This document shows positions 1-64,000 of a stretch of DNA of 64,000 nt, in pieces. The stretch spans positions 558,001 to 622,000 of the forward strand of contig NZ_QTSU01000002.1 of assembly GCF_003382365.1 (NCBI RefSeq), read 5' to 3'. Source of the DNA: Lysobacter silvisoli (GTDB taxonomy: Bacteria; Pseudomonadota; Gammaproteobacteria; Xanthomonadales; Xanthomonadaceae). The notes beneath the pieces were generated by a model. That model searched no databases and was not told the DNA's origin. It saw only the letters and a list, made by a program, of their open reading frames with translations. Both the position numbers and the translations under genes were made by a program. Every line of letters begins with the position of its first letter. Positions within the stretch are counted from its first letter, which is position 1.

Positions 1-167
1 CGGCCGAAGGAAGGGGGCGGCATCGTGAGTCGGTCGGACATCGCGCGCTTCGGTCCTGGCCCCGGGGCGGATTCGTATTGTGCAGGAGCCAGGCGGATGA
101 AGGGCGGCGGGAGAGCGGGATCGACGCGGGCGAAGTCGGTCCGGCACCGTTACCGCCCTTCCCGCCC

Positions 168-207
168 GCGACCCGAGCGGCGCCACGGGCCAGCCCGCTC
201 GGGTCGC
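168..207. terminator. Perfect 13-bp hairpin downstream of the 221-517 lipoprotein gene
   Basis: Arms 168-180 and 195-207 (GCGACCCGAGCGG and its exact complement) enclose a 14-base loop. The hairpin lies just past the stop of the minus-strand lipoprotein gene, so it may end or stabilise that transcript. No T-run follows it in the minus direction, so it is not a textbook intrinsic terminator. Nothing else was recognised in bases 1-220. Confidence 0.4.
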
Positions 208-220
208 GTATCGCGCGCGC

Positions 221-517
221 TCAGCGCGCGCTGCAGACGGGCGGGTTGGTCATGCCGAAGGAAAACAGATTGCCGCCGTTGACGGTGCAAGCGTAGGTCT
301 TGCCGTTCTTGGCCTTCAGCGTCACGTAGGTGTTGACGCCTTCGGTGCGGCGCTCGACCAGCGTCAGCTCCGACGGCGACAGGCCCAGCACGCCGCCGGT
401 TTCCGAAAGGATGCGTTCGTCGGTCAGCGTGTTGGTCTTGGACGCCACGGCGGCGCAGCCGGTGACGGACAGACTGGCGATCAGCATGGCGCCGAGGAGC
501 GAAGGCTTGGAATGCAT
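221..517 (-). CDS. Small secreted lipoprotein of unknown function
   Basis: This gene encodes a 98-residue protein with a short basic N-terminus, a hydrophobic stretch and a lipobox ending VTGC, so it should be exported and lipidated. The mature part is about 75 residues, with a possible disulphide pair (YACTV and PPVCSAR near the C-terminus). It resembles the small conserved lipoproteins common in Xanthomonadaceae, but no named domain was recognised. The start MHSKPS at 517 is preferred because the signal peptide then begins properly; an in-frame ATG at 544 would add nine residues. A hairpin at 168-207 follows the gene. Confidence 0.7.
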   Translation of the reverse strand: MHSKPSLLGAMLIASLSVTGCAAVASKTNTLTDERILSETGGVLGLSPSELTLVERRTEGVNTYVTLKAKNGKTYACTVNGGNLFSFGMTNPPVCSAR

Positions 518-840
518 GTGCGAATCCTGAGAGGGTGAGTTCATGGGCGTCCATGCCTGCCGCGCATACGGCGGAGCCGCACTAGACGGGCCGCATCATC
601 CAATCGGACTTTCGTGCCGCTCAAGCCGGAGGTGACGAACAGCACCGGCGAGGTGTCGAACGCCTCGGTCCGCACCGAACCCTGCGGCCAAAATCCAGCA
701 CGGCAGCCGGTGCACCGCTCGTTGCGCACGCCGGGCCCGACGATGGCCGATGCCGGCGGCCGCCCGATCCACGCAGATCGCGCTTTCCCCCGCGCGGGTC
801 TGGGCGCAGACTGCCTGCTCGAGAAGGCGGAGCGCACTGC
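518..840. other. Intergenic region without a recognised gene
   Basis: This is a divergent spacer between the lipoprotein gene (minus) and the arginase-family gene (plus). Open frames cross it on both strands, but none has family resemblance or a convincing start. A purine-rich stretch, AAGGCGGAG, ends about ten bases before the ATG at 841 and may be the ribosome binding site of that gene. Confidence 0.5.
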
Positions 841-1653
841 ATGGCCCTGCAACGAACCCTGTTCGATCTGGCCTTGGCTTACCCGCAATGGCAGGGTTCG
901 GGCCGTCACGAACACCTGCCGCGCGGCGCCGAGGCCGCCGCGGCGGTGTGCGGCCGCTACGCGCCGCTGGTACGCGTGCCGGCGCATGAGGGCCCGGCGC
1001 AGGACGCGCACGGCGTCAACCGCTGGGACGCGGTGTTCGCGCAGTTCCGCAGCGCGCACGACATCCTGTCGCGCTCCGGCGCGCGCCGCGTGCTCACCGC
1101 CGGCGGCGACTGCGCGGTGGACGTGGCGGTGATCGGCTATCTCAACGGCCTGCATCCTGGCCTGCGGGTGATCTGGATCGATGCCCACGCCGACGGCAAC
1201 ACGCCCGCCACCTCGCCCAGCGGCAATTTCCACGGCATGCCGGTGAGCGCGATCCTGGGACGTGCGCCCGAACCCATGCGTCCCTATCTGGGCGCGCCCC
1301 TGGAGCCCTCGCGCTTCCGCTACTTCGGCGTCCGCGACGAACTGGGCGACGCGGGCGATCACGCGCTGCGCAGCGAACTCGACCTGCGCCGGCTGGACCC
1401 GCAGGCGCCCATCGACGGGCCGGTGCACGTGCATTTCGACCTCGACGCGCTCGATCCGCGCGAGTTCCCGTACGTCGCCTATCCCGAAGGCGCTCTGGCC
1501 GTCGACGAGGCCGTGGCCCTGCTGCGCCGCATCTCCCGCGAAGCCGATCTGGTCGGCCTCACCGTGACCGAATTCGCCCCGGCCGACCAGCAACAGGCCC
1601 GCGCAGGCAGCCGGGTGATCGAAAGGCTTTGCGAGGCGGCCGTCGGCCGCTAG
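841..1653 (+). CDS. Arginase/agmatinase-family (ureohydrolase) protein
   Basis: This 270-residue protein has the manganese-site motifs of the ureohydrolase fold: GGDC at 88-91, DAHAD at 114-118, DLDALDP at 200-206 and a TEFAP segment around 243-247. Family members hydrolyse guanidino groups (arginine, agmatine, formiminoglutamate) or remove acetyl groups. Here the usual GGDH histidine ligand is a cysteine, a variant I associate with an uncharacterised arginase-like subfamily rather than with true arginases, so the substrate cannot be named. No arginine or polyamine genes are adjacent, and the gene appears monocistronic. It overlaps by four bases, tail to tail, the DUF11 remnant on the other strand. 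Confidence 0.8.
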   Translation: MALQRTLFDLALAYPQWQGSGRHEHLPRGAEAAAAVCGRYAPLVRVPAHEGPAQDAHGVNRWDAVFAQFRSAHDILSRSGARRVLTAGGDCAVDVAVIGYLNGLHPGLRVIWIDAHADGNTPATSPSGNFHGMPVSAILGRAPEPMRPYLGAPLEPSRFRYFGVRDELGDAGDHALRSELDLRRLDPQAPIDGPVHVHFDLDALDPREFPYVAYPEGALAVDEAVALLRRISREADLVGLTVTEFAPADQQQARAGSRVIERLCEAAVGR

Positions 1654-1990
1654 GCCGCGACGGTCGCCGAGACGCGACCCGCGCACGTCGCCGCGCCACG
1701 GCCGCGGCAGTTCACCGTGCACCGGAACGCGAGCGTGGCGCTCTGCCCGCTAGCCAGCGCGCCCAACGCGATCCCGGCGCCGGTCCGGCTGGCGACGGTG
1801 AACGCACCCGCCGGCACGCCGTTGCCGGTGACGGTCACGGCATTGGCCGCCGGGCAGGCGATCCCGGCGCCCGGCGCGTCGCGCACCACCGCGCCGGTCA
1901 CCGCGCCGGGGCCGTGGGTGTTGACGGTCAGCGTGCAAGTGCGGGGCGGGCCGCGAACGGCGGTGTCGCCCGGCGAACGGAGGTCGCGTT
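1650..1990 (-). pseudogene. Remnant of a DUF11-repeat exported protein (C-terminal piece)
   Basis: Minus-strand translation gives a recognisable DUF11-like end: CTLTVNTHGPGAVTGAVV, then a segment with IACPAANAV, TVTGNG and ASGQSATLAF, finishing near 1650. The similarity continues upstream of the only possible start (GTG at 1901) without a stop but also without an ATG or signal peptide, so the N-terminal part is missing. It resembles the DUF11 repeats of the larger gene at 34035. The call is a decayed or truncated surface-protein gene. The upstream boundary near 1990 is approximate. Confidence 0.45.
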
Positions 1991-2246
1991 TAGGCCATGG
2001 CCATGGTGTTTTAATCGCGCTCCGGTACTGGACTCAGACAGGTTTGGGAGCGGCCCGAACCAGGCTGAACGGACACTCATCGCGCGCTCGCAAACGCCGG
2101 CTACCGCACGTGCGCGGACGCGACCGGACAGGCACACTGCCATGAGCGTCCGTCGGAATCCGTTGCGTTATCGCCGGCGAAAGCGGAATCATTTCATCGC
2201 GACATGCCCGCGCATGCCGCCACCTTTCAGGACGAGAGATCCAGGC

Positions 2247-2915
2247 ATGCAAGCGCGCGAAACACAGTGCGACGGCGCGCTCCCCGCCGCTGCCGCCACC
2301 GACGCCGACCCGCCCGGCATTCCGGACAGCGCACTGGAATCGGTCACCGAACTGATCGCCCAGGCCCAGAACAAGCAGGCCATCCGTTGGGACCGCATCT
2401 ACTCGGTGCTGTACCAGGAGCTGCATGCGCTGGCGCAGCAGCAGATCCGCAAGCACTGGTCGGGACCGGCGCGCTCGTCCACGTCGCTGGTCAGCCGCGC
2501 CTGGCTGCGCCTGAGCCAGTCGCCGCTGGTTTACCAGAACCGCGACCACCTGGTCGGCGTGCTGGCGCGGGCGATGCGCTACGCCCTGATCGACGAGATC
2601 CGTCAGAGCCACGCCGCCAAGCGCCGCGACGTGGGCGGCGATGCGATCCTCAGCAGCCGGCCCGATGCCGAGGCCGAATACGATCCCGAGTTGGAGCGCA
2701 TGCTGGCTATCCACCAGGCGCTGGAATTGTTGGCCGAGTCCGAACCGCGCCTGGGCCAGGTCGTGGAGATGCGCTATTTCGCCGGCATGACCGATGCCGA
2801 GATCGCCGAAATCCTGAGCATCACGCCGCGCACCGTGCACCGCGATTGGGTGCGCGCACGCGCCTTTCTGAGCAGCGTGCTCGGCGACACGGCCCTGTAC
2901 GACGACGCGGAATAG
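2247..2915 (+). CDS. ECF-type RNA polymerase sigma factor paired with a Ser/Thr kinase
   Basis: This 222-residue sigma factor has a sigma region 2 at about 50-122 (promoter melting and -10 contact, ending in RYALIDEIRQSHAAKRRDVG) and a region 4 helix-turn-helix at about 155-212 (MTDAEIAEILSITPRTVHRDW). It resembles the ECF-like group transcribed next to serine/threonine kinases in Xanthomonads, where a kinase rather than an anti-sigma factor controls activity. The kinase gene begins 13 bases downstream, so one transcript is likely. The start at 2247 is chosen because a GAGAG stretch lies nine bases upstream; another ATG at 2214 lacks one. The targets are unknown. In Xanthomonas citri a comparable pair controls type VI secretion, but no such genes occur here. 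Confidence 0.85.
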   Translation: MQARETQCDGALPAAAATDADPPGIPDSALESVTELIAQAQNKQAIRWDRIYSVLYQELHALAQQQIRKHWSGPARSSTSLVSRAWLRLSQSPLVYQNRDHLVGVLARAMRYALIDEIRQSHAAKRRDVGGDAILSSRPDAEAEYDPELERMLAIHQALELLAESEPRLGQVVEMRYFAGMTDAEIAEILSITPRTVHRDWVRARAFLSSVLGDTALYDDAE

Positions 2916-2928
2916 CCTGCGCGCCCGC

Positions 2929-5892
2929 ATGCCGCCATCGCCGTCGGCCGCCATCAGGACCAAACTGCGCGCCCTGGCGCTGTTCGACCGCTATACCGAC
3001 CTGGGCGAGGCCGCTCGCGCGGGCATGCGCGATTCGCTGACGCACAGCGATCCCGAACTGCTCACGGCCTTGCTGGCGCTGGTCGCGGCAGCGGCGGCTC
3101 CCAGCCCTTTGGATACGCCGGCGCTGGAAACGGTAGCGCGCCGGGAGCAGCCGGCGCCGCCGGCCGACGAAGCGGTCTGCGAGACGCGCATCGGCACCCG
3201 CCTGGGCCCCTGGCGCATCCACCGCGCCATCGCCGACGGCGGCATGGGCACGGTGTACGAGGCCTATCGCGACGACGGCGAGTACCAGAAGCGGGTGGCG
3301 TTGAAATGCGTGCGTTCCAGGCTGATATCGCCCGCGCTGATGAATGCGTTCCTGGCCGAGCGCAGCCATCTGGCCGCGCTGGACCATCCCGGCATCGCCG
3401 ATCTGCTCGACGGCGGCATCGGCAGCGACGGACAGCCCTGGTTCGCCATGCGCTACGTCGACGGCGTCGCCGTGGACCTGTGGTGCGACACGCGCGGCGC
3501 CGCCTTGCGCGCGCGCGTGGAACTGCTCAAGCAGGCGTGCGACGCCGTGGCCTATGCCCATAGCCGCGGCGTCCTCCATCGCGACCTCAAGCCCTCCAAC
3601 CTGCTGGTCGCCGACGACGGCCGCCTGCAATTGGTCGACTTCGGCATTTCCGCGGCGCTGGGCCCGAACATCGCCGCCGATCACCCGCAGATCGCGCTTT
3701 CGCGCGCCTACGCCGCGCCGGAAGTGATGGCCGGTGCCGCCTATGGCCCTACCGGAGACATCTATGCGCTAGGCGCGCTGATGTACCGGTTGCTGGGCGC
3801 GGGCGCGCCGGCGCCGGAGTGGGGCATCTGGTCGATGCTGCCGGCGATGCGGCCCAAGGAGCCGGATGCGCTGTCCGCCAATGCCGCGCGCGCGACGCAG
3901 GAACAGGCCCGGCAGCGCGCGGCCGCCGACCCAGAAGACCTGTCCCGCCGCCTGAGCGGCGACCTCGATGCCATCGCCGCCAAAGCGGTGGCGGTCGATC
4001 CGGAGCGGCGCTACGCCAGCGCGCGCGCTTTAGGCGACGACCTGCAGCGATGGCTGGACGGACGCGCGGTCGAAGCCCGCAGCGGCGAGCGCTACTACCG
4101 CGTGCGGCGCTTCCTGCGTCGGCACCGCCTGACGATGGGCCTGGTCGCGATGCTGCTCCTGGCGCTGGCGTCCTCCCTCGGCGTGATGCTGCATCAACAA
4201 CGACGCATGGCCAGCGAAGCGCAGGCCAGCGAGGCCGTCGGCCGCCTGTTCGCCTCCACCCTGGGCAACGCGACGTTGTCGGGCATAGGCGCCACGCCGT
4301 TCTCTTCTCGTGAGCTGCTGGGCAAAACCGAGCAGGAACTGAACCAAATGCCGTTGGCGGAGCACGCCGAGCTGCACGCGCGCAGCCTGGCCGCTCTGGC
4401 CCGCGGCTACGCTGTCGTCGGCGACTATGGGCACGCGCAGGAGTTGGCGGAACGGGCGCAGGCCGTGTTGCAGGGACAAGCCGACCGCGACGGCTATGTC
4501 GCCGCCACGCAGCTGGCCCTGCTCAACACGCACGCGCAGCACGCGCAGGCCCAGGCGCTGGCACGCCGCTGGATCGGCCAGCTGCAAGACCGCGACGATC
4601 CCCGTTCGCGCCGCGCACGCTCCGGCTTCGAGGCGCAGCTGGCCACCGCGCAATGGGGACAGGGCGACCCGTACGGCGCACTGCGCACCATCGATGCGGC
4701 TCTCGCACACATCCCGGAGCACGGCGCCACCACCGATCGCGAACTGCTGGCCGAACTGCTGATCCTGCGCAGCAGTTTCAGAACCCTGCTGCTTCGCTTC
4801 CAGCAGGCGCGGGACGACGCATCGCGGGCGATCCTCCTTGCCGATCCGATCAACCCGGTACTGGCCGACGACGCACGCGAACGCCTGCTGCTGGTTTCTT
4901 TCGCGGCCAGCTCGACGGTGGACATCGCGGTGGCCCAGCGCCTGGTCGACAGCCGCCATCGCACGCTGGGAGAACGGCACCCCAAGACCGGACTCGCCTG
5001 GATCTATCTGGGGCAGGCCCAGCTATTGAGCGGCAACCAGGTCGATGCGCAAGAGCAAACGCTGACCGGCGAACGCCTGATCGAAGCCAGCTATGGCCGC
5101 GACCATCCGACCTATGCCTATGCGATCATCACCGGTTCCAACATCCGCAGCAGCAACGACGCGCGCGATAATTTGGCGGTCTTGCGGCGCGGCCTGGCCA
5201 TCTACCAGGCCACGCTGGGGCCCACGCATCCGCAAACGCTGCAAGCCAAGTACCGCATCGCCGCGCGCCTGGGCGATCTGGCGCCTTCGCTGCAACGGCC
5301 CGGCGACTTCGAGGAGTTGATCGGGTTGTTCGAGGACAACATCCGGATCAAGCGCGCCGGCCACTTGCCCGCGCCATGGGAGGAGCTGTATCTGGGGCGG
5401 GCGCTGACCCGGAAGGGCGGAGCGGCCAACCTGGAGGCCGGCGCGTCGTGGCTGCGCGTGAGCCAGGAGAACGTCCGCCGCTACTTCGCGCCGGACGACC
5501 TCTACGGCATGTTCACCCGCAACAGCGTGGCGGAATCGCGCTATCTGCGCGGCGACCCCGCGGGCGCGGACCGCGATTTCGCCCTCATCCGCGAACAGCT
5601 ACGCGGCAAGCCCGGCTTCGCCAACCAGGTCATGACCCACTACGCCTTGTTGTACCGCGCGGCCTACGCCCATCAGACCTGCCGGCGCGCGGAGGCCGAG
5701 CGCCTGCTGACCGAAGCCTACGACACCGATCTGGGCGTCACCGGCGCGCATAGCTTCATCACCCGCGACGCGCTCGCCTATCTGGAGCACTTCCGCCGCC
5801 ACGGCAACCTGCACAACGACGACTCGTCTTCGCTGCTGTATCCGGCGCTGGCGCCGGCCAATGCCGGGGCCGAACGCTGCCAAGGGCGTTGA
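2929..5892 (+). CDS. Membrane-anchored serine/threonine protein kinase with TPR-like sensor region
   Basis: This 987-residue protein begins with a cytoplasmic kinase domain at about 93-380: glycine loop ADGGMGTVYEA, invariant lysine in VALKC (K126), HRDLKPSN with catalytic D219, DFG at 237-239 and APEV at 263-266. All key catalytic residues are present. One membrane helix follows at about 402-422. The remaining 560 residues are helical repeats of TPR type and would lie in the periplasm, a plausible sensor. The gene follows the ECF sigma gene by 13 bases. The likely job is to phosphorylate and activate that sigma factor in response to an envelope or extracellular signal. The signal is unknown. 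Confidence 0.88.
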   Translation: MPPSPSAAIRTKLRALALFDRYTDLGEAARAGMRDSLTHSDPELLTALLALVAAAAAPSPLDTPALETVARREQPAPPADEAVCETRIGTRLGPWRIHRAIADGGMGTVYEAYRDDGEYQKRVALKCVRSRLISPALMNAFLAERSHLAALDHPGIADLLDGGIGSDGQPWFAMRYVDGVAVDLWCDTRGAALRARVELLKQACDAVAYAHSRGVLHRDLKPSNLLVADDGRLQLVDFGISAALGPNIAADHPQIALSRAYAAPEVMAGAAYGPTGDIYALGALMYRLLGAGAPAPEWGIWSMLPAMRPKEPDALSANAARATQEQARQRAAADPEDLSRRLSGDLDAIAAKAVAVDPERRYASARALGDDLQRWLDGRAVEARSGERYYRVRRFLRRHRLTMGLVAMLLLALASSLGVMLHQQRRMASEAQASEAVGRLFASTLGNATLSGIGATPFSSRELLGKTEQELNQMPLAEHAELHARSLAALARGYAVVGDYGHAQELAERAQAVLQGQADRDGYVAATQLALLNTHAQHAQAQALARRWIGQLQDRDDPRSRRARSGFEAQLATAQWGQGDPYGALRTIDAALAHIPEHGATTDRELLAELLILRSSFRTLLLRFQQARDDASRAILLADPINPVLADDARERLLLVSFAASSTVDIAVAQRLVDSRHRTLGERHPKTGLAWIYLGQAQLLSGNQVDAQEQTLTGERLIEASYGRDHPTYAYAIITGSNIRSSNDARDNLAVLRRGLAIYQATLGPTHPQTLQAKYRIAARLGDLAPSLQRPGDFEELIGLFEDNIRIKRAGHLPAPWEELYLGRALTRKGGAANLEAGASWLRVSQENVRRYFAPDDLYGMFTRNSVAESRYLRGDPAGADRDFALIREQLRGKPGFANQVMTHYALLYRAAYAHQTCRRAEAERLLTEAYDTDLGVTGAHSFITRDALAYLEHFRRHGNLHNDDSSSLLYPALAPANAGAERCQGR

Positions 5893-6057
5893 GCGTGCCG
5901 GCGCCGGAACCCGTCCGCGGCCGGTCCCGGAACATCGTTTTAGGTCATCGTCGAACGCGTACAGCGCATGCGGATCGTCGCCGCAATGCGCGGCGGCAGG
6001 CCGATGAGCGCGGCGAAGGCGGCGGCAGGGTGGCGGCTCGCCGCACGCGTATCCGTA

Positions 6058-6828
6058 CTAGCCGCCGGTCGCTTTGCGCGTGGAGCCGGTCTGGGCGAAC
6101 CAGCGCTCGAAGCCGATCGCGCCCTGCCAGGCGGCGCCGGCCGGTACCAGGGTGTCGGTCTGCAACCGCGCACCGAAATACAGAGCGTTCTCGTCGCTGA
6201 CCACTACACGCGCGTCGCCGCTGGCCGCCATGAAGCGCCGGGCCAGGCCGGACAGCGGCTCACGCTCGGGCCCGGCGATTTCCACGATGCCGTTGGCCGG
6301 CGGCTGCAGCGCCAGCCGGGTGACCGCGTCGGCCACGTCGTCCGACGCGATGGGCTGCACCAGCGCCGGCGACAGATGCACCTGGTCGCCCACGCTGGCC
6401 GACTGGACGATGCCGGGCAGGAATTCGAAGAACTGGGTCGAGTGCACGATGGTGTAGGGCACGGCCGAGCCGCGGATCAGCGCCTCTTGCGCGATCTTGC
6501 CGCGGAAGTAGCCGCTGGCCGAGAGCTTGTCGGTGCCGACCACGGACAGGGCCAGGTGATGGCGCACGCCGGCCCGGGCCTCGGCCGTCAGGATGTTGCG
6601 GCCGGCGGTCTGGAAGAACGACAGCACCGCCGCGTCTTCGAACGAGGGCGAGTTGGCCAGGTCGACCACGACCTCGGCACCGGCCATGGCCTCGTCCAGC
6701 CCCGCGCCCGACAGGATGTCGATGCCGGTGGACGGCGCGGCGACCACCGCTTCATGCCCAAGCTCGCGCAGGCGTGCGACCACCTTGCTGCCGATCAGTC
6801 CGGTACCGCCGATCACCACGATTTTCAT
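6058..6828 (-). CDS. NmrA-like NAD(P)-binding oxidoreductase/epimerase-type protein
   Basis: This 256-residue protein starts with an N-terminal Rossmann fold (MKIVVIGGTGLIGSKV), typical of atypical short-chain dehydrogenases of the NmrA/NAD(P)H-binding group. There is no YxxxK catalytic pair at the usual place, which suits NmrA-like redox sensors or quinone-oxidoreductase relatives more than classical SDRs. The start at 6828 is chosen because the Rossmann strand begins there; the open frame extends upstream without support. The LysR gene at 6976-8004 lies just upstream on the same strand. Such oxidoreductases are frequent partners of ECF41 sigma factors, and one is encoded at 9487, so membership of that regulon is possible. 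Confidence 0.75.
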   Translation of the reverse strand: MKIVVIGGTGLIGSKVVARLRELGHEAVVAAPSTGIDILSGAGLDEAMAGAEVVVDLANSPSFEDAAVLSFFQTAGRNILTAEARAGVRHHLALSVVGTDKLSASGYFRGKIAQEALIRGSAVPYTIVHSTQFFEFLPGIVQSASVGDQVHLSPALVQPIASDDVADAVTRLALQPPANGIVEIAGPEREPLSGLARRFMAASGDARVVVSDENALYFGARLQTDTLVPAGAAWQGAIGFERWFAQTGSTRKATGG

Positions 6829-6975
6829 GCTGCGCCTCGATCCTTGCCGTGTTGGGTCGGTCCGCCGCGCCACGGATGCGGCGGCGAACACCGACCCCAT
6901 GCTAGGCACGGCGCCCGGGCCGCGCTAGGCGGGCGTCGGGCCGCACGGTGTTGCCGGCAAGGCACCAATACGCGC

Positions 6976-8004
6976 TCACGCCGCCGCTTCGGCCGCGGCG
7001 GCGTACGGCGCCTCGCTCTGAGCGTGGTACTCGCCCCACCTCGCGCAATCCAGATTCAGTGCGCGTACGTGGGTGGTGGCGAAGTCGATGAAGGCGCGCA
7101 TGCGCTTGGGCAACTGGCGCCGGCTCAGGTAGCACAGGTAATGCCCGCCGTCGTCGGGCGCGTAGCGGCCCAGGCAGGTCGCCAGCCGGCCGCTGCGCAG
7201 CAGTTCGCAGGCCTGGAACGCGGGCAACTGCGCCAGGCCCTGCCCGTCCAGCACCGCCTGCAGCATCAGCTCGTCGTCGTTGTACACGCAATCGCCTTGC
7301 GGGAACACGCGCTGGGCGCGGCCGTCGATGCGGAATTCCCAAGCGCGCAGGCGGCCGTTGCCCAGCCGGCGGTTGATGCACGCGTGATCGGCCAGTTCCT
7401 CCACCGACGCGGGCAGGCCGAGGCGGCGCGCGTACTCCGGCGAAGCGCAGACCAGCATCTGCATCGGCACCAGTTGCTTGGCGATGACCTGGCTGTCGTC
7501 CAAGCGGCCGTCGCGGAAGACCAGGTCGATGCGATCCACCGCCAGGTCGACCGTGCGCTCGTCCAGCACCAGCTCGACGCCGATGGCCGGATAACGCGCG
7601 CGGAACTCGCCCAGCAGCGGCGCCAGCACCTTGCGGCCGAATGCGGGCGTGGCGCCGATGCGCAGCTGCCCGCGCGGCGGCCCGTCGCGCAGGTCGCGGA
7701 TCTCCTCCAGCGCCTGCATGATGCGCTCCACGCCGGGGCGGCAGTTTTCCAGGAACAGTTCGCCCTCGCCGGTCAGCGAGGTGGAGCGCGTGGTCCTGAC
7801 GAACAGCCGCGCGCCCAGGTGGTCTTCCAGGCGCTGCACGCTGCGGCTCACCGCCGAGCGGCCCACGCCCAAGCGGTCGGCGGCGCGCGCGAAGCTGCCT
7901 TCGCTGGCCACGGCGATGAAGGCCACCACGCCGGCGTAGCTGGCCGAGAAGCTGGTGGACAGCGTGTCCGGCCGGTCGGTGGCTAACGGAGTCATCGTAT
8001 TCAT
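6976..8004 (-). CDS. LysR-family transcriptional regulator
   Basis: This 342-residue protein is of LysR type. Its N-terminal winged helix is complete (FIAVASEGSFARAADRLGVG, then SAVSRSVQRLEDHLGARLF), and an effector-binding domain of periplasmic-binding-protein fold follows, starting around GQLRIGATPAFG. The start at 8004 gives a short leader before the DNA-binding domain; in-frame starts further upstream would add low-complexity sequence. It is co-directional with the NmrA-like gene, which it may control; no divergent target is intact. Its 5' end abuts the broken sigma fragment at 8005-8257, which lies on the same strand in another frame and probably shares its promoter region. Confidence 0.85.
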   Translation of the reverse strand: MNTMTPLATDRPDTLSTSFSASYAGVVAFIAVASEGSFARAADRLGVGRSAVSRSVQRLEDHLGARLFVRTTRSTSLTGEGELFLENCRPGVERIMQALEEIRDLRDGPPRGQLRIGATPAFGRKVLAPLLGEFRARYPAIGVELVLDERTVDLAVDRIDLVFRDGRLDDSQVIAKQLVPMQMLVCASPEYARRLGLPASVEELADHACINRRLGNGRLRAWEFRIDGRAQRVFPQGDCVYNDDELMLQAVLDGQGLAQLPAFQACELLRSGRLATCLGRYAPDDGGHYLCYLSRRQLPKRMRAFIDFATTHVRALNLDCARWGEYHAQSEAPYAAAAEAAA

Positions 8005-8257
8005 AGCGGCGGCGCCTGTTCCTCTTTGCCCAACCGGCGCAGGCGCGTGCGTACTCGACATGCCGGCGACACAGCTCCGCCGGCAGGCCGGTCATGCGGG
8101 TGATGGCTTCGTAGTCGGCCTCGAACACCTCGTGCAGCAGGAAGGCCGCACGCACCTCCGGCGCCAAGGCCGCCAGTGCGGCCATGAACTCGGTCCAGAC
8201 CCGGTCCGCGCCGCAGGCCGGCGCGGCGGCGGCTTCCTCGATTTGCGCGCTAGTCAT
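8005..8257 (-). pseudogene. Fragment of an ECF41/SigJ-like sigma factor (region 4 only)
   Basis: Translated from an ATG at 8257, this frame carries a sigma region 4-like segment (APEVRAAFLLHEVFEADYEA and onward) that parallels SPEARAAYLLREVFDADYPD in the intact sigma factor at 9487. Regions 2 and the C-terminal NTF2-like domain are absent. After about 84 codons the frame runs, without similarity, through the LysR gene, so no natural stop is seen. A promoter-like element matching that of the intact sigma gene lies eight bases upstream of the ATG (8266-8292). It is best read as a rearranged paralogue. It might still yield a short region-4 peptide, but this is not shown. Confidence 0.5.
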
Positions 8258-8265
8258 ACCTCCAG

Positions 8266-8292
8266 GTCGCAGCCGCGCCGCGGCTTGTGACA
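8266..8292 (-). promoter_or_regulatory. ECF41-like promoter upstream of the sigma fragment
   Basis: On the minus strand TGTCACA (8292-8286), a 16-base spacer and CGAC (8269-8266) stand eight bases before the ATG at 8257. ECF41 sigma factors are known to use a TGTCACA -35 element with a CGTC-like -10. The same arrangement, with the same spacer length and the same AGCC after the -35, occurs before the intact sigma gene at 9487. The short distance implies an almost leaderless transcript. Confidence 0.55.
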
Positions 8293-8433
8293 GCCACCGG
8301 CGCATTGGTGCACAGCGCTCAACACCGCGCGTCCGCGCACCGCTCTACTCGCCCAGCGTGGCGCTGCCTAGATTGGTCCGAACCGAAAGGCGGACCGGCC
8401 TTTCGGGCCTCCCCTACTCCCTGGAGCGACACC

Positions 8434-8913
8434 ATGAGCCAACGCATCGACTACCAGAAGCAGTCGCCGGAACTGTTCAAGAAGTTCGTCGAGTTCAACC
8501 TGCTGACCAAGGACAGCGCGATCGAGGAACCCATCCGCGATCTCGTCGTCATCCGCGCCTCGCAGATCAACGGCTGCACCTTCTGCCTGGACATGCATGT
8601 CAAGCAGGCCACCATCCACGGCGAACGCCCGCTGCGCCTGCACCACGTCGCCGGCTGGCGCGATTCCAACCTGTTCGCTCCGCGCGAGCGCGCCGCCCTG
8701 GCCTGGACCGAGGTGCTGACCCAGCTGCCGGCGCAGGGCGTGGCGGACGAGCTGTACGAGCGCGTGCGCGGCCAGCTGTCGGAAAAGGAACTGTCGGACC
8801 TGACCTTCCTGGTGATGGCGATCAACGCCTGGAACCGCGTCAACGTCGGCTTCCGTACCGTGCCCGGCACCTACGATCAGGCGTTCGGCCTGGATAAGGC
8901 GCAGTTGTCCTAA
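8434..8913 (+). CDS. Carboxymuconolactone decarboxylase/AhpD-like protein of an ECF41 locus
   Basis: This 159-residue protein of the AhpD/CMD fold has the redox-type active site ASQINGCTFCLDMH, with CxxC and a histidine four residues later. Such proteins work as alkylhydroperoxidase-like or thiol-disulphide enzymes; those with an intact CxxC are more likely redox-active than true decarboxylases. ECF41 sigma factors are typically encoded beside a carboxymuconolactone decarboxylase-like, oxidoreductase or epimerase gene, and one (9487) follows after the cupin gene. The start at 8434 is supported by CTGGAG eight bases upstream; the frame extends to 8287 without coding signs. Confidence 0.85.
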   Translation: MSQRIDYQKQSPELFKKFVEFNLLTKDSAIEEPIRDLVVIRASQINGCTFCLDMHVKQATIHGERPLRLHHVAGWRDSNLFAPRERAALAWTEVLTQLPAQGVADELYERVRGQLSEKELSDLTFLVMAINAWNRVNVGFRTVPGTYDQAFGLDKAQLS

Positions 8914-9003
8914 GCGACGCTGTCCTGAGCAACGCCGTCTAAGCCGCATCGCCGGGTGCCGCGCGCGCCCGGCGCCCGTTAACGGCCACCACCGGAGCCC
9001 GCC

Positions 9004-9432
9004 ATGCGCATCGCCTCATCGCTCTGTCTCACCACCGTCTTACTGTGGTCCGGCGCAGCCGCGGCCCACGGCCCGTCCCCGCACGCCGCCGCCGGCAACG
9101 CGCCGCCGCCTACCGTCGCCGAAGTCATGACCCAGCGCCTGCCCGAATACCCGGGCAAGGAAGCGCTGATGATCACCGTCGAGTATCCGCCCGGCGGTGC
9201 CGACCCGGTCCACCGCCACGACGCCCACGCCTTCGTCTACGTGCTGGAGGGCGCGATCGTGATGGGCGTGGCCGGCGGCAAGGAAGTCACCCTGAAAGCC
9301 GGCCAGAGCTTCCACGAAGGCCCCGCGGACCTGCACACGATCGGCCGCAACGCCAGCCAGACCGAGCCGGCCAAGTTCCTGGTGCTGCTGCTGAAGGACA
9401 TCGACAAGCCGGCCTTGATTCCGGTGCCCTGA
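9004..9432 (+). CDS. Exported cupin-domain protein
   Basis: This 142-residue protein has an N-terminal signal peptide (about 20 residues, ending GAAAAHG) and a single cupin barrel. The first cupin motif is visible as PVHRHDAHAFVYVLEG, with histidines and a glutamate as likely metal ligands; the second motif is around FHEGPADLHTIG. Small periplasmic cupins of this sort bind a metal or small ligand, and their chemistry cannot be told from sequence. It lies between the CMD-like gene and the ECF41-type sigma gene on the same strand, so it is probably part of that stress locus. Confidence 0.8.
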   Translation: MRIASSLCLTTVLLWSGAAAAHGPSPHAAAGNAPPPTVAEVMTQRLPEYPGKEALMITVEYPPGGADPVHRHDAHAFVYVLEGAIVMGVAGGKEVTLKAGQSFHEGPADLHTIGRNASQTEPAKFLVLLLKDIDKPALIPVP

Positions 9433-9450
9433 CGGACGGCCGCGGCGCGG

Positions 9451-9477
9451 CGTCACAAGCCCGCCCCGCAGTGCGAC
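9451..9477 (+). promoter_or_regulatory. ECF41-like autoregulatory promoter of the sigma gene
   Basis: CGTCACA (9451-9457), a 16-base spacer (9458-9473) and CGAC (9474-9477) lie nine bases before the ATG at 9487. The spacing and the AGCC following the -35 match the minus-strand element at 8266-8292. The layout predicts transcription starting at or just before the start codon, and autoregulation by the encoded sigma factor. Confidence 0.55.
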
Positions 9478-9486
9478 CATGGATTC

Positions 9487-10374
9487 ATGGACCCCAGTAC
9501 CGACCTTTTTCTTCAGCTGCAGCCGCGCCTGCTGGGCGTGGCCTACCGCATGCTCGGCTCCCTCGCCGAAGCCGAGGATGTGGTGCAGGACGTCTGGCTG
9601 GGCTGGAACGCCGCCGCGCCGGGCGAGATCCTGGACCCGGAAGCCTGGCTGGTGACCACCACCAGCCGGCGCTCCATCGACCGCCTGCGCCGCGCGCGCA
9701 GCGAACGCGAGCGCTATGCGGGCATCTGGCTGCCCGAGCCGGTCATCACCGCAGCTCCCGCCACACCCGAGGAGCTGCAGGAAGCCAGCAGCGATCTCTC
9801 GCTCGCGTTCCTGACCGTGCTCGAACGGCTCTCGCCCGAGGCGCGCGCCGCCTACCTGCTGCGCGAAGTGTTCGACGCCGACTACCCCGACATCGCCCGC
9901 GTGCTCGACAAGAACGAAGCCGCCTGCCGCCAGATCGTGCACCGCGCCAAGAGCCAGCTGCGCGAGGAGCGCCCGCGTTATGTGGTCTCGGCCGAAGCCC
10001 ACCAGCGGCTGATGCGCCGCTTCGCCGAGGCCTGGTCCAACGCCGACCTGCAGGCGATGAAGGAACTGATGGCCGACTCGGCCAGCCTGATCGGCGACGG
10101 CGGCGGCATCGTCAGCAGCTTCCCCCAGCCCATGGTGGGCGGCGCGCGCGTGGCCCAGCTGTTGTACGCCTGCACGCTGCGGCGCGGGCACGAGCTGCGC
10201 CTGGAACTGGCCTGGATCAACGGCCGCCTGGGCCTGCTGCGCTACTTCGGCGACGAGCTGGAATCGGCGCAGTACTACGACAGCGACGGCGAGCGCATCA
10301 CCGGCGTGTACGTGCAGCGCAATCCGGACAAGCTGCGGCGCATCGCCGCGGACCGACTGACGCTACTGCACTAG
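9487..10374 (+). CDS. sigJ: ECF41-type (SigJ-like) sigma factor with C-terminal NTF2-like domain
   Basis: This 295-residue protein contains sigma region 2 (about 8-75), the ECF41 hallmark WLPEP linker at 81-85, region 4 at about 105-163 and a SnoaL/NTF2-like C-terminal domain from about 170. In this family the C-terminal domain replaces an anti-sigma factor, and its DGGGK and NPDKL motifs tune activity. Here NPDKL is present at 279-283, but the first motif reads DGGGI (204-208), lacking the lysine. The ATG at 9487 follows a promoter-like element by nine bases and has no ribosome binding site, suggesting leaderless translation. The tail overlaps the convergent gene at 10363 by 12 bases. Confidence 0.88.
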   Translation: MDPSTDLFLQLQPRLLGVAYRMLGSLAEAEDVVQDVWLGWNAAAPGEILDPEAWLVTTTSRRSIDRLRRARSERERYAGIWLPEPVITAAPATPEELQEASSDLSLAFLTVLERLSPEARAAYLLREVFDADYPDIARVLDKNEAACRQIVHRAKSQLREERPRYVVSAEAHQRLMRRFAEAWSNADLQAMKELMADSASLIGDGGGIVSSFPQPMVGGARVAQLLYACTLRRGHELRLELAWINGRLGLLRYFGDELESAQYYDSDGERITGVYVQRNPDKLRRIAADRLTLLH

Positions 10375-10782
10375 GCCGGCTTGCGCGTAAGAATTAGCGG
10401 GATCGCTGCGCGCAGACGGCACCCCGTCGCCGAACGCCCGCGCCAGCGTTCCCTGCCTGCATAAGTACGCATCGGCGCTGCCGACATGCAGGTAGTGCCA
10501 GCGATCCAGTTGCTCGCTGTGCGTCTCCACACCGGTGATGAAGTCCGCCGCATGCACGTAGGCCCTGCGCTTGAGCAGGGCCCGCAGGCGCTCCTTTCCT
10601 TCGGCTTCCGTGGAGGTGTAGTCCACCTCGATGCGTTCGATCAACTGCGCATTGGCCGACAACCGCTCCAGCAGCTGCACCTCGCCCGTTTCGACGCAGA
10701 ACGCCAACGGCTCGGCGCACCATGCCGCGTTCGCCGTGGCGAACAAGCCTAGGGTCAATACCATCGCATGCAGCGCTTTCAT
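10363..10782 (-). CDS. Exported protein of unknown function
   Basis: This 139-residue protein has a clear signal peptide (MKALHAMVLTLGLFATANA). The mature part is about 120 residues, with cysteines near both ends (AWCAEPLAFCVE and AYLCRQG) that may form disulphides. No family was recognised. The start at 10782 is chosen because it opens the signal peptide; upstream in-frame codons have no support. It is convergent with the sigma gene, overlapping it by 12 bases, and divergent from the gene at 10901. Confidence 0.6.
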   Translation of the reverse strand: MKALHAMVLTLGLFATANAAWCAEPLAFCVETGEVQLLERLSANAQLIERIEVDYTSTEAEGKERLRALLKRRAYVHAADFITGVETHSEQLDRWHYLHVGSADAYLCRQGTLARAFGDGVPSARSDPANSYAQAGLVQ

Positions 10783-10900
10783 GGCTGGGTCGCAGGGCCC
10801 GGTCGCGGAGTGGCGGCGCCGATCACTGTAACGAATGCCCGAGCCATTCGGGCTAGCCCATCCATGGCCGGCACCAAGGCGCCGCTCGCAAGGAACCCGT

Positions 10901-11977
10901 ATGAAGCACCTGTACGTCGCCGCCGCCCTCGCCACGGCGATCTCGCCCGCCTTCGCCGGCGAACGCTGGCTGGTCTACGCCGGCGGCGACAAACCCAGCC
11001 GCCTCTTCGTCGTCGTCGACGAGACCTACCTGGATGCGGTGCCGTTCGCCGACAAGACCTACAAGCTGGAAACCATCACGATCCTGGAAAACGCCAAGGC
11101 GCCGGATTGGGTGTCGTCCAACATGATCATCGACTGCGGGCGCAACACGCTGGAGGAGAAGCTCATCCAGATCTCGCCGCGCGGCGGCAAGCTCACCACC
11201 GCGCCCGACCAGCCCGCGCAGCCGCCGAAGAACGCCGTGGGCGAGGCGCTGATCGCCTTCGCCTGCGACATGGGGCCCAAGGACAGCGCCAAGCGCCTGG
11301 CCGCGCGCAAGGCCGACCAGCGCGAGCGCGGCTGGATGTACCTGGGGCCGCTGACCACCGCCGACGTCGGCGACCTGGCCTGGAACAGCATGTGGAGCGA
11401 CGGCAAGCGGCCCGCCAGCACCCCGCGCTCGGCCGCCGAACTCGAACGCGAAATGGCCAGCCTCAACGCGCGCCGCGAAAAGGCCCTGGCCGAAGCCAAC
11501 GCTCTGGCCGGCCAGACCGTGCAGAACGAGAAAGCCGAGGCCGAGCGTTTCGCCCAGGCCCAGGAACCGCTGCGGCGCCTGGAAAAACGCCGCAAGCGCG
11601 AGTACGCACCCGTGCGTCGCGCCCTGGAGCCCTGGATCGGCCAGCCCGAAGCCGAACTGCTGCGGGTGTGGGGCGCGCCCACGAAAACCGAGGACCGTTC
11701 CGGCCAACGCATCGTCAGCTACTACCAACGCGTGGTCGACACCGTCTACGCGCCCACCCAGGGCTGCCCGGCCGGTCAGTCCCCGCAGCCGGTCAACGGC
11801 ATGGACAAGCCGCTGGTGTGCGCGCCCATGCCGGGGCCGGTCAGCTGGGAGCGCGTGTCCGAGTGCACCGCCCACTTCGAGCTGCACGGCGGCGTGATCG
11901 TGGACTACGTGACCCAGGGCGCGAAGGCGCAGTACGAACAACCGCCCTGCAGCCGGGTGTTCGGCAAGACCGACTGA
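10901..11977 (+). CDS. Exported coiled-coil protein of unknown function
   Basis: This 358-residue protein has a signal peptide cleaved after about residue 19 (SPAFA/GE). Residues 20-165 resemble a periplasmic domain starting with the surface-exposed-type motif ERWLVYAGGDKPSRLFVVVDE. An Ala/Glu/Arg-rich coiled coil follows at about 180-240, then a C-terminal domain with PEAELLRVWGAPTKTEDR, reminiscent of SmpA/BamE-like small domains, and three or four cysteines. An AAGGA ribosome binding site precedes the ATG at 10901. It lies 104 bases before the SPFH operon on the same strand, so a link is possible but unproven. No family name can be given. Confidence 0.65.
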   Translation: MKHLYVAAALATAISPAFAGERWLVYAGGDKPSRLFVVVDETYLDAVPFADKTYKLETITILENAKAPDWVSSNMIIDCGRNTLEEKLIQISPRGGKLTTAPDQPAQPPKNAVGEALIAFACDMGPKDSAKRLAARKADQRERGWMYLGPLTTADVGDLAWNSMWSDGKRPASTPRSAAELEREMASLNARREKALAEANALAGQTVQNEKAEAERFAQAQEPLRRLEKRRKREYAPVRRALEPWIGQPEAELLRVWGAPTKTEDRSGQRIVSYYQRVVDTVYAPTQGCPAGQSPQPVNGMDKPLVCAPMPGPVSWERVSECTAHFELHGGVIVDYVTQGAKAQYEQPPCSRVFGKTD

Positions 11978-12081
11978 GCACGACGGACCGAGCGAACCCG
12001 CCTCCGACCCGCCGCGCGGGACTGTATAGTTCCGCCGAGCAAGGCGGGTACGGTGCCCGGCCAGGAATCGCGGGGATAGTC

Positions 12082-13227
12082 ATGGGTCTGATACAAGCGG
12101 TGGCGGGTGCGGTCGGCGGCGTGCTGGCCGACCAGTGGAAGGACTTCTATACGGTTCCCGACGGCCTGCCGTCGACCGCGGCACTGTTCGCCGCGGTGCC
12201 GCGCGGTACCAATGCCGGCCGCGGTTCCAACACCAGCGGTTCCTCGAACATCATCAGCAACGGGTCCAAGATCGTGGTGCCCGAGGGCTACGGGCTGCTG
12301 CTGTTCCAGGACGGCGCGATCACCGGCTTCGCCGCCGAGCCGGGCGGCTACGAGTGGCGTTCGGACGACCTCAATTCCCAATCCGTCTTCGCCGGCGACG
12401 GCCTGGTCAGCTCGCTGATCAAGCAAAGCTGGGAGCGCTTCAAGTTCGGCGGCCAGCCGGGTTCGCAGCAGGCCGCGTTCTTCGTCTCGCTCAAGGAGCT
12501 GCCGGACAACCGCTTCGGCACCCAGTCGGAGATCTACTGGAACGACGGCTTCCTCAACACTCAGGTCGGCGCGCTCACGCGCGGCTCCTACACGCTGAAG
12601 ATCGTCGACCCGATCCTGTTCGTGAAGAACTTCGTGCCGGCCAGCTATTTGCGCCCCGGCCAGGTGTTCGATTTCACCGACGTCGACAACGCCGCCGCCA
12701 GCCAACTGTTCAACGAAGTCGTCGGCTCGCTCGCCCCGGCTTTCAGCCTGTATACCAACGACGCGGACAAGGGCAACCGCATCACCAAGATCCAGCAGGA
12801 CTCGCTGGGTTTCGCCAAGAGCCTGTCCGACGCGGTCGAAACCGCCTACCAGTGGAAGTCCGACCGCGGCCTGGCCATCGTCAAGACCGCCATCGTCTCC
12901 ATCGAATACGACGCGACCACGCGCGAGCTGCTCAAGACCGTGCAACGCGCCGACGCACTGTCGGGCGCGCGCGGCAACTCCAACCTGCAAGCCAGCGTCG
13001 CCGCGGGCATCCAGGCCGCCGGCGAGAACGGCGGCGCGGCGGGTTTGGTCGGCGTGGGCATGGCGACGGGCATGATGGGCGCCGGCGTGGGCAGCCTGCA
13101 GCAGCCGGCGGCGCCTGCGGCCGACGATCCGATCGCCAAGCTGAAGAAGGCCAAGGAGATGCTCGACCTGGGCCTGATCACCCAGGCCGACTACGACGCG
13201 CTCAAGACCAAGACGCTGGGCCTGTAA
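12082..13227 (+). CDS. SPFH/band-7 domain protein with C-terminal SHOCT motif (YdjI-like)
   Basis: This 381-residue protein has a central SPFH-type region (about 60-310), including VPEGYGLLLFQDGAITGF and the RGSYTLKIVDPILFVKNFVP strand pattern. After a glycine/alanine-rich linker, the C-terminus reads DPIAKLKKAKEMLDLGLIT, a SHOCT-like oligomerisation segment. It belongs with the cytoplasmic band-7 proteins sometimes labelled virion core protein, such as Bacillus YdjI, rather than with membrane-inserted HflK/C. The zinc-ribbon membrane protein gene follows after 19 bases. In Bacillus the related module recruits YdjI, and the PspA homologue encoded with it, to the membrane under envelope stress. 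No PspA gene is present here. Confidence 0.78.
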   Translation: MGLIQAVAGAVGGVLADQWKDFYTVPDGLPSTAALFAAVPRGTNAGRGSNTSGSSNIISNGSKIVVPEGYGLLLFQDGAITGFAAEPGGYEWRSDDLNSQSVFAGDGLVSSLIKQSWERFKFGGQPGSQQAAFFVSLKELPDNRFGTQSEIYWNDGFLNTQVGALTRGSYTLKIVDPILFVKNFVPASYLRPGQVFDFTDVDNAAASQLFNEVVGSLAPAFSLYTNDADKGNRITKIQQDSLGFAKSLSDAVETAYQWKSDRGLAIVKTAIVSIEYDATTRELLKTVQRADALSGARGNSNLQASVAAGIQAAGENGGAAGLVGVGMATGMMGAGVGSLQQPAAPAADDPIAKLKKAKEMLDLGLITQADYDALKTKTLGL

Positions 13228-13246
13228 GCCGGAGCCGCGTAGCCCC

Positions 13247-14557
13247 ATGTCGAACTCCACCCGTTCGCCGCCGCCGCTGCCGCCGTACACCGGCCCGGGC
13301 TCGCCGCAGGACGTGCCGCCCTTGCCCGGCAGCTCGCCGGTCGATCCGGCCGTCCTGCCCGAGCCGATCCGCGACGAGTTGCTGGCGCCCGATCCGGTCG
13401 CCATCGACACGTCCTCCGAAGAACTCAAGGACGGCCTCAACCGCTGCCCGAAATGCGGCGCGTCCGACATCCGCCAAAAGGCCGGCAGCGACCTGCTGAT
13501 CTGCCTGTACTGCCGCCACGAGTGGCACGGCGCGCGGGTGGAGGAAGAGTTCGGGCTGGGCGAGGGCCTGGCCCAGCTCAAGGGCACCATCGTCGCCTCG
13601 GGCGCGCGTGACATCGCCGCCGACGCCGCCAGCCTGATGAGCTTCAAATGCACCGGCTGCGGCGCCGAGGTCACGGTCAACACCGACACCGCGATGACCG
13701 CGCGCTGCCACTGGTGCCGCCACGTCTTCGGCGTCAACGAGCAGGTGGACAATGGCGCCGTGCCCGATGCGGTGCTGCCGTTCCACATCCGCAAAGACGA
13801 TGCCGTCGCCCGTATCCGCCAATTCGTAGACAAGCGCCGCTTCTTCGCGCTGAAGGCGTTCAAGGAGCAGTTCACGCCGGAGAACGTGGTCGGCGTGTAC
13901 CTGCCGTACATGATCGTGGACGGCAACGCCAGCGCCGACATCGTCGGCCAGGGCGAAATCCAGACGCGCCGCTACACCCAGGGCAGCGGCGACAACAAGA
14001 AGACCTACTACGACGCAGACGTCTACCGCGTGGAACGGCACGTCGACTTCACCGTCGACGACCTGCCGCTGGAATCCTCCACCGAGCGCGGCAACCTGGA
14101 CACCCGGGTCAACACCAACAACATCATCAACACCATCCTGCCGTTCGACACCAAGAACGCGGTGAAGTGGAACGCGTCCTATCTGTCTGGCTTCAGCTCG
14201 GAGAAGCGCAACACCGACGTGCAGCGGCTGCGCCCGCGGCTGGAAGACCAGTTGCTGTCGATCGCCCGCGCCCAGGTCGAGGACTCGGTCGGCCGCTACG
14301 ATCGCGGCGTGCGCTGGGAGCAGGAACGGCTGGACGTGCACGGCACGCGCTGGGTGTCCATGTACCTGCCGGTATGGCTGTATTCCTACCACCAGCCCGG
14401 CAGCAACGGCGGCATGCTGCATTACATCGCGGTGAACGGCCGTACCGGCGAGACCATGGGCAGCGTGCCCGTGCAACAGTGGAAGCTGCTGCTGACCGCC
14501 ATCACCGTCGGCACCTTCCTCGAAGGCATCGCCCTGTGGATCGTGGGGAACTCCTGA
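13247..14557 (+). CDS. Double zinc-ribbon membrane protein (YdjG-like)
   Basis: This 436-residue protein has a proline-rich N-terminus and two zinc ribbons: C67/C70 with C86/C89 (CPKCG, CLYC) and C135/C138 with C154/C157 (CTGCG, CHWC). A beta-rich body follows, with one hydrophobic helix at the extreme C-terminus (about 412-434). Proteins of this TFIIB-type ribbon group are encoded beside SPFH proteins, as YdjG is beside YdjI in Bacillus, where they serve as membrane anchors. The gene sits 19 bases after the SPFH gene, and its stop overlaps the start of the next gene (TGATG). The C-terminal anchor would keep the ribbons in the cytoplasm. Confidence 0.75.
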   Translation: MSNSTRSPPPLPPYTGPGSPQDVPPLPGSSPVDPAVLPEPIRDELLAPDPVAIDTSSEELKDGLNRCPKCGASDIRQKAGSDLLICLYCRHEWHGARVEEEFGLGEGLAQLKGTIVASGARDIAADAASLMSFKCTGCGAEVTVNTDTAMTARCHWCRHVFGVNEQVDNGAVPDAVLPFHIRKDDAVARIRQFVDKRRFFALKAFKEQFTPENVVGVYLPYMIVDGNASADIVGQGEIQTRRYTQGSGDNKKTYYDADVYRVERHVDFTVDDLPLESSTERGNLDTRVNTNNIINTILPFDTKNAVKWNASYLSGFSSEKRNTDVQRLRPRLEDQLLSIARAQVEDSVGRYDRGVRWEQERLDVHGTRWVSMYLPVWLYSYHQPGSNGGMLHYIAVNGRTGETMGSVPVQQWKLLLTAITVGTFLEGIALWIVGNS

Positions 14558-14817
14558 TGAGCGACGACAGTGGCCTGTGGCTGCTCCTGCTCGGCCCGGC
14601 CGGCGCCACCGGCCTGTACTGGACGCTGTACCGCTACTACCGCAACACCGACAAGTCGCACGCGTTCGAACGCGAGACCACGGTCGAGGCGCAGCCGGTG
14701 ACCGGCTCGGACCGGCAGATCGGCGAGGTGACGGGGACGCGGGAAACGGAGATCGACGGCAACAACGTAACCGCCTACCGCAAGCGCGTGCAGCGCATCG
14801 AGGTCGATACGGGCTAG
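14557..14817 (+). CDS. Small membrane protein of the SPFH/zinc-ribbon operon
   Basis: This 86-residue protein has one N-terminal hydrophobic helix (about 7-27, LWLLLLGPAGATGLYWTLY) and a polar, charged tail of about 60 residues. Its start codon overlaps the stop of the zinc-ribbon gene by one base, so the two are translationally coupled. It may be the counterpart of the small membrane partner YdjH in Bacillus, but size and sequence give no more than positional support. Its end overlaps a doubtful minus-strand frame by four bases. Confidence 0.65.
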   Translation: MSDDSGLWLLLLGPAGATGLYWTLYRYYRNTDKSHAFERETTVEAQPVTGSDRQIGEVTGTRETEIDGNNVTAYRKRVQRIEVDTG

Positions 14818-14981
14818 TTGCGCCCGCGATCCCGCAGCACCGCGCGCCAGCGGCGGGTCGACGTGCAGTTCCGCCGCCGGTTCGTTCGCGACCGGCACGA
14901 ACTGCGAGGCCTCGTGTTCGCAAGCGCGAGCGCCAAAGCAGCCGCGAACGAACTGGCGAACAGAAAAGCGGTCGCCAACAT
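14814..14981 (-). pseudogene. Possible frameshifted small exported protein
   Basis: From an ATG at 14981 this frame gives a convincing signal peptide (MLATAFLFASSFAAALALAL) and then about 35 Arg/Ser/Thr-rich residues to a TAG at 14814 that look like out-of-frame translation. In another frame the same DNA reads EHEASQFVPVANEPAAEL, with the codon usage of the window. The picture fits a small exported protein disrupted by a frameshift, or a sequencing error. No ribosome binding site is visible. Confidence 0.25.
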
Positions 14982-15023
14982 GCGTTTCGGAGCGACAGCG
15001 AACACGTCGGCGTGCTCCGCGGC

Positions 15024-15245
15024 TCAGGCGATCAGCCGGTCGATCCTGGCCTGCAGACGCGGACCGATCAGCAGGATCGCCGGGATCACGATCACGTAGC
15101 CCACGCCCCAGGAGCGCAGCCATGCCAGGACGAACCCGTCGCCCAGGCCGCGATTGAGCGCGATCAGCACGAGGGAGATGATGCCGGTCGTCACCACGCC
15201 CATGGAGAGGGCGAAGGCGATCTTGCGCTTCATGGCGGTGTTCAT
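15024..15245 (-). CDS. DUF2798-type small integral membrane protein
   Basis: This 73-residue protein has two predicted membrane helices (about 8-30 and 42-64). The pattern of a loop ending WLRSWGVGYVIVIPAILLIG is typical of the DUF2798 family, whose function is unknown. It follows the SDR gene on the same strand by 71 bases and may share its transcript. Confidence 0.7.
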   Translation of the reverse strand: MNTAMKRKIAFALSMGVVTTGIISLVLIALNRGLGDGFVLAWLRSWGVGYVIVIPAILLIGPRLQARIDRLIA

Positions 15246-15316
15246 GGCGGAGGTTCCAGGGCAGTGGGTGCGGGCGGGGTTGCGGCGGCGCGCCGATGCG
15301 CGCCGGCGCTATCGGC

Positions 15317-16120
15317 TTACCGGGGCGTCGCGGTGTAACGCGCGGCGGGAACGGAGCGGGACAGTTTCGGGCTCAGCGCCTTGCGTGCCTGGTCGAACGC
15401 GGTCCAATCGCTCAGCTCGGCCAGCGACGGGATCGTGACCTGTTCGCCCTGGGCCAGCCCGGACAGCGCGGCGTCGACCATCGCTTCCACCGGCATGACG
15501 ATGTCCGTGGGCAGGTGCGCCACCGGCAGGCCCGCGGCATCCCAGAAGTCCGTCGCCGTGGCGCCGGGCAGCACCGCCTGCACGCGCACGCCCTTGTCGG
15601 CCAGTTCGTGTTGCAGCGACTGCGAGAACGCGAGCACGAAGGCCTTGCTGCCGCCGTACACGCCATTGAGCAACTCCGGCGCCAGCGCCACGATCGACGC
15701 GATGTTGACGATGGTGCCGTGGCCACGGGCCACGAAGGTCGGCGCGGCGGCGTAAGCCAGGCGCGTCAGCACGCCCACGTTGAGCGCGATCATGCGATCC
15801 ATCTCGGCCGCGTCGGACTGCAGCAGCGGCGCGGTCGCGCCGACGCCGGCGTTGTTGACCAGCATGGTGATGCTGGCATCGGTCTTGAGCACGGTCTCGA
15901 CCACGGCCAGGTCGGCGGGACGGGTGAGGTCGGCGGCGATCGTTTCGACCGAACGACCGGTGAGGTCGGTGAGCTCCCGCGCCAGGTCGCGCAGGCGGTC
16001 GGCGCGGCGTGCGACCAGGATCAGGTCGTAGCCGGCGCGGGCCAGCCGATCGGCGTAGACGGCGCCGATGCCGGAGGACGCGCCGGTGATCAGCGCGGTG
16101 CCTTGATGGAAGGGGGTCAT
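15317..16120 (-). CDS. Short-chain dehydrogenase/reductase
   Basis: This 267-residue classical SDR has the cofactor motif TGASSGIG near residue 13, NNAG at about 88-91, a catalytic serine region IVNIAS and the active-site YGGSK (Y and K spaced by three). The arginine-rich segment after strand 2 (ARRADRLRDL) suggests NADP(H) preference. The substrate is unknown. It is divergently transcribed from the GlxA/AraC-type regulator at 16224, across about 100 bases that contain A/T-rich promoter-like sequence, so that regulator probably controls it. The DUF2798 gene follows. Confidence 0.88.
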   Translation of the reverse strand: MTPFHQGTALITGASSGIGAVYADRLARAGYDLILVARRADRLRDLARELTDLTGRSVETIAADLTRPADLAVVETVLKTDASITMLVNNAGVGATAPLLQSDAAEMDRMIALNVGVLTRLAYAAAPTFVARGHGTIVNIASIVALAPELLNGVYGGSKAFVLAFSQSLQHELADKGVRVQAVLPGATATDFWDAAGLPVAHLPTDIVMPVEAMVDAALSGLAQGEQVTIPSLAELSDWTAFDQARKALSPKLSRSVPAARYTATPR

Positions 16121-16223
16121 TGCGGGCTCCAGATTCCGTTGGGTGACGGTGGAAATCTAGGCGGCCTTGCCCATGGCGTAAATGTCGTATATACCTCGTT
16201 TTAGGACATAGGAGATCCAGCCC

Positions 16224-17165
16224 ATGCTGAGCATCGGTTTCGTGCTGCCGGCGCAGTTCCAAATCATGGGCCTGGCCGCGGCGTCGGCGTTCGAGCTGGC
16301 CAACGTCAGCACCGCCGAGCCGCGCTACGACATCCGCTTCCTGTCCGAACACGGCGGCGCGGTTCCCAACTCGTTCGGCGTCCCGGTGCAGACCCGCGCC
16401 CTGGCGCGACAGAAGCTCGACACCTTGATCGTGACCGGCCTGCTGAAGCCGGCGCCCATGGGCCCGGGCCTGATCAAGCCGTTGCGCAGGCTGGCGTCGG
16501 CGAGCCGCCGCACCGCCTCGGTCTGCACCGGCGCCTTCGTCCTGGGCGAGGCCGGCCTGTTGGACGGCCGTCGCGTCACCACGCATTGGATGTACGCGCG
16601 CGATTTGCAGCGGCAGTTCGCCCGCGCCCGCGTCGAGGACGACCGCATCTACATCATCGACGGCCCGATCTGGACGTCGGCGGGCATGACCGCCGGCATC
16701 GACCTCGCGCTGGGCATGATCGAGAAGGACTTTGGCGCCGACCTCGCACGCACGGTGGCGCAGAAACTGGTGGTCTATCACCGCCGCGCCGGCGGCCAGT
16801 CCCAGCATTCGGCGCTGCTGGCGCTGGACGCCAAGTCCGACCGCATCCAGAGCGCTCTGGCCTACGCGCGCCAGAACCTCGGCGCGCCCTTGTCGGTGGA
16901 GGAACTGGCCGCGGCCGCGCACCTGAGCCCGCGCCAGTTCAGCCGCGCCTTCCGCAGCGAAACCGGGCAGTCGCCGGCCAAGGCGGTGGAACAACTGCGC
17001 GTCGAGGCGGCCCGCATGCTGGTCGAGCAGAGCCGTCACAGCATCGACGAAATCGCCATCCAAACCGGCTTCGCCGACCCGGAGCGCATGCGCCGCGCGT
17101 TTGTGCGCAGCTTCGGCCAGCCGCCGCAGTTCCTGCGGCGCAACGCGCGGCTGACCGCGGCGTGA
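16224..17165 (+). CDS. GlxA/FtrA-type AraC-family regulator with DJ-1/PfpI domain
   Basis: This 313-residue protein has an N-terminal DJ-1/PfpI-like (class I glutamine amidotransferase-like) domain at about 1-185, with the nucleophile-elbow region TASVCTGAFVLGEAGLL. A linker follows, then a C-terminal AraC double helix-turn-helix at about 210-308 (SVEELAAAAHLSPRQFSRAF and IDEIAIQTGFADPERMRRAF). Such proteins are transcriptional regulators, often of the divergent gene. Here that is the SDR at 15317. AGGAG lies nine bases before the ATG at 16224. Confidence 0.87.
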   Translation: MLSIGFVLPAQFQIMGLAAASAFELANVSTAEPRYDIRFLSEHGGAVPNSFGVPVQTRALARQKLDTLIVTGLLKPAPMGPGLIKPLRRLASASRRTASVCTGAFVLGEAGLLDGRRVTTHWMYARDLQRQFARARVEDDRIYIIDGPIWTSAGMTAGIDLALGMIEKDFGADLARTVAQKLVVYHRRAGGQSQHSALLALDAKSDRIQSALAYARQNLGAPLSVEELAAAAHLSPRQFSRAFRSETGQSPAKAVEQLRVEAARMLVEQSRHSIDEIAIQTGFADPERMRRAFVRSFGQPPQFLRRNARLTAA

Positions 17166-17180
17166 GCGGGACCGGCCTGG

Positions 17181-18029
17181 CTACTGAAAGGCCAGCGTAA
17201 GCACGCGCAGCGCTTCGCGCGTCCGCCGGTCGCTGAGCTTGCTGTAGAGCATCACGTCCTGCGCGCGTATCGGCGGTAGCGACAGGAGCCCGCTGACATC
17301 GACCGTGCCCGCAGGCGCCGCACGCCGCGCCAGCACCGCCACCGCAAGGCCCGCGGCGGCGGCCGCCCCCAGAATCGCGGCGCCCTTGCCCACGAATACC
17401 TCATCCCAGGCGATGCCGGCACGTTCCAGCGCGCGCACCGCCTCGGCGCGGACCCGGCAGGACTCGCCCTGTGTCGCCAACGGCAGGGGCTGGCCGGCTC
17501 TGGGCGCCCAATCGGCCGCAGCGAACCACGAGAAAGATTCCGCGCCCACCGCCTTGCCCCGCTTGCCGCGGTCCTCGGGGCGCAACACCAGCACCGCATC
17601 GAGCTCGCCATCGTCCAGGCCGCGCATGAGCTCGCCGGTACCGCCTATGCGCATCTCCACCCGCAGATTCGGATCGTGGTCGCGCAGTCGCCGCAGCAGC
17701 AAGGGCAGCTCGGAGCCGACCAATTGCTGATTGATGCCGATCGCCAGCCGCCGTTGCTCCGTCTCGAAGGCGGCCGCTGCGCGATCGTGGGACGAGACCA
17801 GTTCGCGCGCCACGCCGAGAAACGCCAAGCCCTCGGCCGACAGGCGCACATGCCGCGGCGTGCGCTCCAGCAGTCGGCGGCCGAGCTGCGTCTCCAGGCG
17901 CTGCAGCTTCAGACTCACCGCGGACTGCGTGGTGCCCAGCACGTCGGCGGTGCGGGTGAAGCTCTGCAGCTCCGCCGCCAGCAGGAACGCCCGGACCGCG
18001 TCGACGTCCATGGCCTTCATCTGATTCAT
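17181..18029 (-). CDS. LysR-family transcriptional regulator
   Basis: This 282-residue LysR protein has an N-terminal winged helix (FTRTADVLGTTQSAVSLKLQ) and a substrate-binding domain that is shorter than average. It faces away from the lipocalin-like gene at 18128. The 98-base divergent spacer is strikingly A/T-rich for this window and should hold the LysR operator and both promoters. Control of 18128-18622 is therefore the simplest expectation. Confidence 0.85.
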   Translation of the reverse strand: MNQMKAMDVDAVRAFLLAAELQSFTRTADVLGTTQSAVSLKLQRLETQLGRRLLERTPRHVRLSAEGLAFLGVARELVSSHDRAAAAFETEQRRLAIGINQQLVGSELPLLLRRLRDHDPNLRVEMRIGGTGELMRGLDDGELDAVLVLRPEDRGKRGKAVGAESFSWFAAADWAPRAGQPLPLATQGESCRVRAEAVRALERAGIAWDEVFVGKGAAILGAAAAAGLAVAVLARRAAPAGTVDVSGLLSLPPIRAQDVMLYSKLSDRRTREALRVLTLAFQ

Positions 18030-18127
18030 TCGCTTTTGAAATGACAGATATATTTTTAGATCAGTTTTTCTTATCTATCAACCGGCCTAGGATCGGCACC
18101 GCTCCCGACCCATAAGGACACACCGCG

Positions 18128-18622
18128 ATGAAGACACTGACCGGCGCCCTGGTCGCCATGCTTGCGGGGTTCGCCGCGCGCGACGCGCGAGTGCCCGTGC
18201 ATGCATTCCCGCTGCAAGGCACCTGGACCCTGGTCGCCGCCGACCAGATCCTGCCGGACGGCGAAACGGCGCGGGATTACGGCGCAAACCCGAAGGGCAG
18301 GTTGATCGTCGATGCGCGGGGGCGCTATTCGCTGCAGATATTCAAGTCCGAGCGCCTGCCCTTCGCCAGCCACAGCAAGGCCGATGGCAGCGCCGACGAA
18401 TTCAGATCGGCGGTCCTGGGCAGCAGCACCCACTACGGCACGATCTCGATCGACGAACGTGCGGGAATGCTGGTGTTCTCGATCGAGGGCGCGTCCTTCC
18501 CCAACTGGGAAGGCACCACGCAAAGGCGCCGTTACGAACTGGACGGCGGCACCCTGCGCTACCAGGTGCCGCCGCGGGCCGGCGGCAGCGTGCCGATTTC
18601 GGTGTGGCGGCGGGTCGAATGA
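18128..18622 (+). CDS. Lipocalin-like domain protein
   Basis: This 164-residue protein has a short hydrophobic N-terminus followed by the pattern LQGTWTLVAADQILPDG and ANPKGRLIVDARGRYSLQIF, typical of the lipocalin-like family. Many family members are small ligand-binding barrels. The N-terminus (MKTLTGALVAMLAGFAAR) may be a weak signal peptide. It is divergent from the LysR gene at 17181, which probably regulates it. The ligand is unknown. Confidence 0.75.
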   Translation: MKTLTGALVAMLAGFAARDARVPVHAFPLQGTWTLVAADQILPDGETARDYGANPKGRLIVDARGRYSLQIFKSERLPFASHSKADGSADEFRSAVLGSSTHYGTISIDERAGMLVFSIEGASFPNWEGTTQRRRYELDGGTLRYQVPPRAGGSVPISVWRRVE

Positions 18623-18679
18623 CGCGGGCGCGGGTGCCGCGCGCCGCGCTGCGTCGGCGTGGCGATCGGCACCGGGGCG

Positions 18680-19513
18680 CTAGGCGCCCGGCGGCGCGAC
18701 TGCGGTGGCATCACCTGCAATCGTCTTCTCGATCCAATCCCGGTAATGCTCCACCCGCACCCCGTAGTTCGTCTGCCCGTACTTGCCCGGCCAGGTGTCC
18801 ACCGGATTGCCCTGCACGCGCTTCCATGCGGTGATCCCGGCGACCTGCCATTCGTCGCCGACGGCGACCAGGATCGGTCCGCCGCTGTCGCCGTTGCCGG
18901 AGGAGGCTTCCAGCGGCAGGGCGGCCGGCGGCGCGTCGAAGGTGTATCCGATCCAGCGGCCGTCGGAACTGCTGATCTGGTTGTAGCCCTGGCGCAGGTC
19001 GGTCCGATTGGGGCCGTGCGGATGGTGGCCTTCCGATCCCTTGCCGGTGGCGCCGCGGCCCATGAGGCGAACGACCTTGCCCAGCGCCGATCCGCGGTAG
19101 ATCCGTGCGGGCGCTACGTCGCGCACCGGCTCGGTCAACTCGATCAGGGCGATATCGTCGGAAGCGGTCATGAATTCCAGGAAGGCCGCCCAGTCGCCCG
19201 ACTTGATCGCCGCGTCGATCAGGTCTTGAGGCGGCTTCCGGTAGCCGGGATGGACGACGATGCGGTTTACGGCATACGGCGTGCCGCCGACGACCACGAC
19301 ATCGACGGCCTTCTGCCAGCCGACGGCGTGGGCGGCGGTCAGGACCCAGCGCGGCGCGATGAGGACGCCATGGCCTTCGCCGGGTACGTCGGCCAGGGCC
19401 GGGAATTCGGAGATCGCCATGCGATGCCGCCGGTCGGGTACGTCGTCGCGAATGACGACGGCGCCGGCGGCGAACGAGGTTAAAAGCAGTAGCGGAAAGA
19501 CGGCGCGACGCAT
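18680..19513 (-). CDS. Secreted trypsin-like (S1) serine protease
   Basis: This 277-residue protein has a signal peptide (MRRAVFPLLLLTSFAAGA) and a chymotrypsin-fold protease domain with the complete triad: His62 in LTAAH, Asp120 in SDDIAL and Ser210 in GNGDSGGP. It has no long pro-region like that of lytic alpha-lytic-type proteases, so autoactivation, if any, is by a short propeptide. It is likely exported and degradative. The start at 19513 opens the signal peptide. It lies downstream of the terminator at 19543-19569 and so has its own promoter. Confidence 0.85.
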   Translation of the reverse strand: MRRAVFPLLLLTSFAAGAVVIRDDVPDRRHRMAISEFPALADVPGEGHGVLIAPRWVLTAAHAVGWQKAVDVVVVGGTPYAVNRIVVHPGYRKPPQDLIDAAIKSGDWAAFLEFMTASDDIALIELTEPVRDVAPARIYRGSALGKVVRLMGRGATGKGSEGHHPHGPNRTDLRQGYNQISSSDGRWIGYTFDAPPAALPLEASSGNGDSGGPILVAVGDEWQVAGITAWKRVQGNPVDTWPGKYGQTNYGVRVEHYRDWIEKTIAGDATAVAPPGA

Positions 19514-19542
19514 CAAGGCAACCCCGGAGAGACGATCTGTCG

Positions 19543-19569
19543 AAAAAGACCGGGGCTCCGCAGAGCCCC
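19543..19569 (-). terminator. Intrinsic terminator after the SRPBCC gene
   Basis: The stem GGGGCTC/GAGCCCC (19552-19558 and 19563-19569) with a four-base loop is followed, on the minus strand, by a short gap and five Ts (19547-19543). It would end the ArsR-SRPBCC transcript before the protease gene. It is almost the same sequence as the terminator at 22961-22987. Confidence 0.7.
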
Positions 19570-19648
19570 ATTCGAGTATCGGTAATTCTCGGGCACCAGG
19601 CCAGCGGCGCCGAGGCATTTCACGCCCGTCGGTCCGCCGCGGACCGGA

Positions 19649-20146
19649 TCAAGCCGCGGCCAGTTCGACCAGCAGCCCGTCGAGCTGCGCAAACGTCTCG
19701 TGCATCGCGTCCTGCGCGCCGGTGCCGGCCTCGTCCAACGCTTGCTTGGTCGGATACCGTTCGGTCAGCACCAGCAGCGTCTTGCCGTCGCGCTCTTCGA
19801 AGGTCACGGTGGTGATCGATCCCACTTCGCCGCCTTCCTCGTTCGTCCATACGATGCGCTCGTTGGGCACCACCTCCAGGTACTTGCCGAAGAACGCCAT
19901 CGCGTGAGCGGGATCGTCGCCGAACACCAGGCGGTATTCGCCGCCGGTGCGCACGTCCAGGTCGCACGAACGCAGCGTCATGCCCAGGGAGCGCGGCACC
20001 CACCAGCGCCGGAACAGCTCGGGCCGGACCCAGGCTTCGAACACCAGCCGCGCGGGCGCGTCGAAGGTTCGCGTGACCATGACCTCGCGCTCCGACGTCT
20101 TCCGCACTGTCGTGCGCTGGGATTCGACCTCATTTCTTGCGACCAC
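19649..20146 (-). CDS. SRPBCC (AHSA1/CalC-like) domain protein
   Basis: This 165-residue protein has the START/Bet v1-like fold signature of the AHSA1 group: VTRTFDAPARLVFEAWVRPE, the RRWWVP segment and a C-terminal helix. These bind hydrophobic ligands, and many are encoded directly after an ArsR repressor, as here: the repressor gene overlaps this start by 17 bases. Function is inferred only at the family level. Expression is probably controlled by that ArsR protein through the palindrome at 20477-20496. Confidence 0.83.
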   Translation of the reverse strand: MVARNEVESQRTTVRKTSEREVMVTRTFDAPARLVFEAWVRPELFRRWWVPRSLGMTLRSCDLDVRTGGEYRLVFGDDPAHAMAFFGKYLEVVPNERIVWTNEEGGEVGSITTVTFEERDGKTLLVLTERYPTKQALDEAGTGAQDAMHETFAQLDGLLVELAAA

Positions 20147-20486
20147 GAGCCTTCTCCTGTTGTTTGAGTTCGGCGATGACGCCGTCCAGCGCGTCGAAGC
20201 GCGCGTCCCACACTTGGCGATAACGCGAGATCCACGCCAGCTCTTCCTCGAGACGGCACGAGCCGATGCGGCAGGTACGCACGCGGCCGACCTTCTCGGT
20301 GGTCACCAGGCCGGCCTGCTCCAGCACCCCGACATGCTTCTTCATGCCCGTCAGGGTCATTCCGAACTTGTCGGCCAGATCGGTGATGGAGGCTTCCGCA
20401 GCCCCCAGGTGCTCCAGCACGCCGCGCCGGGTGACGTCGGAGAGGGCGGAGAAGGTCGCGTCGAGCCGAGCTTGATAGTGAACCAT
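20130..20486 (-). CDS. ArsR-family repressor
   Basis: This 118-residue winged-helix protein (LDATFSALSDVTRRGVLEHL, then TLTGMKKHVGVLEQAGLVTT as the recognition region) is of the ArsR subgroup that precedes SRPBCC genes. It lacks an obvious cysteine metal site of the ArsR/SmtB kind (one CRIGSC segment near 78-83 might bind a thiol ligand). The start at 20486 lies inside a 20-bp perfect palindrome, a strong sign of autorepression. The open frame upstream to 20669 crosses the palindrome and is unlikely to be translated. Its 3' end overlaps the SRPBCC gene. Confidence 0.85.
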   Translation of the reverse strand: MVHYQARLDATFSALSDVTRRGVLEHLGAAEASITDLADKFGMTLTGMKKHVGVLEQAGLVTTEKVGRVRTCRIGSCRLEEELAWISRYRQVWDARFDALDGVIAELKQQEKARGRKK

Positions 20487-20496
20487 ATGGTTCACT
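20477..20496 (-). promoter_or_regulatory. 20-bp palindromic operator over the arsR start codon
   Basis: AGTGAACCATATGGTTCACT is perfectly self-complementary, and its centre is the CATATG that contains the ATG of the repressor gene. A repressor bound here would block both transcription start and translation initiation. The size and symmetry suit a winged-helix dimer. Confidence 0.7.
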
Positions 20497-20667
20497 GTAA
20501 GACGCGCGCTGGCGGTTTGCAAGCCGCGATCGCCCCCCCCTCGACGACCGGCGACGGGCGGTCGCCGAACGGCAGCGCAGCCGCCCCGCGCTCGCCCGGC
20601 CTGCGCCCTGTCCTTCCGGGCACCGACCCGGTAAAAGAACCGGCACGCGTACGCGAAGCCGGAACCC

Positions 20668-21324
20668 ATGATCGACCGCGAGCAACTCCACCGCGACGGA
20701 TACGTACTGCTCCGCGGCGAAATCCCGCTGGATTGGCTACCCGATCTGCGCCGCGCGTTCGACGCGGGCGTACAAGCGTCGGAGCACTGGCCGGTGCCGC
20801 GCGGCCCAGGCTGGCGCCATTCGCTGCTGGACCTGGACCCGATCGTGCAAGCCGTCTGCCGGCGGCCGCGCCTGCTGGCCGCGGTGGGCGCGCTGATCGG
20901 CGAGCGCTACTTCCTGTCCCAGGTGGAGGGCCGCGAGCCCCTGCCAGGGGGCGGCCATCAGGGACTGCACCGCGACCTGTCCGCGCAGCGGCCGGGCGAC
21001 ACCGTCAACGCGCTCGCCTACTTCGACGATTACGGACCCGACAACGGCGCCACCCGCCTGGTGCCCGGCAGCCACCGGCCGACGCCGGACGCTCCAGCGC
21101 CAAGCGCCGACGACGAGTCCCGCAGCCTGCAACTGGCCGGCAGCGCGGGCGACATCCTGGTGTTCGACGCCGACCTGGTTCATGCGGGCAGCATCAATCC
21201 CGGCGACCTGCGCCGCCGCTCCGCACTGATCGGTTACTTCGCCGAATCCAACTATGCGGCGCACCTGAAAACCGCGCGCTTGCGCAGCGTGCGCATGGAC
21301 ACCAGCGAAAGATTCGAACCCTAG
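20668..21324 (+). CDS. Phytanoyl-CoA dioxygenase (PhyH)-family protein
   Basis: This 218-residue Fe(II)/2-oxoglutarate dioxygenase candidate has the iron-binding HxD at H101/D103 (GLHRDLS), the distal histidine at H172 (LVHAGS) and a following arginine (RRRS) for 2-oxoglutarate. GATRLVPGSHRPTPD is characteristic of PhyH proteins. It has no signal peptide and should be cytoplasmic. Neighbours give no hint of the substrate, and the gene seems monocistronic. Confidence 0.82.
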   Translation: MIDREQLHRDGYVLLRGEIPLDWLPDLRRAFDAGVQASEHWPVPRGPGWRHSLLDLDPIVQAVCRRPRLLAAVGALIGERYFLSQVEGREPLPGGGHQGLHRDLSAQRPGDTVNALAYFDDYGPDNGATRLVPGSHRPTPDAPAPSADDESRSLQLAGSAGDILVFDADLVHAGSINPGDLRRRSALIGYFAESNYAAHLKTARLRSVRMDTSERFEP

Positions 21325-21428
21325 GGCGCCAGTGCCGCAAAAAGCGCGCGGGTCTTCGAGCGGCCCACGCTCAACCGACTAAGACTTCGCTGCTGCCCCG
21401 CATACGCAAGGCAGCGCGGACGCGCCGC

Positions 21429-22187
21429 TCAGTGGCGCGCGGAGCGCGCGCGCTTTCCTTTGCGCTGCCCGGTCGAGCGGCTCTGCGCGAAGTCGGGGAA
21501 GGTCTCCGCCAACGACGCCGTGTCCGGCAGGATATAGAAAATCCCCCCGCGCTCGAACGTCGAACTGATGATGCCTTCGTAAAACTCCGGCGAGACGTTG
21601 ATGCAACCGTGAGTGACGCGGTTGTCGTCGGGCTCAGGCGATGCAAGACGTTCGGGACGCTTCTCGGCCGGCACGCCGGTAGCGGTCGGATGAATGGAGA
21701 CCGCGGAGTCGTAGTCCACCCACAGCACACGTCCGGCGTCGATCGACGGGCCGAAACCGCCCACGAAGCGCCCCGCGGGCGTCGTGCGGTCCCGGCCCGG
21801 AATCTCGCGCAGCGCCAGACCCGCGATGCCGGGCGCCGTGTGGTCGCCGGTCGCCGAGCCGAACAGCCCGGGCGCCGCGCCGCGCAGTCGGCCATCGCCG
21901 CCGAACACCAGGATCTGCGCGGCGGCCTTGTCCATGATCGCGAACGGATAGCCGTGGTTGTCCTTGCTCGCGACCACCCAACCGGCGAACTCGATCACCG
22001 TATCGGACACGTCCTGGCCCGGCGGAAGCTGATCGGCGGCGTCCACCGTTTGCGCGGCGGCTTCCTTGGCAGGGGCATCCTTGGCATTGGCCACGCCGAT
22101 GCTCGCCAAGGCCAGCGCGCATACCAGCGCGCCACGAGCGACCCGGATCGCAGGATGTAGGCAGATGCGAATAGGAAGGCTCCTCAT
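21429..22187 (-). CDS. Exported L,D-transpeptidase (YkuD domain)
   Basis: This 252-residue protein has an N-terminal signal peptide (ends near GVANA, residue 35). The C-terminal half carries the YkuD catalytic centre THGCINV with C195, preceded by SIHP (H166). Enzymes of this fold form 3-3 crosslinks in peptidoglycan or attach lipoproteins to it. The gene lies directly downstream of an Lpp-like lipoprotein gene on the same strand, which favours a tethering role, although a terminator-like hairpin (22203-22242) separates the two. The protein ends in a basic tail (QRKGKRARSARH). Confidence 0.85.
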   Translation of the reverse strand: MRSLPIRICLHPAIRVARGALVCALALASIGVANAKDAPAKEAAAQTVDAADQLPPGQDVSDTVIEFAGWVVASKDNHGYPFAIMDKAAAQILVFGGDGRLRGAAPGLFGSATGDHTAPGIAGLALREIPGRDRTTPAGRFVGGFGPSIDAGRVLWVDYDSAVSIHPTATGVPAEKRPERLASPEPDDNRVTHGCINVSPEFYEGIISSTFERGGIFYILPDTASLAETFPDFAQSRSTGQRKGKRARSARH

Positions 22188-22202
22188 TACCAAGATCTCA
22201 TC

Positions 22203-22242
22203 AAACAAAGGAAACCGGCGGCCAGCAGGGCCACCGGTTTCC
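22203..22242 (-). terminator. Terminator between the Lpp-like and L,D-transpeptidase genes
   Basis: Arms 22210-22223 and 22229-22242 pair almost completely (GGAAACCGG, one mismatch, then GGCC), with a five-base loop. In the minus direction TTTGTTTG follows. The hairpin probably ends most transcription of the abundant lipoprotein and leaves read-through for the enzyme gene. Confidence 0.65.
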
Positions 22243-22270
22243 GGGTTCACAGCATTGCTTGCAAGCGCGA

Positions 22271-22537
22271 TTAGCCGCGCGGCGAGCGACGGGGCGCGCG
22301 TTCGAGCTGCTGCACGCGGCCTTCGATCTGATCCAGGCGCTGGTTGGCCTGCTGCGCGGATTGATTGGCCGATTCGGCGCTCTGGGCCGCACCCTGCACC
22401 TTCGCATCGAGCTGATCGAGGCGAGAGTTGATCCCCGCGAACTCTTCCTTGTAGGTGGCGCAGGCGCCCAGGCCCAAGGTAGCGACGAGCGCCACACCGA
22501 TCATGCGCGCCGTCTTCAGATGTTGCTTGGTCAGCAT
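22271..22537 (-). CDS. Lpp/OprI-like alanine-zipper outer-membrane lipoprotein
   Basis: This 88-residue protein has a signal peptide with lipobox LGAC and a mature chain of about 60 residues formed almost entirely by a heptad-repeat helix (INSRLDQLDAKVQGAAQSA and onward), as in Braun's lipoprotein and OprI. AAGGAG seven bases upstream fixes the start at 22537. Unlike E. coli Lpp it does not end in lysine but in RRSPRG, so the usual covalent link to peptidoglycan through a terminal lysine is not possible in the standard way. The L,D-transpeptidase gene follows downstream. Confidence 0.78.
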   Translation of the reverse strand: MLTKQHLKTARMIGVALVATLGLGACATYKEEFAGINSRLDQLDAKVQGAAQSAESANQSAQQANQRLDQIEGRVQQLERAPRRSPRG

Positions 22538-22564
22538 TCCAATCTCCTTCGTCATGGAGCTCGG

Positions 22565-22591
22565 AATATAGCGAGCTTTTCGCCGAAGCAA
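22565..22591 (-). promoter_or_regulatory. Possible promoter of the Lpp-like gene
   Basis: On the minus strand TTGCTT (22591-22586) and TATATT (22570-22565) are separated by 15 bases, shorter than ideal. They would place the transcript start about 20 bases before the ATG at 22537. This is a weak call, made because a lipoprotein of this kind needs a strong promoter and the sequence is locally A/T-rich. Confidence 0.35.
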
Positions 22592-22960
22592 TGACCTTGC
22601 CTTCAGCTGAGGTTGGCGTACGTATATGGTTCGTGAAGATGTGGAAATGCACGATTTGTGACTTGCATCGTGCTGCTTTCCAGCGGGATTCGCCGTAGTT
22701 GATCGACGATCACAAACTTGCCCTTGGCTCGCGCTCGCTATCGAGGGCGAACAGCGAACGTCAAGAGGCGCGCCATTTTCGCGCCAACCGACCGTGAGAC
22801 CCCTAGCCGCCCCTATTCAGCAATGCCACGGCCGCCTACGCAAGCACCGACGAGCCTGCTGGACGAGCACGAGATCTTCGACCCGGCTTGCCCCGGCTTG
22901 GGCTCCGGTCGACGCCGGAGCCGCTCGATATCCGCACTGCAAGGAAACGACCCGGCACAA
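22592..22960. other. Intergenic region without a recognised gene
   Basis: This lies between the lpp-like promoter region and the nrdJb terminator. Frames crossing it lack starts, ribosome binding sites and family resemblance. Its first 100 bases are less G+C-rich and may carry regulatory sites for the lipoprotein gene. Nothing further was identified. Confidence 0.5.
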
Positions 22961-22987
22961 ACAAAATGGGGCTCCGCGGAGCCCCAT
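22961..22987 (-). terminator. Intrinsic terminator of the nrdJb transcript
   Basis: A perfect 22-bp palindrome (22966-22987, core GGGGCTCCGCGGAGCCCC) is followed on the minus strand by TTTTGTTTG. It stands 57 bases past the stop of the gene at 23044. It repeats the stem of the terminator at 19543-19569 with one base changed. Confidence 0.75.
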
Positions 22988-23043
22988 CCGGTGTCGATGG
23001 CTACTTGTTGCACTCGTCTAGCGAGTCATGCCCACATCCCCGC

Positions 23044-23820
23044 TCACCCGCACTTGCTGTAACCGCAGTTCAAGCAAGTCGCGCAGCCGTCCATGATCAC
23101 CAGCGCCTTGGCGCTGCACTTGTGGCACAGCGTGGCCGAGGGCGGGAACGACACGCCTTCGCCGGTGACTTCGATGGTTTCGGCGGCGCCGGCGGCGCTG
23201 GATTCGGCGACGGCGTGGCTTACGTCAGAGTTTTTTTTTGAACGGTCTTCGTAGGCGCGGCGCTTTTCGGCGATGAGGGCGCGCTGGGCGTCGCTCATTT
23301 CCGGGTCGTGCAGCAGGCCGATCGACTTGAGGTGGTCTTCGACGATGGCGCCCAGTTCGGCCACCAGCGAGGGCATGTAGACGCCGCCGGCCTTGAAGTA
23401 GCCGCCGCGCGGGTCGAACACGGCCTTCATTTCGTCGACCAGGAAGGTGACGTCGCCGCCCTTGCGGAACACGGCGGACATGATGCGGGTCAGGGCCACG
23501 ATCCACTGGAAGTGGTCCATGTTCTTCGAGTTGATGAAGATCTCGAAGGGACGGCGCAGTTCGTGCTCGGTGCCGGCGTTGAGGACGATGTCGTTGATCG
23601 TCACGTACAGCGCGTGCTCGAACAGCGGCGACTTGATCTTGTAGGTGGAGCCGACCAGGATCTCGGGGCGCTCGATGCGCTCGTGCATCTGGATGACGTC
23701 GGCGCTGGGCAGTTCCTCGACCTTGCGCGCGGCGACCTCGGCCTTGGCCGATTCCTTCGCCTTGTCTTCCGGGGTGACGACGCTGTAGCCCTTGATTTTC
23801 TTTTCGATCTTGACGGCCAT
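23044..23820 (-). CDS. nrdJb: NrdJb: C-terminal part of B12-dependent ribonucleotide reductase
   Basis: This 258-residue protein corresponds to the C-terminal portion of class II reductases in species where the enzyme is split (as NrdJa/NrdJb in Pseudomonas aeruginosa). It contains a TSCPD-like region (about 50-170) and a C-terminal cysteine-rich tail with CHKCSAK and CATCLNCGYSKCG, which should bind zinc and shuttle electrons to the active site of NrdJa. The catalytic subunit is encoded upstream on the same strand (24729-26882), with a histone-like gene between. A terminator follows at 22961. Confidence 0.85.
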   Translation of the reverse strand: MAVKIEKKIKGYSVVTPEDKAKESAKAEVAARKVEELPSADVIQMHERIERPEILVGSTYKIKSPLFEHALYVTINDIVLNAGTEHELRRPFEIFINSKNMDHFQWIVALTRIMSAVFRKGGDVTFLVDEMKAVFDPRGGYFKAGGVYMPSLVAELGAIVEDHLKSIGLLHDPEMSDAQRALIAEKRRAYEDRSKKNSDVSHAVAESSAAGAAETIEVTGEGVSFPPSATLCHKCSAKALVIMDGCATCLNCGYSKCG

Positions 23821-23884
23821 CGGCCAGCTCCTGCTTGCGTGTCGCTAGTTCTAGTTCTGGTGTGGGCGCGGGGCCCGGTTCCCG

Positions 23885-23909
23885 CCCCTCTCCCGCGTGC
23901 GGGAGAGGG
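23885..23909. repeat. Short intergenic palindromic repeat (CTCTCCCGC type)
   Basis: A 25-base near-perfect palindrome built on CTCTCCCGC/GCGGGAGAG sits between nrdJb and the histone-like gene. Related copies occur at 46681-46705, 46731-46752, 53013-53038 and 53066-53090. It has no T-run. Confidence 0.7.
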
Positions 23910-23923
23910 TGGGGAGCTACGGC

Positions 23924-24439
23924 TTACTTCTTCTTCGCGGCCTTCTTGGCCGCTTTCTTGGCGGCAGGCTTCTTCGCGACTTTCTTGGCGGCCTTCTTCG
24001 CCGCCGGCTTCTTGGCGACCTTCTTGGCCGCCTTCTTGGCGGCGGGCTTCTTGGCGACCTTCTTGGCGGCCTTCTTCGCCGCCGGCTTCTTGGCGACCTT
24101 CTTGGCCGCCTTCTTGGCGGCGGGTTTCTTGGCGACCTTCTTAGCGGCCTTCTTCACGCCAGCCTTCTTCGCGGCCTTCTTGGCCGGCTTCTTGCCGGTG
24201 GCCTTGGCCTTCAGGGCCGCGGCTTCCTTCTTGGCCTTGGCGCTGGCGCTGGCGAGCTTCTTCTTGGCGGTGCCCACGGCCTTCTTGGCGGCCTTGCGCG
24301 CGCGGGTGGCCGTGGTCTTGACCGTCTTCACCGCGTCTTCGGCGCGGGTGGCGATGGCGCTGCCGATGTTGGAGGCGGTTTCTTTCACGTTTTCGGCGGC
24401 CTGGGTCAGGGTCGCCGTCACACCATTTCCGTTGCTCAT
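23924..24439 (-). CDS. Histone H1/AlgP-like Lys-Ala-Pro repeat protein
   Basis: This 171-residue, very basic protein has an N-terminal helical part of about 60 residues (TLTQAAENVKETASNIGSA). The C-terminal half consists of five 13-residue repeats of the type KKPAAKKAAKKVA and ends in KKK. Such tails, as in AlgP of Pseudomonas and histone H1-like proteins, bind DNA without sequence specificity and compact it. AGGAGG five bases upstream fixes the start at 24439; an ATG seven codons earlier is less likely. The gene lies between the two nrdJ genes in the same orientation and may be co-transcribed with nrdJb. Confidence 0.82.
   Translation of the reverse strand: MSNGNGVTATLTQAAENVKETASNIGSAIATRAEDAVKTVKTTATRARKAAKKAVGTAKKKLASASAKAKKEAAALKAKATGKKPAKKAAKKAGVKKAAKKVAKKPAAKKAAKKVAKKPAAKKAAKKVAKKPAAKKAAKKVAKKPAAKKAAKKVAKKPAAKKAAKKAAKKK
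23927..24157 (-). repeat. 39-bp tandem repeats encoding the Lys-Ala-Pro tail
   Basis: About five head-to-tail copies of a 39-base unit, with synonymous differences between copies, encode the KKPAAKKAAKKVA repeats. Copy number is likely to vary between strains by slippage, without shifting the frame. Confidence 0.8.
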
Positions 24440-24677
24440 AGGCCCTCCTAGTGGGCTCATTCGGCGTGTCGCGTTGTAGGTACGGCTAATCGGGGCGTAT
24501 CGGGTTTGGGGTGTTGCAAGGCGATGCTATACCTGCTTCGCCCGCGGAAACAGCGACGCGCCGCGCACGCGAGCCTGGCTGGGGAAACGCGCCGCTGGCC
24601 GGGCAGCGCGCGAGGCGTTTGAACGGTCGCCTCCGCCGTAAAGCTGGATGGGGGCTCGACGCAACTGGGTGTCGCGG

Positions 24678-24714
24678 AAATCCCCCCTGCCCCCCTTTTA
24701 CAAAGGGGGGAAAG
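24678..24714. repeat. Intergenic CCCCCTTTT-AAAGGGGG palindromic repeat
   Basis: This copy carries CCCCCCTTTTACAAAGGGGGG with a flanking TCCCCCC tract. It sits 15 bases past the nrdJ stop and could act as a transcript-end hairpin. The same family appears twice, in opposite orientations, at 57714-57811. The rest of 24440-24677 holds no recognised feature apart from the upstream region of the histone-like gene. Confidence 0.6.
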
Positions 24715-24728
24715 GCAGGTGCCCGGCC

Positions 24729-26882
24729 TTAGAACTTGCCGTAATAGCCTTCCTTGAGCGCGTCGAACAGGTTGGCGGCGGTGTGCATTTCGCCGTCGTA
24801 TTCGATCTGCTCGTTGCCCTTGACCTCCAGCACGCTGCCGTCTTCGAGCTCGAAGCGGTAGGTGGTGTTCTCCAGGTCGGCTTCCTTCACCAGCACGCCC
24901 TGGAAGGCGGCCGGGTTGAAGCGGAAGGTGGTGCAGCCCTTCAGGCCCTGCTCGTGGGCGTAGCGGTAGATGTCCTTGAAGTCCTCGTACGGGTAGTCCG
25001 TGGGGACGTTCGCGGTCTTGGAGATCGAGGAGTCCACCCACTTCTGCGCGGCGGCCTGGACGTCGACGTGCTCCTTGGGGGTGATGTCGTCGGCGGCGAT
25101 GAAGTAGTCCGGCAGCTGCGCGCCGGGCTCGTCGCTGAACGGCATGGCCTTGGCGTTGACCAGTTCGCGGTAGGCCAGCAGCTCGAAGGAATAGACGTCG
25201 ACCTTTTCCTTGGACTTCTTGCCTTCGCGGATCACGTTGCGGCTGTAGTGGTGCGCGAACGAGGGCTCGATGCCGTTGGAGGCGTTGTTGGCCAGCGACA
25301 GCGAGATGGTGCCGGTGGGCGCGATCGAGCTGTGGTGGGTGAAGCGGGCGCCGATCCGGGCCAGCTCGTCGACCAGCTCGGGCGCGACCTCGGCCACGCG
25401 CTGCATGTAGCGCGAGTACTTGGCGTGCAGCACCTTGCCGGTGATCTCCTGGCCGACCTTCCAGCCGTCCTTCTTCATCTCCGGGCGCTTGCGCAGCATT
25501 TCGGCGGTGACGGCGAAGGCCTCGTCCATGATCGGGGCGGCGCCCTTCTCCTTGGCCAGCGCCAGGCCCATTTCCCAGCCGGCCACGGCCATTTCGCGGG
25601 CGATGCGCTCGGTGAACTCGCACGACTCCTTGGAGCCGTACTTCATCTTGAGCATGGTCACGGTGCTGCCCAGGCCGAGGAAGCCCATGCCGTGACGGCG
25701 CTTGCGCATGATCTCGGCGCGCTGCTGTTCCAGCGGCAGGCCGTTGACCTCGACCACGTTGTCGAGCATGCGGGTGAACACGCGCACGACTTCCTTGTAT
25801 TCCTCCCAGTCGAACTCGGCCTGGTCGGTGAAGGCGTTGCGCACGAACTTGGTCAGGTTGACCGAACCCAGCAGGCAGGCGCCGTAGGGCGGCAGCGGCT
25901 GTTCGCCGCAGGGGTTGGTGGCGCGGATGGTCTCGCACCACCAGTTGTTGTTCATCTCGTTGACGCGGTCGATCAGGATGAAGCCCGGCTCGGCGTAGTC
26001 GTACGTCGAGACCATGATCATGTCCCACAGGTGCCGCGCGCGGATGTGGCCGTAGATCTTGCAGGCCACCAGGCCGTCGTCGCGCACGATGTAGTTGCGC
26101 TGGGTCGGCCAGTCGCGCCAGACCACCTTGGCCGCGTCGTCCAGGTCCAGGTCGCCGCGTTCCTTGATGTTGACCGGGAACACCAGCGGCCAGTCGGCAT
26201 CGAGCTTGACCGCGTCCATGAAGCCGTCGGTGATCAGCAGCGACAGGTTGAACTGGCGCAGGCGGCCGTCTTCGCGCTTGGCGCGGATGAAGTCCTTCAC
26301 GTCGGGGTGGCTGACGTCGAAGGTGCCCATCTGGGCGCCGCGACGGCCGCCGGCCGAGGACACGGTGAAGCACATCTTGTCGTAGATATCCATGAAGGAC
26401 ATCGGACCGGACGTGTAGGCGCCGGCGCCGGCGACGAAGGCGCCGCGCGGCCGCAGGGTCGAGAATTCGTAGCCGATGCCGCAGCCGGCCTTCAGGGTCA
26501 GGCCAGCCTCATGCACCTTCTCCAGGATGCCGTCCATCGAATCTTCGATGGTGCCCGAGACGGTGCAGTTGATCGTGGAGGTGGCGGGCTTGTGCTCCAG
26601 GGCGCCGGCATTGGAGGTGATGCGGCCGGCCGGGATCGCGCCGCGGCGCAGGGCCCAGACGAAGCGCTCGTTCCAGTACTGCTGCTTCTCGGCCGTGGGC
26701 TCGGCGTCCGCCAGGGCCTTGGCGACGCGCTGATAGGTGCCGTCGATGTCGGCATCCACAGATTCGCCGTTCTTGGTCTTAAGCCGGTACTTCTTGTCCC
26801 AGATGTCCTGGGATGCGGGCTGCAGCGGGATGTCCTTGTCAGCCGCTTCCGTCTTGACCGCCTCTAGGCGAACCGTGCTCAT
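24729..26882 (-). CDS. nrdJ: Adenosylcobalamin-dependent ribonucleotide reductase, catalytic subunit (NrdJa)
   Basis: This 717-residue class II reductase reduces ribonucleotides to deoxyribonucleotides without needing oxygen, using coenzyme B12 to make the thiyl radical. The active-site motif NPCGEQPLPPYGACLLG is present with C325 and E327; STINC with C106 supplies one of the redox cysteines. The C-terminal electron-shuttle part is encoded separately as nrdJb at 23044. The start at 26882 follows AGGAG-like sequence (CTGAAGGAGACAG). A strong promoter and a probable NrdR box lie about 300 bases upstream, implying a long leader. Confidence 0.93.
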   Translation of the reverse strand: MSTVRLEAVKTEAADKDIPLQPASQDIWDKKYRLKTKNGESVDADIDGTYQRVAKALADAEPTAEKQQYWNERFVWALRRGAIPAGRITSNAGALEHKPATSTINCTVSGTIEDSMDGILEKVHEAGLTLKAGCGIGYEFSTLRPRGAFVAGAGAYTSGPMSFMDIYDKMCFTVSSAGGRRGAQMGTFDVSHPDVKDFIRAKREDGRLRQFNLSLLITDGFMDAVKLDADWPLVFPVNIKERGDLDLDDAAKVVWRDWPTQRNYIVRDDGLVACKIYGHIRARHLWDMIMVSTYDYAEPGFILIDRVNEMNNNWWCETIRATNPCGEQPLPPYGACLLGSVNLTKFVRNAFTDQAEFDWEEYKEVVRVFTRMLDNVVEVNGLPLEQQRAEIMRKRRHGMGFLGLGSTVTMLKMKYGSKESCEFTERIAREMAVAGWEMGLALAKEKGAAPIMDEAFAVTAEMLRKRPEMKKDGWKVGQEITGKVLHAKYSRYMQRVAEVAPELVDELARIGARFTHHSSIAPTGTISLSLANNASNGIEPSFAHHYSRNVIREGKKSKEKVDVYSFELLAYRELVNAKAMPFSDEPGAQLPDYFIAADDITPKEHVDVQAAAQKWVDSSISKTANVPTDYPYEDFKDIYRYAHEQGLKGCTTFRFNPAAFQGVLVKEADLENTTYRFELEDGSVLEVKGNEQIEYDGEMHTAANLFDALKEGYYGKF

Positions 26883-27175
26883 GCCTGATCTGTCTCCTTC
26901 AGCAGGAGGCGGGCCGTGCTGTTGCGCCCGCCGCCGGTGTGTCTAGTTGTTGGTGGTTTCTTGGTAATCGGGGTGGTACTGGGTGCCGCTGTGCCGCTTT
27001 CGTCGGACGGGCCGTGACCGCCGACGGCTACGCGCGCGAACGCGCCTTTACGCGCCGCGTGCGAGGTTGGTGTTTGGCGTCCGGGCCGTGCCTGCTCCTG
27101 TCATGCGCCGCCCCCCGCTGGCGCGTAACCGACCCAAGCCGAACCCCTAAGCTTGGGCTCCCGTCGCTAGGACGA

Positions 27176-27191
27176 CCACAAGATGTAGTGT
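27176..27191 (-). promoter_or_regulatory. Probable NrdR box in the nrdJ promoter region
   Basis: The minus-strand ACACTACATCTTGTGG fits the 16-base palindromic NrdR box (consensus near acaCwAtATaTwGtgt). It starts about 14 bases after the -10 element at 27206-27211. NrdR represses reductase genes from paired boxes about three helical turns apart. A second symmetrical site centred on AAGCTT (about 27144-27159) lies 32 bases away but matches poorly. Confidence 0.6.
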
Positions 27192-27205
27192 CGAAGCGAG
27201 GACTC

Positions 27206-27234
27206 AAGCTACGCCCGACCCCTGGCGGTGTCAA
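27206..27234 (-). promoter_or_regulatory. Sigma-70-type promoter of nrdJ
   Basis: On the minus strand TTGACA (27234-27229), a 17-base spacer and TAGCTT (27211-27206) form a good housekeeping promoter. Transcription would start near 27198, giving an untranslated leader of roughly 315 bases before the nrdJ ATG. The remaining sequence of 26883-27481 shows no gene; the plus-strand part contains the unmarked upstream region of the protease gene at 27482. Confidence 0.65.
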
Positions 27235-27481
27235 CGGTTTTTTTGATGACAATCACGTGTATGGGGAATATCCCTCATGGGCGTTGCGCGCTACGTAAAC
27301 GGCTGCGTATTACGGCCACAACGGTTGTGCACAGGGTGCATACGCGTGCACGGATGGGAAACTTCATCGCATATTTAGCGGTCTTCACGGAGACTGGCTG
27401 CATCCGTTCAGGGACGGTCCCGGACCGCCCCCCTGAGCACTCGCCGCCCCCCTTCATCCGACCATACGGAACCGCTGCACG

Positions 27482-28918
27482 ATGCGCCCCCGCCCCCTGC
27501 CGACCCTGCTCGCCCTGACCCTGGCCGCCGCTTTCGGCGGTTTCGCCGCGACCGCGATCCGCGACGGCCTGGAGGCGCCGGCCCAGGCCTCGCCCGCGGC
27601 GGCCGCGCTGCCGGCGGTGTCGGCCCTGCCCACCGCGGTGGGCGGCCAGCCGGTGCCCTCGCTGGCGCCGATGCTGGCGCGGGTGACGCCGGCGGTGGTC
27701 AGCGTGCACACCAAGCAGACCATCCGCATCCGCAACCCGTTCGCCAACGATCCGATCTTCCGGCGCATGTTCCCCAACATCCCGCAGGAGCGGATCAACG
27801 AGTCGCTGGGCTCGGGCGTGATCATCGACGCCAAGAACGGTTACGTGCTGACCAACCACCACGTGATCGAGGGCGCCGACGAGGTGTCGGTGACGCTCAG
27901 CGACGGGCGCACGCTCAAGGCCGCCTTCGTCGGCTCCGACCCGGACACCGACATCGCGGTGATGAAGATCGCCGCCGACAACCTCAGCGCGCTGAGCCTG
28001 TCGGATTCGGACGCGCTCAAGGTCGGCGATTTCGTGGTGGCGGTGGGCAACCCCTTCGGCATCGGCCAGACCGTGACCTCGGGCATCGTCTCGGCGGTGG
28101 GCCGCAGCGGCCTGCGCGGGCTGGGCTACCAGAACTTCATCCAGACCGACGCGTCAATCAACCCGGGCAATTCCGGCGGCGCCCTGGTCAACCTCAACGG
28201 CGAGCTGATCGGCATCAACACCGCCAGCTTCAACCCGCAGGGCAGCATGGCCGGCAACATCGGCCTGGGCTTCGCCATTCCCGCCAGCCTGGCGCGCAAC
28301 ATCAAGGACCAGCTGATCGCCAACAACGGCGTGGTCCGCCGCGGCACCCTGGGGCTGGAGGCGCAGGACGTGGACGCGCGGCTGGCGCAGGCGCTGAAGC
28401 TGGACGAGCCGCGCGGCGCACTGGTGGCGCGGGTGTTCGCCGGCAGCGCCGCGGCCGCAGCCGGGCTGCGCGCGGGCGACGTGATCCTGAGCGCCAACGG
28501 CCAGCGCATCGACGGCCGCGACGCGCTGCGCAACTTCGAGGGCCTGCAGACGGTGGGCGGCAAGGTCGCGCTGGACGTGCGCCGCGACGGCCAGGCGCTG
28601 CAGCTCAGCGCGACCCTGCGCGAGCAGGCCAAGTCCTATGCCGGCGCGGAGCTGGACGAGCGCCTGACCGGCGCCAGCTTCGCCGAACTGCCCGAGCGCC
28701 TGCGCCAGGCCGGCGCCAGCGGGGTCATGGTGGAGTCGGTGACGCGCGGCAGCCGCGCCGAGCGCAACGGCCTGCAGAAGGACGACGTGATCGTGGCTGC
28801 CAACGCCGGCGATTTCGACGACCTGCCCGGCTTCCGCGCGAGCTTCACGCGGCCTCCGGCACAGTTGGTCCTGCGCGTGATGCGCGGTAACCGTGTGGGC
28901 AACCTGCCCATGCAATAA
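27482..28918 (+). CDS. degP: Periplasmic serine endoprotease of the DegP/HtrA (Do) family
   Basis: This 478-residue protein, about the length of E. coli DegP (474), degrades misfolded envelope proteins. It has a signal peptide or N-terminal anchor (about 1-25) and a trypsin-like domain with H127 in TNHHV, D157 in DTDIAV and S231 in GNSGG. Two PDZ domains follow (about 290-370 and 395-470). DegP and DegQ cannot be separated with confidence from sequence alone. The gene precedes a trio of small envelope proteins on the same strand. The Ala/Pro-rich stretch between signal and protease domain is typical of the family in Xanthomonads. Confidence 0.88.
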   Translation: MRPRPLPTLLALTLAAAFGGFAATAIRDGLEAPAQASPAAAALPAVSALPTAVGGQPVPSLAPMLARVTPAVVSVHTKQTIRIRNPFANDPIFRRMFPNIPQERINESLGSGVIIDAKNGYVLTNHHVIEGADEVSVTLSDGRTLKAAFVGSDPDTDIAVMKIAADNLSALSLSDSDALKVGDFVVAVGNPFGIGQTVTSGIVSAVGRSGLRGLGYQNFIQTDASINPGNSGGALVNLNGELIGINTASFNPQGSMAGNIGLGFAIPASLARNIKDQLIANNGVVRRGTLGLEAQDVDARLAQALKLDEPRGALVARVFAGSAAAAAGLRAGDVILSANGQRIDGRDALRNFEGLQTVGGKVALDVRRDGQALQLSATLREQAKSYAGAELDERLTGASFAELPERLRQAGASGVMVESVTRGSRAERNGLQKDDVIVAANAGDFDDLPGFRASFTRPPAQLVLRVMRGNRVGNLPMQ

Positions 28919-28991
28919 AGCGGTTCCGGGGATGGATCATCTTCAGGCCGCCGGCGCACACCCCAGTTCCGCCCTCAGACAGGAGAACGCA

Positions 28992-29354
28992 ATGAGCCCC
29001 ACCTCGACCGACGCCCTCAAGAGCAACCTGGGCGAAGCCGGATCCCACCTCAAGCAGGCCGCGTCCGACGCGGGCGAGGCGATCCGCAGCGCCGCCAGCG
29101 TGGCCGGCGACGAACTCAAGATCGGCCGCGCCAACGTCAAGGCCGACCTGGCCGACGGCGCCCTGGCCGGTCTGGCCGCGGCCGAGCAGGCCGGCGGTGC
29201 CGCGCGCGAGCAGGTGGACGCGCTGATGGACAAGGGCCGCGACCTGATCGACAGCGCGGCGGACCTGGTGCGCGAGCGTCCGCTGGCTTCGTTCGCGGTG
29301 GCCTTCGCCGCCGGTTTCATCATCGCCAAGCTCGCCCGCAGCGGCGACAAGTAA
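28992..29354 (+). CDS. DUF883/YqjD-like membrane-anchored helical protein
   Basis: This 120-residue protein has a long amphipathic, Ala-rich helix (about 1-90) and a C-terminal hydrophobic anchor (ASFAVAFAAGFIIAKLARSG). This is the arrangement of E. coli YqjD/ElaB/YgaM, tail-anchored inner-membrane proteins that bind ribosomes in stationary phase. AGGAG lies six bases before the ATG at 28992. The next two genes look like yqjE and yqjK, so the three form a conserved unit. Confidence 0.8.
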   Translation: MSPTSTDALKSNLGEAGSHLKQAASDAGEAIRSAASVAGDELKIGRANVKADLADGALAGLAAAEQAGGAAREQVDALMDKGRDLIDSAADLVRERPLASFAVAFAAGFIIAKLARSGDK

Positions 29355-29360
29355 GCGCGC

Positions 29361-29960
29361 ATGCAAAGCACAGGGGACGGGCGCGCGCCGCCGTCGGCCG
29401 AGGCCGGCGCGGCGCGCGACCCTAAGGCGGACGCGCCCGCCGCGGGCGCCGACGCCGACCTGCTGGAATCGCTGCGCGCCCTGGGCGCCAGCGGCCGCGC
29501 CGGGCTGGGCGCGGCCGGCGATACCGCCAAGGCCTTGCGCAGCCTGGTCGCGGCCGACATCTCGCTGGCGCGCAGCGCGCTGGGCCGCGCGCTGGCGCTG
29601 ATGGGCGTGGCCATCGCCTTCGGCGGTTCGGCCTGGCTGCTGTTGATGGCCACCCTGATCGTGTTCCTCAGCCGCACCCTGGGCATGCCCTGGTCGCTGG
29701 CCCTGCTGTTGAGCGCGCTGCTGAGTCTGGCGGTCACCGCCTGGGCCGGCTGGCAGGCGGTGCGCTATTTCGAACACACCCGCATGCAGGCCACGCGCCG
29801 GCAGTTGGCGCGGCTGGGCATCGGCGAGCTGGCCGACTTCACCCCGGCACCGGGCTCGCCCGAGTCCGCGCGCGAGGCCACCCGGCGCTGGCCGCCGGAT
29901 GCGCCCGGCGGCGACGCGCCGAAGAAGGACGAGCGCGGCGTCGACCTGACCCCGCCTTGA
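29361..29960 (+). CDS. Phage-holin-like (Holin-X/YqjE-type) membrane protein
   Basis: This 199-residue protein has an Ala/Asp-rich N-terminus and two adjacent membrane helices (about 78-105 and 111-135; WLLLMATLIVFLSRTLG, SLALLLSALLSLAVTAW). It ends in a polar tail of about 60 residues. This matches the holin superfamily III group that includes E. coli YqjE; these are not lysis proteins in this context. The gene begins six bases after the YqjD-like gene and is followed by a YqjK-like gene. Confidence 0.77.
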   Translation: MQSTGDGRAPPSAEAGAARDPKADAPAAGADADLLESLRALGASGRAGLGAAGDTAKALRSLVAADISLARSALGRALALMGVAIAFGGSAWLLLMATLIVFLSRTLGMPWSLALLLSALLSLAVTAWAGWQAVRYFEHTRMQATRRQLARLGIGELADFTPAPGSPESAREATRRWPPDAPGGDAPKKDERGVDLTPP

Positions 29961-29991
29961 CCGCCCCACCCGTTCGCTTACGAGAGCGCAG

Positions 29992-30396
29992 ATGAGCTTC
30001 GATCAGCTGATCGCCAAAGTGCACCAGGCCGAGGACGTGGTGGAGGCGCAGGAACGGCGCCTGGTCGCGCACTGGGGTCACATCAAGGGCACCTGGCGCG
30101 AGAGCTGGACGCCGGGGCGCATTGTCGTCGCCGGCTTGGTCAGCGGCTTCGTGGTCGGCCGCGCCGAGCCCTTGCGCACCGCGGCCAAGAGCGGCGGCCT
30201 GATGCAGGCGATCTCGATGGTCTCCAGCCTGTTCGCGGGCGGCGGTGCGGCGGCGGCGGCCGATCAGGCCCAGCGCGCGGCCACCGCCACGCAGCAAGCG
30301 GCGGCGGCGGTGGACGACAGCGAAGAGGCCGCCGTGGCGCGCGCCGAAGCGACCGTGCAAGCTGTGCGTTCCACCGCCGACCCGATCGACTTTTGA
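29992..30396 (+). CDS. YqjK-like small membrane protein
   Basis: This 134-residue protein is helical, with a basic/aromatic N-terminal half (RRLVAHWGHIKGTWRESWTP), one short hydrophobic segment (IVVAGLVSGFVVGR, about 43-57) and an Ala-rich C-terminal coiled part. Position and shape fit YqjK as the third member of a yqjD-yqjE-yqjK-like set; direct similarity is weak. Its stop overlaps the TTG start of the AI-2E family permease gene. Confidence 0.6.
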   Translation: MSFDQLIAKVHQAEDVVEAQERRLVAHWGHIKGTWRESWTPGRIVVAGLVSGFVVGRAEPLRTAAKSGGLMQAISMVSSLFAGGGAAAAADQAQRAATATQQAAAAVDDSEEAAVARAEATVQAVRSTADPIDF

Positions 30397-31511
30397 ACGC
30401 CGACGACGCCGAACCGGCCGCACCCGCGCCCGCCGAACCCGATCCGGCGCCCGCGCCCGCACGCCCGCCGCGCCCGCGCGCGCCGGCCTCGGTGGTGGTG
30501 CTGGCCACGCTGGCGGTAGGTGCCACGCTGTGGGCCGCGCAGGCGCTGATCCTGCCGATCCTGCTGGCCGCGTTCTTCGCCCTGGTCGGCAACCCGATCC
30601 TGCGCCTGCTGCGCAAGCTGTACCTGCCGCGTTTCGCCGCCGCGCTGGTGGTGCTGGTGGGCGGGCTGGCCCTGGCCGGGCTGCTGGCCAACCAGCTGAT
30701 CGAGCCGGCGGGCGAATGGGTGCGGCAGGTGCCCAAGGAAATGAAGCAGCTGGCGCCCAAGCTGCGCGAGATGACCAAGCCGGTGCAGGAAGCCAACCGC
30801 GCCGCGCAGAACATCGCCCGCGCCGCTGGCGGCGAGAGCACGGCCAAGCCGATCCAGGTGGTCAAGACCGAACTCAACGATCCCTACAAGTCGCTGACGT
30901 CCACGCCCAAGTACCTGGCCTCGGTGCTGGCGGTGGTGCTGCTGACCTTCTTCTTCATGGTGTACGGCGAGGGCCTGCAGCGCAACGCGATCGCGCTGCT
31001 GCCGCGCCAGCACCAGCGCAAGATCACGGTGGAGATCCTGCAGTCGATCGAGCGCGAGATCTCGCGCTACGTGCTCACCATCAGCCTGATCAATTCCGCC
31101 GTAGGCCTGGCCCTGGCCGGCGCGCTGTTCTGGCTGGGCGTGCCGCTGCCCGAGGCGCTGCTGTGGGGCACGATGGCGGCGATCCTCAATTTCGCACCGT
31201 TCGTGGGCCCGCTGATCGGCATGGTGGTGATGCTGGTGATGGGCCTGGTGGCTTTCGACGAGCTGTGGCCGTCGCTGCTGCCGGCCGGGCTGTACCTGGC
31301 GCTGCACACCATCGAGTCGCAGCTGGTCACGCCGCTGGTGCTGGGCCGGCGCATGCGTTTGTCGCCGCTGGTGCTGATGCTGGCGCTGATGTGCTTCGGC
31401 TGGCTGTGGGGCATCGTCGGCCTGCTGCTGGCGGTGCCGCTGCTGGTGTGCGTGAAGCTGGTGCTGGCGCGGATCGAGGGACTGGAGCCCTGGTCCAAGC
31501 TGCTGGAATGA
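30393..31511 (+). CDS. AI-2E-family (PerM-type) membrane permease
   Basis: This 372-residue protein has about seven to eight membrane helices in the AI-2E transporter pattern: two N-terminal helices around ALILPILLAAFFALVGNPIL, a long soluble helical stretch (about 110-170), and a C-terminal bundle with NFAPFVGPLIGMVVM. Family members export diverse compounds or ions, and only some act on autoinducer-2. The proline-rich N-terminal 35 residues are unusual but cytoplasmic. The start is a TTG overlapping the previous stop, indicating translational coupling with the YqjK-like gene. Confidence 0.83.
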   Translation: MNADDAEPAAPAPAEPDPAPAPARPPRPRAPASVVVLATLAVGATLWAAQALILPILLAAFFALVGNPILRLLRKLYLPRFAAALVVLVGGLALAGLLANQLIEPAGEWVRQVPKEMKQLAPKLREMTKPVQEANRAAQNIARAAGGESTAKPIQVVKTELNDPYKSLTSTPKYLASVLAVVLLTFFFMVYGEGLQRNAIALLPRQHQRKITVEILQSIEREISRYVLTISLINSAVGLALAGALFWLGVPLPEALLWGTMAAILNFAPFVGPLIGMVVMLVMGLVAFDELWPSLLPAGLYLALHTIESQLVTPLVLGRRMRLSPLVLMLALMCFGWLWGIVGLLLAVPLLVCVKLVLARIEGLEPWSKLLE

Positions 31512-31588
31512 GACCGTAGGTGAAAACCCCTACGGATTCGGCGGGGAAAGCGCCGGGCCGCGCACGCTTTAGACGCTAAAATGGGCGA

Positions 31589-32323
31589 ATGAGCTTTCCC
31601 GTTCGCGCCATCACCCTGGACCTCGACGACACCCTGTGGCCGATCGCGCCGGTGATCGTGCGCGCCGAGCAGGCGCTGGCCGCCTGGCTGCTGCAGCACG
31701 CGCCGCGCACCGCGCAGCGCTGGCCGGCCGCGGCCATGCGCGAACTGCGCGACCAGGTGGCCGCCGAGCACCCGCAGCTGGCCCACGACTTCACCCGCCA
31801 GCGCAAGCTCACCCTGGAGCGCATGCTGCGCGAGGCCGGCGACGACCTGGCCCTGGTCGAACCCGCGTTCGACGTGTTCTTCTCCGCGCGCTGCGAGGTC
31901 GAGCACTACGAAGACAGCCTGGCCGCGCTGGACCGCCTGGCCGCGCGCGTGCCGCTGGCCGCGCTCAGCAACGGCAACGCCGACCTGAAGCGCATCGGCC
32001 TGATGCATTTGTTCCGCTTTCAACTGGGCGCGCGCGAGCACGGCGCGGCCAAGCCGGCGGCGAGCATCTTCCACGCCGCCTGCGCGCGCCTGGACTGCGA
32101 GCCGGCGCAGGTGCTGCATGTGGGCGACGACATCGAGCTGGACGTGGTCGGCGCGCACCATGCCGGCCTGCGCACCTGCTGGATCAACCGCTGCGGCGAC
32201 GATGGGCTGCGCCGCGACTGGCCGCATGCGGGCCTGCGCCCCGACCTCGAATTCGATTCCCTGACCGCGCTGGCCGACTGGCTGGACGCGGCCCACGACA
32301 CTCCGGACACCGCCGCCGCATGA
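31589..32323 (+). CDS. HAD-superfamily (IA) phosphatase
   Basis: This 244-residue haloacid dehalogenase-like hydrolase carries motif I DLDDT near the N-terminus, a helical cap domain (about 20-105), motif II in ALSNGN, a lysine in AAKPAAS and motif III GDDIELD. The acidic DxD nucleophile pair marks it as a phosphatase of the YjjG/YigB sort. The substrate is unknown. It overlaps the M17 aminopeptidase gene by four bases (ATGA). Confidence 0.85.
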   Translation: MSFPVRAITLDLDDTLWPIAPVIVRAEQALAAWLLQHAPRTAQRWPAAAMRELRDQVAAEHPQLAHDFTRQRKLTLERMLREAGDDLALVEPAFDVFFSARCEVEHYEDSLAALDRLAARVPLAALSNGNADLKRIGLMHLFRFQLGAREHGAAKPAASIFHAACARLDCEPAQVLHVGDDIELDVVGAHHAGLRTCWINRCGDDGLRRDWPHAGLRPDLEFDSLTALADWLDAAHDTPDTAAA

Positions 32324-33696
32324 ACCTACCGCTGGGCTTTACCGATAACGCCGCCGACGCGCTGCCCCTGCATGTGGTCACGCGCGCCGAATTCGCCGCC
32401 TGGCAGGCCACGCTGCCGGCGCCGATCGCGGCCTGGGTGGCGGCGCAGCAGTTCGACGCCAGCCCCGGCACCCTGCTCACCCTGCCCGGCCTGGAAGGCG
32501 GCCTGGGCGGCGCGGTGCTCGGCATCGGCGATCCGCTGGACCCGTATTCCTACGGCCACGCGCCGTTCGGCCTGCCGATCCGCGCCTGGCGCGTGGCCGG
32601 CGCGCGCGACGCCGCCGCGACGGCCGCGCTGCAACTGGGCTGGGGCCTGGGCAGCTACCGTTTCAGCCGCTACCGCCAGCCGCTGCGCGCGCCGGCGCAA
32701 TTGCTGATCGAACCGGGCCACGGCGAAACCTTCGACCTGCTCGCGGCCAGCCTGCGCGTGCGCGACCTGATCAACACGCCCACCGAGCACATGGGCCCGG
32801 AGCAGTTGCAGGAGATCGCGCAGGAGATCGCGCAGCGCCACGGCGCGCAGTTCGACGCCGTGGTCGGCGACGAGTTGCTGGCGCAGAACTTCCCCGCCAT
32901 CCATGCCGTGGGCCGCGCCTCGCACCGCGCGCCGCGTTTGCTGCGCCTGAGCTGGGGCGACAGCGCGCACCCGCACGTGGTGCTGGTGGGCAAGGGCGTG
33001 TGCTTCGACACCGGCGGCCTGGACCTGAAACCCGCCGACGGCATGCGCAACATGAAGAAGGACATGGGCGGCGCCGCGCACGCGATCGCCCTGGCCGAGC
33101 TGGTGATGGCGCGCAAGCTGCCGCTGCGCATCACCCTGCTGGTGCCGGCGGTGGAGAACGCGGTCGGTCCCGACGCGTTCCGCCCGGGCGAAGTCATCGC
33201 CACGCGCCAGGGCATCAGCGTGGAGATCGACAACACCGACGCCGAAGGCCGCGTGGTGCTGTGCGACGCGCTGACCCATGCCGGCGAACTGTCGCCGGCG
33301 CTGGTGCTGGACTTCGCCACCCTGACCGGCGCGGCGCGCATCGCCCTGGGCCCGGACTTGCCGGCGCTGTACAGCAACGACGACGCGCTGGCGCTGGCCT
33401 GGCTGGACGCGGGCATGCACCAGCGCGATCCGCTGTGGCGCATGCCGCTGTGGCGCCCCTACCTGCGTTACCTGACCAGCGCCATCGCCGACATCGCCAA
33501 CGGCGGCCCGTCGAAGATGGCCGGCTCGGTGACGGCGGCGCTGTACCTGGAGCGCTTCGTGCCCGCGGGCCTGCCCTGGGCGCACCTGGACGTGTACAGC
33601 TGGAACGACAGCGACCGGCCCGGCCGCCCCGCCGGCGGCGAAGCCCAGGGCCTGCGCGCGGTGTACGCGCTGCTCAAGGCGCGCGCCGGCATCTGA
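32320..33696 (+). CDS. M17 leucyl aminopeptidase family protein
   Basis: This 458-residue cytosolic aminopeptidase has a C-terminal M17 catalytic domain with the two-metal signature: GKGVCFDTGGLDLKPADGM, then the family hallmark NTDAEGR, and KKDMGGAAH. The N-terminal domain (about 1-150) is shorter and diverged, as in the single-enzyme group found in Xanthomonads. It releases N-terminal residues from peptides. Some family members are also DNA-binding regulators, but nothing here points to that. Translation is coupled to the HAD gene by an ATGA overlap. Confidence 0.87.
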   Translation: MNLPLGFTDNAADALPLHVVTRAEFAAWQATLPAPIAAWVAAQQFDASPGTLLTLPGLEGGLGGAVLGIGDPLDPYSYGHAPFGLPIRAWRVAGARDAAATAALQLGWGLGSYRFSRYRQPLRAPAQLLIEPGHGETFDLLAASLRVRDLINTPTEHMGPEQLQEIAQEIAQRHGAQFDAVVGDELLAQNFPAIHAVGRASHRAPRLLRLSWGDSAHPHVVLVGKGVCFDTGGLDLKPADGMRNMKKDMGGAAHAIALAELVMARKLPLRITLLVPAVENAVGPDAFRPGEVIATRQGISVEIDNTDAEGRVVLCDALTHAGELSPALVLDFATLTGAARIALGPDLPALYSNDDALALAWLDAGMHQRDPLWRMPLWRPYLRYLTSAIADIANGGPSKMAGSVTAALYLERFVPAGLPWAHLDVYSWNDSDRPGRPAGGEAQGLRAVYALLKARAGI

Positions 33697-34034
33697 TTCC
33701 GGCGTGGAATCGCCGTCGCCCCTATGTGCGGCGGCGCACACAGCACCGTCGCATTCGAAAGCGGCGTCGACGCACGCTTGCGTTCGTATGCGCCTGCCGT
33801 GGATCGCATGGCAACGACGACGCAGGCACAAGTGCAAGCTGCCGAATTCAGCACAAAACCATGCCCCAAAAAGCGCAGTTTGCGTGTAAATTCACTAGCG
33901 AAAGTCAGTAATCATGCCAGCGGCCTAGCGTGGCTGCGTCGTAATCGCCTGTTTGCGGGCCCGCCCGCGGCCATGGCGATTCGATACATGAGGTCCGCCG
34001 CCCGCGCACGCGGCGGATTCAGGGAGGAAGGGGA
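33697..34034. other. Intergenic region without a recognised gene
   Basis: This lies between the aminopeptidase gene and the DUF11 protein gene. It has no clear terminator, RNA or coding frame. An A/T-richer patch near 33860-33915 probably holds the promoter of the gene at 34035, whose ATG is preceded by GGGAGGAAGGGGA (34020-34032). Confidence 0.5.
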
Positions 34035-35903
34035 ATGCCGCAACGTACACCGCGCCGTGCCGGCGCGCTTTGCCTGGCCTTGATCGCCGCCGCCTACGCG
34101 CCCGGCGCAGCCGCACAGGTGCAACGCACCTTCGTCAATCTGGGCTTCGAGCAGCCGGTGCTGACCGGCAGCAGCTGTTACTTGATCGTGTCGTCCACCG
34201 TCGTGCCCGGCTGGGACACCGACCATCCCGCCAACGTCGTCAGCGGCAGCTGCACCCTGGCCGGCCAGCCCGCAGGCGCGGCGATCACCGGCCCCATCGA
34301 GATCTGGCGCGGCCCCAGCTTCAGCAGTGTGCCGCCGCGCGCGGGCAACCAGCATGCCGAGCTCAACGCCTACACCGCTTCGCGTCTGTCGCAGACCATC
34401 TGCCTGACCAACGGCGAGCGCGTGGACTGGAAGCTCAGCCACCGCGGACGCAACAGCAACGTCACTCCCGACGTGATGAACTTCAACATCGACAGCACGA
34501 CCAACACGGTCGCGGTGCTGTCGAGCACCACCGTGGCCGGTGGCGTGCCGGTGTGCCTGGACAGCGGCAACGTCGACAACCTCAGTTGCACCGTGGCCGC
34601 GGGCGGTAACGGTTGGGCCGACTATTCCGGCAGCTTCAATTGGAACGGCACCAGCGGCAACCACAACTTCGGCTTCCAGGCCGTGGGTGGCGGCGGCTCG
34701 GGCAACTTCCTGGACGACATCCAGGTCACCCTGCGGCCCTATTTGGAATTCGACCCGGTCAGCTACTCCACCCGCGAAGGCCAGGCGGTGGCCTCGCTGC
34801 CCACGATCCGCATCACCGGCACCGTCCCCGCCGGCGGCATCACCGTGCTGGTCAACATCACCGGCGGCACCGCCACCAGCGGCAGCGACTACACCGCCGG
34901 CGCCAACGTCAACGTGACCATTCCGGCCGGCACCTACGACGACAACCGCTTTCCGATTCCGATCACCATCGTCGACGACAACGTGATCGAGGACAACGAA
35001 ACCGTGCTGGTGCAGGTGCTGCCCAACGCCAGCGCCTACACCATCGCCTCGACCACGACCTGCGGCAGCGCCACGGTGCAGAACACCGCCACCCTGACCA
35101 TCGTCGACAACGACGTGGACCTGCAGGCCACCAAGACCGTCAGCGGCAACGCCACCCCGCCGGCCGGCGGCAGCACCCAGTTCACCGTGACCTACCGCAA
35201 CAACACCGCGCGCCCGACCGTGGGCGACACCACCGCGCACGACGCGGTGGCGCCGGTGACCGACGCGGTGCCGTCGGGGCTCACGTTCGCCAGTTGGACC
35301 TGCACCGGCAGCAACGGCGGGCTATGCCCTGCCGCCAGCGGCAGCGGCCCGATCGGCGGCAACGCCACCCTGCCCGCGGGCAACGGCGCGGCCGGTGGTT
35401 CGGTCACCTACGTGATCAACGCCACCCTGGGCGCGACCCAGTGCACGGCGGTGACCAACACCGCCAGCATCGCCACCAACGCGCCGCTAGCCGAGGGCGC
35501 CAGCGCTCAGGCCGGCTTCACCACGCCGGTGCCCGGCGGCAGCGCCAACAACAGCGCCAGCGCCATCGTCGATCCGCTGTGCGCCGATCTGACGATGACC
35601 AAGAGCGAGACCGGCAACCCCAGCACCTATACGCCCGGCGCCACCACCACCTACGTGCTGCAAGCCTGCAACCCGACCGGGCCCGACGGCGCCACCGGCG
35701 CGGCCATCGCCGACACCCTGCCCAACGGCGTGACCCTGACCGCGCCCTGGACCTGCAGCGGCACCGGCGGCGGCACCTGCCCGGCCAGCGGCGGCAGCGT
35801 CGGCGGCAATTCGGTGGCGGTGGCCGGGGTCAACCTGCCGGTCGGCGCCTGCGTCAGCGTCAACGTGCCGGTGATCTTCAGCGCGAATCCCGGCGACTAC
35901 TGA
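34035..35903 (+). CDS. Exported Calx-beta/DUF11 surface protein, truncated at the C-terminus
   Basis: This 622-residue protein has a signal peptide (about 1-29, ends AAAQV). A beta-sandwich region at about 30-235 comes first, with FVNLGFEQPV and two to three cysteine pairs. A Calx-beta-like domain follows at about 240-355 (GTATSGSDYTAG, then the IVDDNVIEDNETVLVQV strand), and then two DUF11 repeats (about 360-510 and 525-622). The last repeat stops at VIFSANPGDY, where family members normally continue with another strand and further repeats or an anchor. No forward frame beyond 35903 resumes the pattern. It is probably a cell-surface or secreted adhesin-like protein that has lost its end. Confidence 0.75.
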   Translation: MPQRTPRRAGALCLALIAAAYAPGAAAQVQRTFVNLGFEQPVLTGSSCYLIVSSTVVPGWDTDHPANVVSGSCTLAGQPAGAAITGPIEIWRGPSFSSVPPRAGNQHAELNAYTASRLSQTICLTNGERVDWKLSHRGRNSNVTPDVMNFNIDSTTNTVAVLSSTTVAGGVPVCLDSGNVDNLSCTVAAGGNGWADYSGSFNWNGTSGNHNFGFQAVGGGGSGNFLDDIQVTLRPYLEFDPVSYSTREGQAVASLPTIRITGTVPAGGITVLVNITGGTATSGSDYTAGANVNVTIPAGTYDDNRFPIPITIVDDNVIEDNETVLVQVLPNASAYTIASTTTCGSATVQNTATLTIVDNDVDLQATKTVSGNATPPAGGSTQFTVTYRNNTARPTVGDTTAHDAVAPVTDAVPSGLTFASWTCTGSNGGLCPAASGSGPIGGNATLPAGNGAAGGSVTYVINATLGATQCTAVTNTASIATNAPLAEGASAQAGFTTPVPGGSANNSASAIVDPLCADLTMTKSETGNPSTYTPGATTTYVLQACNPTGPDGATGAAIADTLPNGVTLTAPWTCSGTGGGTCPASGGSVGGNSVAVAGVNLPVGACVSVNVPVIFSANPGDY

Positions 35904-35972
35904 GCTGCGCTCGCCGCGGGCCTGCGGAGCAAGCCAGATGAGCGGCGCTCCGGGGCGCGCGTCTGATCGAAG

Positions 35973-37160
35973 CTAGCGGGGTGCCTGGTTGAGACGGTCG
36001 ACCAGCTCCCTGGCATGAAAGGTACGGCCCCACTTTCTCTCGTCGCGAGGGGTCAGGATTCCCTTTGCGACCAGCTGATCGACACCCGTGAGCGCCGCAC
36101 GATCCGACACCTCCAACAATCGCGCGACGTCCTTGACGCTGACGACCGGCTGACCGACCAATAGTTGCGGAAGGCGCCGAGCCACGGAATCCCGGCGGAA
36201 CTCCTGGGTGCGCTCGCCCCACTCTTCGACAAGTAGGCTCAGGTCTTGAGCGATCTTGATGGACTCGTCGGCGGCCTCGACGACCGCATCGCACACCATA
36301 CTGAACCACGGGGCCCAGTTGCCTTGGATCTGCACGCTGTTGAGCGCGTCGTAATAGCCCCGGCGATTGCGCAGCAAGGTGCCGGAGAGATAGAGCGGCG
36401 GATGTCGTTCCGCGGCTAGGATCAACGGCATGATCAGTCGGCCGACACGGCCGTTGCCGTCTTCATAGGGATGGATAGTCTCGAACTGGGCATGAGCGAT
36501 CGCCAATTGCGCAACGATCGACAACTCGGTCTGCTCTTCCGGCAGCGCACGGTACTGCAGCATGCCTTGCTCCAGATCCTGCATGCAGGCCGGGATGCAT
36601 TCGGGCGGCGCAGGAACGAAAGCGGCATCCTCGATTCGACCTTGGCCGATCCAGGCTTGGCGATCGCGATAGTCGGCAACGACCAAGCCGGTTCTCTCGT
36701 CCTCCCGCATGAGAATCCCATGCAACTCGTTGAGCAATTGCAGCGTAAGGGCGGCGCGGCCGCCCGCGCGAACGCACGCCATGCCGTGCTGAAGCGCCTC
36801 CACGTAGCGTAGGGTGACGCCCACATCGGCAGGCTTGCCTTCGGCGCTGCGAGTGACCTCGTAGGTCAGCAGTTGATCCAGGTCGGTCCGCGTCCCTTCG
36901 ATCTGGGAGCTTTGGACGGCTTCGCGGCGGGCCAGGGTACGCGTCAGCAGGTCCGGGTTCTGCCAGTGCGGGACCGCCCCTTCCAGGCGCCCGAGAGCCA
37001 AGGTCGCCTGGGTGAAGCCACGATGCACACGCTCGCCTCCTGACGGCATCTGGCGCGGAACAGGCGGGGCGACCATCGCCCTGACGCTCGGCTTGTCCGC
37101 CAGGGGGACGAGGTAACCGCGAAGGGCTGGGGCGATCTGGTCGAGGCGCATGGTAGGCAC
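35973..37160 (-). CDS. Fic-domain AMPylase-type protein with C-terminal winged helix
   Basis: This 395-residue class II Fic protein has an N-terminal inhibitory helix motif SSQIEG (84-89) and a catalytic core HPYEDGNGRVGR (230-241) with histidine and Walker-like anion hole intact. A Fic N-terminal domain and a C-terminal winged-helix domain (about 330-390) complete the usual layout. Such proteins transfer AMP to target proteins, with the SxxxE(G/N) glutamate blocking ATP until relieved. Targets are unknown. The gene seems less G+C-rich than its neighbours, and its A/T-rich promoter (37161-37250) also differs, suggesting acquisition. It directly abuts the truncated DUF11 gene. Confidence 0.88.
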   Translation of the reverse strand: MPTMRLDQIAPALRGYLVPLADKPSVRAMVAPPVPRQMPSGGERVHRGFTQATLALGRLEGAVPHWQNPDLLTRTLARREAVQSSQIEGTRTDLDQLLTYEVTRSAEGKPADVGVTLRYVEALQHGMACVRAGGRAALTLQLLNELHGILMREDERTGLVVADYRDRQAWIGQGRIEDAAFVPAPPECIPACMQDLEQGMLQYRALPEEQTELSIVAQLAIAHAQFETIHPYEDGNGRVGRLIMPLILAAERHPPLYLSGTLLRNRRGYYDALNSVQIQGNWAPWFSMVCDAVVEAADESIKIAQDLSLLVEEWGERTQEFRRDSVARRLPQLLVGQPVVSVKDVARLLEVSDRAALTGVDQLVAKGILTPRDERKWGRTFHARELVDRLNQAPR

Positions 37161-37331
37161 CTAAAGTTCAAAAGAGTCTAGTTCTTTTGAATTTTAATTC
37201 AATATTCTTCGTTTTTTTGGACGACTTTCGAAGGAACCCGCCCCGAGGAGCGGCACGCTTGCGCGGCCATGGCGCTTGATTTACTCTGAATTACAGAGTT
37301 CTCTATATCCACACCCTGGACGGCTGCCGCC

Positions 37332-37904
37332 ATGACCCGCGAAGACCTGCAAAGCGACCTGGACTACGTGACCCGCACCCTGCGCCGGCGCGAACGGCCG
37401 GCGGGCGTGCCGGCGATCTATTTCCTGTGGGCGGCGCTGGTGCTGGTCGGCTTCGCCCTGCCCGACTGGGCGCCGCGCCTGTCCGGGCCCTACTGGCTGA
37501 TCGCCGGCCTGGGCGGCGGCGCGCTCAGCCTGTGGCTGGGCGCGCGCGACAGCCGCCGCAGCGGCGTGATCGATCGCGGGCTCGCGCGCCGCTACGGCTA
37601 CCACTGGCTGGTGGCCAGCATCGCCTTCGCCCTGACCGCGCTGCCGATCGCGCTGGGCCGCTTCGAAGTGCAAACCGGGGTGGCCAACTTCCTGCTCACC
37701 GCAGGCACGGTCTATGCGCTGGCCGGCGTGCACCTGGACCGGCCGATCCTGTGGAGCGGCCTGGTGATGTACGTGGCCTACGCCGCGATCGTGCTGTTCT
37801 CGCCGCCTTACATCTGGACTTTGGCCGGCGTGGCGACCTCAGCCGCATTGGCCTGGGCTGGCTGGTCGACGCTGTCGCAGCGCAAGGCGGCGGCCACGGC
37901 ATGA
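37332..37904 (+). CDS. Integral membrane protein paired with a wHTH regulator
   Basis: This 190-residue protein has a cytoplasmic N-terminal helix (REDLQSDLDYVTRTLRRRE) and about five membrane helices (48-64, 66-80, 105-123, 130-150 and 155-180). No named family was recognised, but membrane proteins of this kind are often encoded with the small winged-helix regulator that follows here with an ATGA overlap. Together they resemble stress-responsive two-gene units whose signal is unknown. Confidence 0.65.
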   Translation: MTREDLQSDLDYVTRTLRRRERPAGVPAIYFLWAALVLVGFALPDWAPRLSGPYWLIAGLGGGALSLWLGARDSRRSGVIDRGLARRYGYHWLVASIAFALTALPIALGRFEVQTGVANFLLTAGTVYALAGVHLDRPILWSGLVMYVAYAAIVLFSPPYIWTLAGVATSAALAWAGWSTLSQRKAAATA

Positions 37905-38200
37905 AGGCGCTGGAGGGGCTCGATCCGGCGTTCGAGCACCGCGTGCGCCTGGCGATCGCGGTGCTTCTGATGCGCCACGACGAGATCAGCTTCGCCGCGT
38001 TCAAGCAGCAATTGCAGCTCACCGACGGCAATCTCGGCGCGCAGCTGCGGCGGTTGGAGGACGAGGGTTATCTCGCCTTGCGGCGCGACTTCGTCGAACG
38101 CAAGCCGGTGACCTGGTACCGCATCACGCCTTCGGGGCGCGAAGCGCTGCAGCGGCACCTGGATGCGCTGCGCTCGCTGATCGCCGGCACGGGCGCCTGA
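37901..38200 (+). CDS. Winged-helix DNA-binding regulator
   Basis: This 99-residue protein is of the small wHTH group related to MarR/PadR (SFAAFKQQLQLTDGNLGAQL as the helix-turn-helix, then the wing EDEGYLALRRDFVERKPVTW). It has no effector domain. It is translationally coupled to the membrane protein gene upstream (ATGA). It stands 128 bases before the ABC exporter operon on the same strand, so it may control its own pair, the exporter, or both. Confidence 0.8.
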   Translation: MKALEGLDPAFEHRVRLAIAVLLMRHDEISFAAFKQQLQLTDGNLGAQLRRLEDEGYLALRRDFVERKPVTWYRITPSGREALQRHLDALRSLIAGTGA

Positions 38201-38328
38201 GGCGTACGCGCAAGTTCGGGACAAGTAACGGGATGTGACAAATGCTACTGACAGATTCTGACTTCCGGCAGGTTGGCGCCTGAACGGCCTACGGTCACAC
38301 TAGGCACACTTTTTCGTCCGATTGGGCT

Positions 38329-39624
38329 ATGGCCACTTCCTCTTCCGATCTCCTCAAGGAACTCCGCATCGACCGCAAGGCGCCGCCCGAGCCCTCCGGC
38401 GGTGGACGCGGGCTATGGATCGCACTCGGCGCGGTCGGCGTGCTCGCCCTGCTGGGCGTGGGCGGCTGGGCGCTGTTCGGCCGCGACAACGCGCCGCAGG
38501 TGCGCACCGCGAGCGCGGTGGCCATCGGCGGCGCCGGCGGCGGCAACGCCTCGGTGCTGGACGCCACCGGCTACGTGGTGGCGCGGCGCATGGCCACGGT
38601 CTCGGCCAAGATCACCGGCCGCGTGCGCGAGGTGCTGATCGAGGAAGGCATGCGCGTGGAAGCGGGCCAGGTCATGGCCACGCTGGACCCGATCGACGCC
38701 GATGCCGAGCGCTCGCTGGCCAACGCCCAGCTCGGCGCCGCGCAAAGCGACACCGCGCGCGTGCAGGCCCAGCTCAAGGAAGCCGAGGCCAACGCTGTGC
38801 GTTTGTCGGCGCTGGTCAAGCAGCAGCTGGTGGCGCGCTCGCAGTACGACCAGGCCGTGGCCGAGCGCGACGCGCTGCGCGCCTCGCTGCTGACCTCGCA
38901 GCGCAACGCCAAGGTCGCCGGCGACCGCCTGCGCATCGCCGACATCGGCGTGGACAACACCGTGGTGCGCGCGCCGTTCTCCGGCGTGGTCACCGCCAAG
39001 GCCGCGCAGCCGGGCGAGATCGTCTCGCCGCTGTCGGCCGGCGGCGGCTTCACCCGCACCGGCATCGGCACCATCGTCGACATGGACTCGCTGGAAGTGG
39101 AAGTGGACGTGGGCGAGTCCTTCATCGGCCGCGTGCAGCCGAAGATGCCGGTGGAGGCCACCCTCAACGCCTACCAGGACTGGAAGATTCCGGCCGAGGT
39201 GATCGCGATCATTCCCGCCGCCGACCGCGGCAAGGCCACGGTCAAGGTGCGCATCGCGCTGAAGGTCAAGGGCGATCCGCGCATCGTGCCCGACATGGGC
39301 GTGCGGGTGAGCTTCCTGGAGCCGGCCAAGCCGGTGGCCGCCAACCAGCCCAAGCCCGGCGTGCTGGTGCCGGCCGCAGCGCTGACCCAGCGCGACGGTG
39401 CCGACGCGGTGTTCGTGGTCGAGAACGAAAAGGCCCTGCGCCGCACAGTGAAGACCGGCCGCAGCCTGGGCGACGACCGCGAGATCCTGGAAGGCGTGAG
39501 CGGCGGCGAGACCGTGGTGCTGGATCCGCCCGAATCGCTGAGCGACGGCGCGCGCGTGCGCGTGGCCGCCGAGAACGCAGACAACGCCCAGGCCGGTGAC
39601 GAATCGGCCCCCAGCAGCGAATAA
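38329..39624 (+). CDS. Periplasmic adaptor subunit (MacA/HlyD-like) of an ABC exporter
   Basis: This 431-residue membrane-fusion protein has an N-terminal membrane anchor (about 28-50), a lipoyl half-motif (VSAKITGRVREVLIEEGMRV), a helical hairpin (about 120-185) and a second lipoyl half (VRAPFSGVVTAKAAQPGEIV). The beta-barrel and membrane-proximal domains follow. It should bridge the inner-membrane permease to an outer-membrane channel. It is the first gene of a four-gene set with an ATPase and two FtsX-like permeases. No TolC-like gene is in the window, so an outer-membrane partner would come from elsewhere. Confidence 0.87.
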   Translation: MATSSSDLLKELRIDRKAPPEPSGGGRGLWIALGAVGVLALLGVGGWALFGRDNAPQVRTASAVAIGGAGGGNASVLDATGYVVARRMATVSAKITGRVREVLIEEGMRVEAGQVMATLDPIDADAERSLANAQLGAAQSDTARVQAQLKEAEANAVRLSALVKQQLVARSQYDQAVAERDALRASLLTSQRNAKVAGDRLRIADIGVDNTVVRAPFSGVVTAKAAQPGEIVSPLSAGGGFTRTGIGTIVDMDSLEVEVDVGESFIGRVQPKMPVEATLNAYQDWKIPAEVIAIIPAADRGKATVKVRIALKVKGDPRIVPDMGVRVSFLEPAKPVAANQPKPGVLVPAAALTQRDGADAVFVVENEKALRRTVKTGRSLGDDREILEGVSGGETVVLDPPESLSDGARVRVAAENADNAQAGDESAPSSE

Positions 39625-39665
39625 CACCCGACATCCCTCTAATCGCTATCGCGCGAGGACGTGCA

Positions 39666-40355
<690 letters not shown>

Positions 40356-40454
40356 AGCGCGCTCGACGAGGCACGTTCGCGTGCGCTCGTCACCGCCCCG
40401 TCGTAGGGACCGCCCGGCCGCGAAGGCGCGGGCTACACCAAAGGAATTGCAGAC

Positions 40455-41612
40455 ATGAAATACCTGCACCTGATCTGGGCCGCCTTGTTCCGCAGCAAGA
40501 CCCGCACCCTGCTGACGCTGTTGTCGGTGGTGGCCGCGTTCCTGCTGTTCGGCATGCTCGATTCGGTCCGCGTGGCCTTCAACTCCGGCGGCAGCGTCGC
40601 CGGTGCCGACCGCCTGGTCGTGGCCTCGCGCCTGTCGATCACGCAGATGCTGCCCTACAACCTGCTGACCCGGATCGAGGCCCAGCCGGGCGTCAAGAAG
40701 GCCGCCTACGCGGCCTGGTTCGGCGGCATCTACCGCGATCCGAAGAACTTCTTCCCCAACTTCTCGGTCAGCCCGAACTACCTGGACCTGTTCCCCGAGT
40801 ACAAGGTCCCGCCCGAGCAGGTCAAAGCCTGGTTGAACGACCGCCAGGGCGCGATCGTCGGCGCCGCGCTGGCCAAGCGCCACGGCTGGAAGGTGGGCGA
40901 CACCATCCCGCTGCAGGCCACGATCTTTCCGACCAAGGGCAGCAACGACTGGCCGCTGAAGCTGCGCGCGATCTTCGAAGTCGCCGACAGCAAGCGCAAG
41001 GGCGAAGAGAACATGCTGCTGTTCCACTGGAAGTACTTCGACGAGTCCAACGACTACGTCAAGAGCCAGGTCGGCTGGTACACGGTCAAGCTCGACGACG
41101 TGAACCAGGCCTCGCGCGTGGCCAAGGAGATCGACAAGCTGTCGGAGAACTCCGATCACGAGACCAAGACCCAGACCGAACAGGCGTTCAACCAGTCCTT
41201 CGCCAAGCAGTTCGCCGACATCGGCCTGATCGTGAGCGCGATCATGGGCGCGGTGTTCTTCACCCTGCTGCTGCTGACCGGCAACACCATGGCCCAGGCG
41301 GTGCGCGAACGCATTCCGGAACTGGCGGTGCTCAAGACCATCGGCTTCAGCGACCGCAGCGTGCTGGGCCTGGTGCTGACCGAATCCATCCTGCTGATCG
41401 TGATCGGCGGCTGCATCGGCCTGGGCATCGCCGCGGTGATCATGCCGGGGGTGAGCGCGGCCAGCGGCGGCGTGATCCAGCTGCCCACCGTGCTGCCGCA
41501 GACCTGGGCCCTGGGCGTGGGCCTGATGGTGGCCATCGGCATCGCCGTGGGCCTGTTGCCCGCGCTGCGCGGCATGCGCCTGAAGATCGTCGACGCCCTC
41601 GCCGGCCGCTGA
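40455..41612 (+). CDS. FtsX-like ABC permease, first subunit
   Basis: This 385-residue permease of the MacB/FtsX type has an N-terminal helix (about 18-38), a large periplasmic domain (about 40-255) and three C-terminal helices (around 265, 315 and 355; LIVSAIMGAVFFTLLLLTGN, ILLIVIGGCIGLGIAAVIMP). AAGGAA lies about ten bases before the ATG. It lacks its own ATPase domain, so it pairs with 39666, and with the second permease as a probable heterodimer. Confidence 0.87.
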   Translation: MKYLHLIWAALFRSKTRTLLTLLSVVAAFLLFGMLDSVRVAFNSGGSVAGADRLVVASRLSITQMLPYNLLTRIEAQPGVKKAAYAAWFGGIYRDPKNFFPNFSVSPNYLDLFPEYKVPPEQVKAWLNDRQGAIVGAALAKRHGWKVGDTIPLQATIFPTKGSNDWPLKLRAIFEVADSKRKGEENMLLFHWKYFDESNDYVKSQVGWYTVKLDDVNQASRVAKEIDKLSENSDHETKTQTEQAFNQSFAKQFADIGLIVSAIMGAVFFTLLLLTGNTMAQAVRERIPELAVLKTIGFSDRSVLGLVLTESILLIVIGGCIGLGIAAVIMPGVSAASGGVIQLPTVLPQTWALGVGLMVAIGIAVGLLPALRGMRLKIVDALAGR

Positions 41613-41631
41613 GACCTAGGAGATCCGAAGC

Positions 41632-42936
41632 ATGAAATTCCTGATCAATTTCGGCATCGTCCTGCTGTTGCTGGCGAGCCTGGCGGTGTGGGTGATGCTG
41701 CCCTGGTACGCGGTGGCGGCCATCGCGGTCGCGCTGCTGCTGTGGCTGTTCCTGACCAAGCGCGGCCAGCAGACCCTGGCCGTGGCCGGCGTCGGCATCG
41801 CCGGCCTGCCGCAGCGCTGGGGCGCGTCGTCGGTGATCGTGATCGGCATCGCCGGCGTGGTCGGCGTGCTGGTGGCCATGCTGGCGATGGGCGAAGGCTT
41901 CCAGAACACGCTCAAGCAGACCGGCGGCAAGGACACCGCGATCATCCTGCGTGGCGGCTCGCAGGCCGAGACCAATTCGGTCATCGCCCGCGACCAGGTG
42001 CCGCTGATCTCCTCGCTGGCCGGCATCGCCAAGGACGCCGGCGGCCGCGCCCAGGTCTCGGCGGAACTGTCGCAGGTGATCAACCTGCCCACCGTGTCCG
42101 ACGGCAGCGACGCCAACGCGCAGCTGCGCGGCGTGGGCCAGGAAGCGTGGAAGCTGCGCCCCAACGTCAAGATCGTGCAGGGCCGCAAGTTCGGCGCCGG
42201 CCTGCGCGAACTGATCGCCGGCCAGGGCGCGGCCAAGCAGTTCCGCGGCCTGGAAGTGGGCAAGCAGATCGAACTGGCCAACCAGCAGTGGACCGTGGTC
42301 GGCGTGTTCGCCGCCGGCGATTCGCACGACTCCGAACTGTGGGCCGACGGCGAAGTGCTGGCCTCCACCTACCAGCGCAGCTCGTTCCAGTCGGTGACGG
42401 TGAAGCTGGCCGGCAAGGACGGCTTCAAGCAGCTCAAGTCGGCCATGGCCGGCGATCCGCGGCTGAAACTGGACGTGCAGACCACCAGCGACTACTACGC
42501 CAAGCAGTCCGAAGGCCTGACCAAGCTGATCAAGATCCTGGGCACGGTGATCGGCACCATCATGGCCATCGGCGCGGTGTTCGGCGCGCTCAACACCATG
42601 TACGCCGCCGTCGCCGGCCGCGCGCGCGAGATCGCGACCCTGCGCGCGCTCGGCTTCCGCGGCCTGCCGGTGGTGGTGGCGGTGATGCTGGAAACCATGC
42701 TGCTGGCCCTGCTCGGCGGCCTGCTCGGCGCGGCGGTGGCCTGGCTGATCTTCAACGGCTACCAAGTGTCGACGCTGGGCAACAATTTCAGCCAGGTGGT
42801 GTTCCAGTTCAAGGTCTCGCCGGAGCTGCTGTGGACCGGCCTGAAGTGGGCGCTGGGCATCGGCCTGGTCGGCGGCCTGTTCCCCGCCTTGCGCGCGGCG
42901 CGGCTGCCGGTGACCACGGCGTTGCGCGCGGCCTGA
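41632..42936 (+). CDS. FtsX-like ABC permease, second subunit
   Basis: This 434-residue permease has two N-terminal helices (about 5-40), a further one near 65-85, a periplasmic domain of the MacB_PCD kind (about 90-290) and three C-terminal helices (around 300, 345 and 395). It starts 19 bases after the preceding permease gene, with AGGAG upstream of its ATG. The two unequal permeases with one ATPase and one adaptor suggest an asymmetric exporter. The substrate (antibiotic, peptide or lipid) cannot be inferred here. Confidence 0.87.
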   Translation: MKFLINFGIVLLLLASLAVWVMLPWYAVAAIAVALLLWLFLTKRGQQTLAVAGVGIAGLPQRWGASSVIVIGIAGVVGVLVAMLAMGEGFQNTLKQTGGKDTAIILRGGSQAETNSVIARDQVPLISSLAGIAKDAGGRAQVSAELSQVINLPTVSDGSDANAQLRGVGQEAWKLRPNVKIVQGRKFGAGLRELIAGQGAAKQFRGLEVGKQIELANQQWTVVGVFAAGDSHDSELWADGEVLASTYQRSSFQSVTVKLAGKDGFKQLKSAMAGDPRLKLDVQTTSDYYAKQSEGLTKLIKILGTVIGTIMAIGAVFGALNTMYAAVAGRAREIATLRALGFRGLPVVVAVMLETMLLALLGGLLGAAVAWLIFNGYQVSTLGNNFSQVVFQFKVSPELLWTGLKWALGIGLVGGLFPALRAARLPVTTALRAA

Positions 42937-43023
42937 GCGCAAACCCAACGCGGTATCGACGAGGCGCCGTTCGCGGCGCCTCGTTCGTTTCCGGGGTTCG
43001 CCGGCGCGGACTGGGCCGCGCGC

Positions 43024-43932
43024 TCAAACCGCCGCTGCCGCCGCCTGCCGCCGCGAACGCCACAAGCCTTCGCCGGCGAACACCAGCAGCCCCACCCAGA
43101 TGAAGGCGAAACCGATCAGGCGCGCTTCGTCGAAAGGCTCGTGCAGGATCCACACGCCGATCAGCAGCTGCAGGGTCGGCGCGATGTACTGCATCAGCCC
43201 CACCACCGACAGCGGCACGCGCCGCACCGCGTAGGCGAAGCCGATCAGCGGCAGCGCCGTCAGCGCGCCGGCCAGCACCAGCAGCGCGTCGATGCCCAGG
43301 CCCCAGCCGCCCAGGAAGCCGCCCTGGCCGTGGTTTTCGCCCCACAGCAGCACCGCCAGCGCGGGCAGGAACAGGTACAGGCTTTCGATGCCCAAGCCGG
43401 TCACCGCCTCCACCGCGACCAGCTTGCGAATCAGGCCGTAGGTCGCGAACGACAAGGCCAGCGCGATCGCGATCCACGGCAGCTGCCCGTATTGCCAGGT
43501 CAGCCAGACCACGCCGGCGGCGGCAAGCACCACCGCCGTCCACTGCACGCGGTTCATGCGCTCGTGCAGCAGCAGCACGCCCAGCACCACGTTGACCAGC
43601 GGATTGATGAAATAGCCCAGGCTGGTTTCGACCACGTGGCCGGCATTGACCGCCCAAATGTACAGGCCCCAGTTGAACGCGATCAGGCAGCCGCTGAGCG
43701 CCAGCATCGCCGCCTTGCGCGGCTGCGCGAATACCTCGCGCAACCAAGCGAAGCCCTGCTTCCAGCACAGCCAGGCCGCGACCAGCACCGCGCTCCAGGC
43801 GATGCGGTGGCCGACGATCTGCAGCGAGGGGACGACCTTGAGCAGGTGCCAGTACAGCGGCATCAGCCCCCACAGCACGAACGAGGCCGCCGCGATCCAC
43901 AGGCCGCGGCGGCTTTCGCTGGCCGCGTTCAT
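43024..43932 (-). CDS. rarD: EamA-family transporter RarD
   Basis: This 302-residue, ten-helix drug/metabolite-superfamily protein has two EamA repeats. RarD character is seen in the N-terminal stretch ASFVLWGLMPLYWHLLKVVP and in ETSLGYFINPLVNVVLGVLLL, where the family keeps the GYFINPL motif. Its role, probably metabolite export, is not settled experimentally. Its start overlaps the stop of the other EamA gene upstream (ATGA), giving a two-transporter operon. Confidence 0.87.
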   Translation of the reverse strand: MNAASESRRGLWIAAASFVLWGLMPLYWHLLKVVPSLQIVGHRIAWSAVLVAAWLCWKQGFAWLREVFAQPRKAAMLALSGCLIAFNWGLYIWAVNAGHVVETSLGYFINPLVNVVLGVLLLHERMNRVQWTAVVLAAAGVVWLTWQYGQLPWIAIALALSFATYGLIRKLVAVEAVTGLGIESLYLFLPALAVLLWGENHGQGGFLGGWGLGIDALLVLAGALTALPLIGFAYAVRRVPLSVVGLMQYIAPTLQLLIGVWILHEPFDEARLIGFAFIWVGLLVFAGEGLWRSRRQAAAAAV

Positions 43933-44864
43933 GCCTGGGTCTCTTTGGCCGGCATCGGCATGGCCTTGGCCGCGCGCGCCTTGGCCAGGGTGATGATGAC
44001 CACGCCGACCAGGATCACGCCCATCGCGCCCAGGTCGTGCGCGCTGAAGCGCTCGCCGGCCAGCAGCGCGCCGAACAGCACCGCGATCGGCGGATTGACG
44101 TAGGCGTAGCTGGTGGCCAGCGCCGGACGCACGTGATGCAGCAGCCAGATGTAGGCGGTGAAACCGAAGATCGAGCCGGCCACCACCAGGTAGGCCACCG
44201 CCGCGGTCGCCTCGAAGGTCGGCATCGCGCTCATGCGCTCGCCGGTGACCGCGGCCGCGCCCAGCATCCACACGCTGCCGGTCAGCATCTGCGCGCTGGC
44301 GGCCATGAACGGCGACGGCAGGTCCTGATCGCGGCTCCAGATCGAGCCCCAGGCCCAGGCGATCGGCGCCACGATCAGGCAGACCAGGCCCAGGGTCGAG
44401 CTGGACAGCGCGCTGCCGGCGTTGAGCCAGATCACGCCGAGGAAACCGATCACCAGGCCCACCCATTCGATCCGGCTGGGGTGACGGCCGCGCAGCATCG
44501 CGAACACGCCGGCGAACAGCGGCATCGACGCCACCGCGATCGCGGCCAGGCCCGAGCTGACCTCGGTCTCGGCCAGGTTCACCAGGCCGTTGGACAGCAG
44601 CACCATCCAGATCGACAGCAGCCACAGCGTGCGCCATTGCTTGCGCGTGGGCGGCGCGGTGCCGCGCCAGCGCAGCACGGCGTACATCAGCGCGCCGGCG
44701 ATGAACATGCGGATGGCGCCGAGCAGGAACGGCGGATAGCTTTCCAGGGCGAAACGGATGGCCAGGTAGGTCGAACCCCACAGGATGTAGACCGAGGCCA
44801 GGGCGAAGGCGACCGCGATCGCGCCGGGGGCCAGTCTTGCTGCGGTGGGTGAGGCGGCGCTCAT
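43929..44864 (-). CDS. EamA-family (YedA-like) DMT transporter
   Basis: This 311-residue protein has ten membrane helices in two EamA repeats; IRFALESYPPFLLGAIRMFI and the second-repeat ATSYAYVNPPIAVLFGALLAGE are typical of YedA-type amino-acid or metabolite exporters. It is the first gene of a pair with rarD. An Lrp-family regulator is encoded divergently nearby (45582), with a GNAT gene between, suggesting amino-acid-responsive control. AAGGAACTCC precedes the ATG. Confidence 0.85.
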   Translation of the reverse strand: MSAASPTAARLAPGAIAVAFALASVYILWGSTYLAIRFALESYPPFLLGAIRMFIAGALMYAVLRWRGTAPPTRKQWRTLWLLSIWMVLLSNGLVNLAETEVSSGLAAIAVASMPLFAGVFAMLRGRHPSRIEWVGLVIGFLGVIWLNAGSALSSSTLGLVCLIVAPIAWAWGSIWSRDQDLPSPFMAASAQMLTGSVWMLGAAAVTGERMSAMPTFEATAAVAYLVVAGSIFGFTAYIWLLHHVRPALATSYAYVNPPIAVLFGALLAGERFSAHDLGAMGVILVGVVIITLAKARAAKAMPMPAKETQA

Positions 44865-44942
44865 GAGGCGGGAGTTCCTTGGGGGAGGAAGGCGGAGGGG
44901 AAAGAAGCGAACAGCTAAGGACGTGCAGCGATGAAACCCGGA

Positions 44943-45500
44943 TCAGTCGGGCAGGTGCAGGCACACCGCCGTGCGCCGGCTGCCCACGGCGCGGCGTACG
45001 GGATCGGAATAGGTGTCGACGACGGCGAAGCCGGCCTTGCGCATCATGCCAGCCGAGCCTGCGTTCTCTTCGTGCCGTTCGACATAGATCTCGCGCAGGC
45101 CGCGCAGGCGCAGCCGCGCGATCGCCTCCGCCAGCAGGCGCGCGCCCAGGCCGGCGCCGCGGTGTTCGCCGTGCACCACCACTTCGCCGATATGGCCGTG
45201 ACGCGCGCGCTCGCGGCCCACCGGCTGGTAGCAGGCGAACTCGTCGCTGGCCTCGAAGGTGGCCACCGCCACCAGCGCGCCGGCGTGCTCGGCCACCACC
45301 GCCTGCAGGCCGGCGCCGATCCGCGCCAGATGCGCGCCCAGCTCGGGCTCGGGCAGGTAGTTCCAGGGGTTGGGGCCATGCGCGCGGATCAGGGCATGGA
45401 CCGCGGCGATGTCCGCAGGCAGCGCCTCGCGCAGGCCGTAGCGCGAGGCGGCGGCATCGACGAGGGAGGGAGGGCTGGCGAAGCGCTGCATGCGGAGCAT
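44943..45500 (-). CDS. GNAT-family N-acetyltransferase
   Basis: This 185-residue protein has the acetyl-CoA-binding motif A, VVVHGEHRGAGLGARLLAEA (pattern Q/RxxGxG/A), and the following helix and strand LRLRGLREIYVERHEENAGS. The acceptor could be an amino acid or an antibiotic-like amine. Two close starts (45500 and 45491) are possible; neither has a good ribosome binding site. It is divergent from the Lrp gene at 45582 and co-directional with the two EamA exporters. Confidence 0.82.
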   Translation of the reverse strand: MLRMQRFASPPSLVDAAASRYGLREALPADIAAVHALIRAHGPNPWNYLPEPELGAHLARIGAGLQAVVAEHAGALVAVATFEASDEFACYQPVGRERARHGHIGEVVVHGEHRGAGLGARLLAEAIARLRLRGLREIYVERHEENAGSAGMMRKAGFAVVDTYSDPVRRAVGSRRTAVCLHLPD

Positions 45501-45568
45501 CGGCGTGACTGAGTCGATCAGCGTATGCCTGTGCCGAAACAGGTGCTTGAAAAAATGCCCGCCTAAAC

Positions 45569-45581
45569 GCAAAAATTTTGC
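45569..45581 (+). promoter_or_regulatory. A-tract inverted repeat abutting the lrp-type start codon
   Basis: GCAAAA-A-TTTTGC ends at the base before the ATG at 45582. A symmetrical A/T-rich site at this place suits autorepression by the encoded Lrp-like protein and could also affect the divergent GNAT/EamA genes. Confidence 0.5.
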
Positions 45582-46079
45582 ATGGCGCGTACACCCCTGG
45601 TATTGGACGAGTTGGACCACAAGCTGCTGGCGCTGCTGCAACGCGACGCCGAGGCCACGCTGACCGCGCTGGGCGACGCCGTGGGGCTGTCGCCCAGCGC
45701 GGTGCAGCGGCGCATCGGCCGCTACCGCAAGCACGGGCTGATGCGGCAGGTGGCGGTGCTGGATCCGATGGCGGTAGGCGCGACGCTGGCCGCGGTCTAC
45801 GTGACCATGGAGCGCGAGTCGGCCGGCCGCCACGCCGCGTTCTACGCGCGCATGCGTGCGGCGCCGGAGGTGCAGCAGTGCTATGTGCTGGCGGGGCAAT
45901 GGGATTACCTGGTGATCCTGGCCACCACGGGCGTGGCGCACTGCCGGCAGGTGGCCGAGCGGCTGTTCCTGGACGAGGGCACGATCAAGCGCTACGAAAC
46001 CCATCTGGTGTTCGACGTGGTCAAGCATGGGCTGGTGCTGCCTACGCGCGACGGAGTGCGCGCCGGCCGACGGCGCTGA
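45582..46079 (+). CDS. Lrp/AsnC-family transcriptional regulator
   Basis: This 165-residue protein has an N-terminal helix-turn-helix (LDHKLLALLQRDAEATLTAL and VGLSPSAVQRRIGRYRKHGL) and a C-terminal RAM ligand-binding domain (VQQCYVLAGQWDYLVILATT). It is a typical octamer-forming regulator responsive to an amino acid. Divergent orientation to GNAT, EamA and rarD genes makes these its likely targets, as with many Lrp-exporter pairs. An inverted repeat directly precedes the start codon. Confidence 0.88.
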   Translation: MARTPLVLDELDHKLLALLQRDAEATLTALGDAVGLSPSAVQRRIGRYRKHGLMRQVAVLDPMAVGATLAAVYVTMERESAGRHAAFYARMRAAPEVQQCYVLAGQWDYLVILATTGVAHCRQVAERLFLDEGTIKRYETHLVFDVVKHGLVLPTRDGVRAGRRR

Positions 46080-46120
46080 GGTCCGCTCGCATCCGCCGTC
46101 ACGCCGCCGGCTCCCTGCCT

Positions 46121-46752
46121 CGGGGTAGGAACTGCGCAAGCTGCGACCGCGAATCCGCAGTTACGACCAAGCCCTCGGTCGGCGGGGGTCTGCTCTGGCG
46201 CCTTGGGGTAGGAGCGGCGTGAGCTGCGATCCGCTCCGAACTCGCGGAGGCCTGGCGCTGCCTGCTCCCAGCTTTGGGGTAGGAGCTGCGTGAGCTGCGA
46301 CCGCGACCCCGGGATTACGGCGAACGCTCCGGTCTCTGCGGGATGTGCTTTCTGTAGGAGCGGCGTGAGCCGCGATCCGCTCCGAACTCGCGAAGGTGTG
46401 TGTGGTGTGTTGGTTAAAGCAACAGCAAAAGCTTCCGTCCGCAAGCGGCCGGGTCACTTTCTTTTGATAAGCGTCAAAAGAAAGTAACCAAAGAAAAACG
46501 CTTCGCCAGAGCTCCCTTGCGAGATCGGAGCGGGCGCAGGGATTTTTCGATGGCACATCCCTGTGCCAGCGAAAAACGGCGCACCTCCTGTGCGCCGCCC
46601 TCCGGGTCTTCTATTGGACGGCGAGTTCGGTGCCCGAGCGAGGATCAAAGGCATTCGCTGCGCTCACCCCCTCATCCTAACCCTCTCCCGCTAGCGGGAG
46701 AGGGGATGCATCCGACGCTGCTGCTTTTAGCCCCTCTCCCGCGTGCGGGGTG
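46121..46752 (+). repeat. Composite intergenic repeat, copy A (inverted relative to copy B)
   Basis: This 0.63-kb non-coding block has, in order: GTAGGAGC(T/G)GCGTGAGC(T/C)GCGA-type REP units (46121-46400, four of them); a segment with a perfect 12-bp hairpin (46456-46485, arms ACTTTCTTTTGA); a conserved segment with GGCACATCCCTGTGCC and a further hairpin GGCGCACCTCCTGTGCGCC (46540-46605); and two CTCTCCCGC palindromes (46681-46705, 46731-46752). The same order is present in reverse at 53013-53502. Open frames in it are not genes. It fills the spacer between the Lrp and Ada-like genes. Confidence 0.85.
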
Positions 46753-46853
46753 AGGGGCGGCGCTTGCGAGCCACTGGCTCGCGCTGCACCGAACGCCCGA
46801 CCGCACTGCGGTCGGGCCGGGGTGCGGGTTGGGGTGAGGGCCGCTGCAAGCCC

Positions 46854-47714
46854 CTACGCCGCCCGCTCCCGCCGCAGCAACTGTTCCTTCAACGGCAAAC
46901 CCCAGCGGTAGCCGCCCAGCGAGCCATCGCCGCGGACCACGCGGTGGCAAGGCACCACCACCGCCACGCGGTTGCCGGCGCAGGCGCGCGCCACGGCGCG
47001 GGCGCTGCCGGGGGCGCCGATGTGTTCGGCCACCTGCGCATAACTGCGGGTCTGGCCGGCGGGAATCTTCATCAGCGCGTCCCAGACCTTGCGCTGGAAC
47101 GCGGTGCCCAGCAGGTCCACCGGCACCGACGGCGCCTGTCCGCCCAGGGCGTCGGCCACGGCGCGCAGGCGCGGGGCCAGGAATTCGTCGCGGCCGGCGT
47201 CCACGCGCTCCAGCTGCGCCTGCGGGAATTCGGCGCGCAGCTTGGCTTCCAGCGCGGCCGCGTCGCGGCCCAGTTCCACCATGCACACGCCGCGCTGCGT
47301 GGTCGCCACCAGGGCCAGGCCCAGCGGCGTCTGCGCCAGGCTCCAGCGGATCTGCTCGCCGGCGCCGCCGGCGCGGTAGCGCGCCGGGGTCATGCCCAGG
47401 CGCGCGGCGCCGCCCTCGTACACGCGCGAAGGCGAGCCGTAGCCGGCGTCGTAGAGCGCGGCGCTGACGTCGCTGCCTTCGCGCAGCGCCGACTTCAGCG
47501 TGCCCAGCTTGCGCTGGGCCAGGTACTCGGCCGGGCTCAGGCCGTAGCGCGCGGCGAAGCGGCGCTGCAGGTGCGAGGGGCTCAGGCCCACGGCGGCGGC
47601 CAGTTCGGCCAGGGTCGGCTCGCCGGCGTCGAGCAGCGCGCGCGCGCGATCCAGCTTGTCGGCGGGAACCAGAGCGGCGGGGGTGAGATCGCGGATCGGG
47701 GTCATGGCGTTCAT
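46854..47714 (-). CDS. Ada-like protein: AraC helix-turn-helix plus O6-methylguanine methyltransferase
   Basis: This 286-residue protein carries an AraC-type helix-turn-helix at about 20-115 (LAAAVGLSPSHLQRRFAARY) followed by a DNA alkyltransferase domain with the acceptor cysteine in PCHRV (C256) and an FQRKVWDALMKIPAG segment. It lacks the N-terminal zinc domain of E. coli Ada that senses methylphosphotriesters. It can repair O6-methylguanine in a suicidal reaction, while how it would sense damage is unclear. The next genes on the strand are unrelated, and copy A of the composite repeat follows its stop. Confidence 0.87.
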   Translation of the reverse strand: MNAMTPIRDLTPAALVPADKLDRARALLDAGEPTLAELAAAVGLSPSHLQRRFAARYGLSPAEYLAQRKLGTLKSALREGSDVSAALYDAGYGSPSRVYEGGAARLGMTPARYRAGGAGEQIRWSLAQTPLGLALVATTQRGVCMVELGRDAAALEAKLRAEFPQAQLERVDAGRDEFLAPRLRAVADALGGQAPSVPVDLLGTAFQRKVWDALMKIPAGQTRSYAQVAEHIGAPGSARAVARACAGNRVAVVVPCHRVVRGDGSLGGYRWGLPLKEQLLRRERAA

Positions 47715-47836
47715 GGCTGCAGACTAGGCCGGACGGCGCCGGCGCGATATCCGATTCTTGCGCCGCCCCGCCCCGCAAACGGCGAGGGCGCGCCCTTGCG
47801 GAACGCGCCCCCGTTCAACCTGCCGCAGACCCAGGC

Positions 47837-50023
47837 TCAGTCGGCCCAATGCCCCGGCTGGTTCGCCGTCGGCAGCACCTGCGCCGACAGCTGACGGTCT
47901 TCGTTGAGCAGGCGCACCGCGTCGGCCAGGATCGCGGCCGATTCGCGCAGCAGCGGGTCCGGACGCTTTTCCGCGGCCTTCTCGCGCGCCACTTCCTGGG
48001 CCAGGTTGCGCTCGCTGGACTGCAGGCCGTCGTCGCCGCTGTCGTCGGCCAGCGGATCCAGGTCCAGGCCCAGCTGCTTGCGCTCGGCCTGGCGCTGCTT
48101 GCGCTTGGCGTCGTCGCGGTCGCGCTCGGCGCGGCGCTCGGCCTCGTTCATGGTGATCGACTTCTTGGCGCGTTCGGCGCGGAACTCGGCCACGTCCTGC
48201 GACCACCACTGGAATTCCTTGTCCTTGGCCACGCGCGCGTCGTGCAGCGTGGACAGCTTGGGCAGCAGCGGCGCGAAGTTGCCGTAACGCACATGCGGCA
48301 CCGCCGAAATCTTGGTCCACGGCAGCGCGTTGTCGTAGGTGCTCTCGCCGTACTCGGTGGCGTCCACCGAGGCCGGGAACGACAGGTCCGGCACCACGCC
48401 CTTGTTCTGAGTGGAGCCGCCGCTGACGCGGAAGAACTGGGCGATGGTCAGCTTGACCTGGCCGAAGCGCGGGCCTTCGTTGGCCGGCCAGCGGTCCAGG
48501 TCCAGCATGTTCTGCACGGTGCCCTTGCCGAAGGTGGTCTCGCCGATCACCAGGCCGCGGCCGTAGTCCTGGATGGCGCCGGCGAAGATCTCCGAGGCCG
48601 AAGCCGAACCGCGGTTGATCAGCACCGCCAGCGGGCCTTCCCAGGCGATGCCGGTGTCGTCGTCGCCGTTGACCTCGACGCGGCCGCCGGACTGACGCAC
48701 CTGCACCACCGGGCCGCGGTCGATGAACAGACCGGTGAGTTCGATCGCCTCGTCCAGCGAACCGCCGCCGTTGTAGCGCAGGTCCAGCACCACGCCGTCG
48801 ACCTTGTCGGCGCGCAGCTTGGTCAGCAGCTTGCTGACGTCGCGCGTGGCCGAGGCGTAGTCGTTGGCGTTGCGGCGGCGGCCCTCGAAGTCCTGGTAGA
48901 AACCCGGCAGCTTGATCACGCCGATGCGCTTGACCGGCGCGCCGTCGGCGGCCGGGATGGTGATGATTTCGGACTTGGCGGCCTGGTCTTCCAGGCGCAC
49001 CTTGTCGCGCACCAGCACGATGCGGTTGGGCTTGCTGTCCAGACCGGCTTCGGCCGGCACCATGTCCAGGCGCACCTTGGTGCCCTTGGTGCCGCGGATC
49101 TTGGCGACCACATCGTCGATGCGCCAGCCGACCACGTCCTCCATCGGCCCGCTGTCGCCCTGGCCCACCGCCATCACCCGGTCGCCGGCCTTGACCTTGC
49201 CGGACTTGCTGGCCGGGCCGCCGGGCACGATCTCGCGGATCGCGACCACGTCGTCCTGCTTCTGCAGCACCGCGCCGATGCCTTCCAGCGACAGCGACAT
49301 GGTCATGTTGAAGTTGTCGGCCGACTTGGGCGTGAAATAGTCGGTGTGCGGATCGATCGCGTTGGCGTAGCTGTTGACGAAGGTCTGGAACACATCCTCG
49401 CCCTTGAGCTCGGCGAAGCCCTTGGCCAGGTTCTGGTAACGCTTGTCCAGGGTCTTGCGGATGTCGTCGGGCTTCTTGCCGGCCAGCTTCAGGCGCAGCC
49501 AGTCGTTGCGCACCGACTGCCGCCACAGCGCGTCGAGCGCGGCGGTGTCGGCCGCCCACGGCGCCTTCTCGCGGTCGTACTCGAAGCGGTCGCTGCCGTC
49601 GAAGCTGAAGATGTCCTGCTTGAGCAGGCCGCGCGCGTAAGCCACGCGTTCGTCGACGCGCTGCTTGAAGGTGGCGAAGATCGTGTACGCCGGGGTCAGG
49701 TCGCCGCCCTTGATCGCATCGTCGAGCTGGGTCTTGTAGACGTCGAACTTGGCGATGTCCTGCGCGGTGAAGTATTGCTTGCCCGCGTCCAGCGATTCCA
49801 GATAGCGCTTGTGCATGTCGGCCGACAGCGCGTCGTCGAGCGCACGCGGGCGGTAGGCGTAACGGCTGTCGGACAGCACGCCGTAGACCAGCTTGGCCGC
49901 GGTGGATTGGTCGGCGGTGGGCGCGCTGGGCAGCGCGGCGGCCGCGCCGCCGGCGTCGGCGCGCGCGAGCAGCGCCAGCGGGGCGGTCAACAGAAAGGCG
50001 AACAGTGTGGTCTTGGCGGTCAT
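47837..50023 (-). CDS. prc: Tail-specific (C-terminal processing) protease Prc
   Basis: This 728-residue periplasmic protease has a signal peptide (about 1-22), an N-terminal helical domain (about 35-225), a PDZ domain (about 235-325) and an S41 catalytic domain with Ser475 in RGSASASEIF and Lys500 in TFGKGTVQ, the Ser/Lys dyad. A C-terminal DUF3340-like helical region follows (about 620-728, rich in AERDRDDAKRKQRQAERKQ). It trims proteins with nonpolar C-termini, including peptidoglycan hydrolases and PBP3 in E. coli. The start at 50023 opens the signal peptide; a longer frame to 50152 is not supported. Confidence 0.92.
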   Translation of the reverse strand: MTAKTTLFAFLLTAPLALLARADAGGAAAALPSAPTADQSTAAKLVYGVLSDSRYAYRPRALDDALSADMHKRYLESLDAGKQYFTAQDIAKFDVYKTQLDDAIKGGDLTPAYTIFATFKQRVDERVAYARGLLKQDIFSFDGSDRFEYDREKAPWAADTAALDALWRQSVRNDWLRLKLAGKKPDDIRKTLDKRYQNLAKGFAELKGEDVFQTFVNSYANAIDPHTDYFTPKSADNFNMTMSLSLEGIGAVLQKQDDVVAIREIVPGGPASKSGKVKAGDRVMAVGQGDSGPMEDVVGWRIDDVVAKIRGTKGTKVRLDMVPAEAGLDSKPNRIVLVRDKVRLEDQAAKSEIITIPAADGAPVKRIGVIKLPGFYQDFEGRRRNANDYASATRDVSKLLTKLRADKVDGVVLDLRYNGGGSLDEAIELTGLFIDRGPVVQVRQSGGRVEVNGDDDTGIAWEGPLAVLINRGSASASEIFAGAIQDYGRGLVIGETTFGKGTVQNMLDLDRWPANEGPRFGQVKLTIAQFFRVSGGSTQNKGVVPDLSFPASVDATEYGESTYDNALPWTKISAVPHVRYGNFAPLLPKLSTLHDARVAKDKEFQWWSQDVAEFRAERAKKSITMNEAERRAERDRDDAKRKQRQAERKQLGLDLDPLADDSGDDGLQSSERNLAQEVAREKAAEKRPDPLLRESAAILADAVRLLNEDRQLSAQVLPTANQPGHWAD

Positions 50024-50281
50024 CGCGGGGGTCTTCACGGCCGGGGTCGGCTGGCTATCGAGTATGGGAGCGAGCATGTGCTGGGCTTGGACCAGCCCAC
50101 AGTGCCGAAAGTTGCCGTGCCTGTCACGCGCGGCGGCCACGGTTTCGGGCATCCGGGGGCGGATGTCGTTCAGCTTGGCGGCGACGGGCGTTAGCGGGGC
50201 GTTAGGGAGCGCCGCCGGCGCTTAGGGTGATGAACGCCGGGAGCCGCGAGTCGGGGTCGGAGCGGGCGCCCCGGATAGGGC

Positions 50282-51331
50282 TCAGGCCGCGGCGAAGCCC
50301 GCTTCGATGGCCTGGCGGTCGGCGTGGTAGGACGAGCGCACCAGCGGGCCGGAGGCGACGTGGGTGAAGCCCAGCGCCATGCCGTAGTCCTCCAGCGCCT
50401 TGAACTCCTCGGGCGTCCAGTAACGCAGCACCGGGTGGTGGTGCGGCGTGGGCTGCAGGTACTGGCCGATGGTGATCATGTCCACGTCGTGCGCGCGCAG
50501 GTCGCGCAAGGTGGCCTGCACCTGCTCCATGGTCTCGCCCAGGCCCAGCATGATGCCGGACTTGGTCGCCACCTGCGGGTGCTGGGCCTTGAACTTCTGC
50601 AGCAGGGTCAGCGACCACTGGTAGTCGGCGCCCGGACGCACGTTGGTGTACAGGTCCGGCACGGTCTCGACGTTGTGGTTGAACACGTCGGGCGGATGGG
50701 TGTTCAGGATCTCCAGCGCGCGCTCCATGCGGCCCTTGCCGCGGAAGTCGGGCGTGAGGATCTCGATCTTGGTGCGCGGGCTTTCGCTGCGCACCGCAGC
50801 GATGCAGTCGACGAAGTGCTGGGCACCGCCGTCACGCAGGTCGTCGCGGTCGACGCTGGTGATGACCACGTACTTCAGGCCCATGTCGGCGACGGTGCGG
50901 GCCAGGTTGGCCGGTTCGCTGGCGTCGGGCGGCTTGGGCCGGCCGTGGGCCACGTCGCAGAACGAGCAGCGCCGCGTGCAGACCTCGCCCAGGATCATGA
51001 AGGTCGCGGTGCCGTGGCTGAAGCACTCGTGGATGTTGGGGCAGCTGGCCTCTTCGCAGACCGTGACCAGGCGGTTCTCGCGCAGCTTGGCCTTGAGCTG
51101 GGCCACCGAGTTGCCCGAGGGAATGCGCACGCGGATCCAGGACGGCTTGCGCAGCACCGGCGCTTCGGCGAACTGCACCGGCGAACGGTTGATCTTGTCG
51201 CCGCCGAGCTGCTTGGCGCCCGGGGTCATGGTGTTGGACTGCAGCACCGCCGGCGCACCCGGCACCGGCGCGTCCGGCGCGCCGCCGCTGACGACCGTGA
51301 GCGGGATGGTCTTGGAGGCGGGATCGGTCAT
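50282..51331 (-). CDS. lipA: Lipoyl synthase
   Basis: This 349-residue radical-SAM enzyme inserts two sulphur atoms into octanoyl groups on lipoyl domains. Both iron-sulphur sites are visible: the auxiliary cluster cysteines C92, C97 and C103 ([13 protein letters not shown]) and the radical-SAM cysteines C118, C122 and C125 (CTRRCSFC). The RSSYHAD serine ligand lies near the C-terminus. It follows lipB by 58 bases on the same strand, the usual order. Confidence 0.96.
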
Positions 51332-51389
51332 GGCGCTGGGTCGGCTCTTGTTGTTGGCCCCGGCCGCGCGGGCGGCCGGGAATCTGCGC

Positions 51390-52082
51390 TCAGAAGCGCA
51401 TCGGCTCGGCGGCTTCCACCGTCAGGCCGAACTGGCGGGCCAGGTGTTCGACCAGGACCGGCTTGACCGCGTCCATGCCGGACGGGCCGCCCAAGTCTAC
51501 CACCGAGGTCACCTGCAGCCCCTGGTAACCGCAGGGGTTGATGCGCTGGTACGGCGACAGATCCATGGCGATATTGAAGGCCAGACCGTGGAAGGTGCAG
51601 CCGCGGCGCACGCGGATGCCCAGGGCCATGACCTTGGCGCCGTTCACGTACACGCCGGGCGCGCCGTCGCGGCGCGCGCCCTCGATGTTCCAGTCGGCCA
51701 GGGTGTCGATCACCGCCTGCTCGATCCGGTCCACGTACTCGCGCACGCCGACCTTGAGCCGGCGCAGGTCCAGCAGCGGGTAGAGCACGATCTGGCCGGG
51801 GCCGTGGTAGGTCACCTGGCCGCCGCGGTCGACGTGGATCACCGGGATGTCGCCCGGCATCAGCACGTGCTCGTCCTTGCCGGCCTGGCCCAGGGTGAAC
51901 ACCGGATCGTGCTCGACCAGCCACAGCTCGTCGGGGGTATCGACGCCGCGGGCGTCGGTGAAGGCCTGCATGGCACGCCAGACCGGTTCGTAGGGCTGGC
52001 GGCCCAGATCGCGCAGTTGCGCGGCCGGCAGCGCGGGCGCAGCGCCCAGCACCGCCGCGACCGCGTCGATCACAGCGTCCAC
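51390..52082 (-). CDS. lipB: Octanoyl-[acyl-carrier-protein]-protein N-octanoyltransferase
   Basis: This 230-residue transferase moves octanoate from acyl carrier protein to lipoyl domains, the step before LipA. Conserved elements are [20 protein letters not shown], the lysine region [19 protein letters not shown] and the catalytic cysteine in NPCG. Its 5' end overlaps ybeD by 13 bases, and lipA follows. Confidence 0.95.
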
Positions 52083-52348
52083 TTCACTTCCGGATGATCG
52101 CGCAGCACCTGGTGGGCGCGGTCGTACTGTTCGCGGCTTTCGGCGCGGAAGCTGATCCGCACCGAGACGTAGCGGCCGGTGCTGGAGTGTTTCCAGGTCA
52201 CCGATTCGTGCAGCACCTCGATCCCGGCGTCCAGCAGCAGGGTCGGCAGGCGGGTTTCCAGGTCCTTTTCGGCCGCGCCCATGGCGGATAGCTCGAACGT
52301 GCCGGGAAACTGGAAACCGTGGTCGGGGTTGTCGGATTGGATGTCCAT
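52070..52348 (-). CDS. ybeD: DUF493 protein YbeD
   Basis: This 92-residue protein of the YbeD/DUF493 family has an ACT-like fold, with [11 protein letters not shown] at the start and [20 protein letters not shown] near the end. It is encoded upstream of lipB as in E. coli; its function is unknown, and a regulatory role in lipoylation is often proposed from the synteny. The start at 52348 gives the normal family length. Confidence 0.88.
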
Positions 52349-52475
52349 GGCCGAATTATGGGTCCGGGGGGCCCCGAACCCAAGCCGAACGGCCGTCCGG
52401 TGCGTTGCTGCGGTGGAACGAAGGTCGGCCGGCACGCGGCTTGCTACGCTGCTCGCAGCCCAGCCGGAGCCCCGC

Positions 52476-53042
52476 ATGCAGCCCATCGACCAGGCCTACG
52501 CCGCCCCGAACAGCGTGGTGATACCGCCCGAGGCGCAGCGGCGGCCCAGCACGGCCTGGTGGCTGCAGTTCGCGCTGGTGGCGCTGGCGGCGGCGGTGAC
52601 CTTGGGACTGCAGGTGTACAAGCAGACCCTGCTGCCCGCCAACACGCCGTTTTGGCCGTACCGGATGGCGGGTTTCATGGTGCCGCTGCTGCTGGCGCTG
52701 GGTGCGGCGGGCCTGTACGGCTATATCCGGGTGCAGCGGGTGGGGCCGCGCTGGCTGTGGGTGGTGTATCTCATCGCGATGTGGTTCGTGACCCTGATCA
52801 TAGGCGGCATGCAGGGGTTCACCGCGCACAGCGCGCTGGCGGCCGAAGCGGCGGGCATTCGCGTTCCCGGCGCGGAGATCGGAATGAAGTCAGCGCTCAC
52901 GTACGTCTTCCATCTGCTGTGCACCCTGTCGGTCTCGATCCCGCTGATGTTCGCGTTGAGCCGCTATATCTCGCGGTATCCGCAGCTGTGGGGGCGGCGG
53001 CCCTCACCCCAACCCCTCTCCCGCGAGCGGGAAAGGGGCTAA
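52476..53042 (+). CDS. Four-helix membrane protein of unknown function
   Basis: This 188-residue protein has four predicted membrane helices (about 27-47, 66-86, 93-113 and 140-165) and a short proline-containing N-terminus. No family was recognised. It is divergent from ybeD-lipB-lipA. The last fifteen residues or so (RRPSPQPLSRERERG) and the stop codon are supplied by the CTCTCCCGC repeat of composite copy B, so the original C-terminus has probably been replaced. Confidence 0.65.
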   Translation: MQPIDQAYAAPNSVVIPPEAQRRPSTAWWLQFALVALAAAVTLGLQVYKQTLLPANTPFWPYRMAGFMVPLLLALGAAGLYGYIRVQRVGPRWLWVVYLIAMWFVTLIIGGMQGFTAHSALAAEAAGIRVPGAEIGMKSALTYVFHLLCTLSVSIPLMFALSRYISRYPQLWGRRPSPQPLSRERERG

Positions 53043-53502
53043 AGCAGCAGCGGCGTCGGATGCATCCCCTCTCCCGCCTGCGGGAGAGGGCTAGGGTGAG
53101 GGGATGAGCGCGCAGCGCGAATGCTCTTGATCCTCGCTCGGGCCCCGAACTCGCAGCCCGAATTGCAGACCCGGAGAGCCTGCCCCCGCGAAGGCGGGGG
53201 GCGGCGCACAGGAGGTGCGCCGTTTTTCGCTGGCACAGGGATGTGCCATCGAAAAATCCCGGCGCGCGCATCGCTCTCGCACGGGAGCTCTGGCGAAGCG
53301 TTTTTCTTTAGTAACCCGGCCGCTTGCGGACGGAAGCTGTTGTTGTTGCTTCGACCAACACACCCACACACCTTCGCGAGTTCGGAGCGGATCGCGGCTT
53401 ACGCCGCTCCTACCCCAAGGCGTCAGAGCCGACCCCACGCCGACCGAGGGCTTGGTCGTAACTGCGGATTCGCGGTCGCAGCTTGCGCAGCTCCTACAGG
53501 GG
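53013..53502 (-). repeat. Composite intergenic repeat, copy B (inverted relative to copy A)
   Basis: This reads as the reverse complement of copy A (46121-46752) with the same module order: two CTCTCCCGC palindromes (53013-53038, 53066-53090), the segment with GGCACAGGGATGTGCC, and REP units ending at 53502. It differs in two ways: it lacks the roughly 31-base ACTTTCTTTTGA hairpin (the junction is near 53310) and it has fewer REP units. A module of CCCCCGCGAAGGCGGGGG near 53182-53199 is extra. No gene lies in 53043-53589. Confidence 0.85.
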
Positions 53503-53534
53503 TGAGCGCGGCTGTCGTCGCTGTTGGAGCTGGC

Positions 53535-53565
53535 AAAAAAACAAGGCCGGCGAACGCCGGCCTTG
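53535..53565 (-). terminator. Strong intrinsic terminator of the DD-carboxypeptidase gene
   Basis: Arms CAAGGCCGGCG (53542-53552) and CGCCGGCCTTG (53555-53565) pair perfectly over 11 bases with a two-base loop. Seven Ts follow on the minus strand (53541-53535). It stands 25 bases past the stop at 53590. Confidence 0.9.
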
Positions 53566-53589
53566 TCGTCTGTGCGCTGCGGTGCCGGA

Positions 53590-54819
53590 TCACTCCGACT
53601 CCCACCACATCCAGAACTCGTCCCACAGGCGCTTGAAGAAGCCGCCCTCTTCCACCGCGCTCAACGCCACCAGCGGGCGCTGGGCGATGACCTTGCCGTC
53701 CAGCACCACCTTCACCGTGCCCAGCGCCTGGCCCTGCTTGATCGGGGCGACCAGGGTCTTGCTCACGTCCATGCTCGGCTTGAGCTGCGCGTACTTGCCG
53801 CGCGGCACCGTCACCAGCAGCGGCTCGGCCACGCCCAGCTGCACTTCGTCGGCGGTGCCCTTCCACACCTTCTGCTTGGCGATGACTTTGCGCGCGTCGT
53901 ACAGGCGGTGGGTTTCGTAAAAGCGGAAGCCCCAGTTCAGCAGCGCCTGGCTGTCGACGGTGCGCTGGTCGTCGGAGGTGGAGCCCATGACCACCGAGAT
54001 CAGGCGCTGGTCGCCGCGCTTGGCCGAGCCCATCAGGCAGTAGCCTGCGCCGGAATGGTGGCCGGTCTTGATGCCGTCGGCGGACGGGTCCAGCCACAGC
54101 AGGCGGTTGCGGTTGTTCTGGGTGATCGGCCCGACCGTGAGTTCCTTGATCTTGTTGTACGAGTACGCGACCGGGTAGTCGTGGATCAGCGCGCGGCCCA
54201 GCAGCGCCAGGTCGCGCGCGGTGGAGTAGTGGTTCTCCTGCGACAGGCCGTGCGGGTTCATGAAGTGGGTGTTCTTCATGCCGATGCGCGCGGCGTACTG
54301 GTTCATCAGCGAGGCGAACGCGTCCTCGCTGCCGGCCACGTGCTCGGCCAGGGCGATGGCGGCGTCGTTGCCCGACTGCACCACCATGCCTTTTTCCATC
54401 TCGATCAGCGGCGCGGTCTTGTTGACCGCGAAGCCGGAGTAGCTGCCGTCGGTGGCCGCGCCGCCCTTGCGCCAGGCGTTCTCGCTCATCATCACCAGGT
54501 CGGTGTCCTTGACCTTGCCGCCCTTCATTTCGGCGGCGATCACGTAGCTGGTCATGACCTTGGTGATGCTGGCCGGCTCGACCTTGGTGTCGATGTTCTC
54601 GCCCGCGAGCACGTTGCCGCTGGCCGCGTCCATCAGCACCCAGGCGCTGGCCTTGATCGCCGGCGGCGGCGGCACCGGCAGCGCGTCGCTGGCCGGCGGC
54701 AGGGCGGCGGCGGGCTTGGGAACGGGCGTCTGCGCCAGGACCAGGCCCGCGGTCGAGGTGACCAGGCAGGCGGCGAGCGCGGCGACCGCGGCGGCACGAG
54801 GGGTGAAGCGGGCTTTCAT
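53590..54819 (-). CDS. dacC: D-alanyl-D-alanine carboxypeptidase (PBP5/6 type)
   Basis: This 409-residue penicillin-binding protein removes the terminal D-alanine of peptidoglycan pentapeptides. A signal peptide (about 1-29) and a Pro-rich spacer precede the S11 domain with S84-ITK-K87, SGN (149-151) and KTG (251-253). The PBP5 C-terminal domain follows, and the end (FFKRLWDEFWMWWESE) is the amphipathic membrane anchor. It cannot be assigned firmly to dacA or dacC. It closes the cell-wall cluster and has its own terminator at 53535. Confidence 0.92.
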   Translation of the reverse strand: MKARFTPRAAAVAALAACLVTSTAGLVLAQTPVPKPAAALPPASDALPVPPPPAIKASAWVLMDAASGNVLAGENIDTKVEPASITKVMTSYVIAAEMKGGKVKDTDLVMMSENAWRKGGAATDGSYSGFAVNKTAPLIEMEKGMVVQSGNDAAIALAEHVAGSEDAFASLMNQYAARIGMKNTHFMNPHGLSQENHYSTARDLALLGRALIHDYPVAYSYNKIKELTVGPITQNNRNRLLWLDPSADGIKTGHHSGAGYCLMGSAKRGDQRLISVVMGSTSDDQRTVDSQALLNWGFRFYETHRLYDARKVIAKQKVWKGTADEVQLGVAEPLLVTVPRGKYAQLKPSMDVSKTLVAPIKQGQALGTVKVVLDGKVIAQRPLVALSAVEEGGFFKRLWDEFWMWWESE

Positions 54820-55025
54820 CGTTCAACTACTCCGGGGGGCCGGCGGTGCCGGCCAAGGCTGGGAATTCTGCGCCGTAAACGCCCTCCAGGGCACTTCGGC
54901 AGTGCCGGGAGCGGGCTCGCGCCCCTCCCGCCTGTCCACCGCGGCCGTGCCGGCCCGCGAGCGGGGCGCGGGACCTCCTGCCCCGCGCGGCTCCGGCGCG
55001 CGGCCGGAGCGGATGGCCTGCGGCC

Positions 55026-56438
55026 TCAGTCGCGTACGCGCTGGGGCTGGCCGAAACCCAGACCGACGATACGCGCGGCGAGTTCCGGCGCGCGCTCGGC
55101 CTGCAAGGGGCCCACGCGCAGGCGCCAGACCTTCTGGCCGTTGGCGTTGCCGTCCAGCAGGCGGGCGTCGCCGATGCCGGCGTCCTTGAGCATGCCCAGG
55201 GCGCGGTCGGCGTTGCTGCGTGCGCTGAAGCTGGCCACTTGCAGGGTCACGTCGCCATCGCGCGCGGCCGGGCTGCGCTCGATGGCTGCGGCGACCTCGG
55301 TGGCGGCCTTGGCCGGGCTGGGCGGCGGCGGCGCCTTGGCCGGCGCCGGCAGCGCGGCGGTGGCCTCGGCCTTGCGCTGCTGTTCCAGGGCGCGGCGCTC
55401 GGCACGGCTGAGCTTGCGCGCGGGCGCGGCGGCCGCGGGCGCGGCCTTGCCGGTGGCCACGCGGACCTGGCGCGCCTTCATCCAGGCCTCGAACTCGTCC
55501 GCGCTCATGGTCTTGCCGTTTTGCATCATGTCGAAGCGGTAATCCCCACCGGTGCCGGCCTTGGGCGCGGCCGCGGCGGACTTGGCCGCGACCGGCGCGG
55601 GCTTGCCGGTGGCCACGCGCACGCCCGGCGGCAGCTCGCCGGCCTGGGCGCTGGCGATGGGCATGGCCGAGACCAGGCGGTCCATGGCGCTGGGCGCAGT
55701 GTCGGCTTGCTTGGACTCGGTTGGCTTGGCCTCGGGCGGCTTCGGCGCGGCGGCCAGCACCGGCGGCGCGTCCTCGCCCGGGTGCAGCGCGCGCACTTCG
55801 ACCCGGCCGGTGCCGCGCTGGGTGATGCCCAGCTTGACCGCGGCGGCGTAGCTGAGGTCGATCACGCGGCCGTCGTGGAAGGGGCCGCGGTCGTTGACCC
55901 GCACCACCACCGACTTGCCGTTGTCCAGGTTGGTGACCCGGGCGAAGCTGGGCAGCGGCAGCGACTTGTGCGCGGCGGTGAAGGCGTACATGTCGTACAC
56001 CTCCAGGTTGGAGGTGCGGCGGCCGTGGAACTTCTGGCCGTAGTACGAGGCGGTGCCGGTTTCCACGTAGTCGTCGTGGTTGTCGAGCACGCGGTAGGTC
56101 TTGCCCAGCACGCTGTAGGGCGAGCGGTTGCCGAAGCGCGAGCGCGGTTCGGCGACCACGTCCGGCTCGGGGATCGCGTCGACGTTGGGCACGTAGTCCG
56201 GCGTGCTGTCGCGCACGCCCGGCGCGTACAGGCCGCCGGCGGTGTAGTTGCCGCGCTTGCTGGCGTCTTCCTGCGCCGGCGCGTACGGCGATTTCTTGCG
56301 CCCGCCGGCCGTGGGCAGGCCGCTGGAGTGCACGCGATCGCGGTCGGGCAAGGCCACCGATTCGGAAGCGGGTTTCCTGGGGGCCGAAGCGCAGGCCGCC
56401 AGGGCCAGGGGCAGGATCGCGGCGATCAGCCGCTTCAT
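55026..56438 (-). CDS. rlpA: RlpA, septal-ring lytic transglycosylase lipoprotein
   Basis: This 470-residue lipoprotein has lipobox LAAC (cysteine about 16), a long low-complexity stretch, then the double-psi beta-barrel (about 128-215; TASYYGQKFHGRRTSNLE and VRVNDRGPFHDGRVIDLS) with the expected aspartate and histidine. An Ala/Pro/Lys linker of about 150 residues and a C-terminal SPOR domain (about 395-470) follow. SPOR directs it to glycan strands stripped of stem peptides. It overlaps mltB by four bases (ATGA) and is longer than E. coli RlpA because of its linker. Confidence 0.92.
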   Translation of the reverse strand: MKRLIAAILPLALAACASAPRKPASESVALPDRDRVHSSGLPTAGGRKKSPYAPAQEDASKRGNYTAGGLYAPGVRDSTPDYVPNVDAIPEPDVVAEPRSRFGNRSPYSVLGKTYRVLDNHDDYVETGTASYYGQKFHGRRTSNLEVYDMYAFTAAHKSLPLPSFARVTNLDNGKSVVVRVNDRGPFHDGRVIDLSYAAAVKLGITQRGTGRVEVRALHPGEDAPPVLAAAPKPPEAKPTESKQADTAPSAMDRLVSAMPIASAQAGELPPGVRVATGKPAPVAAKSAAAAPKAGTGGDYRFDMMQNGKTMSADEFEAWMKARQVRVATGKAAPAAAAPARKLSRAERRALEQQRKAEATAALPAPAKAPPPPSPAKAATEVAAAIERSPAARDGDVTLQVASFSARSNADRALGMLKDAGIGDARLLDGNANGQKVWRLRVGPLQAERAPELAARIVGLGFGQPQRVRD

Positions 56439-57598
56439 GCCGGGGGCTGTCCGGTGCTGGTGGCGGTGAGCGGATTCTCGCGTCCGGCGATCGCCTCGGA
56501 CAGCTGGTACACCGCCATCGCGTAGTGCGCGGAGATGTTGTAGCGGGTGATCGCGTAGAAGTTGCGGAAACCCAGCCAGTACTCGCGGCCGGACACGCCG
56601 TCCAGGTTCAGCAGGGTGGCCGTTTCGGTCGGCGCCACGTTCGCCAGCGGGCGGTAGCCGCGCGTGGCCAGGTCGCTGAGCGGAATGTTCGGCTCCAGGC
56701 CTTCGGGCTTGAAGTCCTGGGCGCTGGCGTCGCGGTTGGCGCGCACCACGATCGGGCCGCCGCGCACCCAACCGCCCTTCTTGACGAAGTAGTTGGCGAC
56801 CGAGGCGAACACGTCGTCGAGGTTGTTGAACAGGTCGCGCTTGCCGTCGCCGTCGCCGTCCACCGCGTACTGGCGGTAGCTGGAGGGCATGAACTGACCC
56901 CAGCCCATCGCGCCGGCGTAGCTGCCGGTCAGGCCGGCCACGTCCATGCCGGTTTCCTTGCCCATGGCGAACAGCTGGGCCAGTTCGTCGCGGAAGAAGG
57001 CCTCGCGGCGGTTCTCGCGTTCGGCCTTGGCCGGATCGCCGGTGCGCGGGTAGGCGAAGGCCAGGGTGTAGAGGGCGTCGATCACCGGATAGCTGCCGGT
57101 GTTGCCGCCGTAGCTGGTTTCCACGCCCAGGATCGAGACGATGACCTCGGCCGGCACGCCGGTCTGCGCTTCCACCCGTGCCAGGCGCTCGCGGTGCTGG
57201 GCCAGGAAGGCGCGGCCGCCGTCGATGCGTTTCTGGGTGATGAAGATGGGGCGGTAGTCGCGCCAGGGCTTGGCCTCGGCCGGCCGCGACATGGCCGCGA
57301 CGATGCCCTCGCGGATCTGCGCCCGCGCCAGCACCGATTCGATATAGGCCGGGTCGATGGCGTACTTGGCCGCGGTGTCGCGCACGAACGCGGCGCGCGC
57401 CTGCTCCAACGGCATCGGCACCACCGGGGGCGGCAGGTGCGCGAGCGGGTCGGGCTTGGCCGCGGGCGCGGCCGGCGGCGGCGTCGCAGGCGTGGGCTGG
57501 GTCGCGACGGTGGGCGGCGGCGCCTGAGTGGCGCACGCGGCCAGCGCGAGCGTGAGTGCGCTGATTACGGCGCGGGCGAGTACGTGGCGTCGGATCAT
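56435..57598 (-). CDS. mltB: Membrane-bound lytic murein transglycosylase B
   Basis: This 387-residue lipoprotein has lipobox LAAC (C22), a Pro-rich linker, and a transglycosylase domain with the catalytic glutamate E160 in GVETSYGG and the MltB signature GAMGWGQFMPSSYRQYA. It cleaves glycan strands to make anhydro-muropeptides. The start at 57598 opens the signal peptide. It is coupled to rlpA by overlapping stop and start. It is separated from rodA by a 230-base spacer with an inverted repeat pair. Confidence 0.93.
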   Translation of the reverse strand: MIRRHVLARAVISALTLALAACATQAPPPTVATQPTPATPPPAAPAAKPDPLAHLPPPVVPMPLEQARAAFVRDTAAKYAIDPAYIESVLARAQIREGIVAAMSRPAEAKPWRDYRPIFITQKRIDGGRAFLAQHRERLARVEAQTGVPAEVIVSILGVETSYGGNTGSYPVIDALYTLAFAYPRTGDPAKAERENRREAFFRDELAQLFAMGKETGMDVAGLTGSYAGAMGWGQFMPSSYRQYAVDGDGDGKRDLFNNLDDVFASVANYFVKKGGWVRGGPIVVRANRDASAQDFKPEGLEPNIPLSDLATRGYRPLANVAPTETATLLNLDGVSGREYWLGFRNFYAITRYNISAHYAMAVYQLSEAIAGRENPLTATSTGQPPA

Positions 57599-57713
57599 CG
57601 ACGCGAGGGTAGCACGCGAATTCCGCATGAGAGCGCGAATTCAGCTTGTTTGGCGGGGGTAGTCAGGTTTTGTTGTTTATTGGACGCGGCCCGCAAACTG
57701 CCGCCGCTTTTGG

Positions 57714-57811
57714 CTTCCCCCTTGGGAAAAGGGGGATTGAGGGGAATTTGCTTTTCGCCGGAAGCAACGGCAAGAGCAAATCCCCCTAGCCCCCCTTTTT
57801 CAAAGGGGGAA
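57714..57811. repeat. Inverted pair of CCCCCTT-type repeats between rodA and mltB
   Basis: Two copies of a roughly 37-base element (TTCCCCCTT, AAAGGGGG, then GGGG-ATTTGC) face each other at 57714-57750 and 57775-57811 and can fold into one long imperfect hairpin. A related copy lies at 24678-24714. The structure could attenuate or stabilise the transcript at the rodA/mltB boundary. Confidence 0.7.
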
Positions 57812-57829
57812 ACTGTTTCAAGGGAGCGG

Positions 57830-58945
57830 TTAGCGGCCGCCGTGCACCGGCCGGTGCGCGCGCACCGCCATCACCACGCCCAGGCCGGCCAGCAGCGATA
57901 CCGCCGAGGTGCCGCCGTAGCTCAGCAGCGGCATGGGCACGCCCACCACCGGCAGCAGGCCGGCGATCATGCCGCCGTTGACGATCACGTAGACGAAGAA
58001 CGCCAGGCCCAGCGCGCCGGCGATCAGGCGCGAATAGCCGTCGCGCGCCTCGGCCGCGATCCACAGGCAGCGCCCGACCACGAACAGGTACAGCGCCAGC
58101 ACCACGGCCACGCCCAGCCAGCCGAACTCCTCGCTGAGCACGGCGAAGATGAAGTCGGTGGTGTGTTCGGGCAGGTAGTTCAGGTGCGACTGCGAGCCCT
58201 GCAGCCAGCCCTTGCCGGTCAGGCCGCCGGCGCCGATGGCGATCTTGGACTGGATGATGTTCCAGCCCGTGCCCAGCGGATCGGACTCGGGGTTGAGGAA
58301 AGTCAGGATGCGGTCCTTCTGGTACGGCCGCAGCAGCCAGAACCAGGCCACCGGCGCGACCGCGGCCACGCCGCCGAAGGCCGCGCCGAACCACCACCAC
58401 GGCAACCCCGCCAGGTACAGCGCGAACGCGCCGCTGATGCCCACCAGCATGGCGGTGCCGAAGTCCGGCTGCAGCAGGATCAGCAGGGTCGGCACGGCGA
58501 TGATCACGCCCGCCACCAGCACCGACAGGAACTTGGGCGGCAGCGCGCGGCGGTTGAGGTACCAGGCCACCATCATCGGCAGGCTGAGCTTGAGCAGCTC
58601 GGCCGGCTGGAAATAGAACACCTTCAGGTCGATCCAGTGGCGGCCGTGCTTGCCGGTGCCGATCAGCAGCACCAGCAGCAGCGGCAGCAGCGACACGCCG
58701 TAGACCATCGGGGTCCAGTTGCGCAGCTGCGAGGCCGGCATGCGCGACAGCGCCCACATCGCCACCAGGCCCACGCCGAAGCGCGAGCCCTGCGCCAGCA
58801 CCATGCGCATGGAGTGGTCGCCGGCGCTGTACAGCACGGCCAGGCCGATCGCCATCAGCGCCAGCAGCGCGCCCAGCAGCGGCAGGTCGACGGTGCGCAG
58901 CGCGCGCACGACCAGGTCGAACAGCCAACGCAGGATCTGCCTCAC
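57830..58945 (-). CDS. rodA: RodA, SEDS-family peptidoglycan glycosyltransferase
   Basis: This 371-residue, ten-helix SEDS protein, almost the length of E. coli RodA (370), polymerises glycan strands for cylindrical growth together with PBP2. Conserved segments include PAELLKLSLPMMVAWYLNR, LQPDFGTA and the C-terminal GVPMPLLSYGGTS. The aspartate in QPDFG is the probable catalytic residue of the family. It begins with GTG (58945), overlapping the TGA of mrdA by three bases, so translation is coupled. Confidence 0.93.
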   Translation of the reverse strand: MRQILRWLFDLVVRALRTVDLPLLGALLALMAIGLAVLYSAGDHSMRMVLAQGSRFGVGLVAMWALSRMPASQLRNWTPMVYGVSLLPLLLVLLIGTGKHGRHWIDLKVFYFQPAELLKLSLPMMVAWYLNRRALPPKFLSVLVAGVIIAVPTLLILLQPDFGTAMLVGISGAFALYLAGLPWWWFGAAFGGVAAVAPVAWFWLLRPYQKDRILTFLNPESDPLGTGWNIIQSKIAIGAGGLTGKGWLQGSQSHLNYLPEHTTDFIFAVLSEEFGWLGVAVVLALYLFVVGRCLWIAAEARDGYSRLIAGALGLAFFVYVIVNGGMIAGLLPVVGVPMPLLSYGGTSAVSLLAGLGVVMAVRAHRPVHGGR

Positions 58946-61071
58946 CGGCGCGGCTCCGCCTGTGCGGGTGCGGCGGCCGGCGCGCGCGGCGGCGCGCCTG
59001 CGGGCGCGCGCACGGCGTTGGCGTTGGGCGCGTTGGCGTGACCCTTGGCCGCCTCGCGCGCCAGCGCTTCGCGGCTGAGCGCGCCCACGGCAAAGGCCGG
59101 CGATACCGGCGCCGGGGTGTTGGCCGCCACGCCCTCGCCCGCCGGCGCCAGCGCGGCGGCGACCGGCGCAGCCAGCGGCGCGATCGCGTCGCCGTGCGCG
59201 GGGTCCGGTTCGGATTTGGGATCCGGCTCGGGCATCTTGCCCAGCAGCCAGGCATCGAAAATCTTGCGCGCGATCGGGCCGGCCGAACTGGCGCCGTAAC
59301 CGCCGTGCTCGACCACCACCGCCACCGCGATGGTCGGGTTCTCGGCCGGCGCGTAGCCCACGAACAGCGCCTGATGGCGCAGGTGGTAGGGCAGCGAATG
59401 CGGGTTGAGGCTGACGTTGCCGCGGCGGCTGATCTTCTGCGCGGTGCCGGTCTTGCCGGCGCTGACGTAGGGCGCGCCGCGCACCAGGCTGGCGCCGGTG
59501 CCGCCGGGCAGCATGGTCTGCATCATCCCTTCCTGCACCGCGCGCAGGTGCGCGGCGTTGTCGGTGATGCGGGTGGGCACGGGCTGGGCCACCTGCGCCC
59601 ACGGCGCCTCGTAGCCGTCGCGGCGCTCGCGCACCAGGTGCAGGCGGCGCAGGTCGCCGCCGTTGGCGATGGCCGCGGTGCCGCGCACCAGCTGCAGCGC
59701 GGTGGCGATCCAATAGCCCTGGCCGATGCCGGCGATCACCGTCTCGCCCGGGTACCAGCCTTCCTTCTTGTTGCGCTTGGCCTTCCACGCCGGCGACGGC
59801 ACCACGCCGGAATTCTCGCCGGCCAGGTCGATGCCGGTGGGCGCGCCGAAGCCGTACTTGCGCATGTACTGCTCGAAGCGGCCGATGCCCATCTCGTAGG
59901 CCAGCTTGTAGTAGTAGTAATTCACCGACTGCGAGATCGACTTGCGCAGGTCGGTCCAGCCGGCGCCGCCGTGGGCGTCGCGGTAGCCGCGCTTCTGCCC
60001 GGGAATATGGAACTCGCCGGTGGAGAACACCTTGTCCTCGGGCGTGCGCAGGCCGCTGTCCAGGCCGGCCAGGCCGATCAGCGGCTTCACCGTCGAACCC
60101 GGCGGGCCGCCGCCGAGCACGTTGCGGTTGAACATCGGCCGCGAGGGGTTGTCCATCAGCGCGCGGTAGTCGGCGTTGGAGATGCCGTTGACGAACAGGT
60201 TGGTGTCGTAGCCCGGCAGGCTGACCATGGCCAGCACCTCGCCGGTGCGCGGGTCCACCGCCACCGCCGAGCCGTCGAAATCGCCGAACGCGGCCACCAT
60301 CGCGCGCTGCAGGTCCAGGTCGATGCTCAGGCGCAGGTCGGCGCCCGGTTGCGCCGGCACGTGGCCCACCTGCCCCATCGGCCGGCCGTCCACGTTGGTC
60401 TCGATCTTCTCGTAGCCGACCTTGCCGCGCAGCGCCTGTTCGTAATAGCGCTCGATGCCGGTCTTGCCGGTATGGGTCAGGGCGGCGTTGCCCTCGCCCA
60501 TGGTTTCCAGGTCCTTGCTGTCGATGCGGCCGACGTAGCCGATCACGTGCGAGAACAGTTCGCCGTAGGGGTAGCGGCGGTTGAGGTAGGACACCAGCTC
60601 CACGCCCGGGTAGCGCCAGCGGTCCACCGAGAAGCGCGCGGCCTCCTCGTCGCTCACGCGCAGCTTCAGGGTGATGGGCTTGAAGCCGCGCGAGGCCTTG
60701 CGCTCGTTCTCGTAGCGCTGGATGTCCTCGGGCGAGAGCGCGATCAGCTGCGACAGCGCCGGCAGCCAGGTCTCGGTCTTGCCGGCCTCGCTGGGGGTCA
60801 CGTCGATGCGGAACGCGGGCACGTTGTCGGCCAGGATCCGGCCCTTGCGGTCGTAGATCAGGCCGCGCCCGGGCACCACCGGCCGCAGCTTGATGCGGTT
60901 GGCCTCCGAGCGGGTCACGTAATCGGCGTGCTGCAGCACCTGCAGCCGGTAGTACCAGAAGCCCAGGCCGAGCACGCCCAGCACCACGAAGGCGAAGGCC
61001 AGCGCGGCGCGGGCGCGGAACTGCTCGGCCTCGGCGGCCGGATTCTTCAGGATGCGGCGGCGCGGGCCCAT
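58942..61071 (-). CDS. mrdA: Penicillin-binding protein 2 (peptidoglycan D,D-transpeptidase)
   Basis: This 709-residue class B PBP of the elongation complex has one N-terminal membrane helix (about 20-42), a pedestal domain, and a transpeptidase domain with S326-TV-K329, SVN (382-384) and KTG (540-542). It crosslinks strands made by RodA. Residues from about 612 on form a Pro/Ala-rich periplasmic tail of roughly 95 residues that E. coli PBP2 (633 residues) lacks. The start is two bases after the mreD stop, and the end is coupled to rodA. Confidence 0.95.
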   Translation of the reverse strand: MGPRRRILKNPAAEAEQFRARAALAFAFVVLGVLGLGFWYYRLQVLQHADYVTRSEANRIKLRPVVPGRGLIYDRKGRILADNVPAFRIDVTPSEAGKTETWLPALSQLIALSPEDIQRYENERKASRGFKPITLKLRVSDEEAARFSVDRWRYPGVELVSYLNRRYPYGELFSHVIGYVGRIDSKDLETMGEGNAALTHTGKTGIERYYEQALRGKVGYEKIETNVDGRPMGQVGHVPAQPGADLRLSIDLDLQRAMVAAFGDFDGSAVAVDPRTGEVLAMVSLPGYDTNLFVNGISNADYRALMDNPSRPMFNRNVLGGGPPGSTVKPLIGLAGLDSGLRTPEDKVFSTGEFHIPGQKRGYRDAHGGAGWTDLRKSISQSVNYYYYKLAYEMGIGRFEQYMRKYGFGAPTGIDLAGENSGVVPSPAWKAKRNKKEGWYPGETVIAGIGQGYWIATALQLVRGTAAIANGGDLRRLHLVRERRDGYEAPWAQVAQPVPTRITDNAAHLRAVQEGMMQTMLPGGTGASLVRGAPYVSAGKTGTAQKISRRGNVSLNPHSLPYHLRHQALFVGYAPAENPTIAVAVVVEHGGYGASSAGPIARKIFDAWLLGKMPEPDPKSEPDPAHGDAIAPLAAPVAAALAPAGEGVAANTPAPVSPAFAVGALSREALAREAAKGHANAPNANAVRAPAGAPPRAPAAAPAQAEPRR

Positions 61072-61073
61072 GC

Positions 61074-61559
61074 TCAGCGCCTCCGCCAGCTACCCAGGCG
61101 CAAGGCGTCGAGCAGCAGGAAGATCGGCGGCCACAGCAGCAGGCCCGACACCGGCGCCAGCCAGAACGAGGCCGGCAGGGTCGGCTCGCCCAGGGCCACG
61201 TGGATGGCGGCGGTGACGATGCGGTCGTTGAGCATCAGGCCGCCGACCCACAGCGCCTGCTGCCACAAGGGGAAGAAGCGCAGCCGCGCGCGGAAGCGCT
61301 GCAGGATGAAGCTCATCACCACCAGGCGCAGCGCCTGCTCGCCGAACAGGCCGCCGTAGACCAGGTCGCCGACCAGGCCGACGATGAAGGCGAAGCCCAG
61401 GCCGGCGCGGTCGGGCTCCTCGATCACCCAGTAGGCCAGCACCAGCGCCAGCCAGTACGGGCGCAGCGGCTGCAGCGCCGCCGGCAGCGGCAGCAGGCCC
61501 AGCAGCAGCGCGGCCAGCAGGCTGACCGGCAACACCCAATGTTGGCGGGTGCGGGTCAT
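61074..61559 (-). CDS. mreD: Rod shape-determining protein MreD
   Basis: This 161-residue inner-membrane protein has about five helices and the MreD pattern, with LRPYWLALVLAYWVIEEPDR and FIVGLVGDLVYGGLFGEQAL. It links MreC to the rest of the Rod complex. Its start overlaps the stop of mreC (ATGA), and mrdA follows after two bases. Confidence 0.92.
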   Translation of the reverse strand: MTRTRQHWVLPVSLLAALLLGLLPLPAALQPLRPYWLALVLAYWVIEEPDRAGLGFAFIVGLVGDLVYGGLFGEQALRLVVMSFILQRFRARLRFFPLWQQALWVGGLMLNDRIVTAAIHVALGEPTLPASFWLAPVSGLLLWPPIFLLLDALRLGSWRRR

Positions 61560-62605
61560 CGGCGTGGCTCGGTGGCGGTGGACGGGGTCGCGCGCGCGGG
61601 CGACGCCGGCGGATTTGCGGCGGGCGCGCTGGTAGCGGGCGTGTTCGTTGCGGGTGTGTTCGCGACGGGTGCGTTCGTCGCGGTCGCGGCGCCGGGCACG
61701 CCGGTCGCGGCGGCCGAATCGGTCGGCGCCTGGGTGGTATCGAATTCCTCGGTGTTCACCGGCGGCGGCATCGACAGCAGCACCAGCACCTCGCGGCCGC
61801 GGTCCAGCTGCGCGGCCGGGGTCACGTCGCCGACCAGGAAGGCGCGGCTGTCGTCGGGCCGCAGCGCGGCGATGGTGCCGACCGGGAAACCCGGCGGGAA
61901 GCGTCCGCCCAGGCCCGAGGTCACCAGCTGGTCGCCGACCTTGACGTCGCTGGACAGCGGCACGCTGGCCAGGCGCAGCACGTCGCTGCGGCCGTCGCCG
62001 TAGACCACCAGGCGCGCGCCGTTGCGCGCCACCGCCACCGGCACCGCATGCGAGGGGTCGGTGATCAACAGCACGTTGGCGTGCAACGGGGTCACGCCGA
62101 TGATCTGGCCGAGCAGGCCGCCGGCGTCGATCACGCTCTGGCCGGTGCGCACGCGGTCGCGGCTGCCGGCGTCCAGCACCAGGCGCTGGGTGGTGGGGTC
62201 CAGGTCGATGTCCAGGATCGGCGCCAGCACCGCGTCCAGGTTGCCGCGCTGGGCGGTCTCGAGCAGGCCGCGCAGACGCACGTTGTCGGCGGCCACGGTC
62301 TGCATGCGCGCCATGCGCGCCTGATTCACCAGCAGTTCGTTGCGCAGGCGGCGGTTGTCTTCGGTCAACTGCGCCAGGGTGCCGGCGTCGTCGGAGATGC
62401 GCTCCACCAGCCGCCCGGGCCAGCCGGCCACCGCCCACAGCGGCGCCACCACCGTGGCCGCCTGCTGGCGCGCGCGGTGCAGCCAGCCGCCGCGGTGGTC
62501 GAGCACGATCAGCACCACCGCCAGCGCCAGGTAGGCCAGCAGCCGCAAGGTGCCGGCGACATCGCCTAGACGGGCGGCGGTGGGTGGGCCGGCGTAAGAG
62601 GGCAT
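61556..62605 (-). CDS. mreC: Rod shape-determining protein MreC
   Basis: This 349-residue bitopic protein has an N-terminal membrane helix (about 20-38), a coiled coil (about 70-112; DNRRLRNELLVNQARMARMQ) and a periplasmic beta domain (about 120-280) that activates PBP2/RodA. The last 60 residues are a Thr/Pro/Ala-rich tail with short repeats (NTPATNTPATSAPAANPP). It lies 143 bases downstream of mreB and overlaps mreD. Confidence 0.94.
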   Translation of the reverse strand: MPSYAGPPTAARLGDVAGTLRLLAYLALAVVLIVLDHRGGWLHRARQQAATVVAPLWAVAGWPGRLVERISDDAGTLAQLTEDNRRLRNELLVNQARMARMQTVAADNVRLRGLLETAQRGNLDAVLAPILDIDLDPTTQRLVLDAGSRDRVRTGQSVIDAGGLLGQIIGVTPLHANVLLITDPSHAVPVAVARNGARLVVYGDGRSDVLRLASVPLSSDVKVGDQLVTSGLGGRFPPGFPVGTIAALRPDDSRAFLVGDVTPAAQLDRGREVLVLLSMPPPVNTEEFDTTQAPTDSAAATGVPGAATATNAPVANTPATNTPATSAPAANPPASPARATPSTATEPRR

Positions 62606-62748
62606 TGAGGCCGGGAGTCGGGGTGTAAAAGGTTGTCAGCACCGCGCGAAGCAGCCAGCTGCATCGCGCGCCTTGCCGCCGGCAGCGCCCGCGGGTGTTG
62701 CGGAAACCGGGACGGCGCGCCAGCGGCCGCCGCCCCAGGCAGCGCGCC

Positions 62749-63840
<1,092 letters not shown>

Positions 63841-64000
63841 CTAACAACCGCCCCCCCACCGGGCAAGGAAAAACAACGCTTTCCGACGCTTTCCGCCGTT
63901 CAGGGGCAGCTTCCCCGGCCGCCGCCCGGCCGGCCCGGACCGGGCCCTCGCCGGCCCCGCCCCGGCACCCGCCCCCGGGGCGGGCGCCGAACCCGGCAGT

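Follow-up and report, generated by a model that had tools for sequence, protein, structure and literature searches.

The window analysed here, a stretch of 64,000 nucleotides from Lysobacter silvisoli, contains two neighbouring units on opposite strands. On the plus strand, genes for a carboxymuconolactone decarboxylase (CMD)/AhpD-like protein (8434 to 8913, CMD 3.7e-17) and a cupin protein (9004 to 9432, Cupin_2 1e-15) precede an intact sigma factor gene of 295 aa (9487 to 10374), which the original prediction had taken for an ECF41-type sigma factor. This holds. Regions 2 and 4 lie in one chain (Pfam PF04542 at 1.3e-16 and PF08281 at 3.1e-12), the protein scores 327 bits with TIGR02957, for which the cut-off is 323, and SigJ (5xe7) aligns over residues 8-276 with an E-value of 2.6e-42. 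The linker between sigma2 and sigma4 reads GIWLPEP, with W81-P85 invariant in 12 homologues, and WLPEP is the motif of this linker named for ECF41 (PMC3426412). The gene also has the DGGG and NPDKL segments and a C-terminal extension of about 100 residues that is homologous to that of SigJ. As to a SnoaL-like fold of this extension, Pfam matches to SnoaL_2, SnoaL_3 and DUF4440 all fall under their cut-offs, and an AlphaFold model of the whole sigma factor, with a pLDDT of 59.5, is too low in confidence to place the extension.

On the minus strand a frame opens at 8257, and its first 80 codons (8018 to 8257) encode a stand-alone sigma region 4 without region 2; we refer to it as the solo sigma4 gene. 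It matches Sigma70_r4_2 (Pfam, E 1e-6) and the SigJ model (E 8e-10), and is 42% identical to the neighbouring sigma factor over 62 columns. The likeness to ECF41 that had been claimed for it is genuine: ECF41 sigma4 is what it resembles most, and SigJ models are matched by all 15 of the solo proteins that were scanned. Next comes a LysR-type regulator (6976 to 8004, minus strand; HTH_1 6.8e-21, LysR_substrate 2.4e-41), and the third gene of the unit encodes an NmrA-like NAD(P)-binding protein (6058 to 6828, minus strand; NAD_binding_10 4.6e-9), for which we chose the start at MKIVVIGG. Besides the window's own copy (G000) we have 30 solo sequences, and in 27 of them the stop is ATGA or GTGA and overlaps the start of the next gene; the LysR ATG at 8004 is the counterpart of that start. 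The window's frame overshoots the relatives' stop and continues to 6902, because 257 nt separate its ATG from position 8001, where the ATGA of LysR ends. The window's own solo copy is out of frame past the sigma4 domain.

An ECF41-type promoter stands before each of the two sigma frames: TGTCACA-N16-CGAC on the minus strand (8266 to 8292), heading the sigma4-LysR-NmrA unit, and CGTCACA-N16-CGAC on the plus strand (9451 to 9477). Their sequences and places are exactly as originally predicted, and so are the distances of 8 nt to the ATG at 8257 and 9 nt to that of the sigma gene at 9487. They are the only such sites in the window: YGTCACA-N16-CGAC gives 2 matches in 64 kb where 0.10 would be expected, and each of 100 shuffles gave fewer than 2. 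As predicted promoters the two sites agree with the ECF41 target promoter TGTCACA-n16-CGTC at COE and/or the sigma factor's own gene, with a one-base difference in the -10 element, which is CGAC in the window and CGTC in the published promoters (PMC3426412). Published ECF41 start sites leave a leader of 22/23 nt (PMC3426412), whereas the promoters here end 8-10 nt before the ATG; judging from this spacing, the transcripts would begin at or next to the ATG and be nearly leaderless. The AGCC after the -35 element, earlier listed among the points on which the two sites agree, is incidental, and occurs in 2 of the 31 solo promoters. YGTCACA-N15..17-CGWC was not found before the CMD gene of the window, the matches in this region being the twin sites only. 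In the genome scan for the bipartite motif that had been proposed, the bare motif (YGTCACA-N15..17-CGWC) is near chance in the window's genome, with 14 matches versus 11 in the reversed control. The significance of the promoters comes from the fixed distance to the ATG and its recurrence over 36 genomes. A chance origin of the pair was considered and is ruled out by the 0.10 expected matches together with the constant ATG spacing in the 36 genomes.

Upstream of all 31 solo sequences lies nGT(C/A)ACA-N16-CG(A/T)C, which ends 8 nt from the ATG in 29 of them, 9 nt in one and 10 nt in one. In 19 of the 36 genomes this element also precedes the partner ECF41 gene, at 8 or 9 nt from the start codon; in MMG2, bactP and L. 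soli none was recognised there. The promoter of the solo unit is also kept in G004, G009, G278 and G350, where the solo gene is damaged or lost. When the 36 genomes were searched for the promoter-plus-ATG pattern with a spacing of 8-9, 64 matches were obtained, 35 of them at the solo/LysR unit, 19 at ECF41 and 10 elsewhere, and the reversed control gave 9; G288 is the single genome without a match at the solo/LysR unit at this spacing. The regulon predicted from these counts consists of the ECF41 gene and the solo-LysR-NmrA unit, and a promoter with a nearby ATG would mark essentially only these two. A wide ECF41 regulon was rejected on the same numbers, 10 off-locus matches versus 9 in the control. 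It agrees with the view of Wecke et al. 2012 (PMC3426412) that ECF41 has a single target, but here the second target is the solo-LysR-NmrA unit. It had been suggested that the minus-strand promoter may feed the LysR and NmrA-like genes; it does head a unit running into both, and at the level of sequence such control is supported. One of the off-locus matches, in G288, adjoins another ECF41-like gene.

Partner-type ECF41 genes (E <= 1e-85) were found by profile search in 35 of 395 genomes of the family and in 6 of its 54 genera. G119 has the rest of the locus without a partner ECF41, and its best ECF41, on another contig, is 40% identical. When the loci of the 36 genomes that have the locus were read, LysR was beside the site in all 36 and NmrA in 34 (G278 is without NmrA in 8.5 kb, and the locus of G168 is too short to tell), and the solo sigma4 gene was intact, directly before LysR, in 31. 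The neighbourhood is variable: within 8 kb, AhpD and cupin are both missing from G230, and AhpD from MMG2 and L. soli; the neighbour genes of G364, G168, G202, G256 and G267 were checked in loci of 3.2 kb. Among 60 relatives searched, seven genomes of the same genus have the 80-residue piece in short frames (88-127 aa) beside ECF41, and solos made up 10 of 80 loci kept from 92 relatives, all of them Lysobacteraceae; these ten named loci include Luteimonas panaciterrae, Lysobacter niastensis, L. soli, L. gilvus and L. lactosilyticus. A search beyond the family, in 369 genomes drawn from the class, led to the rejection of solo genes there: the matches listed at E 1e-13 fall in 4 genomes and, besides the window's solo, all lie in frames of at least 313 aa. 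The solo counts from the family and class searches are lower bounds, as each genome had at most 13-14 candidates scored and the family counts come from the matches listed; for G410, G230 and G286 the solos were established by reading the loci.

The solo gene is under purifying selection. Over 12 pairs of solo sequences, with 288 nonsynonymous changes on 2246 sites and 245 synonymous ones on 787 sites, the pooled pN/pS is 0.41 (binomial p 2e-23; single pairs from 0.17 to 0.78; values uncorrected for repeated hits), and in the 28 closest pairs listed the NG86 dN/dS lies between 0.15 and 0.56. The frequent overlap of the solo stop with the next start invites the thought that the small frame is translated for no other end than to set the use of the LysR start codon, through ATGA coupling, and that the protein itself is idle. 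Two genomes would suit such a leader gene: in G350 the sigma4 core has been deleted in frame and a remnant frame of 30 codons retained, and in G009 the core is gone and the ATG is fused to LysR. The constraint, however, tracks the sigma4 fold, with a pN/pS of 0.24 in helices 1-2 and 0.25 in the first HTH helix versus 0.52 and 0.74 in the tails, the recognition helix having 0.38, and seven residues (W21, F24, L31, L41, G57, C63 and A70) are invariant in all 31 solos. We regard a leader gene of this kind as unlikely.

The Pfam scan of 15 solo proteins finds Sigma70_r4_2 in 15 and PhyR_sigma-like weakly in 4 (best E 0.0038), and it found no region 2 in these 15 members; the frames have 83-91 codons, the window's being cut at 80. 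In a profile comparison with PDB sequences the best match is SigJ 5xe7 (E 4e-7). For the G012 solo a sigma4 fold of four helices is modelled (pLDDT 84). The first ten Foldseek matches of this model are ECF sigma structures with probability 1.00 and E-values from 0.008 up, which is weak for such a small helical domain; there was no match at E <= 0.001. Aligned with the sigmaE4-DNA structure 2h27_D the model gives a Z of 9.8 and an rmsd of 2.4 over 69 residues, and a Z of about 10 is little above what helical models attain through a common arrangement. The assignment to the family rests mainly on sequence profiles.

With the contacts of sigmaE to the -35 element taken from PMC6713349, and residues mapped through the single 69-residue structural alignment, which is gapless by its ranges, the solo domain can be compared with the 33 partner ECF41 sequences (G256, G385 and G398 left out). 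The equivalent of R176 is an arginine in 4 of 31 solos versus all 33 partners, and that of F175 is a histidine in 0 of 31 versus 30 of 33. All 31 solos are without the ECF41-invariant K142 and E144 and have a tryptophan in place of an ECF41-invariant serine, and the mean charge of the recognition segment is +0.84 in the solos versus +3.30 in the partners. As the base-reading residues and the positive charge are mostly lost, what has been preserved in the domain is the fold and not the reading of the -35 element. Without region 2 the solo cannot be a sigma factor by itself, and within the predicted fold its recognition helix, unlike that of an ECF sigma factor, has mostly lost the residues that read the -35 element. 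The equivalents of R171 and R178 are retained in 28 of the 31 solos, so some DNA affinity may remain, and from this one can construct a competitor at the DNA level, where the solo would have retained its binding to the TGTCACA element and would keep ECF41 off both promoters; the -35 element is common to the two units, and the HTH fold is predicted to be retained. Set against the residues that have gone, the small net charge of the recognition segment, and a recognition helix under less constraint than the rest of the fold, we judge such a competitor to be slightly less probable even than an idle leader gene.

The original prediction saw in the frame from 8257 the remains of a duplicated ECF41 gene, with one copy whose coding part is mostly gone and whose promoter remains. 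A duplication fits the resemblance between the solo and ECF41. The broken remnant does not fit the family. When sigma4 domains from 31 solos, 33 partners and 68 further ECF41 proteins were placed in a tree, the solos all lay on one side of a branch with an SH-aLRT of 100; the tree has 60 columns, many open forks and a midpoint root. The window's own solo, cut at 80 codons, is one of the 31 distinct sequences, among which MMG2/G256/G267 stand as a single entry. An independent decay in several lineages is ruled out by this single solo clade. For the window's own genome the idea of a decayed copy is partly right, as the frame misses the common stop, and in four further genomes the solo is damaged or lost, namely G278 with a frameshift just past the ATG, G004 with an open frame that is highly diverged or degenerate, and G009 and G350 as described above. 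A search for the locus in related genomes had been proposed as a check, and sigma similarity is kept at the place, the core being absent only in G009 and G350. For the family a decaying duplicate is already contradicted by the single clade spread over 6 genera, by the intact copies at 31 of 36 loci and by purifying selection, and we regard it as improbable; the sequences indicate that the family maintains the sigma4-only gene as a paralogue of ECF41 reduced to a single domain, and that it is not debris. A split sigma factor, with the solo joined by a separate protein of region 2 only, is the least probable of all, since in spite of the sigma4-only protein behind a sigma-type promoter and the precedent of SigO with RsoA (PMC8103513), the DNA-reading residues are mostly lost and no gene for region 2 only was noticed among the ORFs around the locus.

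We hypothesize that the solo is an ECF41-induced feedback modulator of ECF41 that acts by protein contact within a module of two units, and on the sequences we give this a probability of roughly 0.55. One strand of the module usually carries AhpD-cupin-ECF41 and the other solo-sigma4, LysR and NmrA, and ECF41 would drive both the sigma gene and the solo unit through the twin TGTCACA-16-CG(A/T)C promoters. The sequences show the solo gene, its conservation, its promoter, its place in the operon, the selection on it and the loss of DNA contacts; the transcription by ECF41 we infer, as we do the binding partner and the sign of the effect. The solo sigma4 would take a surface that is normally used by the sigma4 of ECF41, either the beta flap of RNA polymerase or the fused C-terminal extension. 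In an ECF holoenzyme sigma4 enfolds the flap-tip helix (PMC6411747), and in ECF41, an ECF group of wide distribution, it is the protein's own extension that sets the activity, with apparently no anti-sigma factor involved (PMC3426412). The B. licheniformis ECF41 hardly bound RNA polymerase when the whole extension was missing, which weakens the flap version; partial truncation makes ECF41 hyperactive (PMC3426412). If the loose sigma4 engaged the extension, it could thus act either way. We lean towards negative rather than positive feedback, about two to one. A more specific and tentative form, to which we give a little less than an even chance, is that the detached sigma4, made from ECF41's second promoter, acts in trans on the sigma factor from which it derives and competes with the sigma4 of ECF41 for the extension or the beta flap. 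The sigma factor would then have a fused regulator and, as a decoy, a free copy of one of its domains, a sigma mimicry without an anti-sigma factor.

There are also observations that go against a feedback modulator. The sigma4 domain is dispensable: G009 and G350 have lost it, the copy of G004 is degenerate, that of G278 has a frameshift, and the window's frame runs on. G119 keeps the solo without a partner ECF41. The five genomes with damaged or lost solos (G000, G278, G004, G009 and G350) are at the same time natural comparisons, and a small, removable protein from ECF41's own domain, predicted to be in its regulon, would offer a direct handle on how ECF41 is switched. The locus is also a warning that frames of 80-90 codons with a sigma domain, when dismissed as fragments, can conceal regulators.

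A detached sigma4-like protein is known from phage T4, where gp33 binds the beta flap and acts beside a region-2-like protein (gp33 / gp55). Unlike the solo, whose neighbour is a full ECF factor, gp33 is a phage co-activator. The locus resembles known ECF41 systems (SigJ, Ecf41Bli and Ecf41Rsp with their COE neighbour) in the WLPEP motif and extension of the gene at 9487, in the TGTCACA-N16-CG(A/T)C promoters, and in the CMD and oxidoreductase-like neighbours, and differs from them in the extra sigma4-only paralogue that heads a second unit. The SigO/RsoA pair likewise includes a protein with region 4 and without region 2 (PMC8103513), but the window's solo adjoins a complete ECF sigma factor and has mostly lost its DNA-reading residues. 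The solo is also comparable to PhyR of the EcfG/NepR/PhyR system, which has a sigma-like domain with degenerate promoter-reading residues, and which is often divergent from its sigma factor and under that sigma's promoters (PMC8103513). PhyR-type proteins are anti-anti-sigma factors, with a receiver domain fused to the sigma-like one, that bind and remove an inhibitor of the sigma factor. The solo differs in having neither a receiver domain (Pfam scan, 15 members) nor a region 2 part, and ECF41 has a fused regulator and apparently no anti-sigma factor, as described in PMC3426412. We found no description of an ECF41-derived sigma4 gene in the titles and abstracts of the open-licence literature on stand-alone region 4 proteins, where SigO/RsoA is named, and nothing on ECF41 in Lysobacter in the open-licence literature.

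A further conserved element lies upstream of the solo promoter. All 31 solo sequences have a box of the form GTTG-N9-CAYCAR or GGTG-N9-CACCAA, a pattern that was picked after inspecting the sequences. In the window it reads GTTG-N9-CACCAA (8305 to 8323, minus strand), and it is a candidate operator for the LysR protein.

In the betaproteobacterial loci L072, L073, L077, L080, L083, L084 and L087 the genes for ECF41, AhpD, cupin and LysR follow one another in this order and all run in one direction, with NmrA after LysR wherever the flank is long enough (it was not seen in L077), and none of these loci showed a second sigma region 4 match. Between this arrangement and the divergent layout with the solo sigma region 4 gene there has thus been a rearrangement, on one side or the other.

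Gene content also varies. Genome G119 is without the partner ECF41, and yet the solo gene and its promoter have been retained. Two adjacent cupin genes, not one, lie beside AhpD in G119 (L204) and in G278 (L203). In G009 (L030, from 5467 onward) the solo gene has been lost, and the ATG 9 nt past the ECF41-type promoter is joined in frame to LysR, which thereby gains a proline-rich N-terminal extension.

The genome of the window has a further ECF41-like gene (contig 3, 270551-271551), a frame of 322 aa with a sigma region 4 match, which TGTCACA-16-CGTC precedes by about 0.8 kb. Since the -10 element is CGTC here but CGAC at the window's promoter pair, the two ECF41-type factors may differ in the -10 element they prefer.

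Elsewhere in the window, the frame at 1629-2915 includes an ECF sigma factor (TIGR02999 Sig-70_X6, 150.7 bits against a cut-off of 126, residues 238-418), and the gene that comes immediately after it, at 2929-5892, encodes a large Ser/Thr kinase (Pkinase, 1.1e-32); together they resemble a sigma/kinase pair of the ECF43 type.
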